From Oscillatoriales cyanobacterium (GTDB lineage Bacteria > Cyanobacteriota > Cyanobacteriia > Cyanobacteriales > Laspinemataceae): DNA of 49,959 nucleotides. Shown one piece after another: positions 1 to 49,959 of the stretch; within the stretch, counting starts at the first letter, position 1; every line of letters starts with the position of its first letter. The DNA is taken from contig JAABRM010000051.1 of the NCBI GenBank assembly GCA_011390955.1, positions 1-49,959 on the forward strand, read 5' to 3'. Position numbers and translations under genes: made by a program. The notes beneath the pieces are model-generated. The model did no database searches and had not been told where the DNA came from. It worked only from the letters and a program-made list of their open reading frames with translations.

Positions 1-164
1 TTTATGCTGACCCACCCGTAGACCATTTACAATTATGGCGTCAACCCGCGATAACTTGCGGCTATCAGGTGATGGGAAATGATGATTCTGTCCCTAGAAA
101 ATTGACCACTGCCGCTGAATTTATCCGCGATCTTTATTGCGGGTATTTGGAATCACGGGGTTAA
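1..164 (+). CDS. C-terminal end of an unrecognised protein (partial)
   Basis: An open frame runs from the window edge to a TAA at 162-164 and gives about 53 residues, ending in CGYLESRG. The start lies outside the window. The composition is ordinary for a soluble protein (mixed charged and aromatic residues, no membrane segment). I do not recognise the family from this tail alone. It is read as a gene end because the frame is open throughout and the repeats begin directly after the stop. Confidence 0.45.
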   Translation, partial: YADPPVDHLQLWRQPAITCGYQVMGNDDSVPRKLTTAAEFIRDLYCGYLESRG

Positions 165-183
165 GGTGTTTAATTACTTTTTA

Positions 184-252
184 GGGGCGAAGCATTGGCG
201 GATAAATCTCTCGGTTAAACCGACAAATTATCGCCGCCAATGCTTCGCTCCC
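184..252. repeat. Hairpin repeat, GGGCGAAGCATT family
   Basis: The left arm GGGGCGAAGCATTGGCGG is mirrored by CCGCCAATGCTTCGCTCC around a loop of about 30 nt. The same arm motif, GCGAAGCATT, recurs near 19680-19747 and 21948-22106, so this is one member of an interspersed palindromic family. Confidence 0.7.
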
Positions 253-282
253 AATTTTAATCCGATAATAAACTATTGATAT

Positions 283-422
283 GGTGCGTTACGGCGGCAG
301 CGAAAATTAACATTTTTACCCGGAAATAATTGCCGCCTAACACACCCTACCGATGGTGCGTTACGGCGGCAGCGAAAATTAACATTTTTACCTGGAAATA
401 ATTGCCGCCTAACACACCCTAC
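283..422. repeat. Two tandem copies of a 71-bp hairpin repeat
   Basis: Two almost identical units start at 283 and 354. Each begins GGTGCGTTACGGCGGCA and ends with the near-complement TGCCGCCTAACACACC, so each unit can fold as an imperfect hairpin. A related element is at 8384-8453. The two copies differ by a single base (acccgg against acctgg), which points to recent duplication. Confidence 0.75.
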
Positions 423-440
423 AAGCTACTGCCGAACATA

Positions 441-541
441 CAGCGGTTATTATTCAGATGAAGTACAGAGATTTTCTGGATTCTAGCGGGCGCGGGAATG
501 ACAGATTTTTTTTGTACTTCATAACTCTGACAATTGCTATA
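441..541. repeat. 100-bp dispersed repeat with GAAGTACA/TGTACTTC arms
   Basis: The element contains GAAGTACAGAG and, about 60 nt later, TTTGTACTTCATAACT, which form inverted arms. A second copy is at 25161-25260. The inner TTCCCGCG..CGGGAATGACA hairpin, degenerate here, is intact there and also at 49692-49716. The size and terminal symmetry suit a non-autonomous MITE-like element. Confidence 0.65.
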
Positions 542-739
542 CCCTCCTGACCGTGGCCCCGGACACCAGCCCCCTCAGATCCTCCGGGAAACCCCGCGAT
601 CGCCGATTAGCTGCCAAAAAAATAGCGGCAAAAAAAATGGCGCGATCGCTACCCTAATTGGCCACCAATTCCTCGACAATAAACTTAAATTTAATTTAAA
701 TTAAATTTAAACTATTAAATCTTGCTAACTAACCCACCC

Positions 740-1480
740 ATGTCCATTGTCACCTTAGCCCTTGTCAGCTTTGCTTCCTGGCTGGTCAGCACCTTGGCTG
801 GAGGTGGCAGTCCTCTAGTCTTAATTCCCTTTGTAAATTTTAGCCTAGGGGCTGCCGCCGTACCACCAATCATCACCATAGGAATGCTTCTAGGAAACTG
901 CCAGCGTGCCTTACTCTTTTGGCGGTTTATTGACTGGAAAGTCACCGGGTGGTATCTACCGGGAGGCATTGCCGGGGCCGTACTCGGTGCCTACACCTTC
1001 ACTCAAATTCATCTCGAATGGCTACAACTACTCATCGGCTTATTCTTAGTTACTTCATTATTTAACCTTAAAAGTGACAACAAACCACCCATTTTTCAGA
1101 TTAAAGCGTGGCACTTTTTACCCGCTGGTTTTTTCTATGCTTTTATCTCTGGCATCATTGGCAGCAGTGGGCCGATATTAAATCCTTTTTATCTTAACTA
1201 CGGCTTAGTCAAAGAAGAAATGATTTCCACGAAAGCAATCAACGTGGTCATCATCCACATTGCCAAACTTTGGACTTATGCCGCCTTTAGCAACCTAGAT
1301 ATCCACTTATTAGGCTACGGTTTAATCATTGGACTCGCTGCATTTCCTGGAAATATTTTCGGTAGCTATATCCTGAAAAAAATTAATGACGGACTATTCC
1401 GGCAATTCGTCTTAGTTTCAATGGGAATTACCGGGGGATTAATGGTCTGGCAACAACGACAATTTCTGATGTTTTGGTAA
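740..1480 (+). CDS. TauE/SafE family membrane permease
   Basis: This is a 246-residue integral membrane protein of the sulfite exporter TauE/SafE family (DUF81). The family moves small anions such as sulfite, sulfonates or organosulfur compounds across the cytoplasmic membrane; the substrate here cannot be told. The two inverted halves typical of the family are visible: LAGGGSPLVLIP in the first helix pair and ISGIIGSSGPILNP at about residue 140. Around eight hydrophobic stretches are present and the length is normal. I chose ATG 740; a TTG 18 nt upstream is in frame but adds only a short non-hydrophobic tail. No good ribosome binding site is seen for either. The gene is convergent with mscS, with a GTTGGTTGTT repeat between them. 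Confidence 0.85.
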   Translation: MSIVTLALVSFASWLVSTLAGGGSPLVLIPFVNFSLGAAAVPPIITIGMLLGNCQRALLFWRFIDWKVTGWYLPGGIAGAVLGAYTFTQIHLEWLQLLIGLFLVTSLFNLKSDNKPPIFQIKAWHFLPAGFFYAFISGIIGSSGPILNPFYLNYGLVKEEMISTKAINVVIIHIAKLWTYAAFSNLDIHLLGYGLIIGLAAFPGNIFGSYILKKINDGLFRQFVLVSMGITGGLMVWQQRQFLMFW

Positions 1481-1488
1481 AATAGTTA

Positions 1489-1650
1489 TTGTTGTTTGTT
1501 GTTGGTTGTTGGTTGATGGTTGATGGTTATTTGTTGATGGGTAGGGATTCTATTGTTATTGCTTGTTTAACAAACAACAACCAACAAAGAACAAAGAACA
1601 ACCAACAAAGAACAAAGAACAAAGAACAACCAACAACCAACAACAATCAA
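1489..1650. repeat. GTTGGTTGTT / CAACAACC low-complexity inverted repeat
   Basis: The left arm is built from GTTGTTGGTTG and GATGGTTGATGG; the right arm is about 80 nt of CAACCAACAAAGAACAAAGA-type sequence. The arms are broadly complementary, so the transcript could form a long imperfect hairpin between two convergent genes and might act as a terminator. The same class of repeat is at 18716-18972. Confidence 0.7.
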
Positions 1651-3678
1651 CTAATTATCATCCTTCAAAGGTAGCAATTCTAGGGAATTGTTAAACAATA
1701 AAGTTTGTTGGGGAATGCCAATAGAAATACCCTCTCGATCCAAGCGGGTCTTTAACCTCCGACGGCATTCTCGTCCGACAATCCAATGTTGTAAAGGCTT
1801 TACCTTAATCCAAACTCTAATCATCAATCCCGCATGATCCATGCGGTCAATTCCCAAAACTTCTGGAGGGGCAATAATTTTTTCTCGCCATTCAGGTTCG
1901 TTGTAAACCTCATCAACCACTTCTTGAATCACGGCAAAAGCTCGATCCACATTGGTTTGATAAGAAACATCTAAAGTTAGGTCTACTCTAGCCCATTCTT
2001 TAGAAAGATTTTGGACTACAGTAATGGCACTATTGGGAATAGTAATTAAGCGACCTTCGCCATTTCTAAGTTGAGTAATGCGGAGATTCATATTCTCCAC
2101 CAATCCACCCACATCACCAACTACAATTACATCACCAACTGCATATTGGTCTTCAAATAAAATAAAGAACCCATTAATGGTATCTTTGACTAAATTTTGG
2201 GAACCCAAGGAAATCCCTAAACCTAAAATACCTGCCCCGGCAAGTAATGGCCCAATGTTAATCCCAATTACGGACAATCCTACGAAAATTCCTACGGTAA
2301 TTAATAGGCCACTACACAGATTTTTAAACACTCTGGAAAAGGTAGAAAATCTTAAATTTAGGCGTTCAGAAGTTCCCAGGGATTTAAACTTTCTGTTTTC
2401 TAAAGCGGCAAAAAAACGATTAATCGCCATGCGACTGATCCGAATAGCCACATAAGTGGAAATGCCGGTGACAATTAGCTGTAAGGGAATGGGCAGAATG
2501 GAAATAATCACAGGTTGTAGCCAGCGGCTGTAAGGGAACATCCCCAAAACAATATAAGTGCCTACTCCGAATATGCCCCCTTGACCAAAAGGCACCAAAC
2601 CTTGTTTGATTTCATTAAAATTTCGCTTTTGCAGTAGGGTAATTCGTTCCTTTAATATATTGGCTACAGCTTCAGCATTTTCTGAGGAATTTTCCGGGCT
2701 TTCCGAAAGGTTAGTATTGGTGTTTATCTCCTGCACTGCGGGTTTTGGAGGAATTTTACTCTCAATATTTTCATGTTCTTTTTGCAGTTGTTGCCGAAGA
2801 GAAACCAGAGTTAAATTAGACAATATAAGAATAAAAATCACCAGTCCTGCCCACATCGCTTGTTTTTTCAGGGCGTCTGGTTGACGTTCTGCGTCAGCTT
2901 CTTGTAATGCTTGTTTAATTTGTTCATTCCATTGACCTGTAACTGTTTGAGTCGTAGTTCCCTGAATTTCTGCATCTAGGTTGGTTACGGTTAAAATGTA
3001 GACGCGTTTGGATTCATTTGCTCCAGAAACTTCTCCGGAAACGTAAATAACTGGCAGACCATTGACCATTTCATCGTAAACTTTGAGAGTTTTTGGATCG
3101 AAGTTACTATGAAGCACTATTTTTAGATTATTTTCAATGATTTCTGCTCGATTATTGGTTAAAGGAACCACGGAAAAGATGGTTCTTCCATCCAGTCTGA
3201 CTGGAACGGCCATCATCTCTTGGTTGGGACGGGGAGATAATAAGGAGGGCAATATGATTGGCCAGTTTGTTCCAGTTGTTGAGTTTGTTGTTGAGTTTAC
3301 AATTGGAGTAGATCCGGTTTTTGCCTCTGATTCAGAGGGGGTGTTTGAGCTATCTGAGTCGGTGACAGGGTTGGATGTTTCTGCCTCGGTTGGCGAGTTA
3401 GCTTGAGCAATTGAAATGGCCGGAGAGTGAGTTTGGGCGAGGAATTGCTGTTCTACTGTCGATGCCGTAGATGAGGTGTTCGCTTTCGTCTGCGACCAAC
3501 CGGCAGAAGTGGCTAGGGGGCTGAAGCTGACGGCACAAGCGATCGCAATTCCCATGAGATAGCCGCTTTGGGAAACCGCCCAGGGATGCATTTTTCTGGT
3601 CTTGCTTTTTCGGTTCATCAATTCATTTGAGTTTTTCTTTTGTGGTGACTTGGGTAGATTCAAGGGAAAATGTCTCAT
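1651..3678 (-). CDS. MscS-family mechanosensitive ion channel
   Basis: About 675 residues, much longer than E. coli MscS (286), with an extra N-terminal part. A signal-like hydrophobic stretch follows a basic region (residues about 40-65 from this start), then a Ser/Thr/Asn-rich segment and a periplasmic domain, one membrane segment near the middle (WAGLVIFILILSNLTLVSL), and the channel module in the C-terminal half. The pore helix is glycine/alanine rich (LLAGAGILGLGISLGSQN) and is followed by the diagnostic beta domain with DTINGFFILFEDQYAVGD and ITIPNS. The family opens under membrane tension and releases solutes in osmotic downshock. The start is uncertain: ATG codons at 3678, 3618 and 3591 are in frame and none has a clear ribosome binding site; MNRKSK at 3618 would give a more typical signal peptide. 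Confidence 0.88.
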   Translation of the reverse strand: MRHFPLNLPKSPQKKNSNELMNRKSKTRKMHPWAVSQSGYLMGIAIACAVSFSPLATSAGWSQTKANTSSTASTVEQQFLAQTHSPAISIAQANSPTEAETSNPVTDSDSSNTPSESEAKTGSTPIVNSTTNSTTGTNWPIILPSLLSPRPNQEMMAVPVRLDGRTIFSVVPLTNNRAEIIENNLKIVLHSNFDPKTLKVYDEMVNGLPVIYVSGEVSGANESKRVYILTVTNLDAEIQGTTTQTVTGQWNEQIKQALQEADAERQPDALKKQAMWAGLVIFILILSNLTLVSLRQQLQKEHENIESKIPPKPAVQEINTNTNLSESPENSSENAEAVANILKERITLLQKRNFNEIKQGLVPFGQGGIFGVGTYIVLGMFPYSRWLQPVIISILPIPLQLIVTGISTYVAIRISRMAINRFFAALENRKFKSLGTSERLNLRFSTFSRVFKNLCSGLLITVGIFVGLSVIGINIGPLLAGAGILGLGISLGSQNLVKDTINGFFILFEDQYAVGDVIVVGDVGGLVENMNLRITQLRNGEGRLITIPNSAITVVQNLSKEWARVDLTLDVSYQTNVDRAFAVIQEVVDEVYNEPEWREKIIAPPEVLGIDRMDHAGLMIRVWIKVKPLQHWIVGRECRRRLKTRLDREGISIGIPQQTLLFNNSLELLPLKDDN

Positions 3679-3836
3679 AAGATGCTGATGAACTACATAA
3701 AACTTCACTGTCAGAAGATTATAACGGAACTCAGCAAAGTTACTGGCGAATTCCGCCTCACAGTGAGTGCAGGATTCGGTAAACTGATGACGATAAGTTT
3801 TTCTGTGGACGCTTAATTTTGGATCGGGAGGCAGCG

Positions 3837-4967
3837 GTGGCAGGGGGATATTCAGAAAACAACGATAATATCGGTCATCAGGCTAGTGAGTTTGACCGGG
3901 CGATGATGCAAAAATGCCTGGAACTGGCACGCCAAGCCCTAGGCAAGACAGCCCCCAATCCTCTGGTGGGGGCTGTTGTGGTCAAAGATGGCCAAATTAT
4001 CGGGACGGGCTTTCATCCGGGGGCAGGTCAACCCCATGCGGAAGTGTTTGCCCTGCGGGAAGCCGGAGAACAGGCAAAGGGGGCGACGATCTATGTCAGT
4101 TTAGAGCCCTGCAATCACTACGGACGGACGCCCCCTTGTTCCGAGGCTTTGGTGCAAGCGGGGGTGGCTAAGGTGGTGGTGGGCATGGTCGATCCTAATC
4201 CCTTGGTGTCTGGTGGGGGGCTGGAAAGATTGCGATCGGCGGGGATTGAAGTGGTGGTGGGAGTGGAAGAAGAGGCTTGCCGTAAGCTCAATGAAGCTTT
4301 TATTTATCGCATTACTCACCGTCAGTCTTTTGGGATTTTGAAATATGCCATGACTCTCGATGGCAAAATTGCCACTACCACCGGGGATAGCAATTGGGTG
4401 ACGCAAGATGCCGCCCGCCATGAGGTGCATAGGGTTAGGGCCGGTTGTGATGCGGTGATTGTGGGGACGAATACGGTCTGCCGAGATAATCCTTTCCTGA
4501 CTAATCATCATGCCGGATCTCATAATCCTTTACGAGTGGTGATGAGTCGGAGTTTGAATTTACCCTCAGAGGCTCATTTGTGGGATGTGTCTGAGGCGCC
4601 GACTTTGGTCTTTACGGAAGTAGGAAGTAATCCTGAGCTACAAAAACGATTGCTGAATAAAGGGGTTGAACTGGTAGAGTTTGACACTTTGACCCCGGCA
4701 AAGGTGATGGCAGCCCTGTATCAACGGGAGTTGCTTTCGGTGTTGTGGGAATGTGGCGGGACTTTAGCCGCCCCAGCGATCGCCTCTGGTGCAGTGCAGA
4801 AAATTCTGGCCTTTATTGCCCCGAAAATTATCGGTGGAGCGGGTGCGCCTTCTCCGGTGGGAAATTTAGGTTTAGCATCAATGAATCAGGCATTAGTGTT
4901 AGAGCGAGTGCAATGGCGCACCGTTGGCTCTGATTTACTGATGGAAGGATATTTCCCGGAAAATTAA
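3837..4967 (+). CDS. ribD: RibD, bifunctional riboflavin biosynthesis deaminase/reductase
   Basis: RibD converts the GTP-derived 2,5-diaminopyrimidine phosphate to 5-amino-6-ribitylamino-uracil phosphate in two steps. Both domains are present. The zinc deaminase is N-terminal, with PHAE (H68, E70) and PCNHYGRTPPC (C92, C101) as zinc ligands and proton shuttle. The NADPH-dependent reductase is C-terminal, from about residue 160 (GILKYAMTLDGKIAT, then RVRAGCDAVIVGTNT). I chose GTG 3837 because GGGAGG sits six bases upstream; TTG 3819 and ATG 3903 are also in frame, but 3903 would remove the DRxMMQKCL start that I expect for cyanobacterial RibD. The 376-residue length fits the family. It is transcribed divergently from mscS and followed 68 bp later by a membrane-associated protein. 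Confidence 0.93.
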   Translation: MAGGYSENNDNIGHQASEFDRAMMQKCLELARQALGKTAPNPLVGAVVVKDGQIIGTGFHPGAGQPHAEVFALREAGEQAKGATIYVSLEPCNHYGRTPPCSEALVQAGVAKVVVGMVDPNPLVSGGGLERLRSAGIEVVVGVEEEACRKLNEAFIYRITHRQSFGILKYAMTLDGKIATTTGDSNWVTQDAARHEVHRVRAGCDAVIVGTNTVCRDNPFLTNHHAGSHNPLRVVMSRSLNLPSEAHLWDVSEAPTLVFTEVGSNPELQKRLLNKGVELVEFDTLTPAKVMAALYQRELLSVLWECGGTLAAPAIASGAVQKILAFIAPKIIGGAGAPSPVGNLGLASMNQALVLERVQWRTVGSDLLMEGYFPEN

Positions 4968-5035
4968 TCGGACTAACAGTGAAGGCTTTACCAGTAATTC
5001 AATGCTTCTTTGAAAAGTTTTTGGAAAGCTTAAAT

Positions 5036-5926
5036 ATGCTTGAAGTTTTGATCTGGAGCCTATTTGTGGGTACGTTAGGAATTGATGGAGTCCTAGTTAG
5101 TGCATGGCTGCGTTGGCAGCAAAAGATGGCGACAATTCAAGAGGAAGAGGAGGAGGAAATTTTGAGTAACCATGAAGTTCAAGATCGTTTGACTGGAGAA
5201 ACAATTTCCGGGGGAACGGTGATGCGATCGCCTCAACCTGTGAATGGTTTATCCGGTTCTGCTGTCCCCGATCAAAATGCCACAGTCCCCCCGAAACCTT
5301 TCCCCCAAGCTACGCCTTTACCCCATCGGAAAAATGTGGCGGCGACAAGAATTCAAGCGCCCATTCAAGCCGCCAAAGGCCAGCCTACCACAAGTGCCAA
5401 TTTGAGTTACGATCCAACAACTTCAGTCAATGTTGAGCCTGATACCCGGATGGAATCCCCGACGGTTGTAGATGGTTTTAATTATCCTGAAACCAGAGAA
5501 AATCCGATGTATTTTACCGATGCTTCAAGCACTGAATGGGAGTATAAAATAGTCCGCGCTTATTCTGATTTATTTAGAAATCCTACCAATTTTATCCAGT
5601 TATGTGAAGAAGAAGCCCAAGCCGGTTGGATTTTGTTGGAAAAGCTGGACGATCGCCGGGTAAGATTTAAGCGTTCTGTGGCTATGCGATCGCAAATTGA
5701 TGTGACTCAGCTTTCCTTCGATCCCTATCGGTGTCATTATGGCCCGTCAAATCAATGGACTAATTTTATGGGGGCGATCGCAGCGGTGACGGCGATGGTT
5801 TTACCTGCCTATTTAGGCTATACATTAGTGTCTCAGACTTTACAAGAAGCCCCGAAAAACAATTCTCAAACCAAAGCCCCTGTAGAGTTGATTAATCCAG
5901 ATTTTGCTCCCCCCCAAATTCCCTAA
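5036..5926 (+). CDS. Two-membrane-segment protein with a DUF4177-like domain
   Basis: A 296-residue protein of unknown function. It opens with a membrane helix (MLEVLIWSLFVGTLGIDGVL), followed by a Glu-rich patch and a long Pro/Thr/Gln-rich linker. Around residues 160-215 is a compact domain starting WEYKIVRAYSDLFRN and ending EEEAQAGWILLEKLDD, which resembles the DUF4177 pattern (YEYK.. then ..GWELV..). A second membrane helix (IAAVTAMVLPAYLGYTLVS) lies close to the C terminus. I chose ATG 5036 over the in-frame GTG 4979 because it places the helix at the N terminus. It follows ribD on the same strand with a short gap and could be co-transcribed; no functional link to riboflavin is evident. 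Confidence 0.6.
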   Translation: MLEVLIWSLFVGTLGIDGVLVSAWLRWQQKMATIQEEEEEEILSNHEVQDRLTGETISGGTVMRSPQPVNGLSGSAVPDQNATVPPKPFPQATPLPHRKNVAATRIQAPIQAAKGQPTTSANLSYDPTTSVNVEPDTRMESPTVVDGFNYPETRENPMYFTDASSTEWEYKIVRAYSDLFRNPTNFIQLCEEEAQAGWILLEKLDDRRVRFKRSVAMRSQIDVTQLSFDPYRCHYGPSNQWTNFMGAIAAVTAMVLPAYLGYTLVSQTLQEAPKNNSQTKAPVELINPDFAPPQIP

Positions 5927-6194
5927 ATTACCTAATTTGACGTTAACTTTTCGGAAACTTTTCTGAATAATTAAAGTTATTGATTTTTTGAGGTTAGGAA
6001 ATCAAAATAAATCCCTGGGCATTTGCCAGATTTATCCCCGAAAGCGCATCCGCGCCGCTCCGCGAACGCCCTGATTTTTGACCGCAAGCAGAGCATCGGT
6101 GCGGTTTAATTATGAAGTTTTAATGATTCATTGGTGGAGGATTACGCCAAATGATGCTATGGTTGATGGTTGGTTGTTTTCTTAAAGAGCATCA

Positions 6195-7226
6195 ATGGCT
6201 GAAGTCCCTACATCTGCCGCAGAATTAGCCGCGACCCTAGCGGAACTGCCGGATCTCAATTTTCAATTGCCTGATCCAGAAGATGAACAAATCTCCGATT
6301 TTGATTTTACCGATCGGGTAGAAAATGCCTGGAAAGTTTGCGATCGCTTTGATTTGCAAACCGATATCTGGCGGGGCAGAATTTTACGCACAGTGCGCGA
6401 TCGCGAGAAAAAAGGCGGAGAAGGACGCGGCGCCGGTTTTATCAATTGGCTCAAAGACCGAGAAATTAGCAAAAGCCAAGCTTATGCCCTGATCGAACTA
6501 GCCAATAGCGCCGACACCCTATTAGGTCAGGGACACCTTGACCCAGACAATATTAATAAATTTAGTAAACGCGCTTTTGTGGAAACCGCCAAGTCCGCCC
6601 CAGAAGTGCAAGAAACTATTGCTCAGGCAGCCCGGAACAGCGATCGCATCACCCGCAAAGAAGTGCGACAACTGTCCGACGAATGGACCGCCATGACCAG
6701 CGATCTCCTGCCAGAGGAACTCAAAGAAAAAGCCACCGCCGGGTCTTTGCCCACCCGCTATCTGGCCCCCCTGGTCAAGGAAATGGAAAAGTTGCCAGAA
6801 AGTCACCAACAATCCATTCGCGCTGAAGCGGCAGAAAACCCCGACGTAGATACGGTCAAGCAACTCACTACTGATGCTCGCAACTTAGCCAAATATATCG
6901 AAGCCGCCGCCCAAGTTCAAACCATTAACGAGCAATCCTTAGACATTGAAATGGCTTTAGAAGAAGCCTTGCGGTTGGGCTGCTTAAACACTGCCGCCGA
7001 TATGGTCAAACAAGCCGCCGTCTTAGAACAGTCTGTCACCAAACTCTACACCACCTGGCGCCGGTTAGCGGGTTTAACCGATCGCCTCTATGTCGATACC
7101 GGGGCCAGCACCCCAAACTTACGGGCATTACTCACTTGCTTGGATAAACTTGCCCGCAACGTCATCGAAGTGCCAATGGACGAAGGCAGCGATCGGACCA
7201 TTCGCCTGCAAGTGCTCAACGATTAG
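6195..7226 (+). CDS. Unknown cyanobacterial protein, helical, with HTH-like segment
   Basis: 343 residues, soluble, acidic at the N terminus, almost entirely alpha-helical by composition. Residues about 55-100 (WRGRILRTVRDREKK, then FINWLKDREISKSQAYALIE) resemble the 'stay in range, recognise by fixed helix' pattern of plasmid/phage DUF3102-type proteins and ParB-like helix-turn-helix segments. That is a loose resemblance, not an identification. The middle has another possible HTH (ITRKEVRQLSDEW). HIP1 octamers within the gene and ordinary codon use suggest it is native. The upstream 270 bp contain a GC-rich repeat (GCGCATCCGCGCCGC) also found at 39899-39948. Confidence 0.55.
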   Translation: MAEVPTSAAELAATLAELPDLNFQLPDPEDEQISDFDFTDRVENAWKVCDRFDLQTDIWRGRILRTVRDREKKGGEGRGAGFINWLKDREISKSQAYALIELANSADTLLGQGHLDPDNINKFSKRAFVETAKSAPEVQETIAQAARNSDRITRKEVRQLSDEWTAMTSDLLPEELKEKATAGSLPTRYLAPLVKEMEKLPESHQQSIRAEAAENPDVDTVKQLTTDARNLAKYIEAAAQVQTINEQSLDIEMALEEALRLGCLNTAADMVKQAAVLEQSVTKLYTTWRRLAGLTDRLYVDTGASTPNLRALLTCLDKLARNVIEVPMDEGSDRTIRLQVLND

Positions 7227-7268
7227 GGGTGTAGGGGGTAGGGTGTAGGGTGTGGGGGAGCAAGACTA

Positions 7269-7335
7269 AGAAACCGGGTTTCTTTTATGCTGAAAACAGA
7301 TAACCTTTGATACCCACCACAGAAACCCGGTTTCT
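7269..7335. repeat. 67-bp palindromic repeat, AGAAACCGGGTTTCT ends
   Basis: The element starts AGAAACCGGGTTTCT and ends with its exact complement AGAAACCCGGTTTCT, with 37 bp between. A lone end motif follows at 7355-7369. Elements of 66 or 67 bp with the same ends are at 8048-8114, 12977-13043, 49472-49537, 49557-49622, 49807-49873 and 49894-49959. The constant length and terminal inverted repeats mark a small mobile or formerly mobile family. Confidence 0.85.
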
Positions 7336-7421
7336 AGGTTATCTGCAAGAGATCAGAAACCGGGTTTCTTCCGGGTATTCTACGAATAACTTTAATATTC
7401 AGTTTTTCACCAAAAAAAGCC

Positions 7422-8036
7422 ATGATCCAAGCCATATCCAAACCCGTCACCTTTGATGAATTCATCGATTGGTATCCAGAAAACTCATCACAGCGCTATG
7501 AACTGCACAATGGAGTCATTGTTGAAATGCCAAAACCCAGGGGTCAACATTCAGAAATTGCTGGTTTCCTAAGCTTAGAACTCGGTCTTCAATGTCGTAA
7601 TAGTCAATGCCCTTGCTTTATTCCCAAAGAATGTGTGGTAAAACCTTTCCGGGGGGACTCTGGATATGAACCGGATATCATTGTGTGCGATCGCCTTGCC
7701 ATCAACAACGAACCTCGCTGGGAAACATCATCGATTATTACAATGGGTTCATCAGTGCGTCTCATTGTCGAAGTAGTTAGCAGTAATTGGCGAAATGACT
7801 ATCTGATCAAATCTGCTGATTATGAAGAAATGGGTATTCCTGAATATTGGATTGTGGACTATCTCGGTTTAGGTGGCAGAAGATTTATTGGCAACCCCAA
7901 ACAACCGACAATTTCCATTTACCAACTGATTGATGGCGAATATCAAGTAAGTCAATTTCGAGGTAATACTCCCATTGAGTCTCCAGCATTTCCCGAACTA
8001 AAATTGACTGCCGAACAGATTTTTGGCAATCCTTAA
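7422..8036 (+). CDS. Uma2-family (DUF820) putative endonuclease
   Basis: 204 residues, the usual length for this family, which is hugely expanded in cyanobacteria and has a PD-(D/E)XK restriction-endonuclease-like fold. Visible hallmarks are the N-terminal TFDEFIDWYPE, the YELHNGVIVEMPKP strand, EPDIIVCDR (catalytic Asp), LIVEVVSSNWRNDYLIKSADY (Glu and Lys of the active site) and GIPEYWIVDYL. The cellular role of the family is not settled; association with small mobile elements has been proposed. Here the gene is bracketed by two near-identical 67-bp direct repeats at 7269-7335 and 8048-8114, the upstream one ending 86 bp before the start and the downstream one beginning 11 bp after the stop. 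Confidence 0.9.
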   Translation: MIQAISKPVTFDEFIDWYPENSSQRYELHNGVIVEMPKPRGQHSEIAGFLSLELGLQCRNSQCPCFIPKECVVKPFRGDSGYEPDIIVCDRLAINNEPRWETSSIITMGSSVRLIVEVVSSNWRNDYLIKSADYEEMGIPEYWIVDYLGLGGRRFIGNPKQPTISIYQLIDGEYQVSQFRGNTPIESPAFPELKLTAEQIFGNP

Positions 8037-8047
8037 AATCAAGGCTC

Positions 8048-8114
8048 AGAAACCGGGTTTCTTTTATGCTGAAAACAGATAACCTTTGATACCCACCACA
8101 GAAACCCGGTTTCT
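8048..8114. repeat. 67-bp palindromic repeat, second copy flanking the Uma2 gene
   Basis: It matches 7269-7335 base for base, including the interior, and the identity continues for six bases (aggtta) past the right end. It lies in the same orientation as the upstream copy, so the Uma2 gene sits between direct repeats. Confidence 0.85.
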
Positions 8115-8140
8115 AGGTTAGTCTAGGTATTTCTGGGCAG

Positions 8141-8303
8141 GAGGAAGCCCCTCACCGGGGCTCCCCCTTGTGAGTTGGGAAACGAGTTAGGGCTTTTACC
8201 TGGCCCGGAGAGCGTAGGGGCTTTTTGCTCTTACTTTTTTCGCCACTCCGGGCCGGGCACTCCCAGGTATCGTTTGGGCTTGTTGGATGTGTTTCCGGCC
8301 CCA
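8141..8303 (+). ncRNA. Structured RNA candidate, HEARO/omega-RNA-like, stand-alone
   Basis: A GC-rich stretch with several perfect stems in an otherwise AT-rich, gene-free region. AGCCCC (8146-8151) pairs with GGGGCT (8157-8162). TACCTGGCCCGGAG (8197-8210) pairs with CTCCGGG (8246-8252) and, past a ten-base bulge, CCAGGTA (8263-8269). Inside is AGAGC..GCTCT. The order of elements and an ATGA directly after the 3' end (8304-8307) recall HEARO RNAs, now known as the omega RNAs of IscB/IsrB nucleases, which lie next to ATGA or GTGA. No IscB/IsrB gene is present in the window. The identification as HEARO rests on memory of the family layout; the stems themselves are directly visible. Confidence 0.55.
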
Positions 8304-8383
8304 ATGAACCTGAATTATTTTGATACTTATATCTTATCCATTTATTAACAGATTGTCAAGCCTTTATTGAGCAATTTTTATTC

Positions 8384-8453
8384 GTAGGGTGTGTTAGGCT
8401 GGCGATTAAATTTTGGGACAACAATTAACCTTAATTCCAGCCGTAACGCACCA
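8384..8453. repeat. Hairpin repeat, GTAGGGTGTGTTAGG / CCGTAACGCACC
   Basis: The arms GGTGTGTTAGGCTGG and CCAGCCGTAACGCACC are imperfect complements around a loop of about 35 nt. It belongs to the same family as the tandem pair at 283-422, in the opposite orientation. Confidence 0.6.
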
Positions 8454-8462
8454 CAGACAATT

Positions 8463-8560
8463 GGCAGCGGATAGGCTTTTCTATTTTATTTTTGGATAGT
8501 GGTTGGCAGCGGATAGGCTTTTCTATTTTATTTTTGGATAGTGGTTGGCAGCGGATAGGC
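8463..8560. repeat. 42-bp tandem repeat, 2.3 copies
   Basis: Units beginning GGCAGCGGATAGGC start at 8463, 8505 and 8547; the first two are identical and the third is cut short. The core GGCAGCGGATA is the exact complement of TATCCGCTGCC in the neighbouring 35-bp array. Confidence 0.85.
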
Positions 8561-8600
8561 TGACTATTTTATGCCTGAGATAATTCTTTCATCCGTTATC

Positions 8601-8718
8601 TATCCGCTGCAAATCCCTCATCTATCCGCTGCCAATATCCGCTGCAAATCCCTCATCTATCCGCTGCCAATATCCGCTGCAAATCCCTCATCTATCCGCT
8701 GCCAATATCCGCTGCAAA
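8601..8718. repeat. 35-bp tandem repeat, 3.4 copies
   Basis: Perfect units start at 8601, 8636 and 8671, followed by a partial copy. Each unit holds TATCCGCTGC twice. There are no spacers of unique sequence, so this is not a CRISPR array. Confidence 0.9.
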
Positions 8719-8731
8719 TTAGAGATAATTT

Positions 8732-8795
8732 AACCACAAAGACACAGAGGACACAAAGAGATATTCTTCTTCGTGTCCTCTGTGTCTTTGTGGTT
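8732..8795. repeat. Perfect 23-bp inverted repeat (AACCACAAAGACACAGAGG type)
   Basis: The left arm (8732-8754) and right arm (8773-8795) are exact complements with an 18-nt loop. This ACCACAAAGACACAGAGGAC motif is of a type widely dispersed in cyanobacterial intergenic DNA (from memory). Confidence 0.85.
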
Positions 8796-8812
8796 TATTT
8801 TCACTCACAGTA

Positions 8813-8842
8813 GTAGGGTGGGAAAAAATTTGCCCACCCTAC
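8813..8842. terminator. Hairpin GTAGGGTGGG / CCCACCCTAC after the RTX remnant
   Basis: A perfect 10-bp stem with an A/T-rich loop lies 7 bp past the stop of the minus-strand RTX remnant. On that strand it is a plausible terminator. A similar hairpin sits between the MBL hydrolase and psaK genes (42953-42974), so it may also simply be a dispersed repeat. Confidence 0.45.
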
Positions 8843-8849
8843 GAATAAA

Positions 8850-10097
8850 TTACACCATTAAGGTGAAATCAGCGCTATCAATCAAACCAACATCAACACC
8901 TGTCAATGTGGCTAACAATTCATTACCACTGGCAATCAAAGTATTCCCATTACTGCCAGTAACACTTAACTGGTCAAAGGTTAAACCACCGGCTAAACCA
9001 ATCAGGTCGATACCATTAGTAAAGTCCAGGATTGTATCCGAACCAAAACCGGATTGCAGGACAAAATAATCCTTATCTGCATTACCAATTAGGGTATCAT
9101 TTCCGGCATCTCCATAGAGGAAATCTTCGCCATCTCCTCCCCAGAGGAAATCATTCCCTTCACCACCATAAATGACATCATTTCCGGTGTCTCCGGCAAG
9201 GCTATCATTGCCTTTATCGCCATAGATAATATCCTCACCTTCATCCCCATGAATTAGGTCATCACCTTGGCCACCACGGGCGGTATCATTATCATTGCCA
9301 CCGGAAATCGAGTCATTCCCCACATGACCTTGCAGGAAATCATTGCCATCTTTTCCGTATAGCAAATCATCCCCATCACTAGCAACTAAACCGGGGTTAG
9401 ACGTGCCACCAAACAAGGTGTCATCACCCATATCACCAATCAAAGTATCGCTGCCTAAATCGCCATAGATTAAGTCATTATCTTGACCACCGTAGGCTAA
9501 ATCATTGCCTTGACCACCATAGATAATGTCTTTACCTTGATTGCCCAGCAACAGGTCTGCCCCTTGGTTGCCGTAAATTTCATCATCCCCATCATTACCA
9601 AATAGGGCATCATTTCCTGGCAGACCACGGATGACATCATTGCCACCCTGACCGCCGATCGCATCATCATTAGGTGTGCCATCAATATTCTCTGCACTAT
9701 CCGTTCCTACGGCAGTAAAGGAAATATTGACTAAATCAACGGTGGGTTCAGAGGGCACAACCGGAGGTTCTGGTAAAGAGGTACTCTCCGTTGTTTCACT
9801 GCTGGCAGTAGAAGTGCTACTATCTGGGGCGTCATCTGAGGGCAAAAGATTGCTCAGACCCGTGAAAGGCGGAATCTGACTGGGAGAAACGGGGAATAGA
9901 CTATTATCAACAGGTTCGTCAACAGGTTCGTCAATATCGACACTCGTCACCGCGACATCCGAAACTTCAAACCCGTCATACTTGGCATCATCACTGGTGG
10001 CAGTGGTAGTGATGGTATATTCCACATCCCCATCAACCGTATCATCTGTCACTCCTGTCACCGTGACGGTTTGAGCATTATCCCAGTTATCCGCACT
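8850..10097 (-). pseudogene. 3' part of an RTX (hemolysin-type calcium-binding) protein, truncated
   Basis: The frame encodes a Calx-beta-like end (DNWDNAQTVTVTGVTDD, TVDGDVEYTI), a Pro/Ser/Thr-rich linker of about 70 residues, about 20 glycine/aspartate nonapeptides of the GGxGxDxxx type that bind calcium in a beta-roll, and a C-terminal FTNGIDLIGL..FDQLSVTG tail typical of type-I-secreted RTX proteins. The large N-terminal part expected for such a protein is missing: reading upstream, the frame runs at about 10090-10097 straight into sequence that encodes MetE in another frame. A GTG at 10061 could start translation of 403 residues, but it sits inside a conserved repeat (TVTVTG), so it is not a natural start. 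I read it as a truncated remnant. Confidence 0.75.
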
Positions 10098-10489
10098 TTC
10101 CAGATATTGCGAGCATCTACAATGCCCGCGCCCAAGCGTTTACCGGCGGGAAATCCGTACTTTTTTAGCAAATCAATATTACGTCCGCGAGTTAAGTCAA
10201 GACTGATGGCAGCAACGGGCAGTTCCGTCACCCAGGGATAGTTTTTGCCCAAATCGTCGAAATATGTAACTAAATGAATCGGTAATCCGACTTCGGCTAG
10301 GGCTGTATATGTGGACTGACACAAAGCTTGGAACTTTTCTGCATCGTCCAGAACTAAGGCGGGTTCGTGGATTTGTACTTCAACTACCGCTAAGTTTTTC
10401 AGTTCTTGGAGTAAGATGACATAGCGATCGCGCAATTTAGCGGCAGCTTGTTCTACATTCAGGTCTAAACGGCTCAGTCGCAGCAGTCA
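10090..10489 (-). pseudogene. metE: metE fragment (cobalamin-independent methionine synthase)
   Basis: About 130 residues match the second quarter of MetE: VEVQIHEPALVLDD, then HLVTYFDDLGKNYPWV, LPVAAISLDLTRG, GFPAGKRLGAGIVDARNIW. Intact MetE is about 750 residues and makes methionine from homocysteine and methyl-tetrahydrofolate. The fragment starts after a stop at 10487-10489 and ends within the codons for NIWK, where RTX coding sequence begins in a different frame. A cobalamin riboswitch 280 bp upstream on the same strand, the usual control element of bacterial metE, supports the identification. Behind its ATG (10769-10772) the first residues MVNLGFFP resemble the NLGFPRIG start of MetE before the frame decays. 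The zinc-binding C-terminal catalytic half is absent, so it cannot be active. Confidence 0.8.
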
Positions 10490-10640
10490 GATTTCAGGCG
10501 ATCGGCTTTCAGCCGTCACAGAACAAAGTGACAACGAAACGCGATATGTCGGAGACGCTTCCCCGATGGGTCTCTGATTGCTGATTGCTGATTTATGATT
10601 TATGCGGTAAGCCTGACGGTATAGCTTTCCTTGCCGCATC
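10490..10640. repeat. Dispersed-repeat-like filler between metE pieces
   Basis: This stretch carries ATTGCTGATTGCTGATTTATG and GGCGATCGGCTTTCAGCCG, motifs of a kind common in cyanobacterial intergenic repeats; related text is near 13255-13275 and 16050-16080. It separates the metE fragment from its riboswitch and probably represents repeat insertion during decay. A 63-codon open frame inside (up to 10678) is not convincing as a gene. Confidence 0.4.
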
Positions 10641-10769
10641 GAAATTCTGCTGCTTAATGGTGATTTAAAGGCGTCCAAGGCCGTGACTAACCGATGGAGC
10701 GATTCTCGTTCCCTGGCGCCGAAGCGATCGCGTGACTGTGTTGTATGGAAAAAAGCCTAAATTAACCAT

Positions 10770-10925
10770 CATCCGTACCTCGCAGATGTTGTAGAACATG
10801 GGCTATTTATCGGCGGGCATTCTGACTCGGAGGCATTCTGCCTCCTTCACAGTTGCGGGACAGCGGCAGATTCTCACTGCACTTTCCCCGTTTCCTCTAG
10901 CGGCTGATCCTCGCTAGAACCGATT
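10770..10925 (-). promoter_or_regulatory. Cobalamin (adenosylcobalamin) riboswitch, copy 1, upstream of metE remnant
   Basis: Read on the minus strand, the element shows the class core: AGTGCAGTGAGAATCTGCCG, CTGTCCCGCAACTGTGA, a GGAGGCA..TGCCTCC hairpin, and GAGTCAGAATGCCCGCC (the B12 box region). It ends in a small hairpin (ATCTG / CGGAT) whose loop holds GAGG, immediately before ATG 10772-10770, so the ribosome site itself would be sequestered; this implies translational control by B12. In the family, B12 binding turns expression off, which suits metE, the B12-independent enzyme. Confidence 0.9.
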
Positions 10926-11012
10926 TATGAATTTTTACTATCTTACAGTATTTTGTCCCAATGGCGATCGCCAGCATGAAAAAAATATCACCCTGAGAAA
11001 TTTGAGAGCAAT

Positions 11013-11083
11013 TAGACATCTCCAAAAATCAGATATAAAGTCTTAATCTGGCTGGAGTGACAGGCAATTATTGGAGATGTCTA
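11013..11083. mobile_element. 71-bp MITE-like element with TA-ended 13-bp inverted repeats
   Basis: TAGACATCTCCAA at 11013 is the perfect complement of TTGGAGATGTCTA ending at 11083, and both ends carry TA. That is the signature of Tc1/mariner-IS630-type insertion into TA. No transposase is encoded, so this would be a non-autonomous derivative. It lies 21 bp beyond the stop of the methyltransferase gene and may also act as a hairpin terminator. Confidence 0.6.
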
Positions 11084-11104
11084 TTGAACATTTTCCCCAG
11101 TCCC

Positions 11105-12106
11105 CTAACCGTTGAACAACTGAACCACTTTCGCTTCAGAATTCTCGGCGGACTGAGGTGTTGAATTGCCTCGCACGGCGCGGAACATCCCAAACCGACA
11201 CAACCCGACACCAAATGCCAAACGCATCAGCAGTATCGTTGGCACTTCTCGCAAAGACTTGATAAATCCCGAAACCCCAAATAGCCATAATCCTTTGGGT
11301 CGAGCAATTCCTTGCCAGATAGAATCCAGCCAAGAAGGCAGGGTTTCTGCGGTCCAGTCTGCGGTGGCGACCTCCCCAGAGACCAATCCAGTCTCCTCTA
11401 TCAGTTCGGCAAACCCTTCAATGCTAGAGAAAGCCGGATGGGACCACTGATCGAGCAGTTGACGCATGACTGGTTTTTCCCAGAAATTTAGGGGCTGTTG
11501 GCGATCGTCCCGTTGATTCCAGTCCGCCACAACTAGCCGACCACCGGGTTTTAACACTCGCATCATCTCTCGCGCATATTGGGCTTTATCCGGCATATGG
11601 GGACCTGCTTCGATCGACCAAACTACGTCAAAACTGGCATCGGGAAACGATAATGCCAGGGCATCATTGACCATAAACTTAGCATCAACTCCTTCAGGGG
11701 TTAATTCCTGGGCTCGCTGCACTTGTTGGGGACTGATTGTCACTCCCGTAACCGAAAAACCATAGTCTTTGGCCAGAATGCGGCTGCTTCCCCCAATGCC
11801 ACAACCCACATCCAACACCGTTGTCCCAGGGGGCAATCGATCCAATCCTCCCCATAAGGCCATTTCATGCACAAAGTCCGATTTAGCGGTGAGAAAATCT
11901 TTCCGTCTTGGGGGCGAACCATAATGACCCAGGTGAATATGTTCGCCCCAGTAAAATTCTAAAATTCCGTCTTCAGTCCATTCGTCATAAGAATTAGCCA
12001 CGGTTTCGGAGGATTGATAACGGCGAGGGGTGACGAGATAAAGCGTAATTCCTCCCCCTAGGAATAGAAGCAAAAATCCCAGAGAATAGAATAAGTACAT
12101 TGCCAT
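11105..12106 (-). CDS. MPBQ/MSBQ methyltransferase (tocopherol and plastoquinone pathway)
   Basis: A 333-residue S-adenosylmethionine methyltransferase matching the cyanobacterial 2-methyl-6-phytyl-1,4-benzoquinol methyltransferase type (Synechocystis sll0418). That enzyme methylates the ring in tocopherol and plastoquinone synthesis. An N-terminal membrane anchor (YSLGFLLLFLGGGITLYLV) is followed by YQSSETVANSYDEWTEDG, the SAM motif VLDVGCGIGGSSRILA, TGVTISPQQVQRA, and SFDVVWSIEAGPHMPDKA. The C terminus SLREVPTILLMRLAFGVG is very typical of the family. I chose ATG 12106 because AGGAGAG lies about seven bases upstream; the frame extends to 12319 but the added residues do not fit the family. 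It is monocistronic by spacing, with the next gene starting 109 bp away on the same strand. Confidence 0.93.
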   Translation of the reverse strand: MAMYLFYSLGFLLLFLGGGITLYLVTPRRYQSSETVANSYDEWTEDGILEFYWGEHIHLGHYGSPPRRKDFLTAKSDFVHEMALWGGLDRLPPGTTVLDVGCGIGGSSRILAKDYGFSVTGVTISPQQVQRAQELTPEGVDAKFMVNDALALSFPDASFDVVWSIEAGPHMPDKAQYAREMMRVLKPGGRLVVADWNQRDDRQQPLNFWEKPVMRQLLDQWSHPAFSSIEGFAELIEETGLVSGEVATADWTAETLPSWLDSIWQGIARPKGLWLFGVSGFIKSLREVPTILLMRLAFGVGLCRFGMFRAVRGNSTPQSAENSEAKVVQLFNG

Positions 12107-12215
12107 AAAAGACTCTCCTCTGATGGTGATAGGTTGGTTTGGATAGTTGGTTTGGCTCAAATTAAGCAGTAAACTAGCAAGTTTTTTAGAATATTCCCCC
12201 GGTATCTTTGAGTTA

Positions 12216-12893
12216 CTAAAATTTTCGTCCACACCCACACGGGCGATCGCCCAATTGTCCGCGATTGGGAAAAAAAGTCGGAAAGTATTGAGGACTGGTT
12301 TGCACCAACAACCAGACAATCGTGCAGTGAATTACCGATAAGCCAACCGCCCATAATAGATTACTCAAAAGCCAGTTAGGGTCGATCGCTCTCAAGGTGT
12401 CTATCGACTGGTCAAATAGCATCAGACTCCCAAGGCTGAGAACATAACCGGCGATCGCGCTTAGACCTAACCAACTTAAATAGCCCGAAAAATTCAGGCG
12501 GCTAAATTTTGGTTGCAGGGTGACAAATCCGGTGATTAAAAGGAGTTGCACTCCGCTGCAAATTGCCAAATTCAATGAATTTATGTTTAAAGGAATTTGA
12601 CCGATCGCGCTTGTATAAAACCAATCGGTCAGCCAGATCGCGATCGCCGTCTCGATCGCTCTGTGGGGAGTTAAAGTGTTACTGGCCACCACAGCCAATC
12701 CTAGCAAGGGTGGATTAGAGTCAAACAGAATGCTGGCACAAGAAACAGCAATTAGCCCCAACTGCCACTCACGAATTTCCGCAACTGCGGCGATCGCAAT
12801 TTCCCATAAATTGAGTTGATGGAGTGCGGAAAGTTGCGGATCTTTGGAGTATTTACAACTCGAAACCTCTGCCGATTTCACTAAAAATTTCAT
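12216..12893 (-). CDS. Polytopic membrane protein of unknown function
   Basis: 225 residues with about five hydrophobic segments, including LGLIAVSCASILF, LAICSGVQLLLITGFVTL, LGLSAIAGYVLSLGSLML and LLWAVGLSVIHCTIVWLLV, and a basic, Cys-containing tail (CGCGRKF). I do not recognise the family. ATG 12893 is preferred over TTG 12950. It lies on the same strand downstream of the second cobalamin riboswitch, about 470 bp away with a 67-bp repeat between them, so a cobalt- or B12-related role is conceivable but not supported by any motif I can see. Confidence 0.5.
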   Translation of the reverse strand: MKFLVKSAEVSSCKYSKDPQLSALHQLNLWEIAIAAVAEIREWQLGLIAVSCASILFDSNPPLLGLAVVASNTLTPHRAIETAIAIWLTDWFYTSAIGQIPLNINSLNLAICSGVQLLLITGFVTLQPKFSRLNFSGYLSWLGLSAIAGYVLSLGSLMLFDQSIDTLRAIDPNWLLSNLLWAVGLSVIHCTIVWLLVQTSPQYFPTFFPNRGQLGDRPCGCGRKF

Positions 12894-12976
12894 GCTTTTA
12901 CTTTGCCCATTTGAGGATATTTGAGGATAATTGATTGCTTCTGTGGCCAAGACGGATGGTTTTTGCGAGTCAGCCC

Positions 12977-13043
12977 AGAAACCGGGTTTCTGCGTGAAGA
13001 CGCTTGTTTTTCACCGACAATCTGGCAAAGAAACCCGGTTTCT
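12977..13043. repeat. 67-bp palindromic repeat, AGAAACCGGGTTTCT ends
   Basis: The ends are the same 15-bp arms as at 7269 and the length is exactly 67 bp, but the interior is unrelated to the other copies except for size. Conserved ends with a variable interior of fixed length is a notable property of this family. Confidence 0.85.
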
Positions 13044-13098
13044 CGAACCGCCACCCAACCCTCGCCTTGTGAAGGGAGGGGGTTTATATTTATGATTT

Positions 13099-13128
13099 CG
13101 TAGGGGCGAATGGCCGTTCGTCCCTACG
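13099..13128. repeat. Hairpin CGTAGGGGCGAA / TTCGTCCCTACG
   Basis: A 12-bp stem with one G-T pair and a 6-nt loop. The same GTAGGGGCGA arms recur at 14618-14646. It may end transcription from either side. Confidence 0.6.
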
Positions 13129-13365
13129 GGTTGGACAAAACCTAGTTTTAGCTTGGGTTGAACAAAAGTGAAACCCAACATTATTCGTTATTTAGGCCAA
13201 ACAAAAAATAACGAATAAAAAATCACCAAATAATTGTAGGTTTTACTAAAAAAGCTGATTTTTGATTGCTGATGGCTAACTGCTAGATTCTGTGACTTGC
13301 CGTGGCGGAGGCAGTAAGCTCGCAGACAGAAAAACTTTAAATCTTGAAACAAAAAGATGGATAAA

Positions 13366-13552
13366 CATCTGTACCTCGCAGATATATTGGTTAACCGACG
13401 CGACATTTCACGTCTTTTATATATGTCGGCATTTCCATCGGCGGGCATTCTGACTCGGAGGCACGATCGCTCCTTCACAGTTGCGGGACAGCGGCAGATT
13501 CTCACTGCACTTTCCCCGTTTCCTCTAGCGGCTGATCCCCGCTAGAACCGAT
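13366..13552 (-). promoter_or_regulatory. Cobalamin riboswitch, copy 2, without an intact gene
   Basis: The core (about 13430-13552) matches copy 1 at 10800-10925 almost base for base. It differs mainly in one hairpin loop, where it carries a GCGATCG sequence, and by one C/T change. The 3' part again forms ATCTGCGAGGTACAGAT, a 5-bp hairpin with GAGG in the loop, right before an ATG at 13368. From that ATG only 30 codons follow (to 13276), beginning MFIHLFVSRF; this looks like a leader or the remnant of a gene start. No intact gene follows until the membrane protein at 12893. Confidence 0.88.
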
Positions 13553-13599
13553 TCAATTGGTTAGCATACCATATAAATGTTCTTTGGCCGGAGAAAAAA

Positions 13600-13985
13600 C
13601 TGAGAAAGCTTCACAGTTTCTGATTCTGGACACAATCGGCGGATATAGATGCCCGATCGCCTTTTTGCCGTTGATGAGCAGGGTGCGCCCCTCGTAAGAG
13701 GTTATACCCAAGGACGATCGCCCCTCCCCAAGTGACTTGCTTAACAAACAGCCGCCGCACGATCGTCCATTCCATAAAATGCCCATCATTGATGAGCGGA
13801 TCGGCTAATAAAATCAATCCTTGATAGAGGATGAAGCCACCGACGAGAGCGATCGCACAAAGCCAGCAAATGTCCGACCCAGGTGGACTGCTTAAAATCC
13901 GGTCGCCAACTGGCTAAAAGGTTGCTATCTAATTCACGCCAGTCAATAAGACAAGTTTTATTCCCAGCAAAGTGCGATCGGGGAA
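13600..13985 (-). pseudogene. Possible decayed membrane-protein gene
   Basis: On the minus strand two frames read on from each other across a shift near 13855: one gives WRELDSNLLASWRPDFKQST and WVGHLLAL, the other continues AIALVGGFILYQGLILLADP, FMEWTIVRRLFVKQVTW, GGAIVLGYNLLRGAHP. Together they look like one membrane-associated protein of about 110 residues with hydrophobic segments, broken by a frameshift at a GCGATCGC site and without a clear start. The family is not recognised. It lies between the psb28-family gene and riboswitch copy 2. Confidence 0.3.
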
Positions 13986-13986
13986 C

Positions 13987-14340
13987 TTAGTTCGACTGAA
14001 ATTCAAAGCCGTGGGCGTCAGCATAGCGATGGAAAAATCGCATCACCCGCTCCAATTCCGCTTGTGTCCTCAGTTCAAAAGAACATTCGGCTTTGGATAA
14101 ATCATGCTCGTCATCGGCAAAAAAGAATTTCATCCCACTGGGGATGACTGTAATTTCTCCTTCTTGATCCTGCAAAGATAAAGTGTCGATTTTATTGGTG
14201 AAACTCCGTCCTCCTTTTAATGCTTCTACGTCTTCAAATAATAAAACCACCAAGTTGGTGCCGCGATCGCGCCGTTTGCGAAGGCTAATTCCACTCAGTT
14301 CTTCGTCGATCCCAGCTATAAATTGCACAGATACAGGCAT
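13987..14340 (-). CDS. psb28: Psb28-family photosystem II assembly protein
   Basis: 117 residues, the family's usual length. Psb28 proteins bind the cytoplasmic face of CP47-containing photosystem II assembly intermediates and are absent from the finished complex. The signature stretches are present: VQFIAGIDEE at the N terminus, RDRGTNLVVLLFEDVEAL, DQEGEITVIPSGMKFFF in the centre and VMRFFHRYADAHGFEF at the end. The divergence from the usual MRFMERYAEEHGL pattern, together with the central sequence, suggests the Psb28-2 paralogue, but I am not certain which of the two it is. ATG 14340 has GGAG eight bases upstream. Transcribed away from the TIGR01777 gene. Confidence 0.85.
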   Translation of the reverse strand: MPVSVQFIAGIDEELSGISLRKRRDRGTNLVVLLFEDVEALKGGRSFTNKIDTLSLQDQEGEITVIPSGMKFFFADDEHDLSKAECSFELRTQAELERVMRFFHRYADAHGFEFQSN

Positions 14341-14617
14341 AGTGGGCTCCTGTTTAATTTTCTTATTTGTTATTGGTTATTGTTAATTTGTAACTAACTA
14401 AATTGTGGCATAATTTTGGCAAATTAACAATAGTTTTATCTTAAAATATATTTTAGTATTTGTCAATAGTTTGAGCGCAGGTTTTTCTCTGCCAATTTGC
14501 GAAAAAATCCGGTTTCTGACTGGTGGTGCGATCGAGCATAACAGAAGCCCTTTGGGGCTTTTGCGTGCAGTGGGGAAAGGCTTAATCACCCTACGAATTT
14601 TAGGGGCTGAGAATATT

Positions 14618-14646
14618 GTAGGGGCGACGAGCGCATTCGCCCCTAC
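14618..14646. repeat. Hairpin GTAGGGGCGA / TCGCCCCTAC
   Basis: A perfect 10-bp stem and a 9-nt loop in the 394-bp gap between the divergent psb28-family and TIGR01777 genes. Same arms as 13099-13128. Nothing else of note is seen in that gap besides an AT-rich stretch near 14380-14470 that probably holds the psb28 promoter. Confidence 0.6.
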
Positions 14647-14734
14647 GCTTGGGCGCGGACCCTACCGTGGTTCAGTAAGAAAGAAAAACCCTGTAGGATA
14701 GATAAGGTGAAATAATGTTTTGAGAAGTGAGAAC

Positions 14735-15661
14735 ATGAAAGTAGCCATCACTGGGGCCACAGGTTTTGTGGGAACTCGTTTAGTGGAAAAGTTACACGGT
14801 CAGGGCGATCGTGTTTTGGTGTTGACCCGGAACCGCGATCGCGCTTTGCGGGTGTTTCCCAGTCAAAATTTTCCCAAGGTGGAATTTGTCACCTATACCC
14901 CGCAGCAGTCCGGGAATTGGCAAGGGGCGATCGCTGGTTGTGATGCGGTGGTGAATTTAGCCGGGGCGGGTATTGCCGAAGAACGCTGGACCGCGCAACG
15001 CAAGCAGGAAATTTTAAAGAGTCGTCAATTGGGGACGCAAAAAATTGTTGAGGCGATCGCCCAAGCGAGTCCTCAGCCCAAAGTTTTGGTGAATGCATCG
15101 GCGATCGGTTATTACGGCACTAGCGAAACCGCCACCTTTGATGAAACCAGTAATCCAGGGAATGATTTTCTCGCTCAAGTTTGTCAAGACTGGGAAAATG
15201 AAGCGCAAAAAGTGCAAGAAACGGGCACTCGACTGGTAATTATTCGGACGGGAATTGTCTTGGGGATGGGGGGAGCCCTGGCGAAAATGCTGACGCCTTT
15301 TCAGTTATTTGCTGGCGGGCCAATTGGCAGCGGTCGCCAATGGTTTTCTTGGATTCACCGCGATGATTTAGTTAATTTAATTTTGGCTAGTCTGCAACGG
15401 TCTGATTTAGCCGGAGTCTACAATGGCACCGCACCCAGTCCCGTGCGGATGAATGAACTATGTCAAGTCTTGGGCCAGGTGATGCATCGTCCTTCTTGGT
15501 TGCCAGTTCCCGACTTCGTTTTAGAACTGCTTTTAGGGGATGGGGCTAAAGTGGTTTTAGAAGGTCAAAAGGTTTTACCCCAACGTACTTTATCTTCGGG
15601 TTTTGAATATCAATATCCCGGTTTAAAACCAGCCCTTGAGGAAATTTTAAGCTCTCGTTAA
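14735..15661 (+). CDS. TIGR01777 family NAD(P)-binding epimerase-like protein
   Basis: 308 residues of the extended short-chain dehydrogenase fold. The Rossmann motif GATGFVG is at residues 7-13, followed by CDAVVNLAGAGIAEERWT, which is diagnostic of the TIGR01777 group (YfcH / 'SulA-like' annotations), VNASAIGYYG with the catalytic-type Tyr, IIRTGIVLGMGGALAKML and WFSWIHRDDLVNLI. In plants and cyanobacteria members are thylakoid- or septum-related; the substrate is unknown. ATG 14735 is favoured over the in-frame TTG 14720. Ends shortly before HIP1-rich non-coding DNA. Confidence 0.88.
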   Translation: MKVAITGATGFVGTRLVEKLHGQGDRVLVLTRNRDRALRVFPSQNFPKVEFVTYTPQQSGNWQGAIAGCDAVVNLAGAGIAEERWTAQRKQEILKSRQLGTQKIVEAIAQASPQPKVLVNASAIGYYGTSETATFDETSNPGNDFLAQVCQDWENEAQKVQETGTRLVIIRTGIVLGMGGALAKMLTPFQLFAGGPIGSGRQWFSWIHRDDLVNLILASLQRSDLAGVYNGTAPSPVRMNELCQVLGQVMHRPSWLPVPDFVLELLLGDGAKVVLEGQKVLPQRTLSSGFEYQYPGLKPALEEILSSR

Positions 15662-15785
15662 TCGGCGAAGCGATCGCGATTAATGAGGATCTGAAAAAAG
15701 GATATGGCTGCACCTGAAACCAGGACAGCCTCCCAATTTTTAATCTTCAGAAGCAATGATTAACTTTCGCTACATTGTTTCTTGT

Positions 15786-15974
15786 TTACGACTCAGCAGT
15801 TTTTTGATGTCTTTGCAGGTCGTCAGGATCTACATAATGGCAAACTGCATCATCGACGCAAATTAATGCCCAACCAGACTTGTCAATTCCCATCAGTTTA
15901 TAGGCGGCTTGTTGAATGAAAAAACCTTTGTGATTACGGGTTTGAGATTTGACGTTAACATTTTGATATTCCAT
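15786..15974 (-). CDS. Small conserved-looking protein, 62 residues
   Basis: A short soluble protein starting MEYQNVNVKSQTRNHKGFF. It has AGGAG eight bases before the ATG and normal codon use, which supports it being real. It is charged, with GWALICVDDAVCHYVDPDDL near the end. I do not recognise it. Confidence 0.55.
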   Translation of the reverse strand: MEYQNVNVKSQTRNHKGFFIQQAAYKLMGIDKSGWALICVDDAVCHYVDPDDLQRHQKTAES

Positions 15975-16278
15975 AGTGGCAAAGCTCCTGGGGATAAATA
16001 ACTGGGAGTGAAAATGACTGTTTAATCAAAAGTAAGCGTTTAGCCTTCAGCGATCGGCAGTTAGCTTTTGGATGAAAGGCTTTCGGCTAATTAAATTGGT
16101 GATTCACCAGTGATTCACCGATGGGCGATCGCTGGTATATCGCTGGTATATCGCCGATCCTTGATAGTCGAACATCGATCTACAAGGCATCTGAGCGATA
16201 TTTCCGGTGAAAATTGTTGACATAATTTTTCTCTTTCCCGGCCAAATTTCCCGAAAAAAGGGGTAATTTGGGCAAGGT

Positions 16279-16350
16279 TGGAGTTAAGATAAGTTTTATT
16301 ACCTAATTACGGTTCCCGCAATCGGAAAGTTTTGACTTATCTTAACTCCA
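16279..16350. mobile_element. 72-bp element with perfect 16-bp terminal inverted repeats
   Basis: TGGAGTTAAGATAAGT at 16279-16294 is the exact complement of ACTTATCTTAACTCCA at 16335-16350, with 40 bp between. Size and architecture resemble the element at 11013-11083, but the arms differ. It lies in an 800-bp gap without genes (15975-16778) and could be a MITE or a strong hairpin. Confidence 0.5.
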
Positions 16351-16642
16351 GATTAATCTATCAAACAATGTGTTTGCATTCTACCATAAAAAATCAGGTT
16401 TGGATCTAGGATTATGAGTTTTTTTTGTAAATTTATGTGAATAAATCGTCAATTTTAGATGAGTATTTACTCTAGTATTCCCTAATTTAATCGCTAAAAT
16501 AAGTATAAATCTCTATGTATTTTTGCCAAGTAAATTTATTTTACTAAAATATTAAAATAAATGGAAGATTTGCGGATTTTTTTTATTTAAACATTGTTGC
16601 TAAGTCGTTATTTGTTATTTCAGGGTGTGGGGTGTAGGGGAA

Positions 16643-16764
16643 AACAATTAACAATTAACAATTAACAATTGATAATTAAACATAATTAACAATTATCAAT
16701 TATCAATTGTTAATTGTTAATTATCAATTATCAATTGTTAATTATCAATTATCAATTATTCCCC
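16643..16764. repeat. AT-rich TTAACAATTATCAATTG repeat block
   Basis: About 120 bp made of AATTAACAATTA and ATCAATTATCAATTG steps on both strands, so it is internally palindromic. It sits just past the stop of the HD hydrolase gene. No gene fits here; a terminator role is possible. Confidence 0.7.
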
Positions 16765-16778
16765 ACACCCTCTAACGG

Positions 16779-17339
16779 TCAACTATCAATAAAGCGATCG
16801 TATTCGGTGATTTTTTGCCAAAGTCTTTGGGCTAATTTATCACTGCCTGCTTTTAACTCTTGATAAATTAGTATGGCTTCCTGTTTATAGGCGATTTTTT
16901 TCTCATTTGACCAATAGTAAGGAGGATGATGTAGGTTAGTAATGCGATCGCCTAGTTTTACCATCCAAATTTCTTTGGGCTGTTGCTTAATTCTAGATAA
17001 GCTATCTTTCATTTTTGCTTCTTTTGTGGGTAAATCGTCATTTTTGGTTAACGCCATTACCCCATCAGCGATCGCGGTGCCAAACTCTTTTTGCACATCT
17101 TCATATTGATATTTGGTGTCTTCAATAATATCATGGAGAATAGCACATTGTACCGCTAAATTTGCATCATAATCTGGGGAGGCATCCAGTCCCCAAATCA
17201 CTTCCATAACTACGCTACCAATATGGTTAATGTAGTCAATTTTTATCCCCGCTTCAGACCCGCCATAGGTTTGGCCATGATGGGCGATCGTGGCAAAGTT
17301 CCAGGCTTTTTTAAATATTTCCGGCGACCATTGATTCAT
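16779..17339 (-). CDS. HD-domain hydrolase, RelA/SpoT-like phosphohydrolase fold
   Basis: 186 residues with the metal-binding HD motif AILHDIIEDT (H69, D70), an upstream IAHHGQTYG and a downstream VKLGDRITNL, which together match the hydrolase half of RelA/SpoT proteins. There is no synthetase or TGS domain. Small stand-alone versions can hydrolyse (p)ppGpp (Mesh1 type), but many act on other nucleotides, so the substrate is open. ATG 17339 is taken; the frame could extend 11 codons further. It is preceded by the radical SAM gene on the same strand with a gap of only about 35 bp, so the two may be co-transcribed. Confidence 0.82.
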   Translation of the reverse strand: MNQWSPEIFKKAWNFATIAHHGQTYGGSEAGIKIDYINHIGSVVMEVIWGLDASPDYDANLAVQCAILHDIIEDTKYQYEDVQKEFGTAIADGVMALTKNDDLPTKEAKMKDSLSRIKQQPKEIWMVKLGDRITNLHHPPYYWSNEKKIAYKQEAILIYQELKAGSDKLAQRLWQKITEYDRFIDS

Positions 17340-17374
17340 AGGAAAAATTTGGGATTTTATCGGATTAAACAAAT

Positions 17375-18715
17375 TTATTTTAACTCATATTCTTGCATGA
17401 GGTGACGCACGCGATCGGAAAATAACCAATAACCAATGGTATCCGATCGCTCAATTCCCTGTTCCGTTAAGCAAAACCGCTGATTTGCCAAAATTGCCAG
17501 ATTCAGGGTTAATAATTCGGTCAGTTCTGGCAAGTCCGCAAAAATATCCGTATTAAAACGATGATGATAGTGATTTAAGTCGATTCCTTCCTGGGAAAGT
17601 AAGGATAATAAAACATATCGACGGCGCCGGTCTTCGTTGTCCAACTTAAAGCCATAGTGGATATAATTAAAAGCTGTATCTGAAGTTTGGATAAATTTAT
17701 TTAGAATCTGATTAACTTCTAAGTTACTGACGGCATATTCCCCAGAATAATGATAAGTATCTGTATAAGAACGGGCACCAGAACCGAGTCCAATCATGCC
17801 ATCGCTTTGACAGCAGTAAACTGGGCTTTCGCTGGCAGTTAAAGATGGTTTGGCAAACATTCTTAGGGAAACTTGGGTGTAACCTTGGGAAAGTAAAAGC
17901 GATCGCGCTTCTCGATAGCAATTTAAGCGAATATCGTCCCATTCTTGTGGAGTTTTCCCCAGTCCAGTCAGGGGACGCACATATAAAGGATAGAGATATA
18001 TTTCTTGGGGCTGAAACTGTAAGGCTTCTTGCAGCGATCGCCGCCAAGTAGCGACCGTTTGCCCCGGTAGACCATACATTAAATCAATATTAATCGTGGG
18101 AAAATTTGCCTCAGCCATTAAGTTTAATGCTGCTTTAACCTGGGTCACGTCTTGACGCCGTTGGACGGCTAAAACTTCCGCGTCGATAAAACTTTGGATG
18201 CCAATACTTAACCGGGTAATGCCGCGATCGCGCAACAATTTTAACTTATCGCGATCGACCGTTTCCGGGGAAACTTCTACGGAACTGGGAATATCTAACA
18301 ACTGCGCCCCCATCGTCTTTTCCGCAATATTTAAAATTGCCTCAAGTTGGGGCAAAGGCAACTGAGTTGGGGTGCCGCCTCCTAACGCAAATCGGGCAAA
18401 AGTTGCCTCTCCCAAGGCTTTTTTTACCTGAATTGCTTGTCGCTGCACTGTCTGGACATATTCCTCAAATAGTGTTTGATTATTTTTCACGGTAGTAAAT
18501 AAATTACAGAAACCGCAGCGCATTTCACAAAAGGGAATATGAATATATAAAAAGAGAGACTGCTTATTTTCCGTTGCCCAAACTTTTTCTAAGGGAACTG
18601 GAGGGGCGATCGGACGATATGATGTTTTATGGGGATAAGAATAAACATAAGCTTGATAAGGGGAACCGGCCAATAATTGCGCCAATTTTGGGCGTTTTTT
18701 TTCTGTTTTATTCAT
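17375..18715 (-). CDS. STM4012-family radical SAM protein (HemN/HemW-like)
   Basis: 446 residues. The radical SAM iron-sulfur motif is CEMRCGFC (C63, C67, C70) after LFLYIHIPF. ALGGGTPTQLP, SSVEVSPETVD, GITRLSIGIQSF and INIDLMYGLPGQT follow the HemN/HemW layout. Together with the neighbouring STM4013, STM4014 and STM4015-type genes, it fits the STM4012 family rather than a housekeeping HemW. The reaction is unknown. The start is ATG 18715 (MNKTEKKRP); the frame stays open another 74 codons upstream, but these are pure Asn/Gln/Thr/Pro repeats encoded by the GTTGGTTGTT repeat. No ribosome binding site is visible because that repeat abuts the start codon. Confidence 0.85.
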   Translation of the reverse strand: MNKTEKKRPKLAQLLAGSPYQAYVYSYPHKTSYRPIAPPVPLEKVWATENKQSLFLYIHIPFCEMRCGFCNLFTTVKNNQTLFEEYVQTVQRQAIQVKKALGEATFARFALGGGTPTQLPLPQLEAILNIAEKTMGAQLLDIPSSVEVSPETVDRDKLKLLRDRGITRLSIGIQSFIDAEVLAVQRRQDVTQVKAALNLMAEANFPTINIDLMYGLPGQTVATWRRSLQEALQFQPQEIYLYPLYVRPLTGLGKTPQEWDDIRLNCYREARSLLLSQGYTQVSLRMFAKPSLTASESPVYCCQSDGMIGLGSGARSYTDTYHYSGEYAVSNLEVNQILNKFIQTSDTAFNYIHYGFKLDNEDRRRRYVLLSLLSQEGIDLNHYHHRFNTDIFADLPELTELLTLNLAILANQRFCLTEQGIERSDTIGYWLFSDRVRHLMQEYELK

Positions 18716-18972
18716 ATAGTTGGTTGTTGGTTGTTGTTGGTTGTTGGTTGTTCGTTGTTGATTGTTCGTTGGTGGTTGGTGGTTGTTCGTTGGTTGTTGA
18801 TGGTTGGTGGTTGGTGGTTGATGGTTGGTTGTTGGTTGTTGGTTGGTGGTTGTTCGTTGTTGATTGTTCGTTGGTGGTTGGTGGTTGATGGTTGATGAAC
18901 AAACAACAAACAACAAACAACAATCAACAATCAACAATCAACAATCAACAATCAACAAAGAACAAACAACAA
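18716..18972. repeat. GTTGGTTGTTGGTTG low-complexity repeat block
   Basis: About 250 bp of GTTGGTTGTT and GGTGGTTGATGG units passing into CAACAATCAACAATCAACAA. The two halves are mutually complementary in part. It fills the gap between ccmP and the radical SAM gene up to the start codon. The same family occurs at 1489-1650. Open frames through it on both strands are artefacts of the simple sequence. Confidence 0.85.
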
Positions 18973-18974
18973 TA

Positions 18975-19616
18975 TTATTCTTTTCGCCCTTGACTGCCAA
19001 ATTCGCGACCTCTAATATTTTCGATCGCCGCTAAAGCTGCCTGAGAACCAGCAGCAATATCTTGTTCTTCCCCACCGAGGTAAAGACGACCAAAGCTGCC
19101 CACCGCTTGCACTTGAAGGATATTAATCAGGGCTGATTTTTCCGCTTGGTTGGCTGCCAATGCCGCATAAGCAGCAGGTTCCACTTCTAGGACATAGAGG
19201 GTTTGACCGCCTAAAATTAGCTGTCCTCGTCGGTTGCGGTTGATTAGTTGGGCTTGATGAGGGTCGATATTGCGGATAATTTGACTAGAAATGATGCGCG
19301 GTTTGAGGCGATCGCTTTCTTGAACTCCGAGGGCTTCTAAAATTGCTTGACCGGCAATGCGGGTTTCCCCTTGAGAACTCGAATGAATTTCTAGCAGTCC
19401 ATAAAGTCGTTCGACAAATTGGACAGCCGGACGAACTCTAGCCGCTTTCAAAGCCACATCAGTAATCCGATTAATTTCAATTCCTGGGGAAATTTCAATC
19501 CACAAGGATGTATCCCCTGGCAAGGGCAAAAAGCCCAGGGACACCGTACCAATATAAGCCGCGTGTTGAGGTTGCAGGTTATCTAAATAGACATAACTGC
19601 GAAGTTCTACACCCAA
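18975..19616 (-). CDS. ccmP: CcmP, tandem-BMC carboxysome shell protein
   Basis: 213 residues starting [20 protein letters not shown], the characteristic start of CcmP (the beta-carboxysome counterpart of CsoS1D). Two bacterial microcompartment domains lie in one chain (about 1-105 and 106-205), recognisable by [20 protein letters not shown] and [20 protein letters not shown] with ALNILQ-type and [12 protein letters not shown] strands. CcmP forms stacked pseudohexamers with a gated pore proposed to pass larger metabolites such as RuBP and 3-phosphoglycerate across the shell. It lies between the STM4013 and STM4012-type genes on the same strand, an unusual place; hairpin and simple-sequence repeats on both sides suggest it may be an independent unit. 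Confidence 0.93.
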
Positions 19617-19679
19617 GATAATTTCTCCGTAGATTTGTGCAGTTTCTTTACTTTACAGCGTTTTTCCGATTAAATGTAG

Positions 19680-19747
19680 GGGCAAAGCATTTCGGCAGGA
19701 AATTTCTGCTTTAACCGCAATCACATATATACCGAAATGCTTCGCCC
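19680..19747. repeat. Hairpin repeat GGGCAAAGCATTTCGG / CCGAAATGCTTCGCCC
   Basis: Sixteen-base arms with one mismatch around a 36-nt loop, in the gap between the STM4013 gene and ccmP. Same family as 184-252 and 21948-22106. May act as a terminator for the STM4014-STM4013 pair. Confidence 0.7.
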
Positions 19748-19780
19748 TCACCCAATAAAATCGATTTAGCCAATAGAAGA

Positions 19781-20605
19781 TTACTTTAATATAAATTCAG
19801 CATAAGGCACCGTCCAAACCACTGGGTGACTGATCCGATGACCGATATAACCATTTTCTCCATAAGCGGTGCCATGATCGGAGCAAATAATACAGAAAGT
19901 GGGGGCGCGATCGCGTAATATCTGCCATAATTTGCCCAGTTGACTATCCACATATTCTAAAGCAGCCCCATGAGAAGCCAAAGTATCAGCGATCTCCCCG
20001 GACAAATAAAAATAATTTGGTTGATGCAATGCCGAAATATTGATAAATAAAAATAGCCGCAGTTCCGGGGGCATTTTTCCCACCAATTCTGCCACCAAGT
20101 TAACTTGATTAGCCGTAGAATTTCGGTCAGTCACCCCTAACTCTGGACTCCAGTAACTTTCCGTAAAAAAACTCGGTAAAACTTGACTCAAAGGGGTCAA
20201 TTTATTAAAAAAACCCACCCCTCCAATACAAACCGTATGATATTTTTTAGCGGCCAAACCTGTAACAATATCTGCCCGGTCTAAAACACAAGTTTTCTCG
20301 GCGATCGTCGTACTTCCGGCAAAGTCTACAGCAAACAATCGAGGATGAATTCCTGGAGTAATTGGGGTGGGCAAAAAACCCGCAAAAAATGCGTGATGGG
20401 CTGCATAAGTAAAATTTCCCGGAGAATGGCGACATTCCCATCCATTTTTGGGTAAAACTTGGGCTAAATTCGGCGTTTTGCCCTGGAGAAATAAATCTTG
20501 CGCCACATCATACCGCAAAGTATCTAAGGTCATCAATAAAATATCGTGGCTGCCCACAATTTGATTCATATTATAATTCATATTATCATTAATATTATCA
20601 TTCAT
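19781..20605 (-). CDS. STM4013/SEN3800-family hydrolase (alkaline phosphatase superfamily)
   Basis: 274 residues. DILLMTLDTLRYDVAQD carries the metal ligand Asp and the nucleophile Thr of the alkaline phosphatase/sulfatase fold; CIICSDHGTAYGENGYIGH and ISHPVVWTVPY supply the C-terminal Asp-His and His ligands. The middle (SPGNFTYAAHHAFFAGFLPT) is characteristic of the STM4013 group. The substrate is unknown. It starts one base after the stop of the ATP-grasp gene, so the two are translationally coupled. The first 14 codons are a short Asn-rich repeat (MNDNINDNMNYNMN), which may be an expanded extension before the true start. Confidence 0.87.
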   Translation of the reverse strand: MNDNINDNMNYNMNQIVGSHDILLMTLDTLRYDVAQDLFLQGKTPNLAQVLPKNGWECRHSPGNFTYAAHHAFFAGFLPTPITPGIHPRLFAVDFAGSTTIAEKTCVLDRADIVTGLAAKKYHTVCIGGVGFFNKLTPLSQVLPSFFTESYWSPELGVTDRNSTANQVNLVAELVGKMPPELRLFLFINISALHQPNYFYLSGEIADTLASHGAALEYVDSQLGKLWQILRDRAPTFCIICSDHGTAYGENGYIGHRISHPVVWTVPYAEFILK

Positions 20606-20606
20606 A

Positions 20607-21923
20607 TCAAGCCTCAGCGGTTAACCTTAAAATTGCTTTGACTTCACTGGTATAAGTATCGAGATTATTCCAAGTAATCCCTGGTAATAAATCCCCAAAA
20701 GCGTTAATTTCTAAAATAGCATGACGGCGAAAGTCAGGATAAACCAGTAAATCAATCCCACAATATAAACTATGGGGAAATAACCGGGCAGCGGTTTCAC
20801 AAGTTTGCCGCATTTCTTGCCAGTTTTCCGCCCCAACTCGCTGCAAAAATTCCTCACTATTGCCGCGATCGCTTTTTAAATGTAAATTCGTCATTGGGCT
20901 TTTGCCTAACCGAACTACTAAATGCTGGGCTTCTCCAGCAATTACCACAACTCGTAAATCAAATGGACGATGTTGCAGTTTAGCTTTGGGTAGCCATTCC
21001 TCTACTTGTACCCCTTCTTTACAGAGAAGATTAATAATATCCGCAATCTCTTCTCGCTGAAAATAAGTGCTAATTTTTCGAGAATTATAGAGAATAGTTT
21101 CACCCTGGTGGCGTACTCGTTCTACAGTAGTAATCGCTGACTCACCTTTGGGGCTAACCCGATAAGCCACCACCCCCGAAGCACCGGATCCATGAGCTAA
21201 TTTAACAAACACATTAGACAATTTTTGCTGTTGCATTTGTTCCCGTAAATGTTCATAACTGGTAATTCCCGCTAAACACCGAGGTAAAGGAATCGTAGAC
21301 CGAGGCATAGCATGGTTAATTTGGGGGATTGGCTGCCGCGATTTCGCTAAAATCCCTGCAAAAGAATTGGAGTAAATTACAGCATTATGGACAATACCTG
21401 GCTGATTAAGAGAGTAATCGGTAAACCGCTGGTGACAAATTCGCTTATCAAACATCTGGATAATATCCGCTGGGTGGTTGATAAAATAACCCAGATTATT
21501 GCCAGGTAAAATTTGATTAAGAATATCTTGATTTAGAATAAAATTTGCCCATTTTTGCCATAAATTACACCAGCCTAAATACCATTGTTTCGGATAATAA
21601 ATCCGACCCTTATCAAATTCTAAAGCTAAGGCATCAGCGGCAGAAATTTGCTGATGAGTTTCCGCTGGTTCAATTGGTTCAATATTAGCCCCCGCTGCAA
21701 TAATAGCTTTTTCCACTAGAAAATTTCTTTCCGGTGATTCAATGCGGATAATAGTCTGGGAGTCTATTATATTTTCCAGAGTTTCTCGACCATAAATTAA
21801 GTCTAGGTAATCCAGCACTTTAGCTGAAGGCAACCCCCAGTAATTTAAGGCTTGTTGAAATAGCCCAATTCGGCGATTTTCACGATTGCCAATTATGATA
21901 AATTTTAAGGTTTTCAAGGGCAT
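20607..21923 (-). CDS. STM4014-family protein, ATP-grasp fold
   Basis: 438 residues. The C-terminal two thirds have ATP-grasp features: NVFVKLAHGSGASGVVAYRV (the lysine and glycine-rich loop that bind ATP), DLRVVVIAGEAQHLVVRLG and the metal-binding end LYCGIDLLVYPDFRRHAILE followed by INAFGDLLPG. The N-terminal part (KFIIIGNRENRRIGLFQQAL) looks like a Rossmann-type preATP-grasp domain. Such enzymes join a carboxylate to an amine or thiol; the partners here are unknown. It is the first gene of a coupled pair with the hydrolase and lies 235 bp downstream of the leucine-rich gene, with two hairpin repeats between. Confidence 0.85.
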   Translation of the reverse strand: MPLKTLKFIIIGNRENRRIGLFQQALNYWGLPSAKVLDYLDLIYGRETLENIIDSQTIIRIESPERNFLVEKAIIAAGANIEPIEPAETHQQISAADALALEFDKGRIYYPKQWYLGWCNLWQKWANFILNQDILNQILPGNNLGYFINHPADIIQMFDKRICHQRFTDYSLNQPGIVHNAVIYSNSFAGILAKSRQPIPQINHAMPRSTIPLPRCLAGITSYEHLREQMQQQKLSNVFVKLAHGSGASGVVAYRVSPKGESAITTVERVRHQGETILYNSRKISTYFQREEIADIINLLCKEGVQVEEWLPKAKLQHRPFDLRVVVIAGEAQHLVVRLGKSPMTNLHLKSDRGNSEEFLQRVGAENWQEMRQTCETAARLFPHSLYCGIDLLVYPDFRRHAILEINAFGDLLPGITWNNLDTYTSEVKAILRLTAEA

Positions 21924-21947
21924 GGGATAAATAAGTTAACAAAATCA

Positions 21948-22106
21948 GGGCGAAGCGTTACGGTAAAAGATTTTTGTTTGACTGCGAGAGATATCTGCCG
22001 GAAGCATTTTGCCAGAAAAAACAAAATAACAAAATAAGGGCGAAGCATTCCGGTAAAAGATTTATGTTTTCCCGCGAGAAATATCTGCCGGAATGCTTCG
22101 CCCCTA
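21948..22106. repeat. Two tandem hairpin repeats, GGGCGAAGC(A/G)TT family
   Basis: Two 70-bp units, the second (from about 22038) with nearly perfect arms GGGCGAAGCATTCCGG / CCGGAATGCTTCGCCC, the first degenerate. Their interiors match closely (GGTAAAAGATTTNTGTTT..GAGANATATCTGCCGG). This fills the gap between the STM4015 and STM4014-type genes. Confidence 0.75.
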
Positions 22107-22158
22107 CAACCCTACAAACGAACAAACCAATCAACCAATAAAATATAATCAGATCGAA

Positions 22159-23091
22159 TTACTCAGAAACGGAACAATAACGTTCACCCTCATCATAAGC
22201 TTCTATCTCTTTTTGGTGGCCTGAAATTAGATTAATTTTGAGGCTGGCTAACTTGGCGATATGCTCATTATTAAGATAATTTTCTGAAACATTCAGAGTA
22301 TCGAGGTTTTTTATAGCTGCACAACTACAAATAAACTCCGCACCTGTTGCCCCTAAAGTTCCCATCGATAAGTCTAGGGTTTTCAGTTGATGAATGATGC
22401 GCGATCGCCCCACAGCTTCGGCAATTTCATCGGTATATTGGGCATTTCTTAAGCCTAAATATTTTAACTTAGGATATAAGTTGCCTTCGAGGATTGGCTG
22501 TAAGTCTTCAACGGTAGAATCGCCACCATAATTGTCACTGCCCAACCATAGTTCTAAATGCTCTAAATTGGGTAACTGGAGTTCACAAATTTCCGCGATC
22601 GCATCTTCACTTAGCCCCCCCGTTTCAATAATCAGGTATTTTAAATTATCATGCTCAACCGGGCTAAATTCTAACCCGCTACCGCCGCGAACTCGCAACC
22701 ATTCTAAATTAGGATATGCGGATAACACTGGACTAATATCACTTTGTAAAATCCAAGAAATTTCATATTCTTCTGACAATATATCCCCTAAAAATATGGC
22801 TTTTAAATTCGGCAGTCGATCCGCCACAGCCACCAAAGCATTCACCACTCCAGATGAATTATCCCCTCCTTCGATTAAATCTTTCCAAACACCGATGACC
22901 AAAGCTTCTAATTTAACCGCCAGGGGGTCTTTGACCAGCAAAGCCAAAGATTCAGGGACATCATGGCTGCCATCATACTGATACCGTAGGGCGATCGCTG
23001 TCCCCACGGCGGTGGTGAGTCCCTGTTGCGGGTCAAACTCTTCCACTGTGCGCGAAGCAAAGACACTGGCGTGCTGATAATAATAAGACAT
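22159..23091 (-). CDS. STM4015-family leucine-rich protein
   Basis: 310 residues with leucine-rich repeats over the C-terminal two thirds: YPNLEWLRVRGG, HDNLKYLIIETGG, LPNLEHLELWLGSD, YPKLKYLGLRNA, HQLKTLDLSM, IKNLDTLNVSENYL. These form a curved solenoid, usually for protein binding. The N-terminal 80 residues (VKLEALVIGVWKD..) are characteristic of STM4015 proteins. The start at ATG 23091 is fixed by GGAGGGG just upstream; a TTG at 23103 would overlap that site. It is the first gene of the minus-strand STM4015-4014-4013-4012 order. Because it has no catalytic motif, a role as scaffold or even substrate for the three enzymes is possible; that is inference. Confidence 0.85.
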   Translation of the reverse strand: MSYYYQHASVFASRTVEEFDPQQGLTTAVGTAIALRYQYDGSHDVPESLALLVKDPLAVKLEALVIGVWKDLIEGGDNSSGVVNALVAVADRLPNLKAIFLGDILSEEYEISWILQSDISPVLSAYPNLEWLRVRGGSGLEFSPVEHDNLKYLIIETGGLSEDAIAEICELQLPNLEHLELWLGSDNYGGDSTVEDLQPILEGNLYPKLKYLGLRNAQYTDEIAEAVGRSRIIHQLKTLDLSMGTLGATGAEFICSCAAIKNLDTLNVSENYLNNEHIAKLASLKINLISGHQKEIEAYDEGERYCSVSE

Positions 23092-23396
23092 ATTCCCCTC
23101 CAACTCGGATCGCAGTCTAAATCATCCCCATCTTACTGAAAATATTCCGATCTCGACATTGCCGATCTGATTTCCGCTTCCATTTTCATCAAAGGAAAAC
23201 TGCCTGAGTTTTTCCCTAACGTAAAAATACGGAGAAAATTAGCAGAAAAATCAGGAAATACTTAAGTATAATGTTGGGATTATGTTTTGGCTAAACATCA
23301 CTATTCTGTAAAAATATTTACGCATACCCTTATCGGTAATTTTTGCGGAAAATAGCCCAGACTAATTCAAAACGAAATCAATCCAAGGAGGAACGA

Positions 23397-23495
23397 GTGT
23401 CCTGGCAAAAGCTATTTGTCAAGCGAGGGATGATGCTGCTTTACCTGTTAACCTGGGCAATAATTTTTTTTAAGATAAAATTAAAAAAATGCTAA
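23397..23495 (+). CDS. Small membrane protein candidate, 32 residues
   Basis: AAGGAGG (23385-23391) lies six bases upstream of GTG 23397, one of the strongest ribosome binding sites in the window. The frame encodes a basic N terminus (SWQKLFVKRG), a single hydrophobic segment (MMLLYLLTWAIIFF) and a Lys-rich end (KIKLKKC), then TAA: a typical small single-pass membrane protein. It stands alone in a 1.1-kb gap, upstream of the DUF928 cluster on the same strand. No family is recognised. Confidence 0.45.
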   Translation: MSWQKLFVKRGMMLLYLLTWAIIFFKIKLKKC

Positions 23496-24207
23496 AGAAA
23501 CCGAGGAAAGTTTTCGGGGCTGGTTAAAATTAAATCAGGATCGGCGATCGCGCTGCTTAATCAACGCCCCTCAAGCGATCCTCAAATGATCCTCAAATGA
23601 TCCTAAATGTGACCTTCCTTCGCCGATATCATCCCGGTATTTGACATTGACTTGTGAGCGAACATCTATAAGGAGTAAAAGAGGATCGATTCTCGCATCG
23701 GTTCATCCATCAAGGAATTCTTAAGATAAAATAGAATTGTGTCTTAATCCCGGCGATCGCTGGCAACCGAGTCTATGAATCATCCCGTTTAATGACCATT
23801 CGGGGAAATAAACCGGCAAATTGACCCAGGGTTCTGTTTTGCTCAAAATACTCCGGTCATACTGAGGTAATACCAGGGGCGATCGGGTCTATACTCCCTA
23901 AGTCAAACAATCTAATTTTAGCTTAATCAATTTCCCCGAAAAATTAAAGTTAAAAACTAAAAAAATCATCGGTTGTTTGCTGGGAAGCAACAACAAATTT
24001 TCTTCTCAGTCACAGCGATCGCTTAACCGCAGGCAAGCGCTGAGAATCTCAACCCCTTTATCTATCGACTATCACCATTGGTAATTTTTGTCTGGATAAA
24101 TGCCAAAAAAATCGCTAATTTCAATCAAATAACCGCTCTATGCCGATCTATTTTTTTGAGAAATAACTAAATTTTATATCACTTACTCTGGAGGTGTTTA
24201 CTGAGTC
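23496..24207. other. Gene-free upstream region of the DUF928 cluster
   Basis: About 700 bp without a credible gene. It has a short direct repeat (CTCAAATGATC, near 23577-23600), several HIP1 octamers and GGAGG at 24190 in front of the first DUF928 gene. The length would allow a long leader or regulatory region, but no specific site can be named. Confidence 0.4.
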
Positions 24208-25050
24208 ATGCTAAAAAGTAAAATTGCTCAAAAAATTGCCACAGGATTAGGAATCTTTAGCCTAGGGAGCCTGGGGATTTTCATCACTGCAAGCTTAGTC
24301 TTAAAAGGACAAGTAAGTTTCGCAAATACTCCCGAAAATATCATCGCCGCAGAAGCCAGCAATCAGGCAATTGAATCGATAAGTAATTTTCAACCACCTG
24401 ACCGAGGGGCACCGAATAGAACCGCTGATGGTGGGGCGCGAGGCTGCGGGCAAATGACATTATTAACTCCGGGCGATCGCGGGGCAACCACAATTTCTGG
24501 AAATCCCACATTTTTTTGGTATATTAACCCCACGCCGGACGATCCTACCAAATACCGGCCAATCCAAAAACTCGCCGTGGTTGTGATTAATGAAAAAGAG
24601 GAAGAAATTTATGCACAAATGATCGATGCGCCCAGCGAAGCCAGCATTGTCAGCTTCAAATTACCCGAAAATGAATCGCCAACAATGGAACCGGGCAAAT
24701 GGTACAATATTTTCATCGGTGCTTACAACCAAGAAAACCCGAATATCTACGCACCTTGTAACAGTTTATCCGCTTGGGTACAACGCCAAGTTTTGACCCC
24801 TGAACAACAACAAGAACTGAGTCGTCTCACCACTCCCGAGCAGCAATGGAATTTTTATATCCAACATGAAATTTGGTATGATGCCTTGGCGATATTGGAA
24901 GAACTCCGGCTGCAAAATCCTGAGAATTCAACCCTGAATCAGCAATGGAATCAAATGTTAGAATCCATAGAATTGGGTGAATTAGCGAATCAGCCCTTGC
25001 TTAAATCGCCCCAAATTGTTCGTCATGTAGAGCCAAATTCTCAGTTTTAA
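24208..25050 (+). CDS. Exported DUF928 protein, copy 1
   Basis: 280 residues with a signal peptide (hydrophobic core GLGIFSLGSLGIFITASLVL, cleavage around residue 39). The DUF928 hallmark PPDRGAPNRTADGGARGCG is at residues 63-81, followed by a beta-rich domain with PTFFWYI and a helical end, LTTPEQQWNFYIQHEIWYDA, LAILEELRLQNPE. The family is almost confined to cyanobacteria and has no established biochemical activity; its genes often sit near CHAT, TPS and CHASE2 genes. The mature protein has exactly two cysteines (C80, C184), both conserved in the other copies here, so a disulfide is likely. A GGAGG site precedes the ATG. Confidence 0.9.
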   Translation: MLKSKIAQKIATGLGIFSLGSLGIFITASLVLKGQVSFANTPENIIAAEASNQAIESISNFQPPDRGAPNRTADGGARGCGQMTLLTPGDRGATTISGNPTFFWYINPTPDDPTKYRPIQKLAVVVINEKEEEIYAQMIDAPSEASIVSFKLPENESPTMEPGKWYNIFIGAYNQENPNIYAPCNSLSAWVQRQVLTPEQQQELSRLTTPEQQWNFYIQHEIWYDALAILEELRLQNPENSTLNQQWNQMLESIELGELANQPLLKSPQIVRHVEPNSQF

Positions 25051-25160
25051 TTTGATGAGATTGAAACCGAAATACCTACAATATCTACCGTCCCAATCAG
25101 GGTGTATTCTAAACGGCATCTAAACAAAAATTGGGGCGGTTTCACCTATACTATCTATAT

Positions 25161-25260
25161 AGCGGTTATGGTCTGAATGAAGTACAGAGGTTTTCTGGAT
25201 TCCCGCGAAGGCGGGAATGACAAATTCTTTTTTGTACTTCATAACTATGACAATCGCTAT
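25161..25260. repeat. 100-bp dispersed repeat, second copy
   Basis: Better preserved relative of 441-541, with the inner perfect hairpin ATTCCCGCGAAGGCGGGAAT and outer arms GAAGTACA / TGTACTTC. It sits between DUF928 copies 1 and 2 and might have separated or duplicated them. Confidence 0.7.
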
Positions 25261-25472
25261 AATGCATGACCAATCAATCCTGAAATAAACTAAAAGATGT
25301 TGCCATTGGCCGATGATTTACTACCCTGCGCGGGAACAAAAACATGATCTTTCTCTATGTTTTTCTCTATTGATTACCTAGCCCAGCAAATTGCGGAGCC
25401 AAAACACCCACAGCTATTTTTTTACTCATTCGTTAACTTTCCCTAAAACCTGAAAATTATTGGCTAAATTGT

Positions 25473-26420
25473 ATGTTAAACAAACATCTCAGCTATAGAC
25501 ATTTAGGCGCGATCGCGATCGGTATATGTTTAATTATCTTGCTGCTTAACCCCCGACTCAATATATCCCCAACCTTAGCACAAACATCACCCAACACCAC
25601 CCAGGTCAACCCTAACCAGGTCAATCAAGAAACCACACCGAAAGACTCATCATCATTCAGGGAAGACAATTCAGAAACCCCCGATCTACCTCCCACCAAA
25701 ATTGAGCGAAATAACCCTGTATTTTTTAATCCTCCTCCCCTGGGTGCGCCGCGCCGAACGGCTGATGCTGGCGCCAGAGGAGAATGTCCTATTCCTAGAG
25801 ATAATAAACAGCGTTTGACCCTGCTAATTCCTGAGAATAATTCAGTCAGTATTTCCAGCACAACGGTTAATGAATATCCCACTATTTTATGGTATTTACC
25901 AGAATATTCACTGCCTAAAAATGCAAAAATTAAGGGATTAGTATTGCGTTTAGCTAATTCAGCAGATCGGGAAATCAATAGCACTATCTTGAATTCTCTG
26001 TCTACTCAACCGGGAATCGGCAGGTTTCAATTATCAGAAAGTCAATTCCGTGGACTAAAAACTGGTGAATGGTACAAGGTAGACTTATTCATGTTTAGTG
26101 CGGACAATTTGCTAGATGAAGATAACATCAAGACAAATACTGAAAATTGCGATTATGTACAGGGTTATATTGGTCGCCGTCCGCTGAATAGCCATGAGCA
26201 AGCCGAACTTAATGCAGTGACAAATCCTGAAGAACTGTGGAACTTTTATGCGAAAGAAGTTATCTGGTATGACGCCTTAGCGACTTTAGACCTGATGCGG
26301 CGGGAACAGCCAAACGATGAGATGATTCAAAGAAAATGGTCAGCTTTCTTAGGATTAATTGGACTGGGAGAATTATCTGCGTATCCTCCCATAGAAACCG
26401 GGGAAATTGTGCAGCCTTAA
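25473..26420 (+). CDS. Exported DUF928 protein, copy 2
   Basis: 315 residues. Signal peptide with core AIGICLIILLLN, then about 60 residues rich in Pro, Asn, Thr and Ser, then the family motif PPPLGAPRRTADAGARGECP. The C-terminal helical part (LWNFYAKEVIWYDALATLDL, then RREQPNDEMIQRKW) is strikingly close to copy 3, much closer than to copies 1 and 4, so 2 and 3 are probably a recent tandem duplication. Two cysteines in the mature chain occupy the conserved positions (GECP and ENCDY). The gap to copy 1 is 420 bp, so it likely has its own promoter. Confidence 0.9.
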   Translation: MLNKHLSYRHLGAIAIGICLIILLLNPRLNISPTLAQTSPNTTQVNPNQVNQETTPKDSSSFREDNSETPDLPPTKIERNNPVFFNPPPLGAPRRTADAGARGECPIPRDNKQRLTLLIPENNSVSISSTTVNEYPTILWYLPEYSLPKNAKIKGLVLRLANSADREINSTILNSLSTQPGIGRFQLSESQFRGLKTGEWYKVDLFMFSADNLLDEDNIKTNTENCDYVQGYIGRRPLNSHEQAELNAVTNPEELWNFYAKEVIWYDALATLDLMRREQPNDEMIQRKWSAFLGLIGLGELSAYPPIETGEIVQP

Positions 26421-26503
26421 TTTAGCTGTTTTTCTGTGAAGTTATACTTGATTGGACAAGTGAATAACTGATAAAATTTATGGCGTAAATCCTAAATATA
26501 CCT

Positions 26504-26531
26504 GTAGGGTTGATTCGCGAATCAACCCTAC
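26504..26531. repeat. Perfect 28-bp palindrome without loop
   Basis: GTAGGGTTGATTCG is followed at once by its exact complement CGAATCAACCCTAC. It lies 84 bp after copy 2. It may be a transcription terminator, a protein-binding palindrome or a member of the GTAGGG hairpin family. Confidence 0.8.
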
Positions 26532-26799
26532 ATAGATAACTTGCTATTAAATAATGCGTAGTCTCTGAATGATTTCTGAATGATTATGGTTAAAATGGCT
26601 TAACCTTTAATGATTCTTATGGTTATTATATCCTAGGGATAAACATATATGGCTATACTTAGAATGATCGGCTAAAATAGGCAATACCAGGGTACATATT
26701 TTGGTTGGCTATCCTAAATTATAGTCAGTGGTTATAATTTAGAATAGCGTTATGCTTGTTTGACGGTAAAAACAGCGAATTAACTCTACGCTTAAACCT

Positions 26800-27738
26800 A
26801 TGCTTCAAATAAATACTAGCAAAAAAAAATATATTGTCATTGCCACGCTTATTTGTCTCGCTTTGATTTTTCAGCCATTGGTAAATATATCGGCGACTTC
26901 AGCCCAGTCAATGCCAGATACTTCAGCCGATCGCCCCACCGATACATCAGAGAATCATACATCAAATAACTCAGTCTCAAATCGCTCAAATTCACGGCAG
27001 ACTAATAGCCCTACTGAGTCTACCAATCAAAGCAACGATTCATTCTTTAATCCGCCCAGGAAAGGTGCCCCGAAAAGAACTGCGGATGCGGGGGCACGGG
27101 GGCCATGTCCGGTTTATGGTGCAGCGCAACCTGTGACGCTTTTAATTCCCAATTATCGATCCAGCGATCGCACAATCACGATCGCGGCATCCACGGTTTC
27201 TGACTATCCAACTTTATTATGGTACGTTCCTTCCGTTGTAGGGTTAAACTATCTGGGATTGACTTTAATTGAAGAAGAAACCGCACAGATAATTTATCAA
27301 ACAACCATACCAGTTGCCCAAAAACCGGGAATTATGCGGTGGGAATTACCCAGTAGTGAACCGCCCCTCAAAGTAGGACAATGGTATGAGTGGGTTTTAT
27401 CGGTTTCTAGTTCTGAAAATGCGGAAACAATCTTGAATTCAGCCTGTTATGCTAATGGTTATATTGGCCGTCGGCCTCTGAATATTAGTCAGCAAGAAGA
27501 ATTGGACAATGCTGGCAGTGATTTAGGCAAACTTTGGGACTTTTATGCCAAAGAAGTTATTTGGTATGATGGGTTAGCAACTCTAGACCGGATGCGGCGG
27601 GAAAATCTCGCTAATGAAAATATCAATCAAAAATGGCAAGCCCTCTTAGAATTAAGTGGATTGGCTGAGTTGTCTGGCTACCCCCCAGTAGATATTAATC
27701 AACCATCGGCACAAACTAGATCGGGTAGCGCGGATTAA
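26800..27738 (+). CDS. Exported DUF928 protein, copy 3
   Basis: 312 residues. Signal peptide core ATLICLALIFQPLVNI, a Ser/Asn/Thr-rich linker (residues about 40-85), then the family motif PPRKGAPKRTADAGARGPCP and the beta-rich domain with YPTLLWYVP. The C terminus (LWDFYAKEVIWYDGLATLDR) nearly repeats that of copy 2. Both conserved cysteines are present (GPCP, SACYA). Gap to copy 2 is 380 bp with AT-rich sequence. Confidence 0.9.
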   Translation: MLQINTSKKKYIVIATLICLALIFQPLVNISATSAQSMPDTSADRPTDTSENHTSNNSVSNRSNSRQTNSPTESTNQSNDSFFNPPRKGAPKRTADAGARGPCPVYGAAQPVTLLIPNYRSSDRTITIAASTVSDYPTLLWYVPSVVGLNYLGLTLIEEETAQIIYQTTIPVAQKPGIMRWELPSSEPPLKVGQWYEWVLSVSSSENAETILNSACYANGYIGRRPLNISQQEELDNAGSDLGKLWDFYAKEVIWYDGLATLDRMRRENLANENINQKWQALLELSGLAELSGYPPVDINQPSAQTRSGSAD

Positions 27739-28573
27739 GCCAAAAAAAATTCTGGCAGATTGGCAGTGATTCCGGTATTCTACGCCAACATCGATCCACG
27801 GATCTGGCGCGATTTGCCCCGAAGCGCGATCGCGATCGCCTTGCGGAGCAATATCGCCTCGCTTCACGTCCCTGTTTCTTTCCCTTCCCAAAAACTACAC
27901 AATTCCACTTTACTCTAATCTACAAAGGGGCATCGTTCTAATCTCCGAGGTAATTTTCTCTCACCAAAGCAAAAAACATCGGCAAAACCGGCGAAAGTGG
28001 GACATAGAAAGTGGGAAATATTTCTGGCTGAAGATTGGGTTCAAGATTGATGGTTCACCAGCGAAACCCGCTCAAACATAATAAGTTCTGGCATTTCCTG
28101 AGTATTTTTCTTTTCCAGAATTGTTCTCAGAGTAGCTTTACTCTAAAGAAAGTTGGATCGATTGCCGACTAATTGAAAAAGTGATATAATAAATATTTAG
28201 ATAGCGAACATGATTTGGGCTAGTTAATCGATAGTGAATTTTCAGAAATACTGAAAATTAAGGTTAAAAAACATTCCGCGATCTTACGGAGATTAAAGAA
28301 TCTTGCCACTTTATCGGTGCTAAACTGCCTCAAATCAGTTAAATGTTAGCTCAGTATTTATATTGATAAGCGAAAAAATTGCTTTGATAGCAATGCTTGA
28401 AGGAAACAGTTTAAAGTCAATGAATCCCCCTCTGGATGAATACCAGATTCACAGGTAGAAGGATTCACCAGGGAGATGATGTCTGGCCTTTATCTCTCTG
28501 ACATATATATGACGCGGGTGCTTGAGGACGACTTTTCCGGTTGACATGAATTGATCGAACAAGGAGTGATCGA
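27739..28573. other. 835-bp gene-free region between DUF928 copies 3 and 4
   Basis: No gene or strong repeat is seen. The right half is AT rich, and an AAGGAG ribosome site precedes copy 4 at 28561-28566. The length suggests a promoter region for the copy 4 / CHAT transcription unit. Confidence 0.4.
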
Positions 28574-29407
28574 ATGATGTTGAAGAAAAAATCACTGCAA
28601 CAAATCGTTAATATTTCTGCGGGTCTTTTGCTGGGTCTGTTAATGAGTCCACGCTTTTTATCTCCCACGCCAGTTTTGGCCCAATCCGCTTCTAGTTATC
28701 AAGACTCATCCGGGTCTTGGCTGGTGAGTGAAAGCTTTAGCCCGCCGAGTCGGGGCGCCCCCGCAAGAGCCGCTGATGGTGGTTCCCGGGGCTGTGGTTG
28801 GCAGCCCGGGCAAAAGTTACTGACGCCGATGATTCCCTCGGATGCGATGGCTTTTACGGTGTCTGAGTATCCCAGTTTCTTTTGGTATGTACCCTCACCT
28901 AGTGCCTTAGACCAGAGTGCGGGGGAAAACGCCGCCACAGTTAGATTTGTGCTGATTGATGATAACCAAAATATTGTGTATCAAAAAAAATTATCGGCTC
29001 CTTCATCAGGGATTATGAGTCATAAATTGTCCCCTGACGAGGCGCCAGCTTTGGCCGAAAATAAACAGTATCGTTGGTTGGTGTCGATGGTTTGCGACAG
29101 CGAGGATCCGAGTGCGAATCCATTGGTGGATGGTTGGGTGGAACGGATTCCCGTGAGTGAGGAACTGCAAGCGGAATTGGACAAGGCAACGGAGAGCGAT
29201 CGCGCCTCGATTTATGCCCGCGCCGGAATTTGGCATGAAGCTTTGAGCGGTCTGGCTTACCTGCTTTACCAACATCCTGATGATGCCACGATTCTCTCCC
29301 GGTGGAGTGAATTTTTACGCTCAGTCAATTTGGGTCAGTTCACTCAAGAACCCCTGATCGGGCCAGAAGTGATTGTCAAACCAGAACCAGCGACTGAGAT
29401 GAGTTAA
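28574..29407 (+). CDS. Exported DUF928 protein, copy 4, first gene of the CHAT operon
   Basis: 277 residues. Signal peptide (NISAGLLLGLLMSPRFLS, cleavage near VLAQ), then PPSRGAPARAADGGSRGCGW, YPSFFWYVP, and a shortened helical end (IYARAGIWHEALSGLAYLL). The two conserved cysteines are at RGCG and MVCD. It is more like copy 1 (GG and GCG in the motif) than copies 2 and 3. Only 48 bp separate it from the CHAT gene, so this copy is the one most clearly tied to it in transcription. Confidence 0.9.
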   Translation: MMLKKKSLQQIVNISAGLLLGLLMSPRFLSPTPVLAQSASSYQDSSGSWLVSESFSPPSRGAPARAADGGSRGCGWQPGQKLLTPMIPSDAMAFTVSEYPSFFWYVPSPSALDQSAGENAATVRFVLIDDNQNIVYQKKLSAPSSGIMSHKLSPDEAPALAENKQYRWLVSMVCDSEDPSANPLVDGWVERIPVSEELQAELDKATESDRASIYARAGIWHEALSGLAYLLYQHPDDATILSRWSEFLRSVNLGQFTQEPLIGPEVIVKPEPATEMS

Positions 29408-29455
29408 ATCCATGAATTGAATATATATTAAATAGATTTCGAGGGTAAACCAGAT

Positions 29456-32400
29456 ATGTCGTTACGGGTAGTCAGAAATCACGGCCTTCTCGTTGCCGCA
29501 ATTGGGTTGATTCCGGGGATGATGTGGCAGTCAGTGATGGCTCAAACCATTGTTCCCGGTGGAGATACCGGCACTCAGGTTATCCGTAACGGCGATCGCC
29601 TCGATATCCAAGGCGGCGCCATCTCAGGGGATGGCAGCAATTTATTTCATACCTTTGAGCAATTTAATGTCCCCACGGGAGAAACCGCTAACTTTCTGTC
29701 TACTCCCCAAATTCAAAATATCTTAGGTCAAGTGGTCGGGGGCAATGCCTCGATCCTTAATGGCATTCTCCAGGTGACTGGCAGCAATGCCAATTTATTT
29801 TTACTCAACCCAGCGGGAATTGTCTTTGGCCCGAACGCTACACTGAATGTCCCAGGGGCTTTTACCGCTACTACCGCCAACGGGGTGGGTTTTAATGGGG
29901 GCTGGTTTGGTGGCACCACTAATGATTATCAAGCCCTAGTGGGCAGTCCTAACAGCTTTGTTTTTGCTACCTCTGCTACATCACAGCCGGGGATTGTGTT
30001 TAATGCGGGAAATCTGGCGGTGGGCGATCGCCAATCCCTGAATTTAATTGGTGGGATGACCGTCAATACGGGGTCACTTTCTGCCCCAGGGGGACAAATT
30101 ACCATTGCCGCCGTTCCCGGAGAAAGAGAAAATTTAGTCTTAGTCCGCATCAATCAATCCGGGATGCTGCTGAGTTTGGATATCTTACCGTCGGAATGGA
30201 CTGAAGCGAACCAGAATCCATTCTTAAATTCATCTTTAAATCAAATTAATCCCCTAACATTACCGGAATTGCTGACCGGCGGTACGGTCAGTGATGCCAC
30301 CAATGTCCGTATAAACCCTGATGGCACCGTTTCTCTGACGGGTTCTAATGTCCGTATTTCTACGGAACCAGGCACAACCATTGTTACAGGTCAAGTATCC
30401 GTATCTACGGAGCAAGGTGCTGGGGGCAGTGTGACGGCGATCGGGGACAAAGTAGGAGTCATTGGCGCCCAAATCGATGCATCCGGTGGTCTGGGGGGCG
30501 GTGATGTGAGAATTGGCGGAGATTATCAGGGTAATGGGCTGTTACCCACTGCTGCCAGAACTTTTGTCAGTAATGATGCGATGATTCGGGCCGATGCGAG
30601 TTCCGGCAATGGCGGTCGGGTGATTGTTTGGGCTGATGAATTAACGGGATTTTATGGCCAAATTTCTGCCCGGGGTGGGGAGAATTTCGGTAATGGTGGC
30701 TTTGCGGAAGTTTCCGGCAAAGAAAACCTGATTTTTAATGGCTTGGTTGATTTAACTGCCCCCAATGGGATTTGGGGCACTTTGCTACTCGATCCCTGGA
30801 AAATTACAATTTCCAATGGGGCAGATAATCCCCCAGAGTTGGCGAATGATTTCGTGAATGTTTTAGAGAATACTCCTGGGAATGAAGATATTACAATTAG
30901 TGTTGCCACCCTGGAAAATCAATCAGGGGATATTTTGATTCAGGCTAATAACGCGATCGAGATTCTTGATGATATTTCTTTAACATTTAATCAACCTGGT
31001 TCAATTACTTTTACTGCCGAGGATAAAATTACGATCGCCCCTGGAGTTTCTTTAACCTTTAACTCCGCTAGTTCGGTGAAATTTATTGCCGATTCAGATA
31101 ACCAAAGTGGCGGTGCTTTTTCGATGGATCCGACGCAATCCATCACCGCTTCTGGAGCTAATGTGGAAATTTCGGGATCCCAGATTACCGTAGGAAAGAT
31201 CGATACTTCGGCGACAGGACAAAATTCAGGGGGATCGATTAGCCTATCCGCTTTGGCCGGAAATATTACTACAGGTGAACTGAATTCTAGTTCCGGGGGT
31301 CAAGGGATTGGGGGCAATATTACCCTGGATGTAAGAGAGGGAACGGGAAATATTAATATTCAAGGGACTTTGGATTCGAGTTCTGGCACCGCTGGGGCTG
31401 GGAATATTCGCCTCAGTACCGATGGTGGGAGTATTATTCTGGGCAGTGGCAGCGATATTATTGCCGACCAAGTTGATGTGAATTCAAGTGCTACAGGTCT
31501 GGGTCACGGGGGCAATATTACCCTGGAAGTGAGAGAAGGAACGGGAATTATTGACACCCGCAATGCGACTTTAAATTCTTCGGTGAACAATGGCGAAGGT
31601 GGAACGATTGCCCTGAGTACCACGGGCGGGAATATTTTGACGGGCGCACTGGATTCTAGCGCTACAGGTACGGGGACAGCAGGGGCAATTAGCCTAAGCG
31701 TGACAGGGGAAACGGGAAGAATTGACACCACTGCCGGGAATTTAAATGCTAGTGCTACCGCTGGGAATGGCAGCCCAATTACATTAGAGACGAATGGCGG
31801 GAATATTACTACGGGTGATTTGGATGCGAGTGCTCGGGGTCAAGGCACTGCCGGAGATATTAATATTGATGCGGTGACTGGATCGGCGAATGTCACTGGT
31901 CCGGTGTCCAGTAATAATTTGACGGTGAGAGGTTCGGAGATTGATTTTACTGGGGGAGACAATTCTGTAGAAGGAACGGGAAATTTACAGTTGCAATCCG
32001 CAGATAACGATCGAGATATCGCGATCGCCGTCCCCAATCCGGATCAAGATGCTTTGGATTTATCCGCTACTGATTTAGCTGCGATCGCCCCTGGTTTTCA
32101 GGAGATGATTATTGGTGGCCCGGATACCGATGGCGATCGCACCATTACCCTGGGAGATGCGGCCACTTTTCGATCTCCCGTTCACATTCAAGGAGGAGAA
32201 ACCCTAGTCCTGCAAAACCCAGAAAGTACCTGGGATCGGGACGAAGATAATAATGGCACCGTGACTAATCCTGACGTGACGTTTTCCAGTATTGAGACTG
32301 TCGAAGGTGGCAACAATAGTCCTGAGAACAATAGTCCTGAGAACAATAGTCCTGAGAACAATAGTCCTGAGAACAATAATCCTGAGAACAATAATCCTGA

Positions 32401-34381
32401 GAACAATAGTCCTGAGAACAACACTGGCAACAATACTGGCAGCAGTGGTAATAATGCCAGTAACCCTGGAGTTCCTGCGGGGGCGGCGCCAGTCCAGGAA
32501 AGCCCGCCATTGGATCTGCAATTTGTCTTGGATCAAGATGCCAACGACTCCTCAGAAACCACTGATTCTGCCTCACCGACCCAGGTTTCTCAGGCAAGAC
32601 CAGAAACAACCAACACTTCACAATCCACTGATGCTTCGGCAGCTAACCCGGTTTCAGCCCCAACACTGGAAACCGCTACAACTCCAGCCCTCCCGCAACC
32701 GGCAACCGAATCCACCGTGGTTTCTGAACCCACTTCTGTGAGTACGACTCCAGAAATTCAAGCACCAACCACCGAGGCGATCGCCCCACCAACCGCCGAA
32801 GCGATCGCGCCACCAACCATCGAAGCGATCGCGCCACCAACCATCGAAGCGATCGCGCCACCGATCGCCGAGGCGATCGCGCCACCAACCATCGAAGCGA
32901 TCGCGCAAATCCCATCAGAAACCGCCCCAGTTGTAGGGGCAAACAATCCAGAATCTAGCGGACAAAATCAAGCAACTCAAGCCAATATTTCCACCCAAGA
33001 AACTTCCCCGGATTTTGTGTTTAACTCAGGGTCACAAATTGATTCAATTTACCCATTTACTAACTCTCGTGAACCTCAAATCTCTATCGACAATTCCCTC
33101 AGTCTGAGCCTTCAAGCACCGAGACTGGACTTGGGCAACCGGCAAGAACTGGAACAACTGATTAACAGTGGTCAACTAGAACAAGCAGTGCAAATGGGCG
33201 ATCGCTTATTTACCGAGGAATTTTGGGATTACTTACGCCCAGATATTAAACGGTCTTATCTGTCGTTTGCCACGATGCAAACTCAGCTACAACAGATTGC
33301 CAAAACTACCGGGAATCAAACGGCGATCGTCTATATTTTTCTGCGCCAAAATAACTTAGATTTAATCTTAGTTCCCCCGGTTGGCAACCCCATATACAAG
33401 AATATCCCGGTAGAGTCTAAAGAATTTATCTTAAACAAAGTTGCGGAATTTCAAACCGAAATCACCGATCCAATTTATCGCCAAACTAACACTTATTTAT
33501 CATCGGCAAAAGAACTTTATCAATTGACGATCGCGCCTTTAGACGATGACTTAAAAAAGTTAGAAACTGACACCATTATTTTTAGTGTCGATGCGGGATT
33601 GCGAACCTTACCTTTAGCCGCATTAAATGATGGGGAAAAATTTCTCGTGGAAAAATATAGTCTCAGTCTGACCCCTAGTTTACATTTATTGGATCCGCGT
33701 TACCGAGATATTCATAATTCCCGCGTCTTAGCAATGGGAATCTCAGAATTTCCTGACAAAAATCCTTTGCCAGCAGTGCCCGTAGAACTGGAAACGATCG
33801 CCAAACAGTGGTCAGTGGAAAGCGTATTCGGTCAATCGGCTACTTTGGCAAATTTACGCCGGTTGCGATCGAAAGCCAATCCCAGCATCATTCATATCGC
33901 TACCCATGCCCAATTTAAATCCGGTCAACTGAACAACTCATACATCCAGCTATCGGATCAACCCCTACACTTAGATCAAATCCCAGAGTTAAATTGGAAT
34001 AATCCCCCAGTAGAATTATTAGTTCTCAGTGCCTGCCGCACGGCGATCGGCGACCAAGAAACCGAATATGGTTTTGCGGGGTTGGCGGTGCAATCTGGGG
34101 TAAAATCAGCTTTGGCCAGTCTCTGGTATGCCAATGATGCCGCGACTTTGGGGCTAATGAGCGAATTTTACGCCCATTTGCGATCGACTCCGATCAAAGC
34201 CGAAGGACTCCGACAAGCTCAAATTGCCATGCTTCAGGGTGAGTTATCGTTAACAGATGGTTTTTTGGTGGGCAGTTTCGGAAAAGTAGAACTGCCACAA
34301 GCATTAAAAGAACTAGGGAATCGCAACTTAAGCCATCCTTATTATTGGTCTGGATTTACCATGATCGGTAGTCCTTGGTAA
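29456..34381 (+). CDS. TPS-domain secreted protein with C-terminal CHAT protease domain
   Basis: 1641 residues. Order: signal peptide (1-29, ending VMAQ); haemagglutinin-type TPS domain (about 30-170) with the NLFLLNPAGIVFG motif that directs two-partner secretion; a long repetitive beta-helix (about 170-900, many GGNI/TGxL steps); a disordered Asn/Pro linker with 15-bp tandem repeats (954-988); a Pro/Thr-rich part with EAIAPPT repeats (1107-1150); and a CHAT domain (about 1290-1641). CHAT is a caspase-like cysteine protease fold; the catalytic pair is visible as H1484 in IIHIATHAQF and C1527 in LLVLSACRTA. So it is probably an active protease delivered to the cell surface or outside. The partner outer-membrane pore (ShlB/FhaC type) is not encoded in this window. 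Confidence 0.92.
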   Translation: MSLRVVRNHGLLVAAIGLIPGMMWQSVMAQTIVPGGDTGTQVIRNGDRLDIQGGAISGDGSNLFHTFEQFNVPTGETANFLSTPQIQNILGQVVGGNASILNGILQVTGSNANLFLLNPAGIVFGPNATLNVPGAFTATTANGVGFNGGWFGGTTNDYQALVGSPNSFVFATSATSQPGIVFNAGNLAVGDRQSLNLIGGMTVNTGSLSAPGGQITIAAVPGERENLVLVRINQSGMLLSLDILPSEWTEANQNPFLNSSLNQINPLTLPELLTGGTVSDATNVRINPDGTVSLTGSNVRISTEPGTTIVTGQVSVSTEQGAGGSVTAIGDKVGVIGAQIDASGGLGGGDVRIGGDYQGNGLLPTAARTFVSNDAMIRADASSGNGGRVIVWADELTGFYGQISARGGENFGNGGFAEVSGKENLIFNGLVDLTAPNGIWGTLLLDPWKITISNGADNPPELANDFVNVLENTPGNEDITISVATLENQSGDILIQANNAIEILDDISLTFNQPGSITFTAEDKITIAPGVSLTFNSASSVKFIADSDNQSGGAFSMDPTQSITASGANVEISGSQITVGKIDTSATGQNSGGSISLSALAGNITTGELNSSSGGQGIGGNITLDVREGTGNINIQGTLDSSSGTAGAGNIRLSTDGGSIILGSGSDIIADQVDVNSSATGLGHGGNITLEVREGTGIIDTRNATLNSSVNNGEGGTIALSTTGGNILTGALDSSATGTGTAGAISLSVTGETGRIDTTAGNLNASATAGNGSPITLETNGGNITTGDLDASARGQGTAGDINIDAVTGSANVTGPVSSNNLTVRGSEIDFTGGDNSVEGTGNLQLQSADNDRDIAIAVPNPDQDALDLSATDLAAIAPGFQEMIIGGPDTDGDRTITLGDAATFRSPVHIQGGETLVLQNPESTWDRDEDNNGTVTNPDVTFSSIETVEGGNNSPENNSPENNSPENNSPENNNPENNNPENNSPENNTGNNTGSSGNNASNPGVPAGAAPVQESPPLDLQFVLDQDANDSSETTDSASPTQVSQARPETTNTSQSTDASAANPVSAPTLETATTPALPQPATESTVVSEPTSVSTTPEIQAPTTEAIAPPTAEAIAPPTIEAIAPPTIEAIAPPIAEAIAPPTIEAIAQIPSETAPVVGANNPESSGQNQATQANISTQETSPDFVFNSGSQIDSIYPFTNSREPQISIDNSLSLSLQAPRLDLGNRQELEQLINSGQLEQAVQMGDRLFTEEFWDYLRPDIKRSYLSFATMQTQLQQIAKTTGNQTAIVYIFLRQNNLDLILVPPVGNPIYKNIPVESKEFILNKVAEFQTEITDPIYRQTNTYLSSAKELYQLTIAPLDDDLKKLETDTIIFSVDAGLRTLPLAALNDGEKFLVEKYSLSLTPSLHLLDPRYRDIHNSRVLAMGISEFPDKNPLPAVPVELETIAKQWSVESVFGQSATLANLRRLRSKANPSIIHIATHAQFKSGQLNNSYIQLSDQPLHLDQIPELNWNNPPVELLVLSACRTAIGDQETEYGFAGLAVQSGVKSALASLWYANDAATLGLMSEFYAHLRSTPIKAEGLRQAQIAMLQGELSLTDGFLVGSFGKVELPQALKELGNRNLSHPYYWSGFTMIGSPW
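32315..32419 (+). repeat. 15-bp in-frame tandem repeat (NSPEN units)
   Basis: Seven 15-bp units encode NSPEN or NNPEN pentapeptides in the linker of the CHAT protein. The DNA units are nearly identical, so the number is likely to vary between strains by slippage without shifting the frame. Confidence 0.9.
32774..32905 (+). repeat. 24-bp in-frame tandem repeat, each unit with a HIP1 octamer
   Basis: Six units encode EAIAPPT(I/A). In each the Ala-Ile-Ala codons are written as GCGATCGC, the HIP1 octamer, spaced 24 bp apart. The rigid Pro-rich sequence probably spans the stalk between the beta-helix and the CHAT domain. Confidence 0.9.
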
Positions 34382-34505
34382 TTTTCGCTTGCCCTTTGTC
34401 TACCGCACCCTTGAGCTTGGGTTGGCTAAGTTCGATCGGGACATTTAAAATGGCTAGTCGGTAGATCATTTTTTGGTGGGCGATGCCCACTACGATGTGG
34501 GCAAA

Positions 34506-36677
34506 ATGTGGGCAAAATTTAAACAAAAAATTCGACGGGCGAAAAAAACATTGTTCATTGCACCCGCGATCGCCGCATTGGTGATTGGAGTGCGAATGAC
34601 CGGTTTATTACAATTATTAGAATTATCAGCCCTGGATCAATTTTTTCTCTTGCGTCCCGATTCCCCCCCGGACGATCGCATTGTCATTGTGGGCGTTGAC
34701 GAACAAGATTTACGTTATGTGGGAAAATGGCCAATTCCTGATGGGGTATTGGCTGAGTTACTCAAAAAAGTCAGACAGCAACAACCTAAAGCCATTGGTC
34801 TGGACATTTATCGAGATATCCCCGTACAACCGGGACATGAAAAACTGGTGCAAGTTTTTCAAACCACGCCCAATTTGATTGGAATTAGCAAAATAGTCGG
34901 CGAACAGGTTGACCAGATTCCGGCGCCTCCAGCCCTCAGCGAACGAAATCAATTTGCGGCCAATGATTTACCTGCCGATGTAGATGGCAAGGTGCGTCGG
35001 GCTTTTTTATATCTGAGCGATAAGAATGACGAGAATGTCTTTAGTTTGGGATTTCAACTCGCTTTAATGTATCTCAAAGATTTGGACATTCACCCCAAAA
35101 TGATCGATGAGAAAAAATTTAAAATTCAACTCGGTCAAGCAATCTTTACTCCTTTTCGGCGGAATGATGGAGGTTATGCTAGAGCCGCTGATGAAGGCTA
35201 TCAAATTTTGCTGAATTATCGCGGCCCGGAGGGTTTTTTTCAGACCGTATCCCTTAGAGATGTTTTACATGACAAAATTTCGCCCACTTTAATGCGCGAT
35301 CGCATTGTCATTATTGGTTCCACTGCTATCAGCGTCAAAGATGTTTTATTCACTCCTTATAGTACCAGGCTGTTTGATTCTTTACCCCACCTCATGCCCG
35401 GAGTCGAAGTCCATGCCAATATCACCAGTCATTTAATTAGTGCGGCTTTAGACGGGCGATCGCTGCTGAAAACTTGGCCAGAAGCGATCGAATGGCTATG
35501 GATTTTCCTATGGTCGATCGTTGGCGCAACTGTAACTTGTCAATGGCGTTCTGACGGCAACCTGAATAAAATATTAGTCGGCCAAACCAGCATCAGAATT
35601 CCCATCACTTCCCTGACCTTGATCATCTTATGTTACATCGCATTTTTATTCCATTGGTGGATTCCCCTAGTCACCCCTCTAATGACCCTCATTGGTTCCA
35701 CCACCTTTAAAATTGGCTATACTCTATGGGAAAACCTCCTACTTTCTCATAAACAACTGGAAGAATATGCTCGAACTCTAGAAATCAAAGTTGAAGAACG
35801 TACCCAAGAATTAAAAGATAAAAATCATATCCTGGAACAAACCCTGCAAAAACTTCAAGCAGCGCAAAAGCAAATAATTGCCCAAGAAAAGTTGGCTTAT
35901 CTCGGTTCTCTCACCGCTGGCATTGCCCATGAAATTAGAAATCCTTTAAACTTTATTAACAACTTTGCCCAGATTTCCGGCGAACTCACGGAAGAATTAG
36001 TAGAAGAAATTAAAGCCGTATTTGAGGAAACCGAAAATGACAGCGTAGACCCAGACGACTTGGAAAATATTTACGATATGCTGACAGATTTGAAAGATAG
36101 CGTGGCGGATATCGAAAGTCATGGCAAAAGAATTGAAACCATTATTCAGAGTATGATGATGCATACTCCCACCCAAAAAGGTCATCGAGAACTGACAAAC
36201 ATCAATCTGTTATTATCCGAATCCATTGAACTCGCTTACAATAGTCATTTAGCCAAAGAAAATCGGTGTGCCATCACCCTGGAAACTAATTACGATGAGG
36301 CGATCGGGGAAATCGATATCATTCCTCAAGATATGGCCAGGGCATTTGTGAATATCATTAAAAATGCTTGTGATGCCGTCAACGATCGCCAAAAAGCCCT
36401 AGGGGAAAAATTTCAGCCGATGATTTCAGTCAAAACCCTTGCATCAGATGAAACAGTAAAAATCTCCATCCAGGACAATGGCATTGGCATCCCTCAAGAA
36501 ATTGTTGAGCAAATTTTTAATCCCTTTTTTACCACCAAGCCCCCTGGAGAGGGCACAGGTTTAGGCTTATCTCTCACCTATGATACGATTGTTGGGGAAC
36601 ATCAAGGAGACATCAAAGTAAAAAATCATCCAGACAGTTTGACAGAATTTATCATTGTGTTGCCAAAAAAACCCTAG
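34506..36677 (+). CDS. CHASE2-domain sensor histidine kinase
   Basis: 723 residues. N-terminal membrane helix (FIAPAIAALVIGVRM), then an extracytoplasmic CHASE2 sensor domain (about 30-330) with LDQFFLLRPDSPPDDRIVIV, PKAIGLDIYRD and the RIVIIGSTAISVKD end, a bundle of membrane helices (about 335-410), a coiled coil, HisKA with the phospho-acceptor in GIAHEIRNPLNF (H475), and HATPase with NGIGIPQEIVEQIFNPFFTT and GEGTGLGLS. CHASE2 senses unknown extracellular signals. ATG 34506 is preferred over TTG 34473 because the basic residues and helix follow at once. It follows the CHAT gene by about 120 bp and precedes the receiver-kinase by 48 bp, so it is likely co-transcribed with both. Confidence 0.9.
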   Translation: MWAKFKQKIRRAKKTLFIAPAIAALVIGVRMTGLLQLLELSALDQFFLLRPDSPPDDRIVIVGVDEQDLRYVGKWPIPDGVLAELLKKVRQQQPKAIGLDIYRDIPVQPGHEKLVQVFQTTPNLIGISKIVGEQVDQIPAPPALSERNQFAANDLPADVDGKVRRAFLYLSDKNDENVFSLGFQLALMYLKDLDIHPKMIDEKKFKIQLGQAIFTPFRRNDGGYARAADEGYQILLNYRGPEGFFQTVSLRDVLHDKISPTLMRDRIVIIGSTAISVKDVLFTPYSTRLFDSLPHLMPGVEVHANITSHLISAALDGRSLLKTWPEAIEWLWIFLWSIVGATVTCQWRSDGNLNKILVGQTSIRIPITSLTLIILCYIAFLFHWWIPLVTPLMTLIGSTTFKIGYTLWENLLLSHKQLEEYARTLEIKVEERTQELKDKNHILEQTLQKLQAAQKQIIAQEKLAYLGSLTAGIAHEIRNPLNFINNFAQISGELTEELVEEIKAVFEETENDSVDPDDLENIYDMLTDLKDSVADIESHGKRIETIIQSMMMHTPTQKGHRELTNINLLLSESIELAYNSHLAKENRCAITLETNYDEAIGEIDIIPQDMARAFVNIIKNACDAVNDRQKALGEKFQPMISVKTLASDETVKISIQDNGIGIPQEIVEQIFNPFFTTKPPGEGTGLGLSLTYDTIVGEHQGDIKVKNHPDSLTEFIIVLPKKP

Positions 36678-36725
36678 CAAAAATACCTGTTAGGAATTGA
36701 AACAATAACTAATCGGAGCAATTCC

Positions 36726-37973
36726 ATGATTCCTAAAATTTTATTCGTAGACGATGAACCGGCTTTATCTCGCTTAATCAAAACCAAATATAGAAGTAAA
36801 GTCAAAGCCAAAGAATTGGAATTATTTTTTGCGGAAAATGGCCTAGCCGCTTTAAATTTCCTCAAAGAAAGTTTAGTTCATGTCGTGATTACTGACATTA
36901 ATATGCCAGAAATGAATGGCCTGGTTTTACTGGATAAAATTAAATCCCTGAATTTGCAAATCCCAACCATCGTCTTATCCGCTTATGGGGATATGCAAAA
37001 TATTCGAGCCGCCATGAATCGAGGCGCCTTTGATTTTTTGAACAAACCCATTGACTTTAACGATCTAGAAATCACCATAGAAAGAGCCTTAGAACATTTA
37101 AAACAAATTCAAGAACACCAACAGCAACTCCAAAAAACCCAAACTCAACTGATTCAAAGTGAAAAAATGTCTAGCCTCGGTGAGCTAGTAGCCGGAGTCG
37201 CTCACGAAATCAATAACCCGGTGGGTTTTCTCACCGGGAATATTACCATCGCTGAAGACTATTTCACGGAAATCGTCGAACTCCTGAATCTCTACGAGGA
37301 GAAAATCCCAAATCCGGGGGAGGAAATCATCCACAAAATGCAAGAGATCGATCTGGATGTTATGAAGGACGATATTCCTGAACTCATTTCATCCATGCGA
37401 GAAGGAACCGATCGCATTCTTTCCTTAAGTACCTCCTTAAGAACCTTTTCGCGATCGGATATTTCTGCCAAAAGTCCCTTTAACATCCACGATGGCATTG
37501 ATAGCACCCTGCGAATTTTAAAGCACCGTCTCAAAGCCAATGAATTTCGTCCCGATATTCACATCATCAAAAACTACGGAGACCTGCCCAGCGTAGAATG
37601 TTATCCAGGGCAACTCAATCAAGTCTTTATGAATATTTTTGCCAATGGGATTGATGCGTTAGATCAGTCTAGTACGGGTCAATCCTATGAAGAAATTCTG
37701 GAAAATCCCAAGACGATTACCATTCGCACGGAAGTCAAACCCGAAAATGGTACAGTCATTATCGGTATTCGAGACAATGGCCTTGGAATTCCCGAAAATG
37801 TCAAAGAGCATATTTTTGAATATTTATTCACCACCAAGCCCGTTGGCAAAGGCACTGGTTTAGGTTTGTCTATTTCTTATCAAATCATTGTGGAAAAACA
37901 CGCCGGGGAAATTAGCTGTGTTTCCGTACCAGGAGAGGGCACCGAGTTCATTATCGAGATTCCCATTCAATAA
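36726..37973 (+). CDS. Receiver-histidine kinase hybrid (response regulator N-terminal)
   Basis: 415 residues. Receiver domain at 1-125 with FVDDEP and the phospho-acceptor Asp in VVITDINMPEMNG (D57), IVLSAYGD and FLNKPID; a short coiled coil; HisKA with GVAHEINNPVGF (H160); HATPase with NGLGIPENVKEHIFEYLFTT and GKGTGLGLS. There is no membrane segment or DNA-binding domain, so it is a cytoplasmic relay: it probably receives phosphate from the CHASE2 kinase at D57, which then controls its own kinase. The final output regulator is not in the window. GGAG precedes the ATG. Confidence 0.92.
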   Translation: MIPKILFVDDEPALSRLIKTKYRSKVKAKELELFFAENGLAALNFLKESLVHVVITDINMPEMNGLVLLDKIKSLNLQIPTIVLSAYGDMQNIRAAMNRGAFDFLNKPIDFNDLEITIERALEHLKQIQEHQQQLQKTQTQLIQSEKMSSLGELVAGVAHEINNPVGFLTGNITIAEDYFTEIVELLNLYEEKIPNPGEEIIHKMQEIDLDVMKDDIPELISSMREGTDRILSLSTSLRTFSRSDISAKSPFNIHDGIDSTLRILKHRLKANEFRPDIHIIKNYGDLPSVECYPGQLNQVFMNIFANGIDALDQSSTGQSYEEILENPKTITIRTEVKPENGTVIIGIRDNGLGIPENVKEHIFEYLFTTKPVGKGTGLGLSISYQIIVEKHAGEISCVSVPGEGTEFIIEIPIQ

Positions 37974-38047
37974 AGTTACGCCAGAAAGTTACCCCAGTGA
38001 TATTTTTCAGTGAAATCACCAGGTATTATCTGGCTGTCGGCGATCGA

Positions 38048-38130
38048 TGCCCCTGATAAATGCCCCTGATAAATGCCCTTGATAAATGTCGCTGATAAAT
38101 GTCGCTGATAATCGCTGATAATCGCTCATA
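38048..38130. repeat. 13-bp tandem repeat (TG(C/T)CSCTGATAAA), then 10-bp steps
   Basis: Five 13-bp units starting at 38048 drift from TGCCCCTGATAAA to TGTCGCTGATAAA and pass into TCGCTGATAA steps. It lies in the 300-bp gap between the convergent kinase and TMEM143 genes. No gene is here. Confidence 0.75.
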
Positions 38131-38272
38131 AATAGATGGCTCAAACACATCCAGGGAACTATTACCGAGCATCGCTAAATATTTGAGCATTTGAGCTAAT
38201 TTAATCCATGTTGCGATCGCCCACAGGATAGACTATGAATTTAACCGTCTGATTTTGCTTCCAGGGAAATCT

Positions 38273-39610
38273 TCATTTCGCGAATAGAAAAGCATTATCC
38301 CAAACATAATCAATCGCAGCTTTAGCATCATCTAAAGGTAAGACTTGACAACATCCTTGCTGGTCATAATTCAGCAGGGGAACTTCACGAATATTCTCTG
38401 GTTCTTCACTGTCTTTCATCACCTGACCGCGAATGGTTTGTAAATTTTGTAAAGGCCCTTGAATATCAAAATCAATTTTTGTATCAAATTTCTCATTCAT
38501 CCATTGCTCAATCATGTCATCTAATGCTTCAGGCGTCATGGGTTCTGGATTCGTTAATAGGTGATAGTAAACCAGAATAATCTCCTTACACTCTTCTTCT
38601 TCCGCCGCATCAATCAAGGATTGAAACACCCCCACATTAATCGCTAAATTCCTAAAAAATAAAGTCTCCGTGACATTTTTTTGAAATTGAATCTGTTTAT
38701 TTTTGTAGCTGTTGTACTGTTTAAACGCAAAACCTCCTAGGGTGACTAACAGAGACAAGCTGGCAATCAATGCTGGCATAATATTTTTCACGTCTTCTTC
38801 TTTAGCCTGTACATACTCTAAGCTTTCTGGGCCAAAAATAATAAATAAAATTACCGCAATAATTAAAATTATTTCTGGTAAAACTTTTAATATAATTGAA
38901 ATACCTGCCCCAATTGCCGGAATGCCAAACATGAGTCGATCTTTCCATGTCATGCTGATTTGCACGTTAGGAAAAAGAAACTCTAAATCAAACTTAGGTA
39001 CATTTTTATAGAGGTAAACATAAGTTTTTCCGGGAATAAAATTAAGCTTATTAAGCTTACCAGATTTTTTCTGCCGGTCAAAGTATTCTCGATCTTTAAA
39101 TTTAATCAATAAAGCTATTCGCTCAAAAACATCAACCGTTTTTGCGATTTTTTTAAAAAATTTCTTAGTGTAAACAATTTTATAAATATCTCCGCGACAA
39201 TAACAGACCATCTGCTGAAAATCATTAAAATTGACGGAAGTTTTTAGTTCGATTAATGATTTTTCCGCAAAAGCTCTTTCTAAGCTATCGCCGGATAAGG
39301 GAAAATAATTGGCTCTTTTCAGTAGTTTGGTGAAATCCTGAACCAGTTCAGTTTCCATTGCCGCAAGCTGAGTGGGGTTGGGCTGGATCCGTGACTTGGT
39401 TTCCGTATCCGGATCGAACGGGGCGTAGTTATCTTTTAAAGTTTCCAGGGTATGATGGAAATGAAAATGATAATAGGCTGATAAAATCTGGCAAAATTCG
39501 CGAAACTTTGGCACATCAGCCGGAGATAATTTACCATCTTCAATACATAATTCGATTAGGTCGGTGCGCCGATAGGGAATAAACGCTTCCCGGTCTTCAT
39601 AGACTGCCAT
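38273..39610 (-). CDS. TMEM143/DUF3754 family membrane protein
   Basis: 445 residues. The start EDREAFIPYRRTDLIELCIE, the centre NFNDFQQMVCYCRG and KVYVY-like LYKNVPKFDLEFLFPNVQI, and two pairs of membrane helices (PAIGAGISIILKVLPEIILI and IIAVILFIIFG; then IMPALIASLSLLVTLGGFAF) match the TMEM143/DUF3754 family. The family is found in cyanobacteria and eukaryotic organelles and has no known biochemical role. The gene is convergent with the receiver-kinase and stands alone. Confidence 0.82.
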   Translation of the reverse strand: MAVYEDREAFIPYRRTDLIELCIEDGKLSPADVPKFREFCQILSAYYHFHFHHTLETLKDNYAPFDPDTETKSRIQPNPTQLAAMETELVQDFTKLLKRANYFPLSGDSLERAFAEKSLIELKTSVNFNDFQQMVCYCRGDIYKIVYTKKFFKKIAKTVDVFERIALLIKFKDREYFDRQKKSGKLNKLNFIPGKTYVYLYKNVPKFDLEFLFPNVQISMTWKDRLMFGIPAIGAGISIILKVLPEIILIIAVILFIIFGPESLEYVQAKEEDVKNIMPALIASLSLLVTLGGFAFKQYNSYKNKQIQFQKNVTETLFFRNLAINVGVFQSLIDAAEEEECKEIILVYYHLLTNPEPMTPEALDDMIEQWMNEKFDTKIDFDIQGPLQNLQTIRGQVMKDSEEPENIREVPLLNYDQQGCCQVLPLDDAKAAIDYVWDNAFLFAK

Positions 39611-39898
39611 ATTATTTCTTAACTCCTTCCGAGGACTCTCACCATCGAATCCAATAGCCGATCTGATGTCCTGCTGAAAAAAACTTGGTGAAAAATTTTC
39701 TGCGTTGATTCTATAATAAAATTAAACGACGATCTAGTGTAAAATATATCATATCTGCGGGGGCATTCAGTCTATTGTCACCTAATGATTCATTGGCATG
39801 ACTCCAGTAGAAATATCTGGGGTAATCCCTCTGAGTCAAGACAATACAAGAAAAATGTCGCAATATTATATCACGAAATAAATTTTTGGTCAATGATG

Positions 39899-39948
39899 GC
39901 GATAGCGCATCCGCGCCGCGAAAGCGATAGCGCATCCGCGCCGCGAAA
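39899..39948. repeat. 25-bp GC-rich tandem repeat, two copies
   Basis: Two perfect units of GCGATAGCGCATCCGCGCC plus GCGAAA. A related GCGCATCCGCGCCGC is at about 6046. It lies in the 520-bp gene-free stretch 39611-40133, which otherwise shows only AT-rich DNA and a ribosome site (AAGGAC) before the WD40 gene. Confidence 0.8.
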
Positions 39949-40133
39949 GCGAACGCCTTTCCCCTAAACGGCATCAAAAAAACCCCCCATCGGCGATCGC
40001 CTAGTTATTGACTACCATTATGATACTTTTTAGCCGTTAATTTATGCGTTAATTTTTTCAAAATATTCACCATATATCGGTGAAAAAATCCCATATTTTT
40101 GGCAAATAAATCTCAAGAAGGACATAAATAGAA

Positions 40134-42023
40134 ATGAACATGAATCATGGTCAATATCGGGAAGAAAAAAAACCTGAAACAGCGAAAGAATCTCTAACAC
40201 CAGAGGAATTTGACTCAAGCTTAAAACTCGGATACGGCGCATTAATGGGAACCGCGATCGGTCATCGGCGTAAAGTAACTTCTGTGGCTATTACTCCAGA
40301 TAATTTGCGATCGCTTTCCGCTTCTGATGACCGTACCATTAAAGTTTGGCACCTAGAAAATAGCACAGAAATTATGACTCTTTCGGGTCATAACGACTGG
40401 GTACGAGCCGTCACCGTGACCCCGGATGGAAAACAGGCTATTAGCGCGTCCGATGACCGCACTATTAAAGTTTGGGATTTGGCAACCGGAACCGAACTGT
40501 TTACCCTGACAGGTCATACGGATATGATCCGATCGCTCATCGTCACACCCGATGGCAAACAGTTAATTTCTGGCTCTTCTGACCATACAATTAAAATTTG
40601 GTGCTTGGCAACGGCCAAAGAAATAGATACCCTAATTGGTCATCATTCTTGGGTGCGTTCTCTCGCCATCACTGCTGATGGGAAACGTCTCATTTCTGGT
40701 TCTTATGACAATACCATTAAAGTCTGGAATTTGAAAAAACGCCAAGAATTAATGACTTTAAGCGGCCATAAAGAAGCAGTGGTGACAGTGGCCGTTACAC
40801 CGGACGATCGACGCTTAATTTCTGGGTCAACAGACAAAACCATTAAAGTTTGGAATTTGGAAACTGGGGAAAATCTTTTTACCCTGAAAGGGCATAAAGA
40901 ACCCGTTCGCTCAGTGGTGGTCAGTCCCGATGGGGAATTGTTGTTTTCAGCGGGCAACGACAAAATTATTAAAATTTGGAAGCTGAAAAATGGCCAAGAA
41001 ATTTTTACCTTGCAAGGTCATAGCACCATTGTGCGATCGCTGGCAATTACCTCTGATGGTCAAAAACTGATTTCTAGTGCGGAAGATGGCACCGTCAAAG
41101 TCTGGAATTTAAGAAAAGATGATAAATTTTGGTCGGTAAAAGCTCATGGCGATCGCATCATGGGACTGGCCATAACACCGGATCAAAAGTACCTGGTTTC
41201 CGGTTCTTTTGATAAAACCGTCAAAGTCTTAAAAATCAAACAGGGTGAAGAAGTTGTAACCCTCAAAAGTCACACCGATAAAGTGCAAGCAGTAGCCATC
41301 ATTCCTCATAAAATGCAGGCAATTTCTGGGTCACGAGATAATACCTTAAAAATCTGGGATCTGCACAGTGGAAAACTGGTTAAAACATTTTATAGCGATC
41401 CACGCCAAGGTCACGCCGCATGGATCCGCGCTGTCACCGTGACTCCTGATGGCCAATACGCCATTTCTGGTTCCGTTGACCACAAACTTCAAGTGTGGAA
41501 TGTGGCCGCTGGCGCCGAACTCAAAACCATCGCCGGTCATGCCAGCGCGGTGCAAGCGGTGGCCGTCACCCCTGATGGCGATCGCGTGATTTCCGCTTCC
41601 GTAGACACAACGGTGAAAGTTTGGGATCTGGCAACGGGGGCCGAACTGTTGGAGTTAACTGGTCACAAAGGAACCGTGCGATCGCTTTGTGTCACTGCCG
41701 ATGGCTCAAAAGTCATTTCTGGCTCCTCCGATTGCCATATTATTGTCTGGAATTTAGCCACTGGGGAAAAACTTTTTACTCTCAGGGGTCATACGGGACG
41801 AGTGCGGGGTTTGGCCGTCACCAGCGATAGCCAATATTTGATTTCTGCATCGGAAGATTGCACCCTCAAAATTTGGGACTTGCACCAGCAGATCGCGATC
41901 GCCACCTTCCGGGGGGCTGATGCTTTTTGGTGTTGCGCCCTGTCTCCAGATAGTCAAATCATTGTCGCTGGGGACTATTCGGGACAAGTCTATTGCGGGA
42001 AATTAGCCGATTTAATCAGCTAA
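40134..42023 (+). CDS. WD40 repeat protein with 14 repeats (double propeller)
   Basis: 629 residues made almost wholly of WD40 repeats of 42 residues. I count 14, from GHRRKVTSVAITPD to a final degenerate one (FWCCALSPDSQIIVAG), enough for two seven-bladed propellers. The GH..V..V..TPDG.. and SGS.D.TIKVW pattern is regular; one insertion (FYSDPRQ) sits between repeats 9 and 10, and blade 8 has lost its Trp-containing end (VKVLKI). The N-terminal 35 residues are charged and carry no known domain. WD40 propellers are protein-binding scaffolds. In cyanobacteria many carry kinase, caspase or NACHT domains; this one does not. Start ATG 40134 (a second ATG is two codons later). Confidence 0.9.
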   Translation: MNMNHGQYREEKKPETAKESLTPEEFDSSLKLGYGALMGTAIGHRRKVTSVAITPDNLRSLSASDDRTIKVWHLENSTEIMTLSGHNDWVRAVTVTPDGKQAISASDDRTIKVWDLATGTELFTLTGHTDMIRSLIVTPDGKQLISGSSDHTIKIWCLATAKEIDTLIGHHSWVRSLAITADGKRLISGSYDNTIKVWNLKKRQELMTLSGHKEAVVTVAVTPDDRRLISGSTDKTIKVWNLETGENLFTLKGHKEPVRSVVVSPDGELLFSAGNDKIIKIWKLKNGQEIFTLQGHSTIVRSLAITSDGQKLISSAEDGTVKVWNLRKDDKFWSVKAHGDRIMGLAITPDQKYLVSGSFDKTVKVLKIKQGEEVVTLKSHTDKVQAVAIIPHKMQAISGSRDNTLKIWDLHSGKLVKTFYSDPRQGHAAWIRAVTVTPDGQYAISGSVDHKLQVWNVAAGAELKTIAGHASAVQAVAVTPDGDRVISASVDTTVKVWDLATGAELLELTGHKGTVRSLCVTADGSKVISGSSDCHIIVWNLATGEKLFTLRGHTGRVRGLAVTSDSQYLISASEDCTLKIWDLHQQIAIATFRGADAFWCCALSPDSQIIVAGDYSGQVYCGKLADLIS

Positions 42024-42126
42024 CCGGATTGACTCGATCTTTTCTCTCAACCTGTCAAAAGCTGGATGGGATCATTTTTGTAAACTAATAAAAGAAATCA
42101 AAGCAACATAACTACTCCCCGTAAAA

Positions 42127-42906
42127 ATGCACCTAACTTACTTAGACAGCAATTCTTGGCTGATTTCTCTCGGCGGCAAACGCATCCTCCTTGACCCCTG
42201 GTTAGTCGGTCCTTTGGTCTTTGGCAATGCCGGATGGTTTTTCAAAGGGGAACGCCGCACAGCCCGTCCCATTCCCGAACAGATCGATCTGATTCTCTTA
42301 TCCCAGGGATTAGAAGATCATGCTCACCCAGAAACCCTGAAAAAACTCGATCGCCAAATTCCCGTAGTCGGATCTCCCAATGCGGCCAAAGTGGTGCGAC
42401 AGTTGGGCTATACCCAGGTGACAGAACTGGCCCACGGCCAATCTCTGCCCCTGGGTGGGCTGGAAATTCAAGCGGTTCCCGGTTCTCCCATTGGCCCAAT
42501 GCTGACCGAAAACGGTTATGTCCTCAAAGAATTAGAGACGGGTTACACCCTTTACTATGAACCCCACGGATATCATTCTCCGACCCTGAAAGACTTGGCG
42601 CCCATTGATGTGACGATCGCACCGATCCTTGATTTAGGATTGCCCCTGCTAGGCCCAATTCTCAAGGGAACCGAAACCGCTCTCAAGTTGGCCGAATGGG
42701 TGAAACCCCAAGTGATGTTGCCCACAGCGGCAGGAGGGGATATTGCTTTTGAGGGTTTATTAGTCTCTTTCCTCCGTGCATCCGGGAATCTAGAAGATTT
42801 TCGCTCGATGTTAGCTCGGCACAATCTTTCGGCGCGAGTGATTTCCCCGACTCCCTGGGAACGGTTTGAAGTGCCGTTGCAACAGCGAACCACTACGGTG
42901 GCTTAA
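42127..42906 (+). CDS. MBL-fold metallo-hydrolase
   Basis: 259 residues of the metallo-beta-lactamase fold in the UPF0173-like, sugar-lactonase/YkfC-like style: LTYLDSNSWLISLGGKRILL starts the fold, DPWLVGP supplies an Asp, and the metal motif is reduced to EDHAHPETL rather than the full HxHxDH. GLEIQAVPGSPIGPM and YYEPHGYHSPTLK complete the active site. The substrate is unknown. ATG 42127 is the only likely start. The gene is convergent with psaK with a hairpin between them. Confidence 0.85.
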   Translation: MHLTYLDSNSWLISLGGKRILLDPWLVGPLVFGNAGWFFKGERRTARPIPEQIDLILLSQGLEDHAHPETLKKLDRQIPVVGSPNAAKVVRQLGYTQVTELAHGQSLPLGGLEIQAVPGSPIGPMLTENGYVLKELETGYTLYYEPHGYHSPTLKDLAPIDVTIAPILDLGLPLLGPILKGTETALKLAEWVKPQVMLPTAAGGDIAFEGLLVSFLRASGNLEDFRSMLARHNLSARVISPTPWERFEVPLQQRTTTVA

Positions 42907-42952
42907 TAAAAGTAGGTGGGCAAGTTTTTGCTCAGTAGTAGCTCAGTAGTAG

Positions 42953-42974
42953 GGTGGGCAAGTTTTTGCCCACC
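42953..42974. terminator. Hairpin GGTGGGCAA / TTGCCCACC between MBL gene and psaK
   Basis: A perfect 9-bp stem with a 4-nt T-rich loop, positioned between two convergent genes (stops at 42906 and 42999). It is plausible as a terminator for both strands. Related to the hairpin at 8813-8842. Confidence 0.55.
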
Positions 42975-42998
42975 AGACGAATAGCTAAGAATAGCTGA

Positions 42999-43277
42999 CT
43001 ACAATAGACCGGCGTTACCGAGTCCTAAAATCATTCCTGCCCCCAACAAGTGGCCAAAACTCATGGTTGCCAGGAGTTCCGGGACGCCAAAGCCGGTAAA
43101 TAAACCTGGTAGTCCGGGGATTGCTGGCCCTGTTCCTGCTTGTTGAATCGCTTTATATCCAATAGAAACGGCAAATAGATTGCAGAGGATCATCACGATC
43201 GCGACATTAAAAGACCATTCTGGTGTGATGACACTTGCTGCGGCGATCGGGCTGAATAATAAACTCGTGTAAAGCAA
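42999..43277 (-). CDS. psaK: PsaK, photosystem I reaction centre subunit K
   Basis: 92 residues with two membrane helices (WSFNVAIVMILCNLFAVSIG and LATMSFGHLLGAGMILGLG) separated by the conserved QQAGTGPAIPGLPGLFTGFG loop. PsaK lies at the edge of photosystem I and binds antenna chlorophyll and carotenoid. The start is a TTG: AGGAG (43286-43290) lies eight bases upstream, and the next in-frame Met is inside the first helix, so no ATG start is possible. It is divergent from trpF, with a 142-bp AT-rich promoter region between them. Confidence 0.94.
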   Translation of the reverse strand: MLYTSLLFSPIAAASVITPEWSFNVAIVMILCNLFAVSIGYKAIQQAGTGPAIPGLPGLFTGFGVPELLATMSFGHLLGAGMILGLGNAGLL

Positions 43278-43419
43278 GTTCTTATCTCCTAAATATTGAT
43301 AAATCGTTACAAGTGTAGAGGATTGTAAAAATTTTCTTTCAAAAAAGCAGTAATTTGTATTAAAGATTCACAATTTTTTTAAGTTTTGCTACAAAGACCA
43401 AGAATCAAGGGAGGCGGGA

Positions 43420-44064
43420 ATGCGAGTTAAAATTTGTGGGATTACAACACCATTACAGGGAGAGGCGATCGCGAATCTGGGCGCCACCGACCTGGGTTTT
43501 ATTTGCGTTCCCACCTCCCCGCGCTATGTTACTCCCGATCGAATTAGGACGGTGGTGCAGCACTTATCCCGATCCATCCCTTGTATTGGGGTTTTTGCTA
43601 ATACCACAATCGATGAAATTTGTCAAGTATTTCGGGCAGGAAATTTAACAGCGGTGCAGCTACATGGCCATGAATCCCCAGAATTTTGTCAGCAGTTACG
43701 CGCCAGTTTGCCCACTGGGGTGGAAATTATCAAGGCTATCCGAGTGAAAAACGCCGCTGCTTTAGCTCAGGCGGAGATTTACGCAGAATTTGTGGATACT
43801 TTGCTCCTCGATGCCTATCATCCAGGCCAACTCGGTGGCACCGGACAACCTTTAGACTGGGCTGCTTTACAACAGTTTTCCCCCCAATGTCCCTGGTTTT
43901 TGGCTGGGGGACTGACTCCAGAAAATATCTTAGATGCCCTAAAACAAGTAAATCCCCCTGGCATAGACCTCTCTAGTGGAGTAGAGCGATCGCCAGGGGA
44001 TAAAGATTTAACCAAAGTAGCCAGACTATTTGAGCAACTTCAGCAATTATCTTTGCTCAAATAG
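43420..44064 (+). CDS. trpF: Phosphoribosylanthranilate isomerase
   Basis: 214 residues, a complete TIM-barrel. TrpF opens the ribose of phosphoribosylanthranilate in tryptophan synthesis. Visible motifs: VKICGITTP with the catalytic Cys, [39 protein letters not shown]-like [21 protein letters not shown] with the catalytic Asp, [10 protein letters not shown] and [22 protein letters not shown] lies just upstream of the ATG. No other trp gene is in the window, as is usual in cyanobacteria. Its 3' end overlaps a hairpin shared with folE. Confidence 0.95.
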
Positions 44065-44067
44065 TCT
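44023..44067. terminator. Perfect 15-bp hairpin spanning the trpF stop codon
   Basis: AGACTATTTGAGCAA (44023-44037) and TTGCTCAAATAGTCT (44053-44067) are exact complements with a 15-nt loop. The right arm contains the trpF stop, and folE ends at 44081 on the other strand, so a single stem may terminate both convergent genes. Confidence 0.6.
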
Positions 44068-44080
44068 GAGAAAAATCATG

Positions 44081-44803
44081 TTAGAAAAATGCGGGCTGGT
44101 GGCGAATCAGGTTCAGGAACTCTTCGCGAGTTTTTTGATCTTCACTGAAAGTTCCCAGCATGGCACTGGTGACAGTCCAAGAACCGGGCTTTTGCACCCC
44201 GCGCATTACCATACACATGTGGCTGGCTTCCATGACCACGGCGACCCCTTGGGGTTCTAAAATTTCCTGAATCGCTTCAGCTACCTGACGATTCAGGCGT
44301 TCTTGGACTTGTAAGCGACGGGAAAACATTTCCACAATCCGCGCTAGTTTGCTCAATCCCACTACTTTTTGATTGGGAATATAAGCCACATGAGCTTTGC
44401 CCATGAAGGGTAGCATATGGTGTTCGCAGAGGCTGAAAAAGTTAATGTCGCGCACGAGCACCATTTCATTGTGACCTTCGTCAAAAATGGCACCGTTGAC
44501 TAATTCTTCTAAGCTTTGACTATAGCCGCTGGTGAGAAAGCGCATGGATTCTGCTACCCGCTTGGGGGTTTTGAGCAAGCCTTCCCGTTCGGGATCTTCA
44601 CCCACGCTCACGAGGATATCTTTGACGGCTCCCACCATCCGCTCATAGTCTTCGTCGGTGGGGGGATGTAAGTTCGGATTGTTGCCATTGGCTAGGTTGC
44701 GATCCGGTCGGGTTTGAATCCGCCGGTCTCCATTTAAACTGTCAGATAAATCTAAGCGGAGATTGGAACCGTGTGAGGAAGCAATAGTCATAGGACAAAT
44801 CAT
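44081..44803 (-). CDS. folE: GTP cyclohydrolase I
   Basis: 240 residues. FolE turns GTP into 7,8-dihydroneopterin triphosphate, the first step of folate and pterin synthesis. The zinc site appears in [20 protein letters not shown] (Cys and His), with [14 protein letters not shown] before it and [20 protein letters not shown] after it; [12 protein letters not shown] carries the second zinc Cys. The N-terminal 50 residues are a variable extension, so the start may be ATG 44803 or 44791. Codon use is ordinary. Convergent with trpF. Confidence 0.95.
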
Positions 44804-45592
44804 TGAGTAGTTGGATAAGTTTAAATTGGCGCGATTGGTGAATGGCGATCGCCGGGAAAATTTGATTCATTTGATTCAATTGTGAAATCGATCGCATAAA
44901 ACCTAATCACTGCCATTAAAGAAAAACCAAAATTTCAGCATTTCAGCCGGGAGAAAACGGCAGATGCGGTGATGGATGGTTCGTTGTCAATGCCCCAACC
45001 AGGAAATATCTGGTCTTTGCGGCATCTCGATTGACTAAAGCCAGATCCATTCCACGGGGAGATGCGGCTCTACATCGATCGCTCTCACTATTGGCGCCAG
45101 CGAGCGAAACTTGCTGTTGTGGGGTAACAATGTTCATAAATAATTCCGAAATTCCGAAAGTTCTTCTGGTTCATGCTGACTTAGAAATATTGTCTGAATT
45201 GCTCAGAAAATGGGTTAATTTTTTGCCATTTTTGTCATTTTTTTAGGGGTAATAAAAGCCGTACTTTCCTTAAATACGACTGGAGTTAGTGGTGATATAT
45301 AAAAAGCATTTAAAGCCTTTATTAAATCTTTATTAAATCTTTATTAAATCTTTATTAACCAAATTTAACCAAACGATTCTTAACCTCTGATGCGGGAAAT
45401 TAAAGCGATCGAGGTGATTCATCTATTGTTAGTTTGACATTCGGTGCCAACTTACCGACCTTAATAATTATATCATTGAACCGCTATATTTTTTGCCCGT
45501 TTTTGTTAGAGATTTAACTTTTTTTCTCTATTTGATTTGATATGATGGGCATTTGAATAACCAATGAACATTACTCGGTCTGAATCGGTTTT
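44804..45592. other. Gene-free region between folE and accA, with an 11-bp tandem repeat
   Basis: No convincing gene. At 45317-45358 CTTTATTAAAT is repeated almost four times in tandem. Near 45130 a short frame reads IPKVLLVHADLEILSELLRK, which resembles the start of a response-regulator receiver domain but stops after 38 codons. The rest is AT rich and lies behind the minus-strand accA terminus. Confidence 0.45.
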
Positions 45593-46573
45593 TTAGGCGG
45601 AAACTTCCATAAACATCCCCATCCGGCGAAACTTTTCATAACGCAACTCTCGCCGCTGTTGGCTGGTCATTTGCTGGAGTTCATCTAAGTTTTCTAGGAG
45701 GGCGGCTTTTAGAGACTCGGCGGCTTTTAAGGGATGAGAATGGGCGCCCCCCACGGGTTCCGGCAAGATTCGATCGATGATTCCCAGGTTTTTCAAGTCT
45801 GAGGAAGTAATTTTTAAGGCTTCAGCGGCTTGGGGGGCTTTTCCGGCGTCTTTCCAGAGAATCGCGGCACAGGCTTCTGGGGTGGCTACGGTGTAGACCG
45901 CATTTTCCAAGATTAATAGGCGATCGCCTATGCCAATTCCCAGGGCACCACCGGATCCGCCTTCGCCAATCACCGTACAAATAATCGGGACGTCCAGCCG
46001 AAACATTTCCCGCAGGTTATAGGCGATCGCCTCTCCTTGACCGAGATGTTCCGCTTCTACTCCAGCCCAAGCCCCCGGAGTATCAATAAAGGTAAAAATC
46101 GGCATCCCAAAGCGATCGGCGTGTTCCATTAAGCGCATGGCCTTCCGGTAGCCACCGGGGGAAGCCATGCCAAAATTCCGCAGCACGTTATCCTTGGTAT
46201 CTCGGCCCTTTTGATGACCGAGAATTACCACGGGAATGCCAGCCACGCGAGCGATACCCCCCACCAACGCCGGATCGTCACTGCCTCGGCGATCGCCGTG
46301 CATTTCCACCCATTCATCCGTAATCGCTTGAACATAATCCAAGGTACTCGGACGGCGGGGATGTCGAGCCAGTTGTAACCGTTGGATCGGCGACAAGCTA
46401 CTAAAAATCTCTTGCCGTAATCGATCTGCTCGGTCTTCCAACTGTTGAATTTGCTCGGAAACATCCACCCCATTTTCAGACGCTAAGTCTCGAATCTGTT
46501 GGATGCGTGCCTCTAGTTCGGCCAGGGGCTTTTCAAAATCTAAAAGAAATACTCTACGCTCGCGGGTTGACAT
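45593..46573 (-). CDS. accA: Acetyl-CoA carboxylase carboxyltransferase subunit alpha
   Basis: 326 residues. AccA, with AccD, transfers the carboxyl group from carboxybiotin to acetyl-CoA in the first step of fatty acid synthesis. Motifs: [20 protein letters not shown] coiled-coil start, [80 protein letters not shown] and [23 protein letters not shown] 46573 gives the family start. It follows aar on the same strand with a gap of about 90 bp, so accA, aar and ado may be transcribed together; the link to alkane production is metabolic (supply of acyl chains). Confidence 0.95.
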
Positions 46574-46666
46574 TCGCAATTCGCCACTAATGGTTACAGA
46601 TAAAAAATCGCTTCTCTTTAAATATCAGTTAAGTTTTGGTTAAGCCTTCACCAAAATTTGGCCCGA

Positions 46667-47692
46667 TTAAAAAAAGTTGAGTAACGGTTGAAATCCATGT
46701 TTTCGAGATAAGTACCCAATTTCTTCCATTTTTGCCACCGTAATTTGGTTTCTGCCCCAGGAAAAATTGGTATATATTTTTTCAAATTCCAGCAGCATGG
46801 ATTCCGCAAAACAAGCAAATAACTGACGAGCCGGGACATCCATATTGACAATTTGCATAATTTGCCAGTCAATATCCAGAGAATGTTCGACGATGCCGCC
46901 GTTGAGCACCGCAACTCCTGGATACTTAATTTGACCGCCAAGGTTTTTTGGATAGCCGCCATCAATCACTAAAGAAGGTTGCTTCATCTTTTCTGGCTCA
47001 ATGGGAATCCCTTTGGGCAGACTGGCAACGCAAACTAAAATATCAGCTTGAGGTAGGGCTTCTTCAAAGCTGGCAATTTTCCCTCGCCCTAATTCAGTCT
47101 GTAAGGCTTCTAGTCTTTCTTTGTCTCGAGCGATTAGCAACAGTTCTTGGACATCGGTGCGGCTGGTTAACCAGCGGCAAATCGCACTGCCAATGTCCCC
47201 TGTGGCTCCCAAGATGGCGATGGTCGCATTTGAGAGAGAAATACCTAGTTTCACCGACGCCTGTTCGATTTGTTGGCAAATAATATAGGCCGTGTGCGTG
47301 TTTCCCGTGGTAAACCTTTGGAACTCTAGGGTGATGTTCCGCACGTTGCGGAATTGCTCTAGTTTAAAATTTTCAAAGATAATCGAGGAAAACCCACCGA
47401 GGGCTGTGATATTAATGCCATGTTTCTGAGCATGAGCCATCGCGTTGAGAATTTTCCGCGTGGCGGCTTTGATCCGACGGTTGGCCAGCATTTCGGGCAA
47501 AAAGCAGGATTCCACATACCTTCCTTCAATTTGCTGTCCAGTAATGCTTGTCACCTTAATCGTGTCTACAATCTGGGGCGGGGCTGCACACCAGAAATCA
47601 AGCCCTTGATCAGCATATTCCGGGTAGCCCAAGTCTCTGGCGACAGACTGGGCGTGAGCCAAACTGGTAAGATGACCGATAAGACCAAACAT
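46667..47692 (-). CDS. aar: Long-chain acyl-[acyl-carrier-protein] reductase
   Basis: 341 residues starting [15 protein letters not shown], the conserved start of cyanobacterial AAR. It reduces acyl-ACP to a fatty aldehyde with NADPH. The nucleotide-binding motif [10 protein letters not shown] is at residues 161-170 and the Cys at 294 (LFACFAES) matches the position of the catalytic cysteine reported for the family. [15 protein letters not shown] and [15 protein letters not shown] end the protein in the usual way. I chose ATG 47692; 25 more codons are open upstream but do not fit the family. ado lies 338 bp upstream on the same strand. Confidence 0.95.
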
Positions 47693-48029
47693 GAAGCGTT
47701 TACAGTAAACCCGTAAATCGGGCAAAATGGGGTTAATAAGATAACGGTTTTTCAGCAACCTTAACAATAGTACACAAAATTCTCCGCTAAAAATTCATTT
47801 TTGGGAATTAAAGCGGAAATTTTTGGCAGCGAAGCGATCGCTGGTGGGATCGATCCCGCCGCCGCTCCGGTTTAGCCAGCTTTTTTCCGACTTTGGGTAT
47901 GGTGAACCCACTCCGGGACCGTCCTGGCGATCGCCAGGAGAGCTTCCATTGATGGCTGCTCTCCTGGCGATCGCGATCGTCAATTGTCCTGGGAGACAAT
48001 CAGCGGCGCATGGATCTAAGCATCGATGC

Positions 48030-48731
48030 TTAGAAACTGCCGGTTAGCCCATAAGCGGACATCCGCATGATTTCTCCGGTGGTGAAACCAATATTGCTCA
48101 GGGCTTCGCCGTAGGCGATCATAAAGTCTTCTACCAAGGCTTCTTTTTCCATGGCCAAGATCCGGGCGTCTTTGGCTACTTCGTTGAGCATTTTCCAGAC
48201 TAACGGCAGGTTCTGCTTGTTGGCTTGTTCGAGTTCGGCTTTGGATGCGGCCAAATTCGCTTTGAGCCATTCTTCGCCAAAGTTGAGGTGGCTATACTCG
48301 TCTTTGACTACGCCTTCCGTGATCTTGCGGGCAAAGGGATCGGCCACGGGAATATATATGTTGTAGGCAGCGATCGCAAAGCACTCAATAATCAGCGCTT
48401 GAATTAACAAGCAGGTGACAATTTTTCCTTCCTTTGCGGCATCCTGGAAATTTTGGCGCAGTTTAGCAAAGAACTTTTGGGCGAACTCCATGTCCGGGAT
48501 GACATTGAGATTCTTCCCACAGGCTTCAAAACCTTTTTTGTGCCGGTTCTCCATTTTGGCCAGCAGAATTAGCTCTTCTTTGCTGTCCGTCAGCATTTCC
48601 GCCAGTTGGATGTAGTTATCATTGGCTTCTTGTTCGCCCTCGATCACAATGGCGTTGATCCGGCTGTAAGCGTCTTTATATACGTCACTATGAAAATCAA
48701 TGGCTGGGCTAGGGGCCTCAAGCTGCGGCAT
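48030..48731 (-). CDS. ado: Aldehyde-deformylating oxygenase (alkane synthase)
   Basis: 233 residues. ADO turns the fatty aldehyde from AAR into an alkane one carbon shorter plus formate, using oxygen and a reduced electron donor. The di-iron ligands are in place: E33 ([11 protein letters not shown]), E61 and H64 ([10 protein letters not shown]), E116 (LIIECFAI), E145 and H148 ([16 protein letters not shown]). All helices of the ferritin-like bundle are present, ending [12 protein letters not shown]. The ado-aar order with accA behind it is the common cyanobacterial layout. Products are typically C15 and C17 alkanes that sit in membranes. Confidence 0.96.
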
Positions 48732-49427
48732 AGGTCTATCGTCTCCTGATGATGTTCGGTATTATATTGATTTGACCTTAGATGTTCTAAGGTTAAGGCG
48801 TAAGTTGTTGTATCTACTAAAACAACTTATATGTTACTTTAACTCTCTAGACACAGAATTACATACAATTTACCGATCGAAAAAAACCATCACCTCACCG
48901 GGGAGTTTTGGCACGGTTTCACCGGCAAAGTCCTCTGGGCAAGGATTCTGGTTAATCTGACCCCGGCGATCGCCCCCGTAAGCGCGATCGCCAGTGATTT
49001 ATCCCCCTTTCAAGGACTCTGGTCGAGGCGATCGCTATATGTCTGGGTTGGCTTTCCCTGATTTCGATGTAAACGTAATTCTACTCATTGTACTAGGAAG
49101 GTTGTACCGGCAACCGGGATCATGGTTGACTGCCCCAGGAATCGCGATCGCTTCGCCACTATATAGCTGGCGACTATCCGCTGACTATCGACAATCAGCT
49201 TTGCTAAACCTAAGAACATCTAATCGTAGAGATTTTTTTTTCGGCTTAATGTCAGGATTTGATGACAATTAGTTATTTGCTACTCTGTGAAAAAACACCA
49301 TAAAACTCATAGTAAAAGCCATAAAATTTTTTCCAAAAACTATTGACAATTACCAAAATAACTGAAATAATAAAAACATGGTTATAGTGGGAAAATGTGC
49401 CGACATATATATAGGCGAAAAAAACCC
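48732..49427. other. Gene-free region upstream of ado
   Basis: No convincing gene. It contains several GCGATCGC octamers, and an AT-rich stretch near 49300-49390 free of repeats. A 92-codon frame at 48994 lacks a ribosome site and family features and is not accepted. The ado promoter is expected in 48740-48850 but no box can be named with confidence. Confidence 0.5.
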
Positions 49428-49959
49428 AGAAACCGGGTTTCTTATTCCTCGCAGCTAACCTAGGGGGGTTCAGAAACCGGATTTCTTATCGGCATATCAC
49501 AGATAACTCTAGGATGCACAAAAGAAACCCGGTTTCTAGGTTCTTCGTGGGGGTTCAGAAACCGGATTTCTTATCGCGATATCACAGATAACTCTAGGAT
49601 GCACAAAAGAAACCCGGTTTCTTATTCTGGGGAAAGCGATCGCTAAGTTTACGGGCAGAAATAACCACAGACCATATCAGAAAAAAAATTGTCATTCCCG
49701 CGAAGGCGGGAATCCAAAGCCTATCGGCGGGGAACGAAAAGTGCAATTAATTATGTTCACCTACTTATTTGATTTTCAAATAACTCACAAATTGGCTTAA
49801 CAACCTAGAAACCGGGTTTCTGTGGTGAATATCAAAAGTTATCTGTTTTCAGCGAAAAAGAAACCCGGTTTCTTATTCCTCGCAGATCGCCCCAGAAACC
49901 GGGTTTCTTATCGCGATATCACAGATAACTCTAGGATGCACAAAAGAAACCCGGTTTCT
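49428..49959. repeat. Array of AGAAACCGGGTTTCT palindromic repeats to the window end
   Basis: Complete elements lie at 49472-49537, 49557-49622, 49807-49873 and 49894-49959, and a lone end is at 49428-49442. Three are 66 bp with a shared interior (TATCACAGATAACTCTAGG, GCACAAA); 49807-49873 is 67 bp and is the inverted relative of the copies around the Uma2 gene. A TTCCCGCG..CGCGGGAA-type hairpin from another family is inserted at 49692-49716. The sequence ends exactly at the last base of a repeat end. Confidence 0.9.

What the first reader, a model, noticed from the sequence alone, without database searches (positions are those of the whole stretch)
24208..37973. DUF928 x4 – secreted CHAT protease – CHASE2 kinase – receiver kinase cluster
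Four exported paralogues of a family with no known activity precede a 1641-residue protein that joins a two-partner-secretion domain to a caspase-like CHAT domain with intact His/Cys (H1484, C1527), followed by a sensor kinase and a receiver-kinase. All genes share one strand and the last four are closely spaced. I infer an exported or surface-displayed protease with DUF928 proteins as chaperones, inhibitors or substrates, and its own signalling. The co-occurrence of these families in cyanobacteria is known to me in outline, but no function has been established.
Basis: partly seen in the sequence, partly recalled or inferred. Interest (0 to 1): 0.75.

Follow-up and report, generated by a model that had tools for sequence, protein, structure and literature searches.

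The report
DUF928–CHASE2 receptor module with protease
A cyanobacterial gene cluster pairs exported proteins of unknown function (DUF928) with a membrane receptor (CHASE2) and an exported caspase-like protease; the DUF928-receptor pairing recurs across cyanobacteria, which suggests an undescribed signalling module and a testable answer to what CHASE2 receptors sense.

Summary
In detail: four DUF928 genes, a TPS-CHAT protein with His1484/Cys1527, a CHASE2 histidine kinase and a receiver-kinase, all on one strand. In 14 cyanobacterial genomes, 47 of 72 DUF928 loci have CHASE2 within 5 kb (1.2 expected), 32 have CHAT (3.4 expected), 27 have TPS within 8 kb (1.9 expected). Of 106 genomes, all 86 with DUF928 have CHASE2. 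The conserved core is DUF928-CHASE2, with TPR-CHAT and TPS as frequent additions. TPS-CHAT fusions are usually alone: DUF928 is near 2 of 44. The first three DUF928 copies are a separate clade. CHASE2 outputs vary while the DUF928 pairing stays. DUF928 has a nearly invariant arginine in a coil linker (77 of 80; pLDDT 62-74), tandemly repeated in some members. Best reading: DUF928 is the periplasmic partner of CHASE2 receptors, acted on by the exported CHAT protease. Linkage and co-inheritance are shown; binding and cleavage are inferred.

The parts
24208..25050 (+). DUF928-1, 280 aa; clade with DUF928-2 and -3
   Evidence: PF06051 132.9 bits; tree
25473..26420 (+). DUF928-2, 315 aa
   Evidence: PF06051 107.2 bits; tree
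26800..27738 (+). DUF928-3, 312 aa
   Evidence: PF06051 130.1 bits; tree
28574..29407 (+). DUF928-4, 277 aa, other lineage, 48 bp before the TPS-CHAT gene; conserved Arg72 in the linker; Cys74 and Cys174
   Evidence: PF06051 189.9 bits; alignment; residues checked; AF2 model pLDDT 80.5; gaps
29456..34381 (+). TPS-CHAT protein, 1641 aa: export-like N-terminus, TPS domain 32-237, repeats and low-complexity spacer, CHAT 1350-1639 (H1484, C1527, D1561)
   Evidence: Pfam, TIGR01901, CHAT alignment, N-terminus, tandem repeats at 32312-32421 and 32763-32906
34506..36677 (+). CHASE2 receptor histidine kinase (ORF open from TTG 34473)
   Evidence: CHASE2 247.6 bits, HisKA, HATPase_c; CHASE2 AF2 model pLDDT 95.1
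36726..37973 (+). Receiver-histidine kinase, 415 aa
   Evidence: Response_reg 84.2 bits, HATPase_c 76.8 bits

Best explanation
The cluster is one of many copies of a cyanobacterial surface-signalling module. SHOWN: DUF928 genes sit beside CHASE2 receptor genes far more often than chance, often with an exported-like CHAT protease and a TPS protein, and DUF928 and its local CHASE2 are inherited together while the receptor's cytoplasmic output varies. INFERRED: DUF928 is a periplasmic Ig-like partner (co-receptor or ligand carrier) of the CHASE2 sensor domain. The exported CHAT protease senses something outside, possibly through its TPR or TPS part, and cuts or engages the DUF928 linker at its conserved arginine. 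The changed DUF928 then switches CHASE2, and the signal leaves through the attached kinase (here passed to the receiver-kinase), cyclase, c-di-GMP enzyme or cytoplasmic caspase-like domain.
For: Linkage: CHASE2 within 5 kb of 47 of 72 DUF928 loci, 1.24 expected (46 of 69 without genome G033; 38 of 57 also without the own genome); CHAT 32 of 72, 3.4 expected; TPS 27 of 72, 1.88 expected. Presence: of 106 class genomes 86 have DUF928 and all 86 have CHASE2; 12 have CHASE2 only, 8 neither; copy numbers correlate, Spearman 0.88, 0.77 after genome size (from 77, 78). Co-inheritance: distances of DUF928 and its local CHASE2 r=0.607, 0 of 3000 within-genome permutations; CHAT r=0.479, 1 of 3000; TPS r=0.236, 2 of 3000. 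Receptor output type changes 7 times on the DUF928 tree against 17.5 in shuffles (38 rows, 0 of 500 as low). The same parts as separate genes elsewhere in this genome, TPS>CHAT>DUF928>CHASE2-HK>RR-HK, with DUF928 between CHAT and CHASE2 instead of first (L008). Export: N-terminal hydrophobic segment in 70 of 82 DUF928 and 28 of 33 unfused CHAT, against 175 of 817 other ORFs; a cysteine pair, both in 68 of 80. Linker Arg in 77 of 80 and in all 23 tandem units read in four proteins. CHAT Asp1561 36 of 36; in separase an Asp recognises P1 Arg (passage of PMC9729208).
Against: 15 of 72 DUF928 loci have none of the three families near, and 18 have neither CHASE2 nor CHAT. 69 of 119 CHASE2 genes have no DUF928 within 5 kb. 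Joint duplication alone could give correlated trees. No binding or cleavage was tested. Craspase CHAT proteases cut nonconserved sites (A|S, L|D, M|K; abstract and passages of PMC11106740), so CHAT is not an Arg protease in general. That D1561 corresponds to separase D2151 is my inference; no alignment to separase was made. The conserved Arg could be structural: it lies beside the conserved Cys74. The linker is conserved also in DUF928 without CHAT nearby. TPS-CHAT fusions are mostly unlinked (2 of 44 with DUF928), and of three TPS-CHAT ORFs in the DUF928 set only the window's has a hydrophobic N-terminus.
Confidence: 0.5

Rival explanations
1. DUF928 is the periplasmic partner of CHASE2, but CHAT and TPS are separate passengers: surface proteins co-regulated by the receptor rather than acting on DUF928.
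For: CHASE2 linkage is stronger than CHAT linkage (47 vs 32 of 72); 22 of 72 loci have CHASE2 without CHAT; the DUF928-CHASE2 distance correlation is highest; CHAT is on the opposite strand in 15 of 32.
Against: CHAT is still about nine times above expectation and its distances track those of DUF928; the four proteins with five or more linker units all sit directly after a same-strand CHAT gene, though three are close relatives.
Confidence: 0.3
2. DUF928 is a chaperone, pilot or inhibitor for export of the TPS/CHAT proteins; the repeated linker is a binding peptide for TPR or for the pore.
For: Adjacency of DUF928 with CHAT and TPS; DUF928 is exported-like; repeated linkers are typical of short binding motifs (inference; repeats).
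Against: 18 of 72 DUF928 loci have CHASE2 but neither CHAT nor TPS near, which an export chaperone does not explain; 42 of 44 loci with a TPS-CHAT ORF show no DUF928 in the DNA held.
Confidence: 0.13
3. No direct mechanism: surface-signalling genes cluster because they duplicate and spread together in large cyanobacterial genomes.
For: All families are multi-copy; counts correlate with genome size (0.66 and 0.79).
Against: Partial correlation 0.77 after size; 0 of 3000 within-genome permutations; repeated gene order.
Confidence: 0.07

Closest known systems
EACC2-caspase systems with CHASE2, ECF sigma and DUF1822 (PMC8195603; section 9 read)
   Same: Some loci found here (L039, L118) resemble this arrangement: caspase-like CHAT domain fused to CHASE2 beside DUF1822 and, in L118, a protein with sigma region 4. 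Whether their N-terminal part is EACC2 was not tested.
   Different: A term search of that paper found no DUF928. The window's CHASE2 protein has a histidine kinase and no caspase module, and its protease is an exported-like TPS-CHAT.
Cluster of two WD40 genes, one hypothetical gene, CHASE2 and DUF928 in one of 7 surveyed cyanobacteria (PMC5587647; two passages read)
   Same: DUF928 in one cluster with CHASE2.
   Different: Reported as found in one species only; here it is general. No CHAT or TPS is mentioned in the passages read.
TPR-CHAT of Craspase and its substrate Csx30 (PMC9729208, PMC11106740; passages read)
   Same: CHAT protease with a dedicated substrate protein; the His/Cys dyad.
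   Different: Craspase is RNA-guided; the CHATs here mostly carry export-like N-termini and lie beside receptor genes; no TPR found in the window protein.
CHASE2 diguanylate cyclase Dgc2 of Leptolyngbya (PMC10581220; passages read)
   Same: CHASE2 receptor with a signalling output; the paper states that CHASE2 ligands are unknown.
   Different: No DUF928 or CHAT in that paper by term search.

Membership tests
DUF928 (PF06051) | Score above Pfam cut-off | tested here: met
   All four, 107-190 bits against 26
CHAT peptidase (PF12770) | CHAT domain with His/Cys dyad | tested here: met
   214.7 bits; H1484 and C1527, 36 of 36 in the alignment
CHAT peptidase (PF12770) | Proteolytic activity | not testable with these tools
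   No assay
Two-partner secretion exoprotein (TpsA) | TPS domain near the N-terminus after an export-like segment | tested here: met
   PF05860 135.6 bits, residues 32-237; TIGR01901; hydrophobic segment from residue 10, a crude measure
Two-partner secretion exoprotein (TpsA) | Cognate TpsB (ShlB/FhaC) transporter | tested here: inconclusive
   Two ShlB proteins on contigs C42 and C46; a third POTRA_2 match on C9 is an Omp85 protein with ShlB under the cut-off; none on the window's contig; pairing unknown
CHASE2 sensor histidine kinase | CHASE2 + HisKA + HATPase_c | tested here: met
EACC2-caspase system | Caspase module fused to the CHASE2 protein, with DUF1822/ECF sigma | tested here: not met
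   The window's CHASE2 protein has only CHASE2 and kinase domains; no DUF1822 or sigma among the 10 window proteins given to Pfam, not all ORFs of the window
Craspase-type TPR-CHAT | TPR repeats before CHAT | tested here: not met
   No TPR hit at E<=0.01 in the 1641-aa protein

The most novel reading that the evidence does not exclude
DUF928 is the long-sought proteinaceous input of CHASE2 receptors: an exported caspase-like CHAT protease cuts its linker after the conserved arginine (repeated up to seven times in some members), turning extracellular proteolysis into cytoplasmic phosphorelay, cyclic-nucleotide, c-di-GMP or cytoplasmic protease signals, a bacterial analogue of protease-activated receptors.
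Probability: 0.2. Interest if true: 0.9.

Novelty: new variant of a known kind. Interest (0 to 1): 0.63.

Why it matters
CHASE2 is a receptor domain with unknown ligands (stated in PMC10581220, passages), and DUF928 is a Pfam family of unknown function. In the 106 genomes sampled DUF928 was never found without CHASE2 (86 of 86), and it sits within 5 kb of CHASE2 at 47 of 72 loci. That turns both unknowns into one testable pair. If the exported CHAT protease is part of it, cyanobacteria have a surface proteolysis-to-signalling relay with swappable outputs.

Tried and rejected
Fold searches: the DUF928 model (Ig-like sandwich plus C-terminal helices) had only weak PDB matches (best E 4.7e-4 with query TM 0.24), so no function was taken from fold. 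The CHASE2 model (pLDDT 95.1) had no match at E<=0.001. Profiles against PDB sequences: DUF928 best E 0.45, CHASE2 none up to E 1; CHAT best 8tl0, a CHAT domain-containing protein (E 0.0055). Defence origin: PADLOC gave only a weak CHAT-region hit (BovA, E 7.9e-4) and a TPR hit (seven proteins), so an anti-phage reading was not pursued. The linker motif was sought in the other proteins of the loci: no convincing hit (best E 2.0). Promoter and terminator scans were not informative. My first pattern missed the dyad of the CHAT-CHASE2 fusions; corrected, His is in 13 of 13 and Cys in 12 of 13. The CHAT genome search listed only part of its rows, so CHAT positions come from my own profiles on fetched loci and only per-genome totals.

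Rows dropped: L073-L075 (genome G033, near-duplicates of G045) in the distance tests but not in the 72-locus counts; DUF928 under 200 aa in the tree (80 of 82 kept); 78 of 80 DUF928 in the structure alignment (L018 and L073 left out); 50 of 54 CHASE2 in theirs. In the shuffle test, 'other', 'short' and 'N-ext' receptors were left out (38 of 52 labelled rows used); the CHAT-linked label changed 19 times against 26.4, with 1 of 500 shuffles as low. Expected numbers assume random placement and rounded genome sizes and ignore contig ends.

Full report
Observation. The window is contig C54 of a 7.12-Mb cyanobacterial genome; the nearest named relative found by the CHAT domain is Planktothricoides sp. 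SR001 (88% identity). The seven genes are present as described. DUF928-4, TPS-CHAT, CHASE2-HK and RR-HK are separated by 48, 124 and 48 bp; the gaps after the first three DUF928 genes are 422, 379 and 835 bp. On a tree of 80 DUF928 proteins the first three form one supported clade and the fourth lies elsewhere. So the operon-like unit is DUF928-4 to RR-HK, with a separate DUF928 triplet upstream.

Is the linkage general? In the own genome, 16 DUF928 genes lie at 12 loci. Annotated loci show CHASE2>DUF928, CHAT>DUF928>CHASE2, TPS>DUF928>CHASE2 and, in L008, TPS>CHAT>DUF928>CHASE2-HK>RR-HK, the window's parts as separate genes with DUF928 in the middle; two own loci have a lone DUF928 (L005, L009). 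In a sample of 59 genomes of the phylum, DUF928 occurs in 14, all of the window's class. Around their 72 DUF928 loci: CHASE2 within 5 kb in 47 (1.24 expected by random placement), CHAT within 5 kb in 32 (3.4 expected) and TPS within 8 kb in 27 (1.88 expected). Sixteen loci have all three, 54 have CHASE2 or CHAT, 15 have none of the three. In the other direction, 50 of 119 CHASE2 genes have DUF928 within 5 kb. In a wider draw of 106 genomes of the class, DUF928 occurs in 86, every one with CHASE2; 12 have CHASE2 only and 8 neither; copy numbers correlate at 0.88, or 0.77 after genome size.

Is it more than neighbourhood? Pairwise distances of DUF928 domains correlate with those of their local CHASE2 domains (r 0.607, 48 pairs; 0 of 3000 permutations that reshuffle partners only within each genome; r 0.42 among DUF928 less than 50% identical), less with CHAT (0.479, 30 pairs, 1 of 3000) and TPS (0.236, 27 pairs, 2 of 3000). 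Receptor output type and gene orientation change 7 and 9 times on the DUF928 tree, against 17.5 and 19.9 in shuffles. This shows joint inheritance, not contact. CHASE2 proteins next to DUF928 carry histidine kinase, adenylate/guanylate cyclase, GGDEF-EAL, Ser/Thr kinase or an N-terminal caspase-like CHAT domain; about ten short ones have no output that I could name. The fused CHAT keeps His in 13 of 13 and Cys in 12 of 13 and comes with DUF1822 in the two loci tested (L039, L118) and with a sigma-region-4 protein in L118, resembling the EACC2 systems of PMC8195603.

The proteins. DUF928 and unfused CHAT carry N-terminal hydrophobic segments in 70 of 82 and 28 of 33 cases, TPS 20 of 27, TPS-CHAT 1 of 3 (the window's), against 175 of 817 for other ORFs of the loci; this is a crude measure, not a signal-peptide prediction. 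DUF928 has a co-occurring cysteine pair (both in 68 of 80, neither in 6, one in 6), as expected in an oxidising compartment. The AF2 model has an Ig-like sandwich and C-terminal helices (81-260 well predicted except 111-120) after a poorly predicted N-terminus. In the linker a motif ending Gly-Gly-x-Arg has Arg in 77 of 80; the stretch is coil, pLDDT 62 to 74. In four proteins the unit is repeated 5 to 7 times, Arg kept in all 23 units read; four others have two copies. All four follow a same-strand CHAT gene, but three are close relatives, so the hypergeometric 7e-4 overstates independence. All 36 CHAT domains of loci L001-L076 and the window that my profile found keep His, Cys and the Asp at 1561. 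PMC9729208 says that separase D2151 reads P1 Arg and is Lys in Craspase (passage); I infer, untested, that D1561 is the same position.

Against. The scan with this protein's CHAT domain gave 78 loci: 8 hold DUF928 and 9 hold CHASE2. Of the 44 with a TPS-CHAT ORF only L099 and L130 hold DUF928; 37 of 78 loci have full flanks, and 5 of these hold DUF928. So the fusion is a guest in the module here. Craspases cut nonconserved sites. No complex could be modelled with the tools at hand.

Literature. DUF928 as a term is in one paper of the open-access library searched, which reports one cluster with CHASE2 and two WD40 genes in one species and cites an acid-stress response of a Synechocystis DUF928 protein, sll1891 (passages; no further paper for sll1891). 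'CHAT domain' with CHASE2 and cyanobacteria, or with hemagglutinin and cyanobacteria, gave none. A metacaspase-CHASE2 protein is reported in Trichodesmium (passage of PMC3501461). Within these searches the DUF928-CHASE2-CHAT module is not described; subscription papers were not searched.

Verdict. A real, widespread, apparently undescribed module, with the mechanism inferred: DUF928 as periplasmic partner of CHASE2 (about 0.8 summed over readings that hold it), CHAT acting on DUF928 (about 0.5), cleavage at the conserved Arg (about 0.2).

Noticed in passing
L018:3709-9177 and L031:4371-9131: Single ORFs joining a family-2 glycosyltransferase, a TPS domain and a CHAT domain; an odd N-terminus for an exported protein.
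   Followed up: partly
window 34557-35513 (CHASE2 domain): AF2 model with pLDDT 95.1 has no PDB match at E<=0.001, so CHASE2 may be an unsolved fold.
   Followed up: partly
L039:5029-17235: 212-aa gene without Pfam hit, DUF1822, CHAT-CHASE2, DUF928, then convergent TPR-CHAT, ShlB transporter and TPS: a near-complete version of the module with its own secretion pore, and CHAT domains in both an exported-like protein and the receptor.
   Followed up: partly
L072 and L075, CHAT genes: N-terminus reads like a twin-arginine signal (SRRSLLG), suggesting export of a folded protease; signal type recalled, not tested. My hydrophobicity measure counted both as lacking a segment.
   Followed up: no
window 38273-39610 (-): A DUF3754 gene lies between RR-HK and the WD40 gene; it is not listed in L077 of Planktothricoides sp. 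SR001, where the following genes have the same lengths.
   Followed up: no
L001:8747-9142, L007:12561-12854, L013:258-569, L016:3452-3889: Short repeats that translate as runs like VVCCLLF or TTNNQQP occur beside several of these loci in the own genome.
   Followed up: no
window 32312-32421 and 32763-32906: 15-bp and 24-bp tandem repeats form the low-complexity spacer of the TPS-CHAT protein.
   Followed up: no
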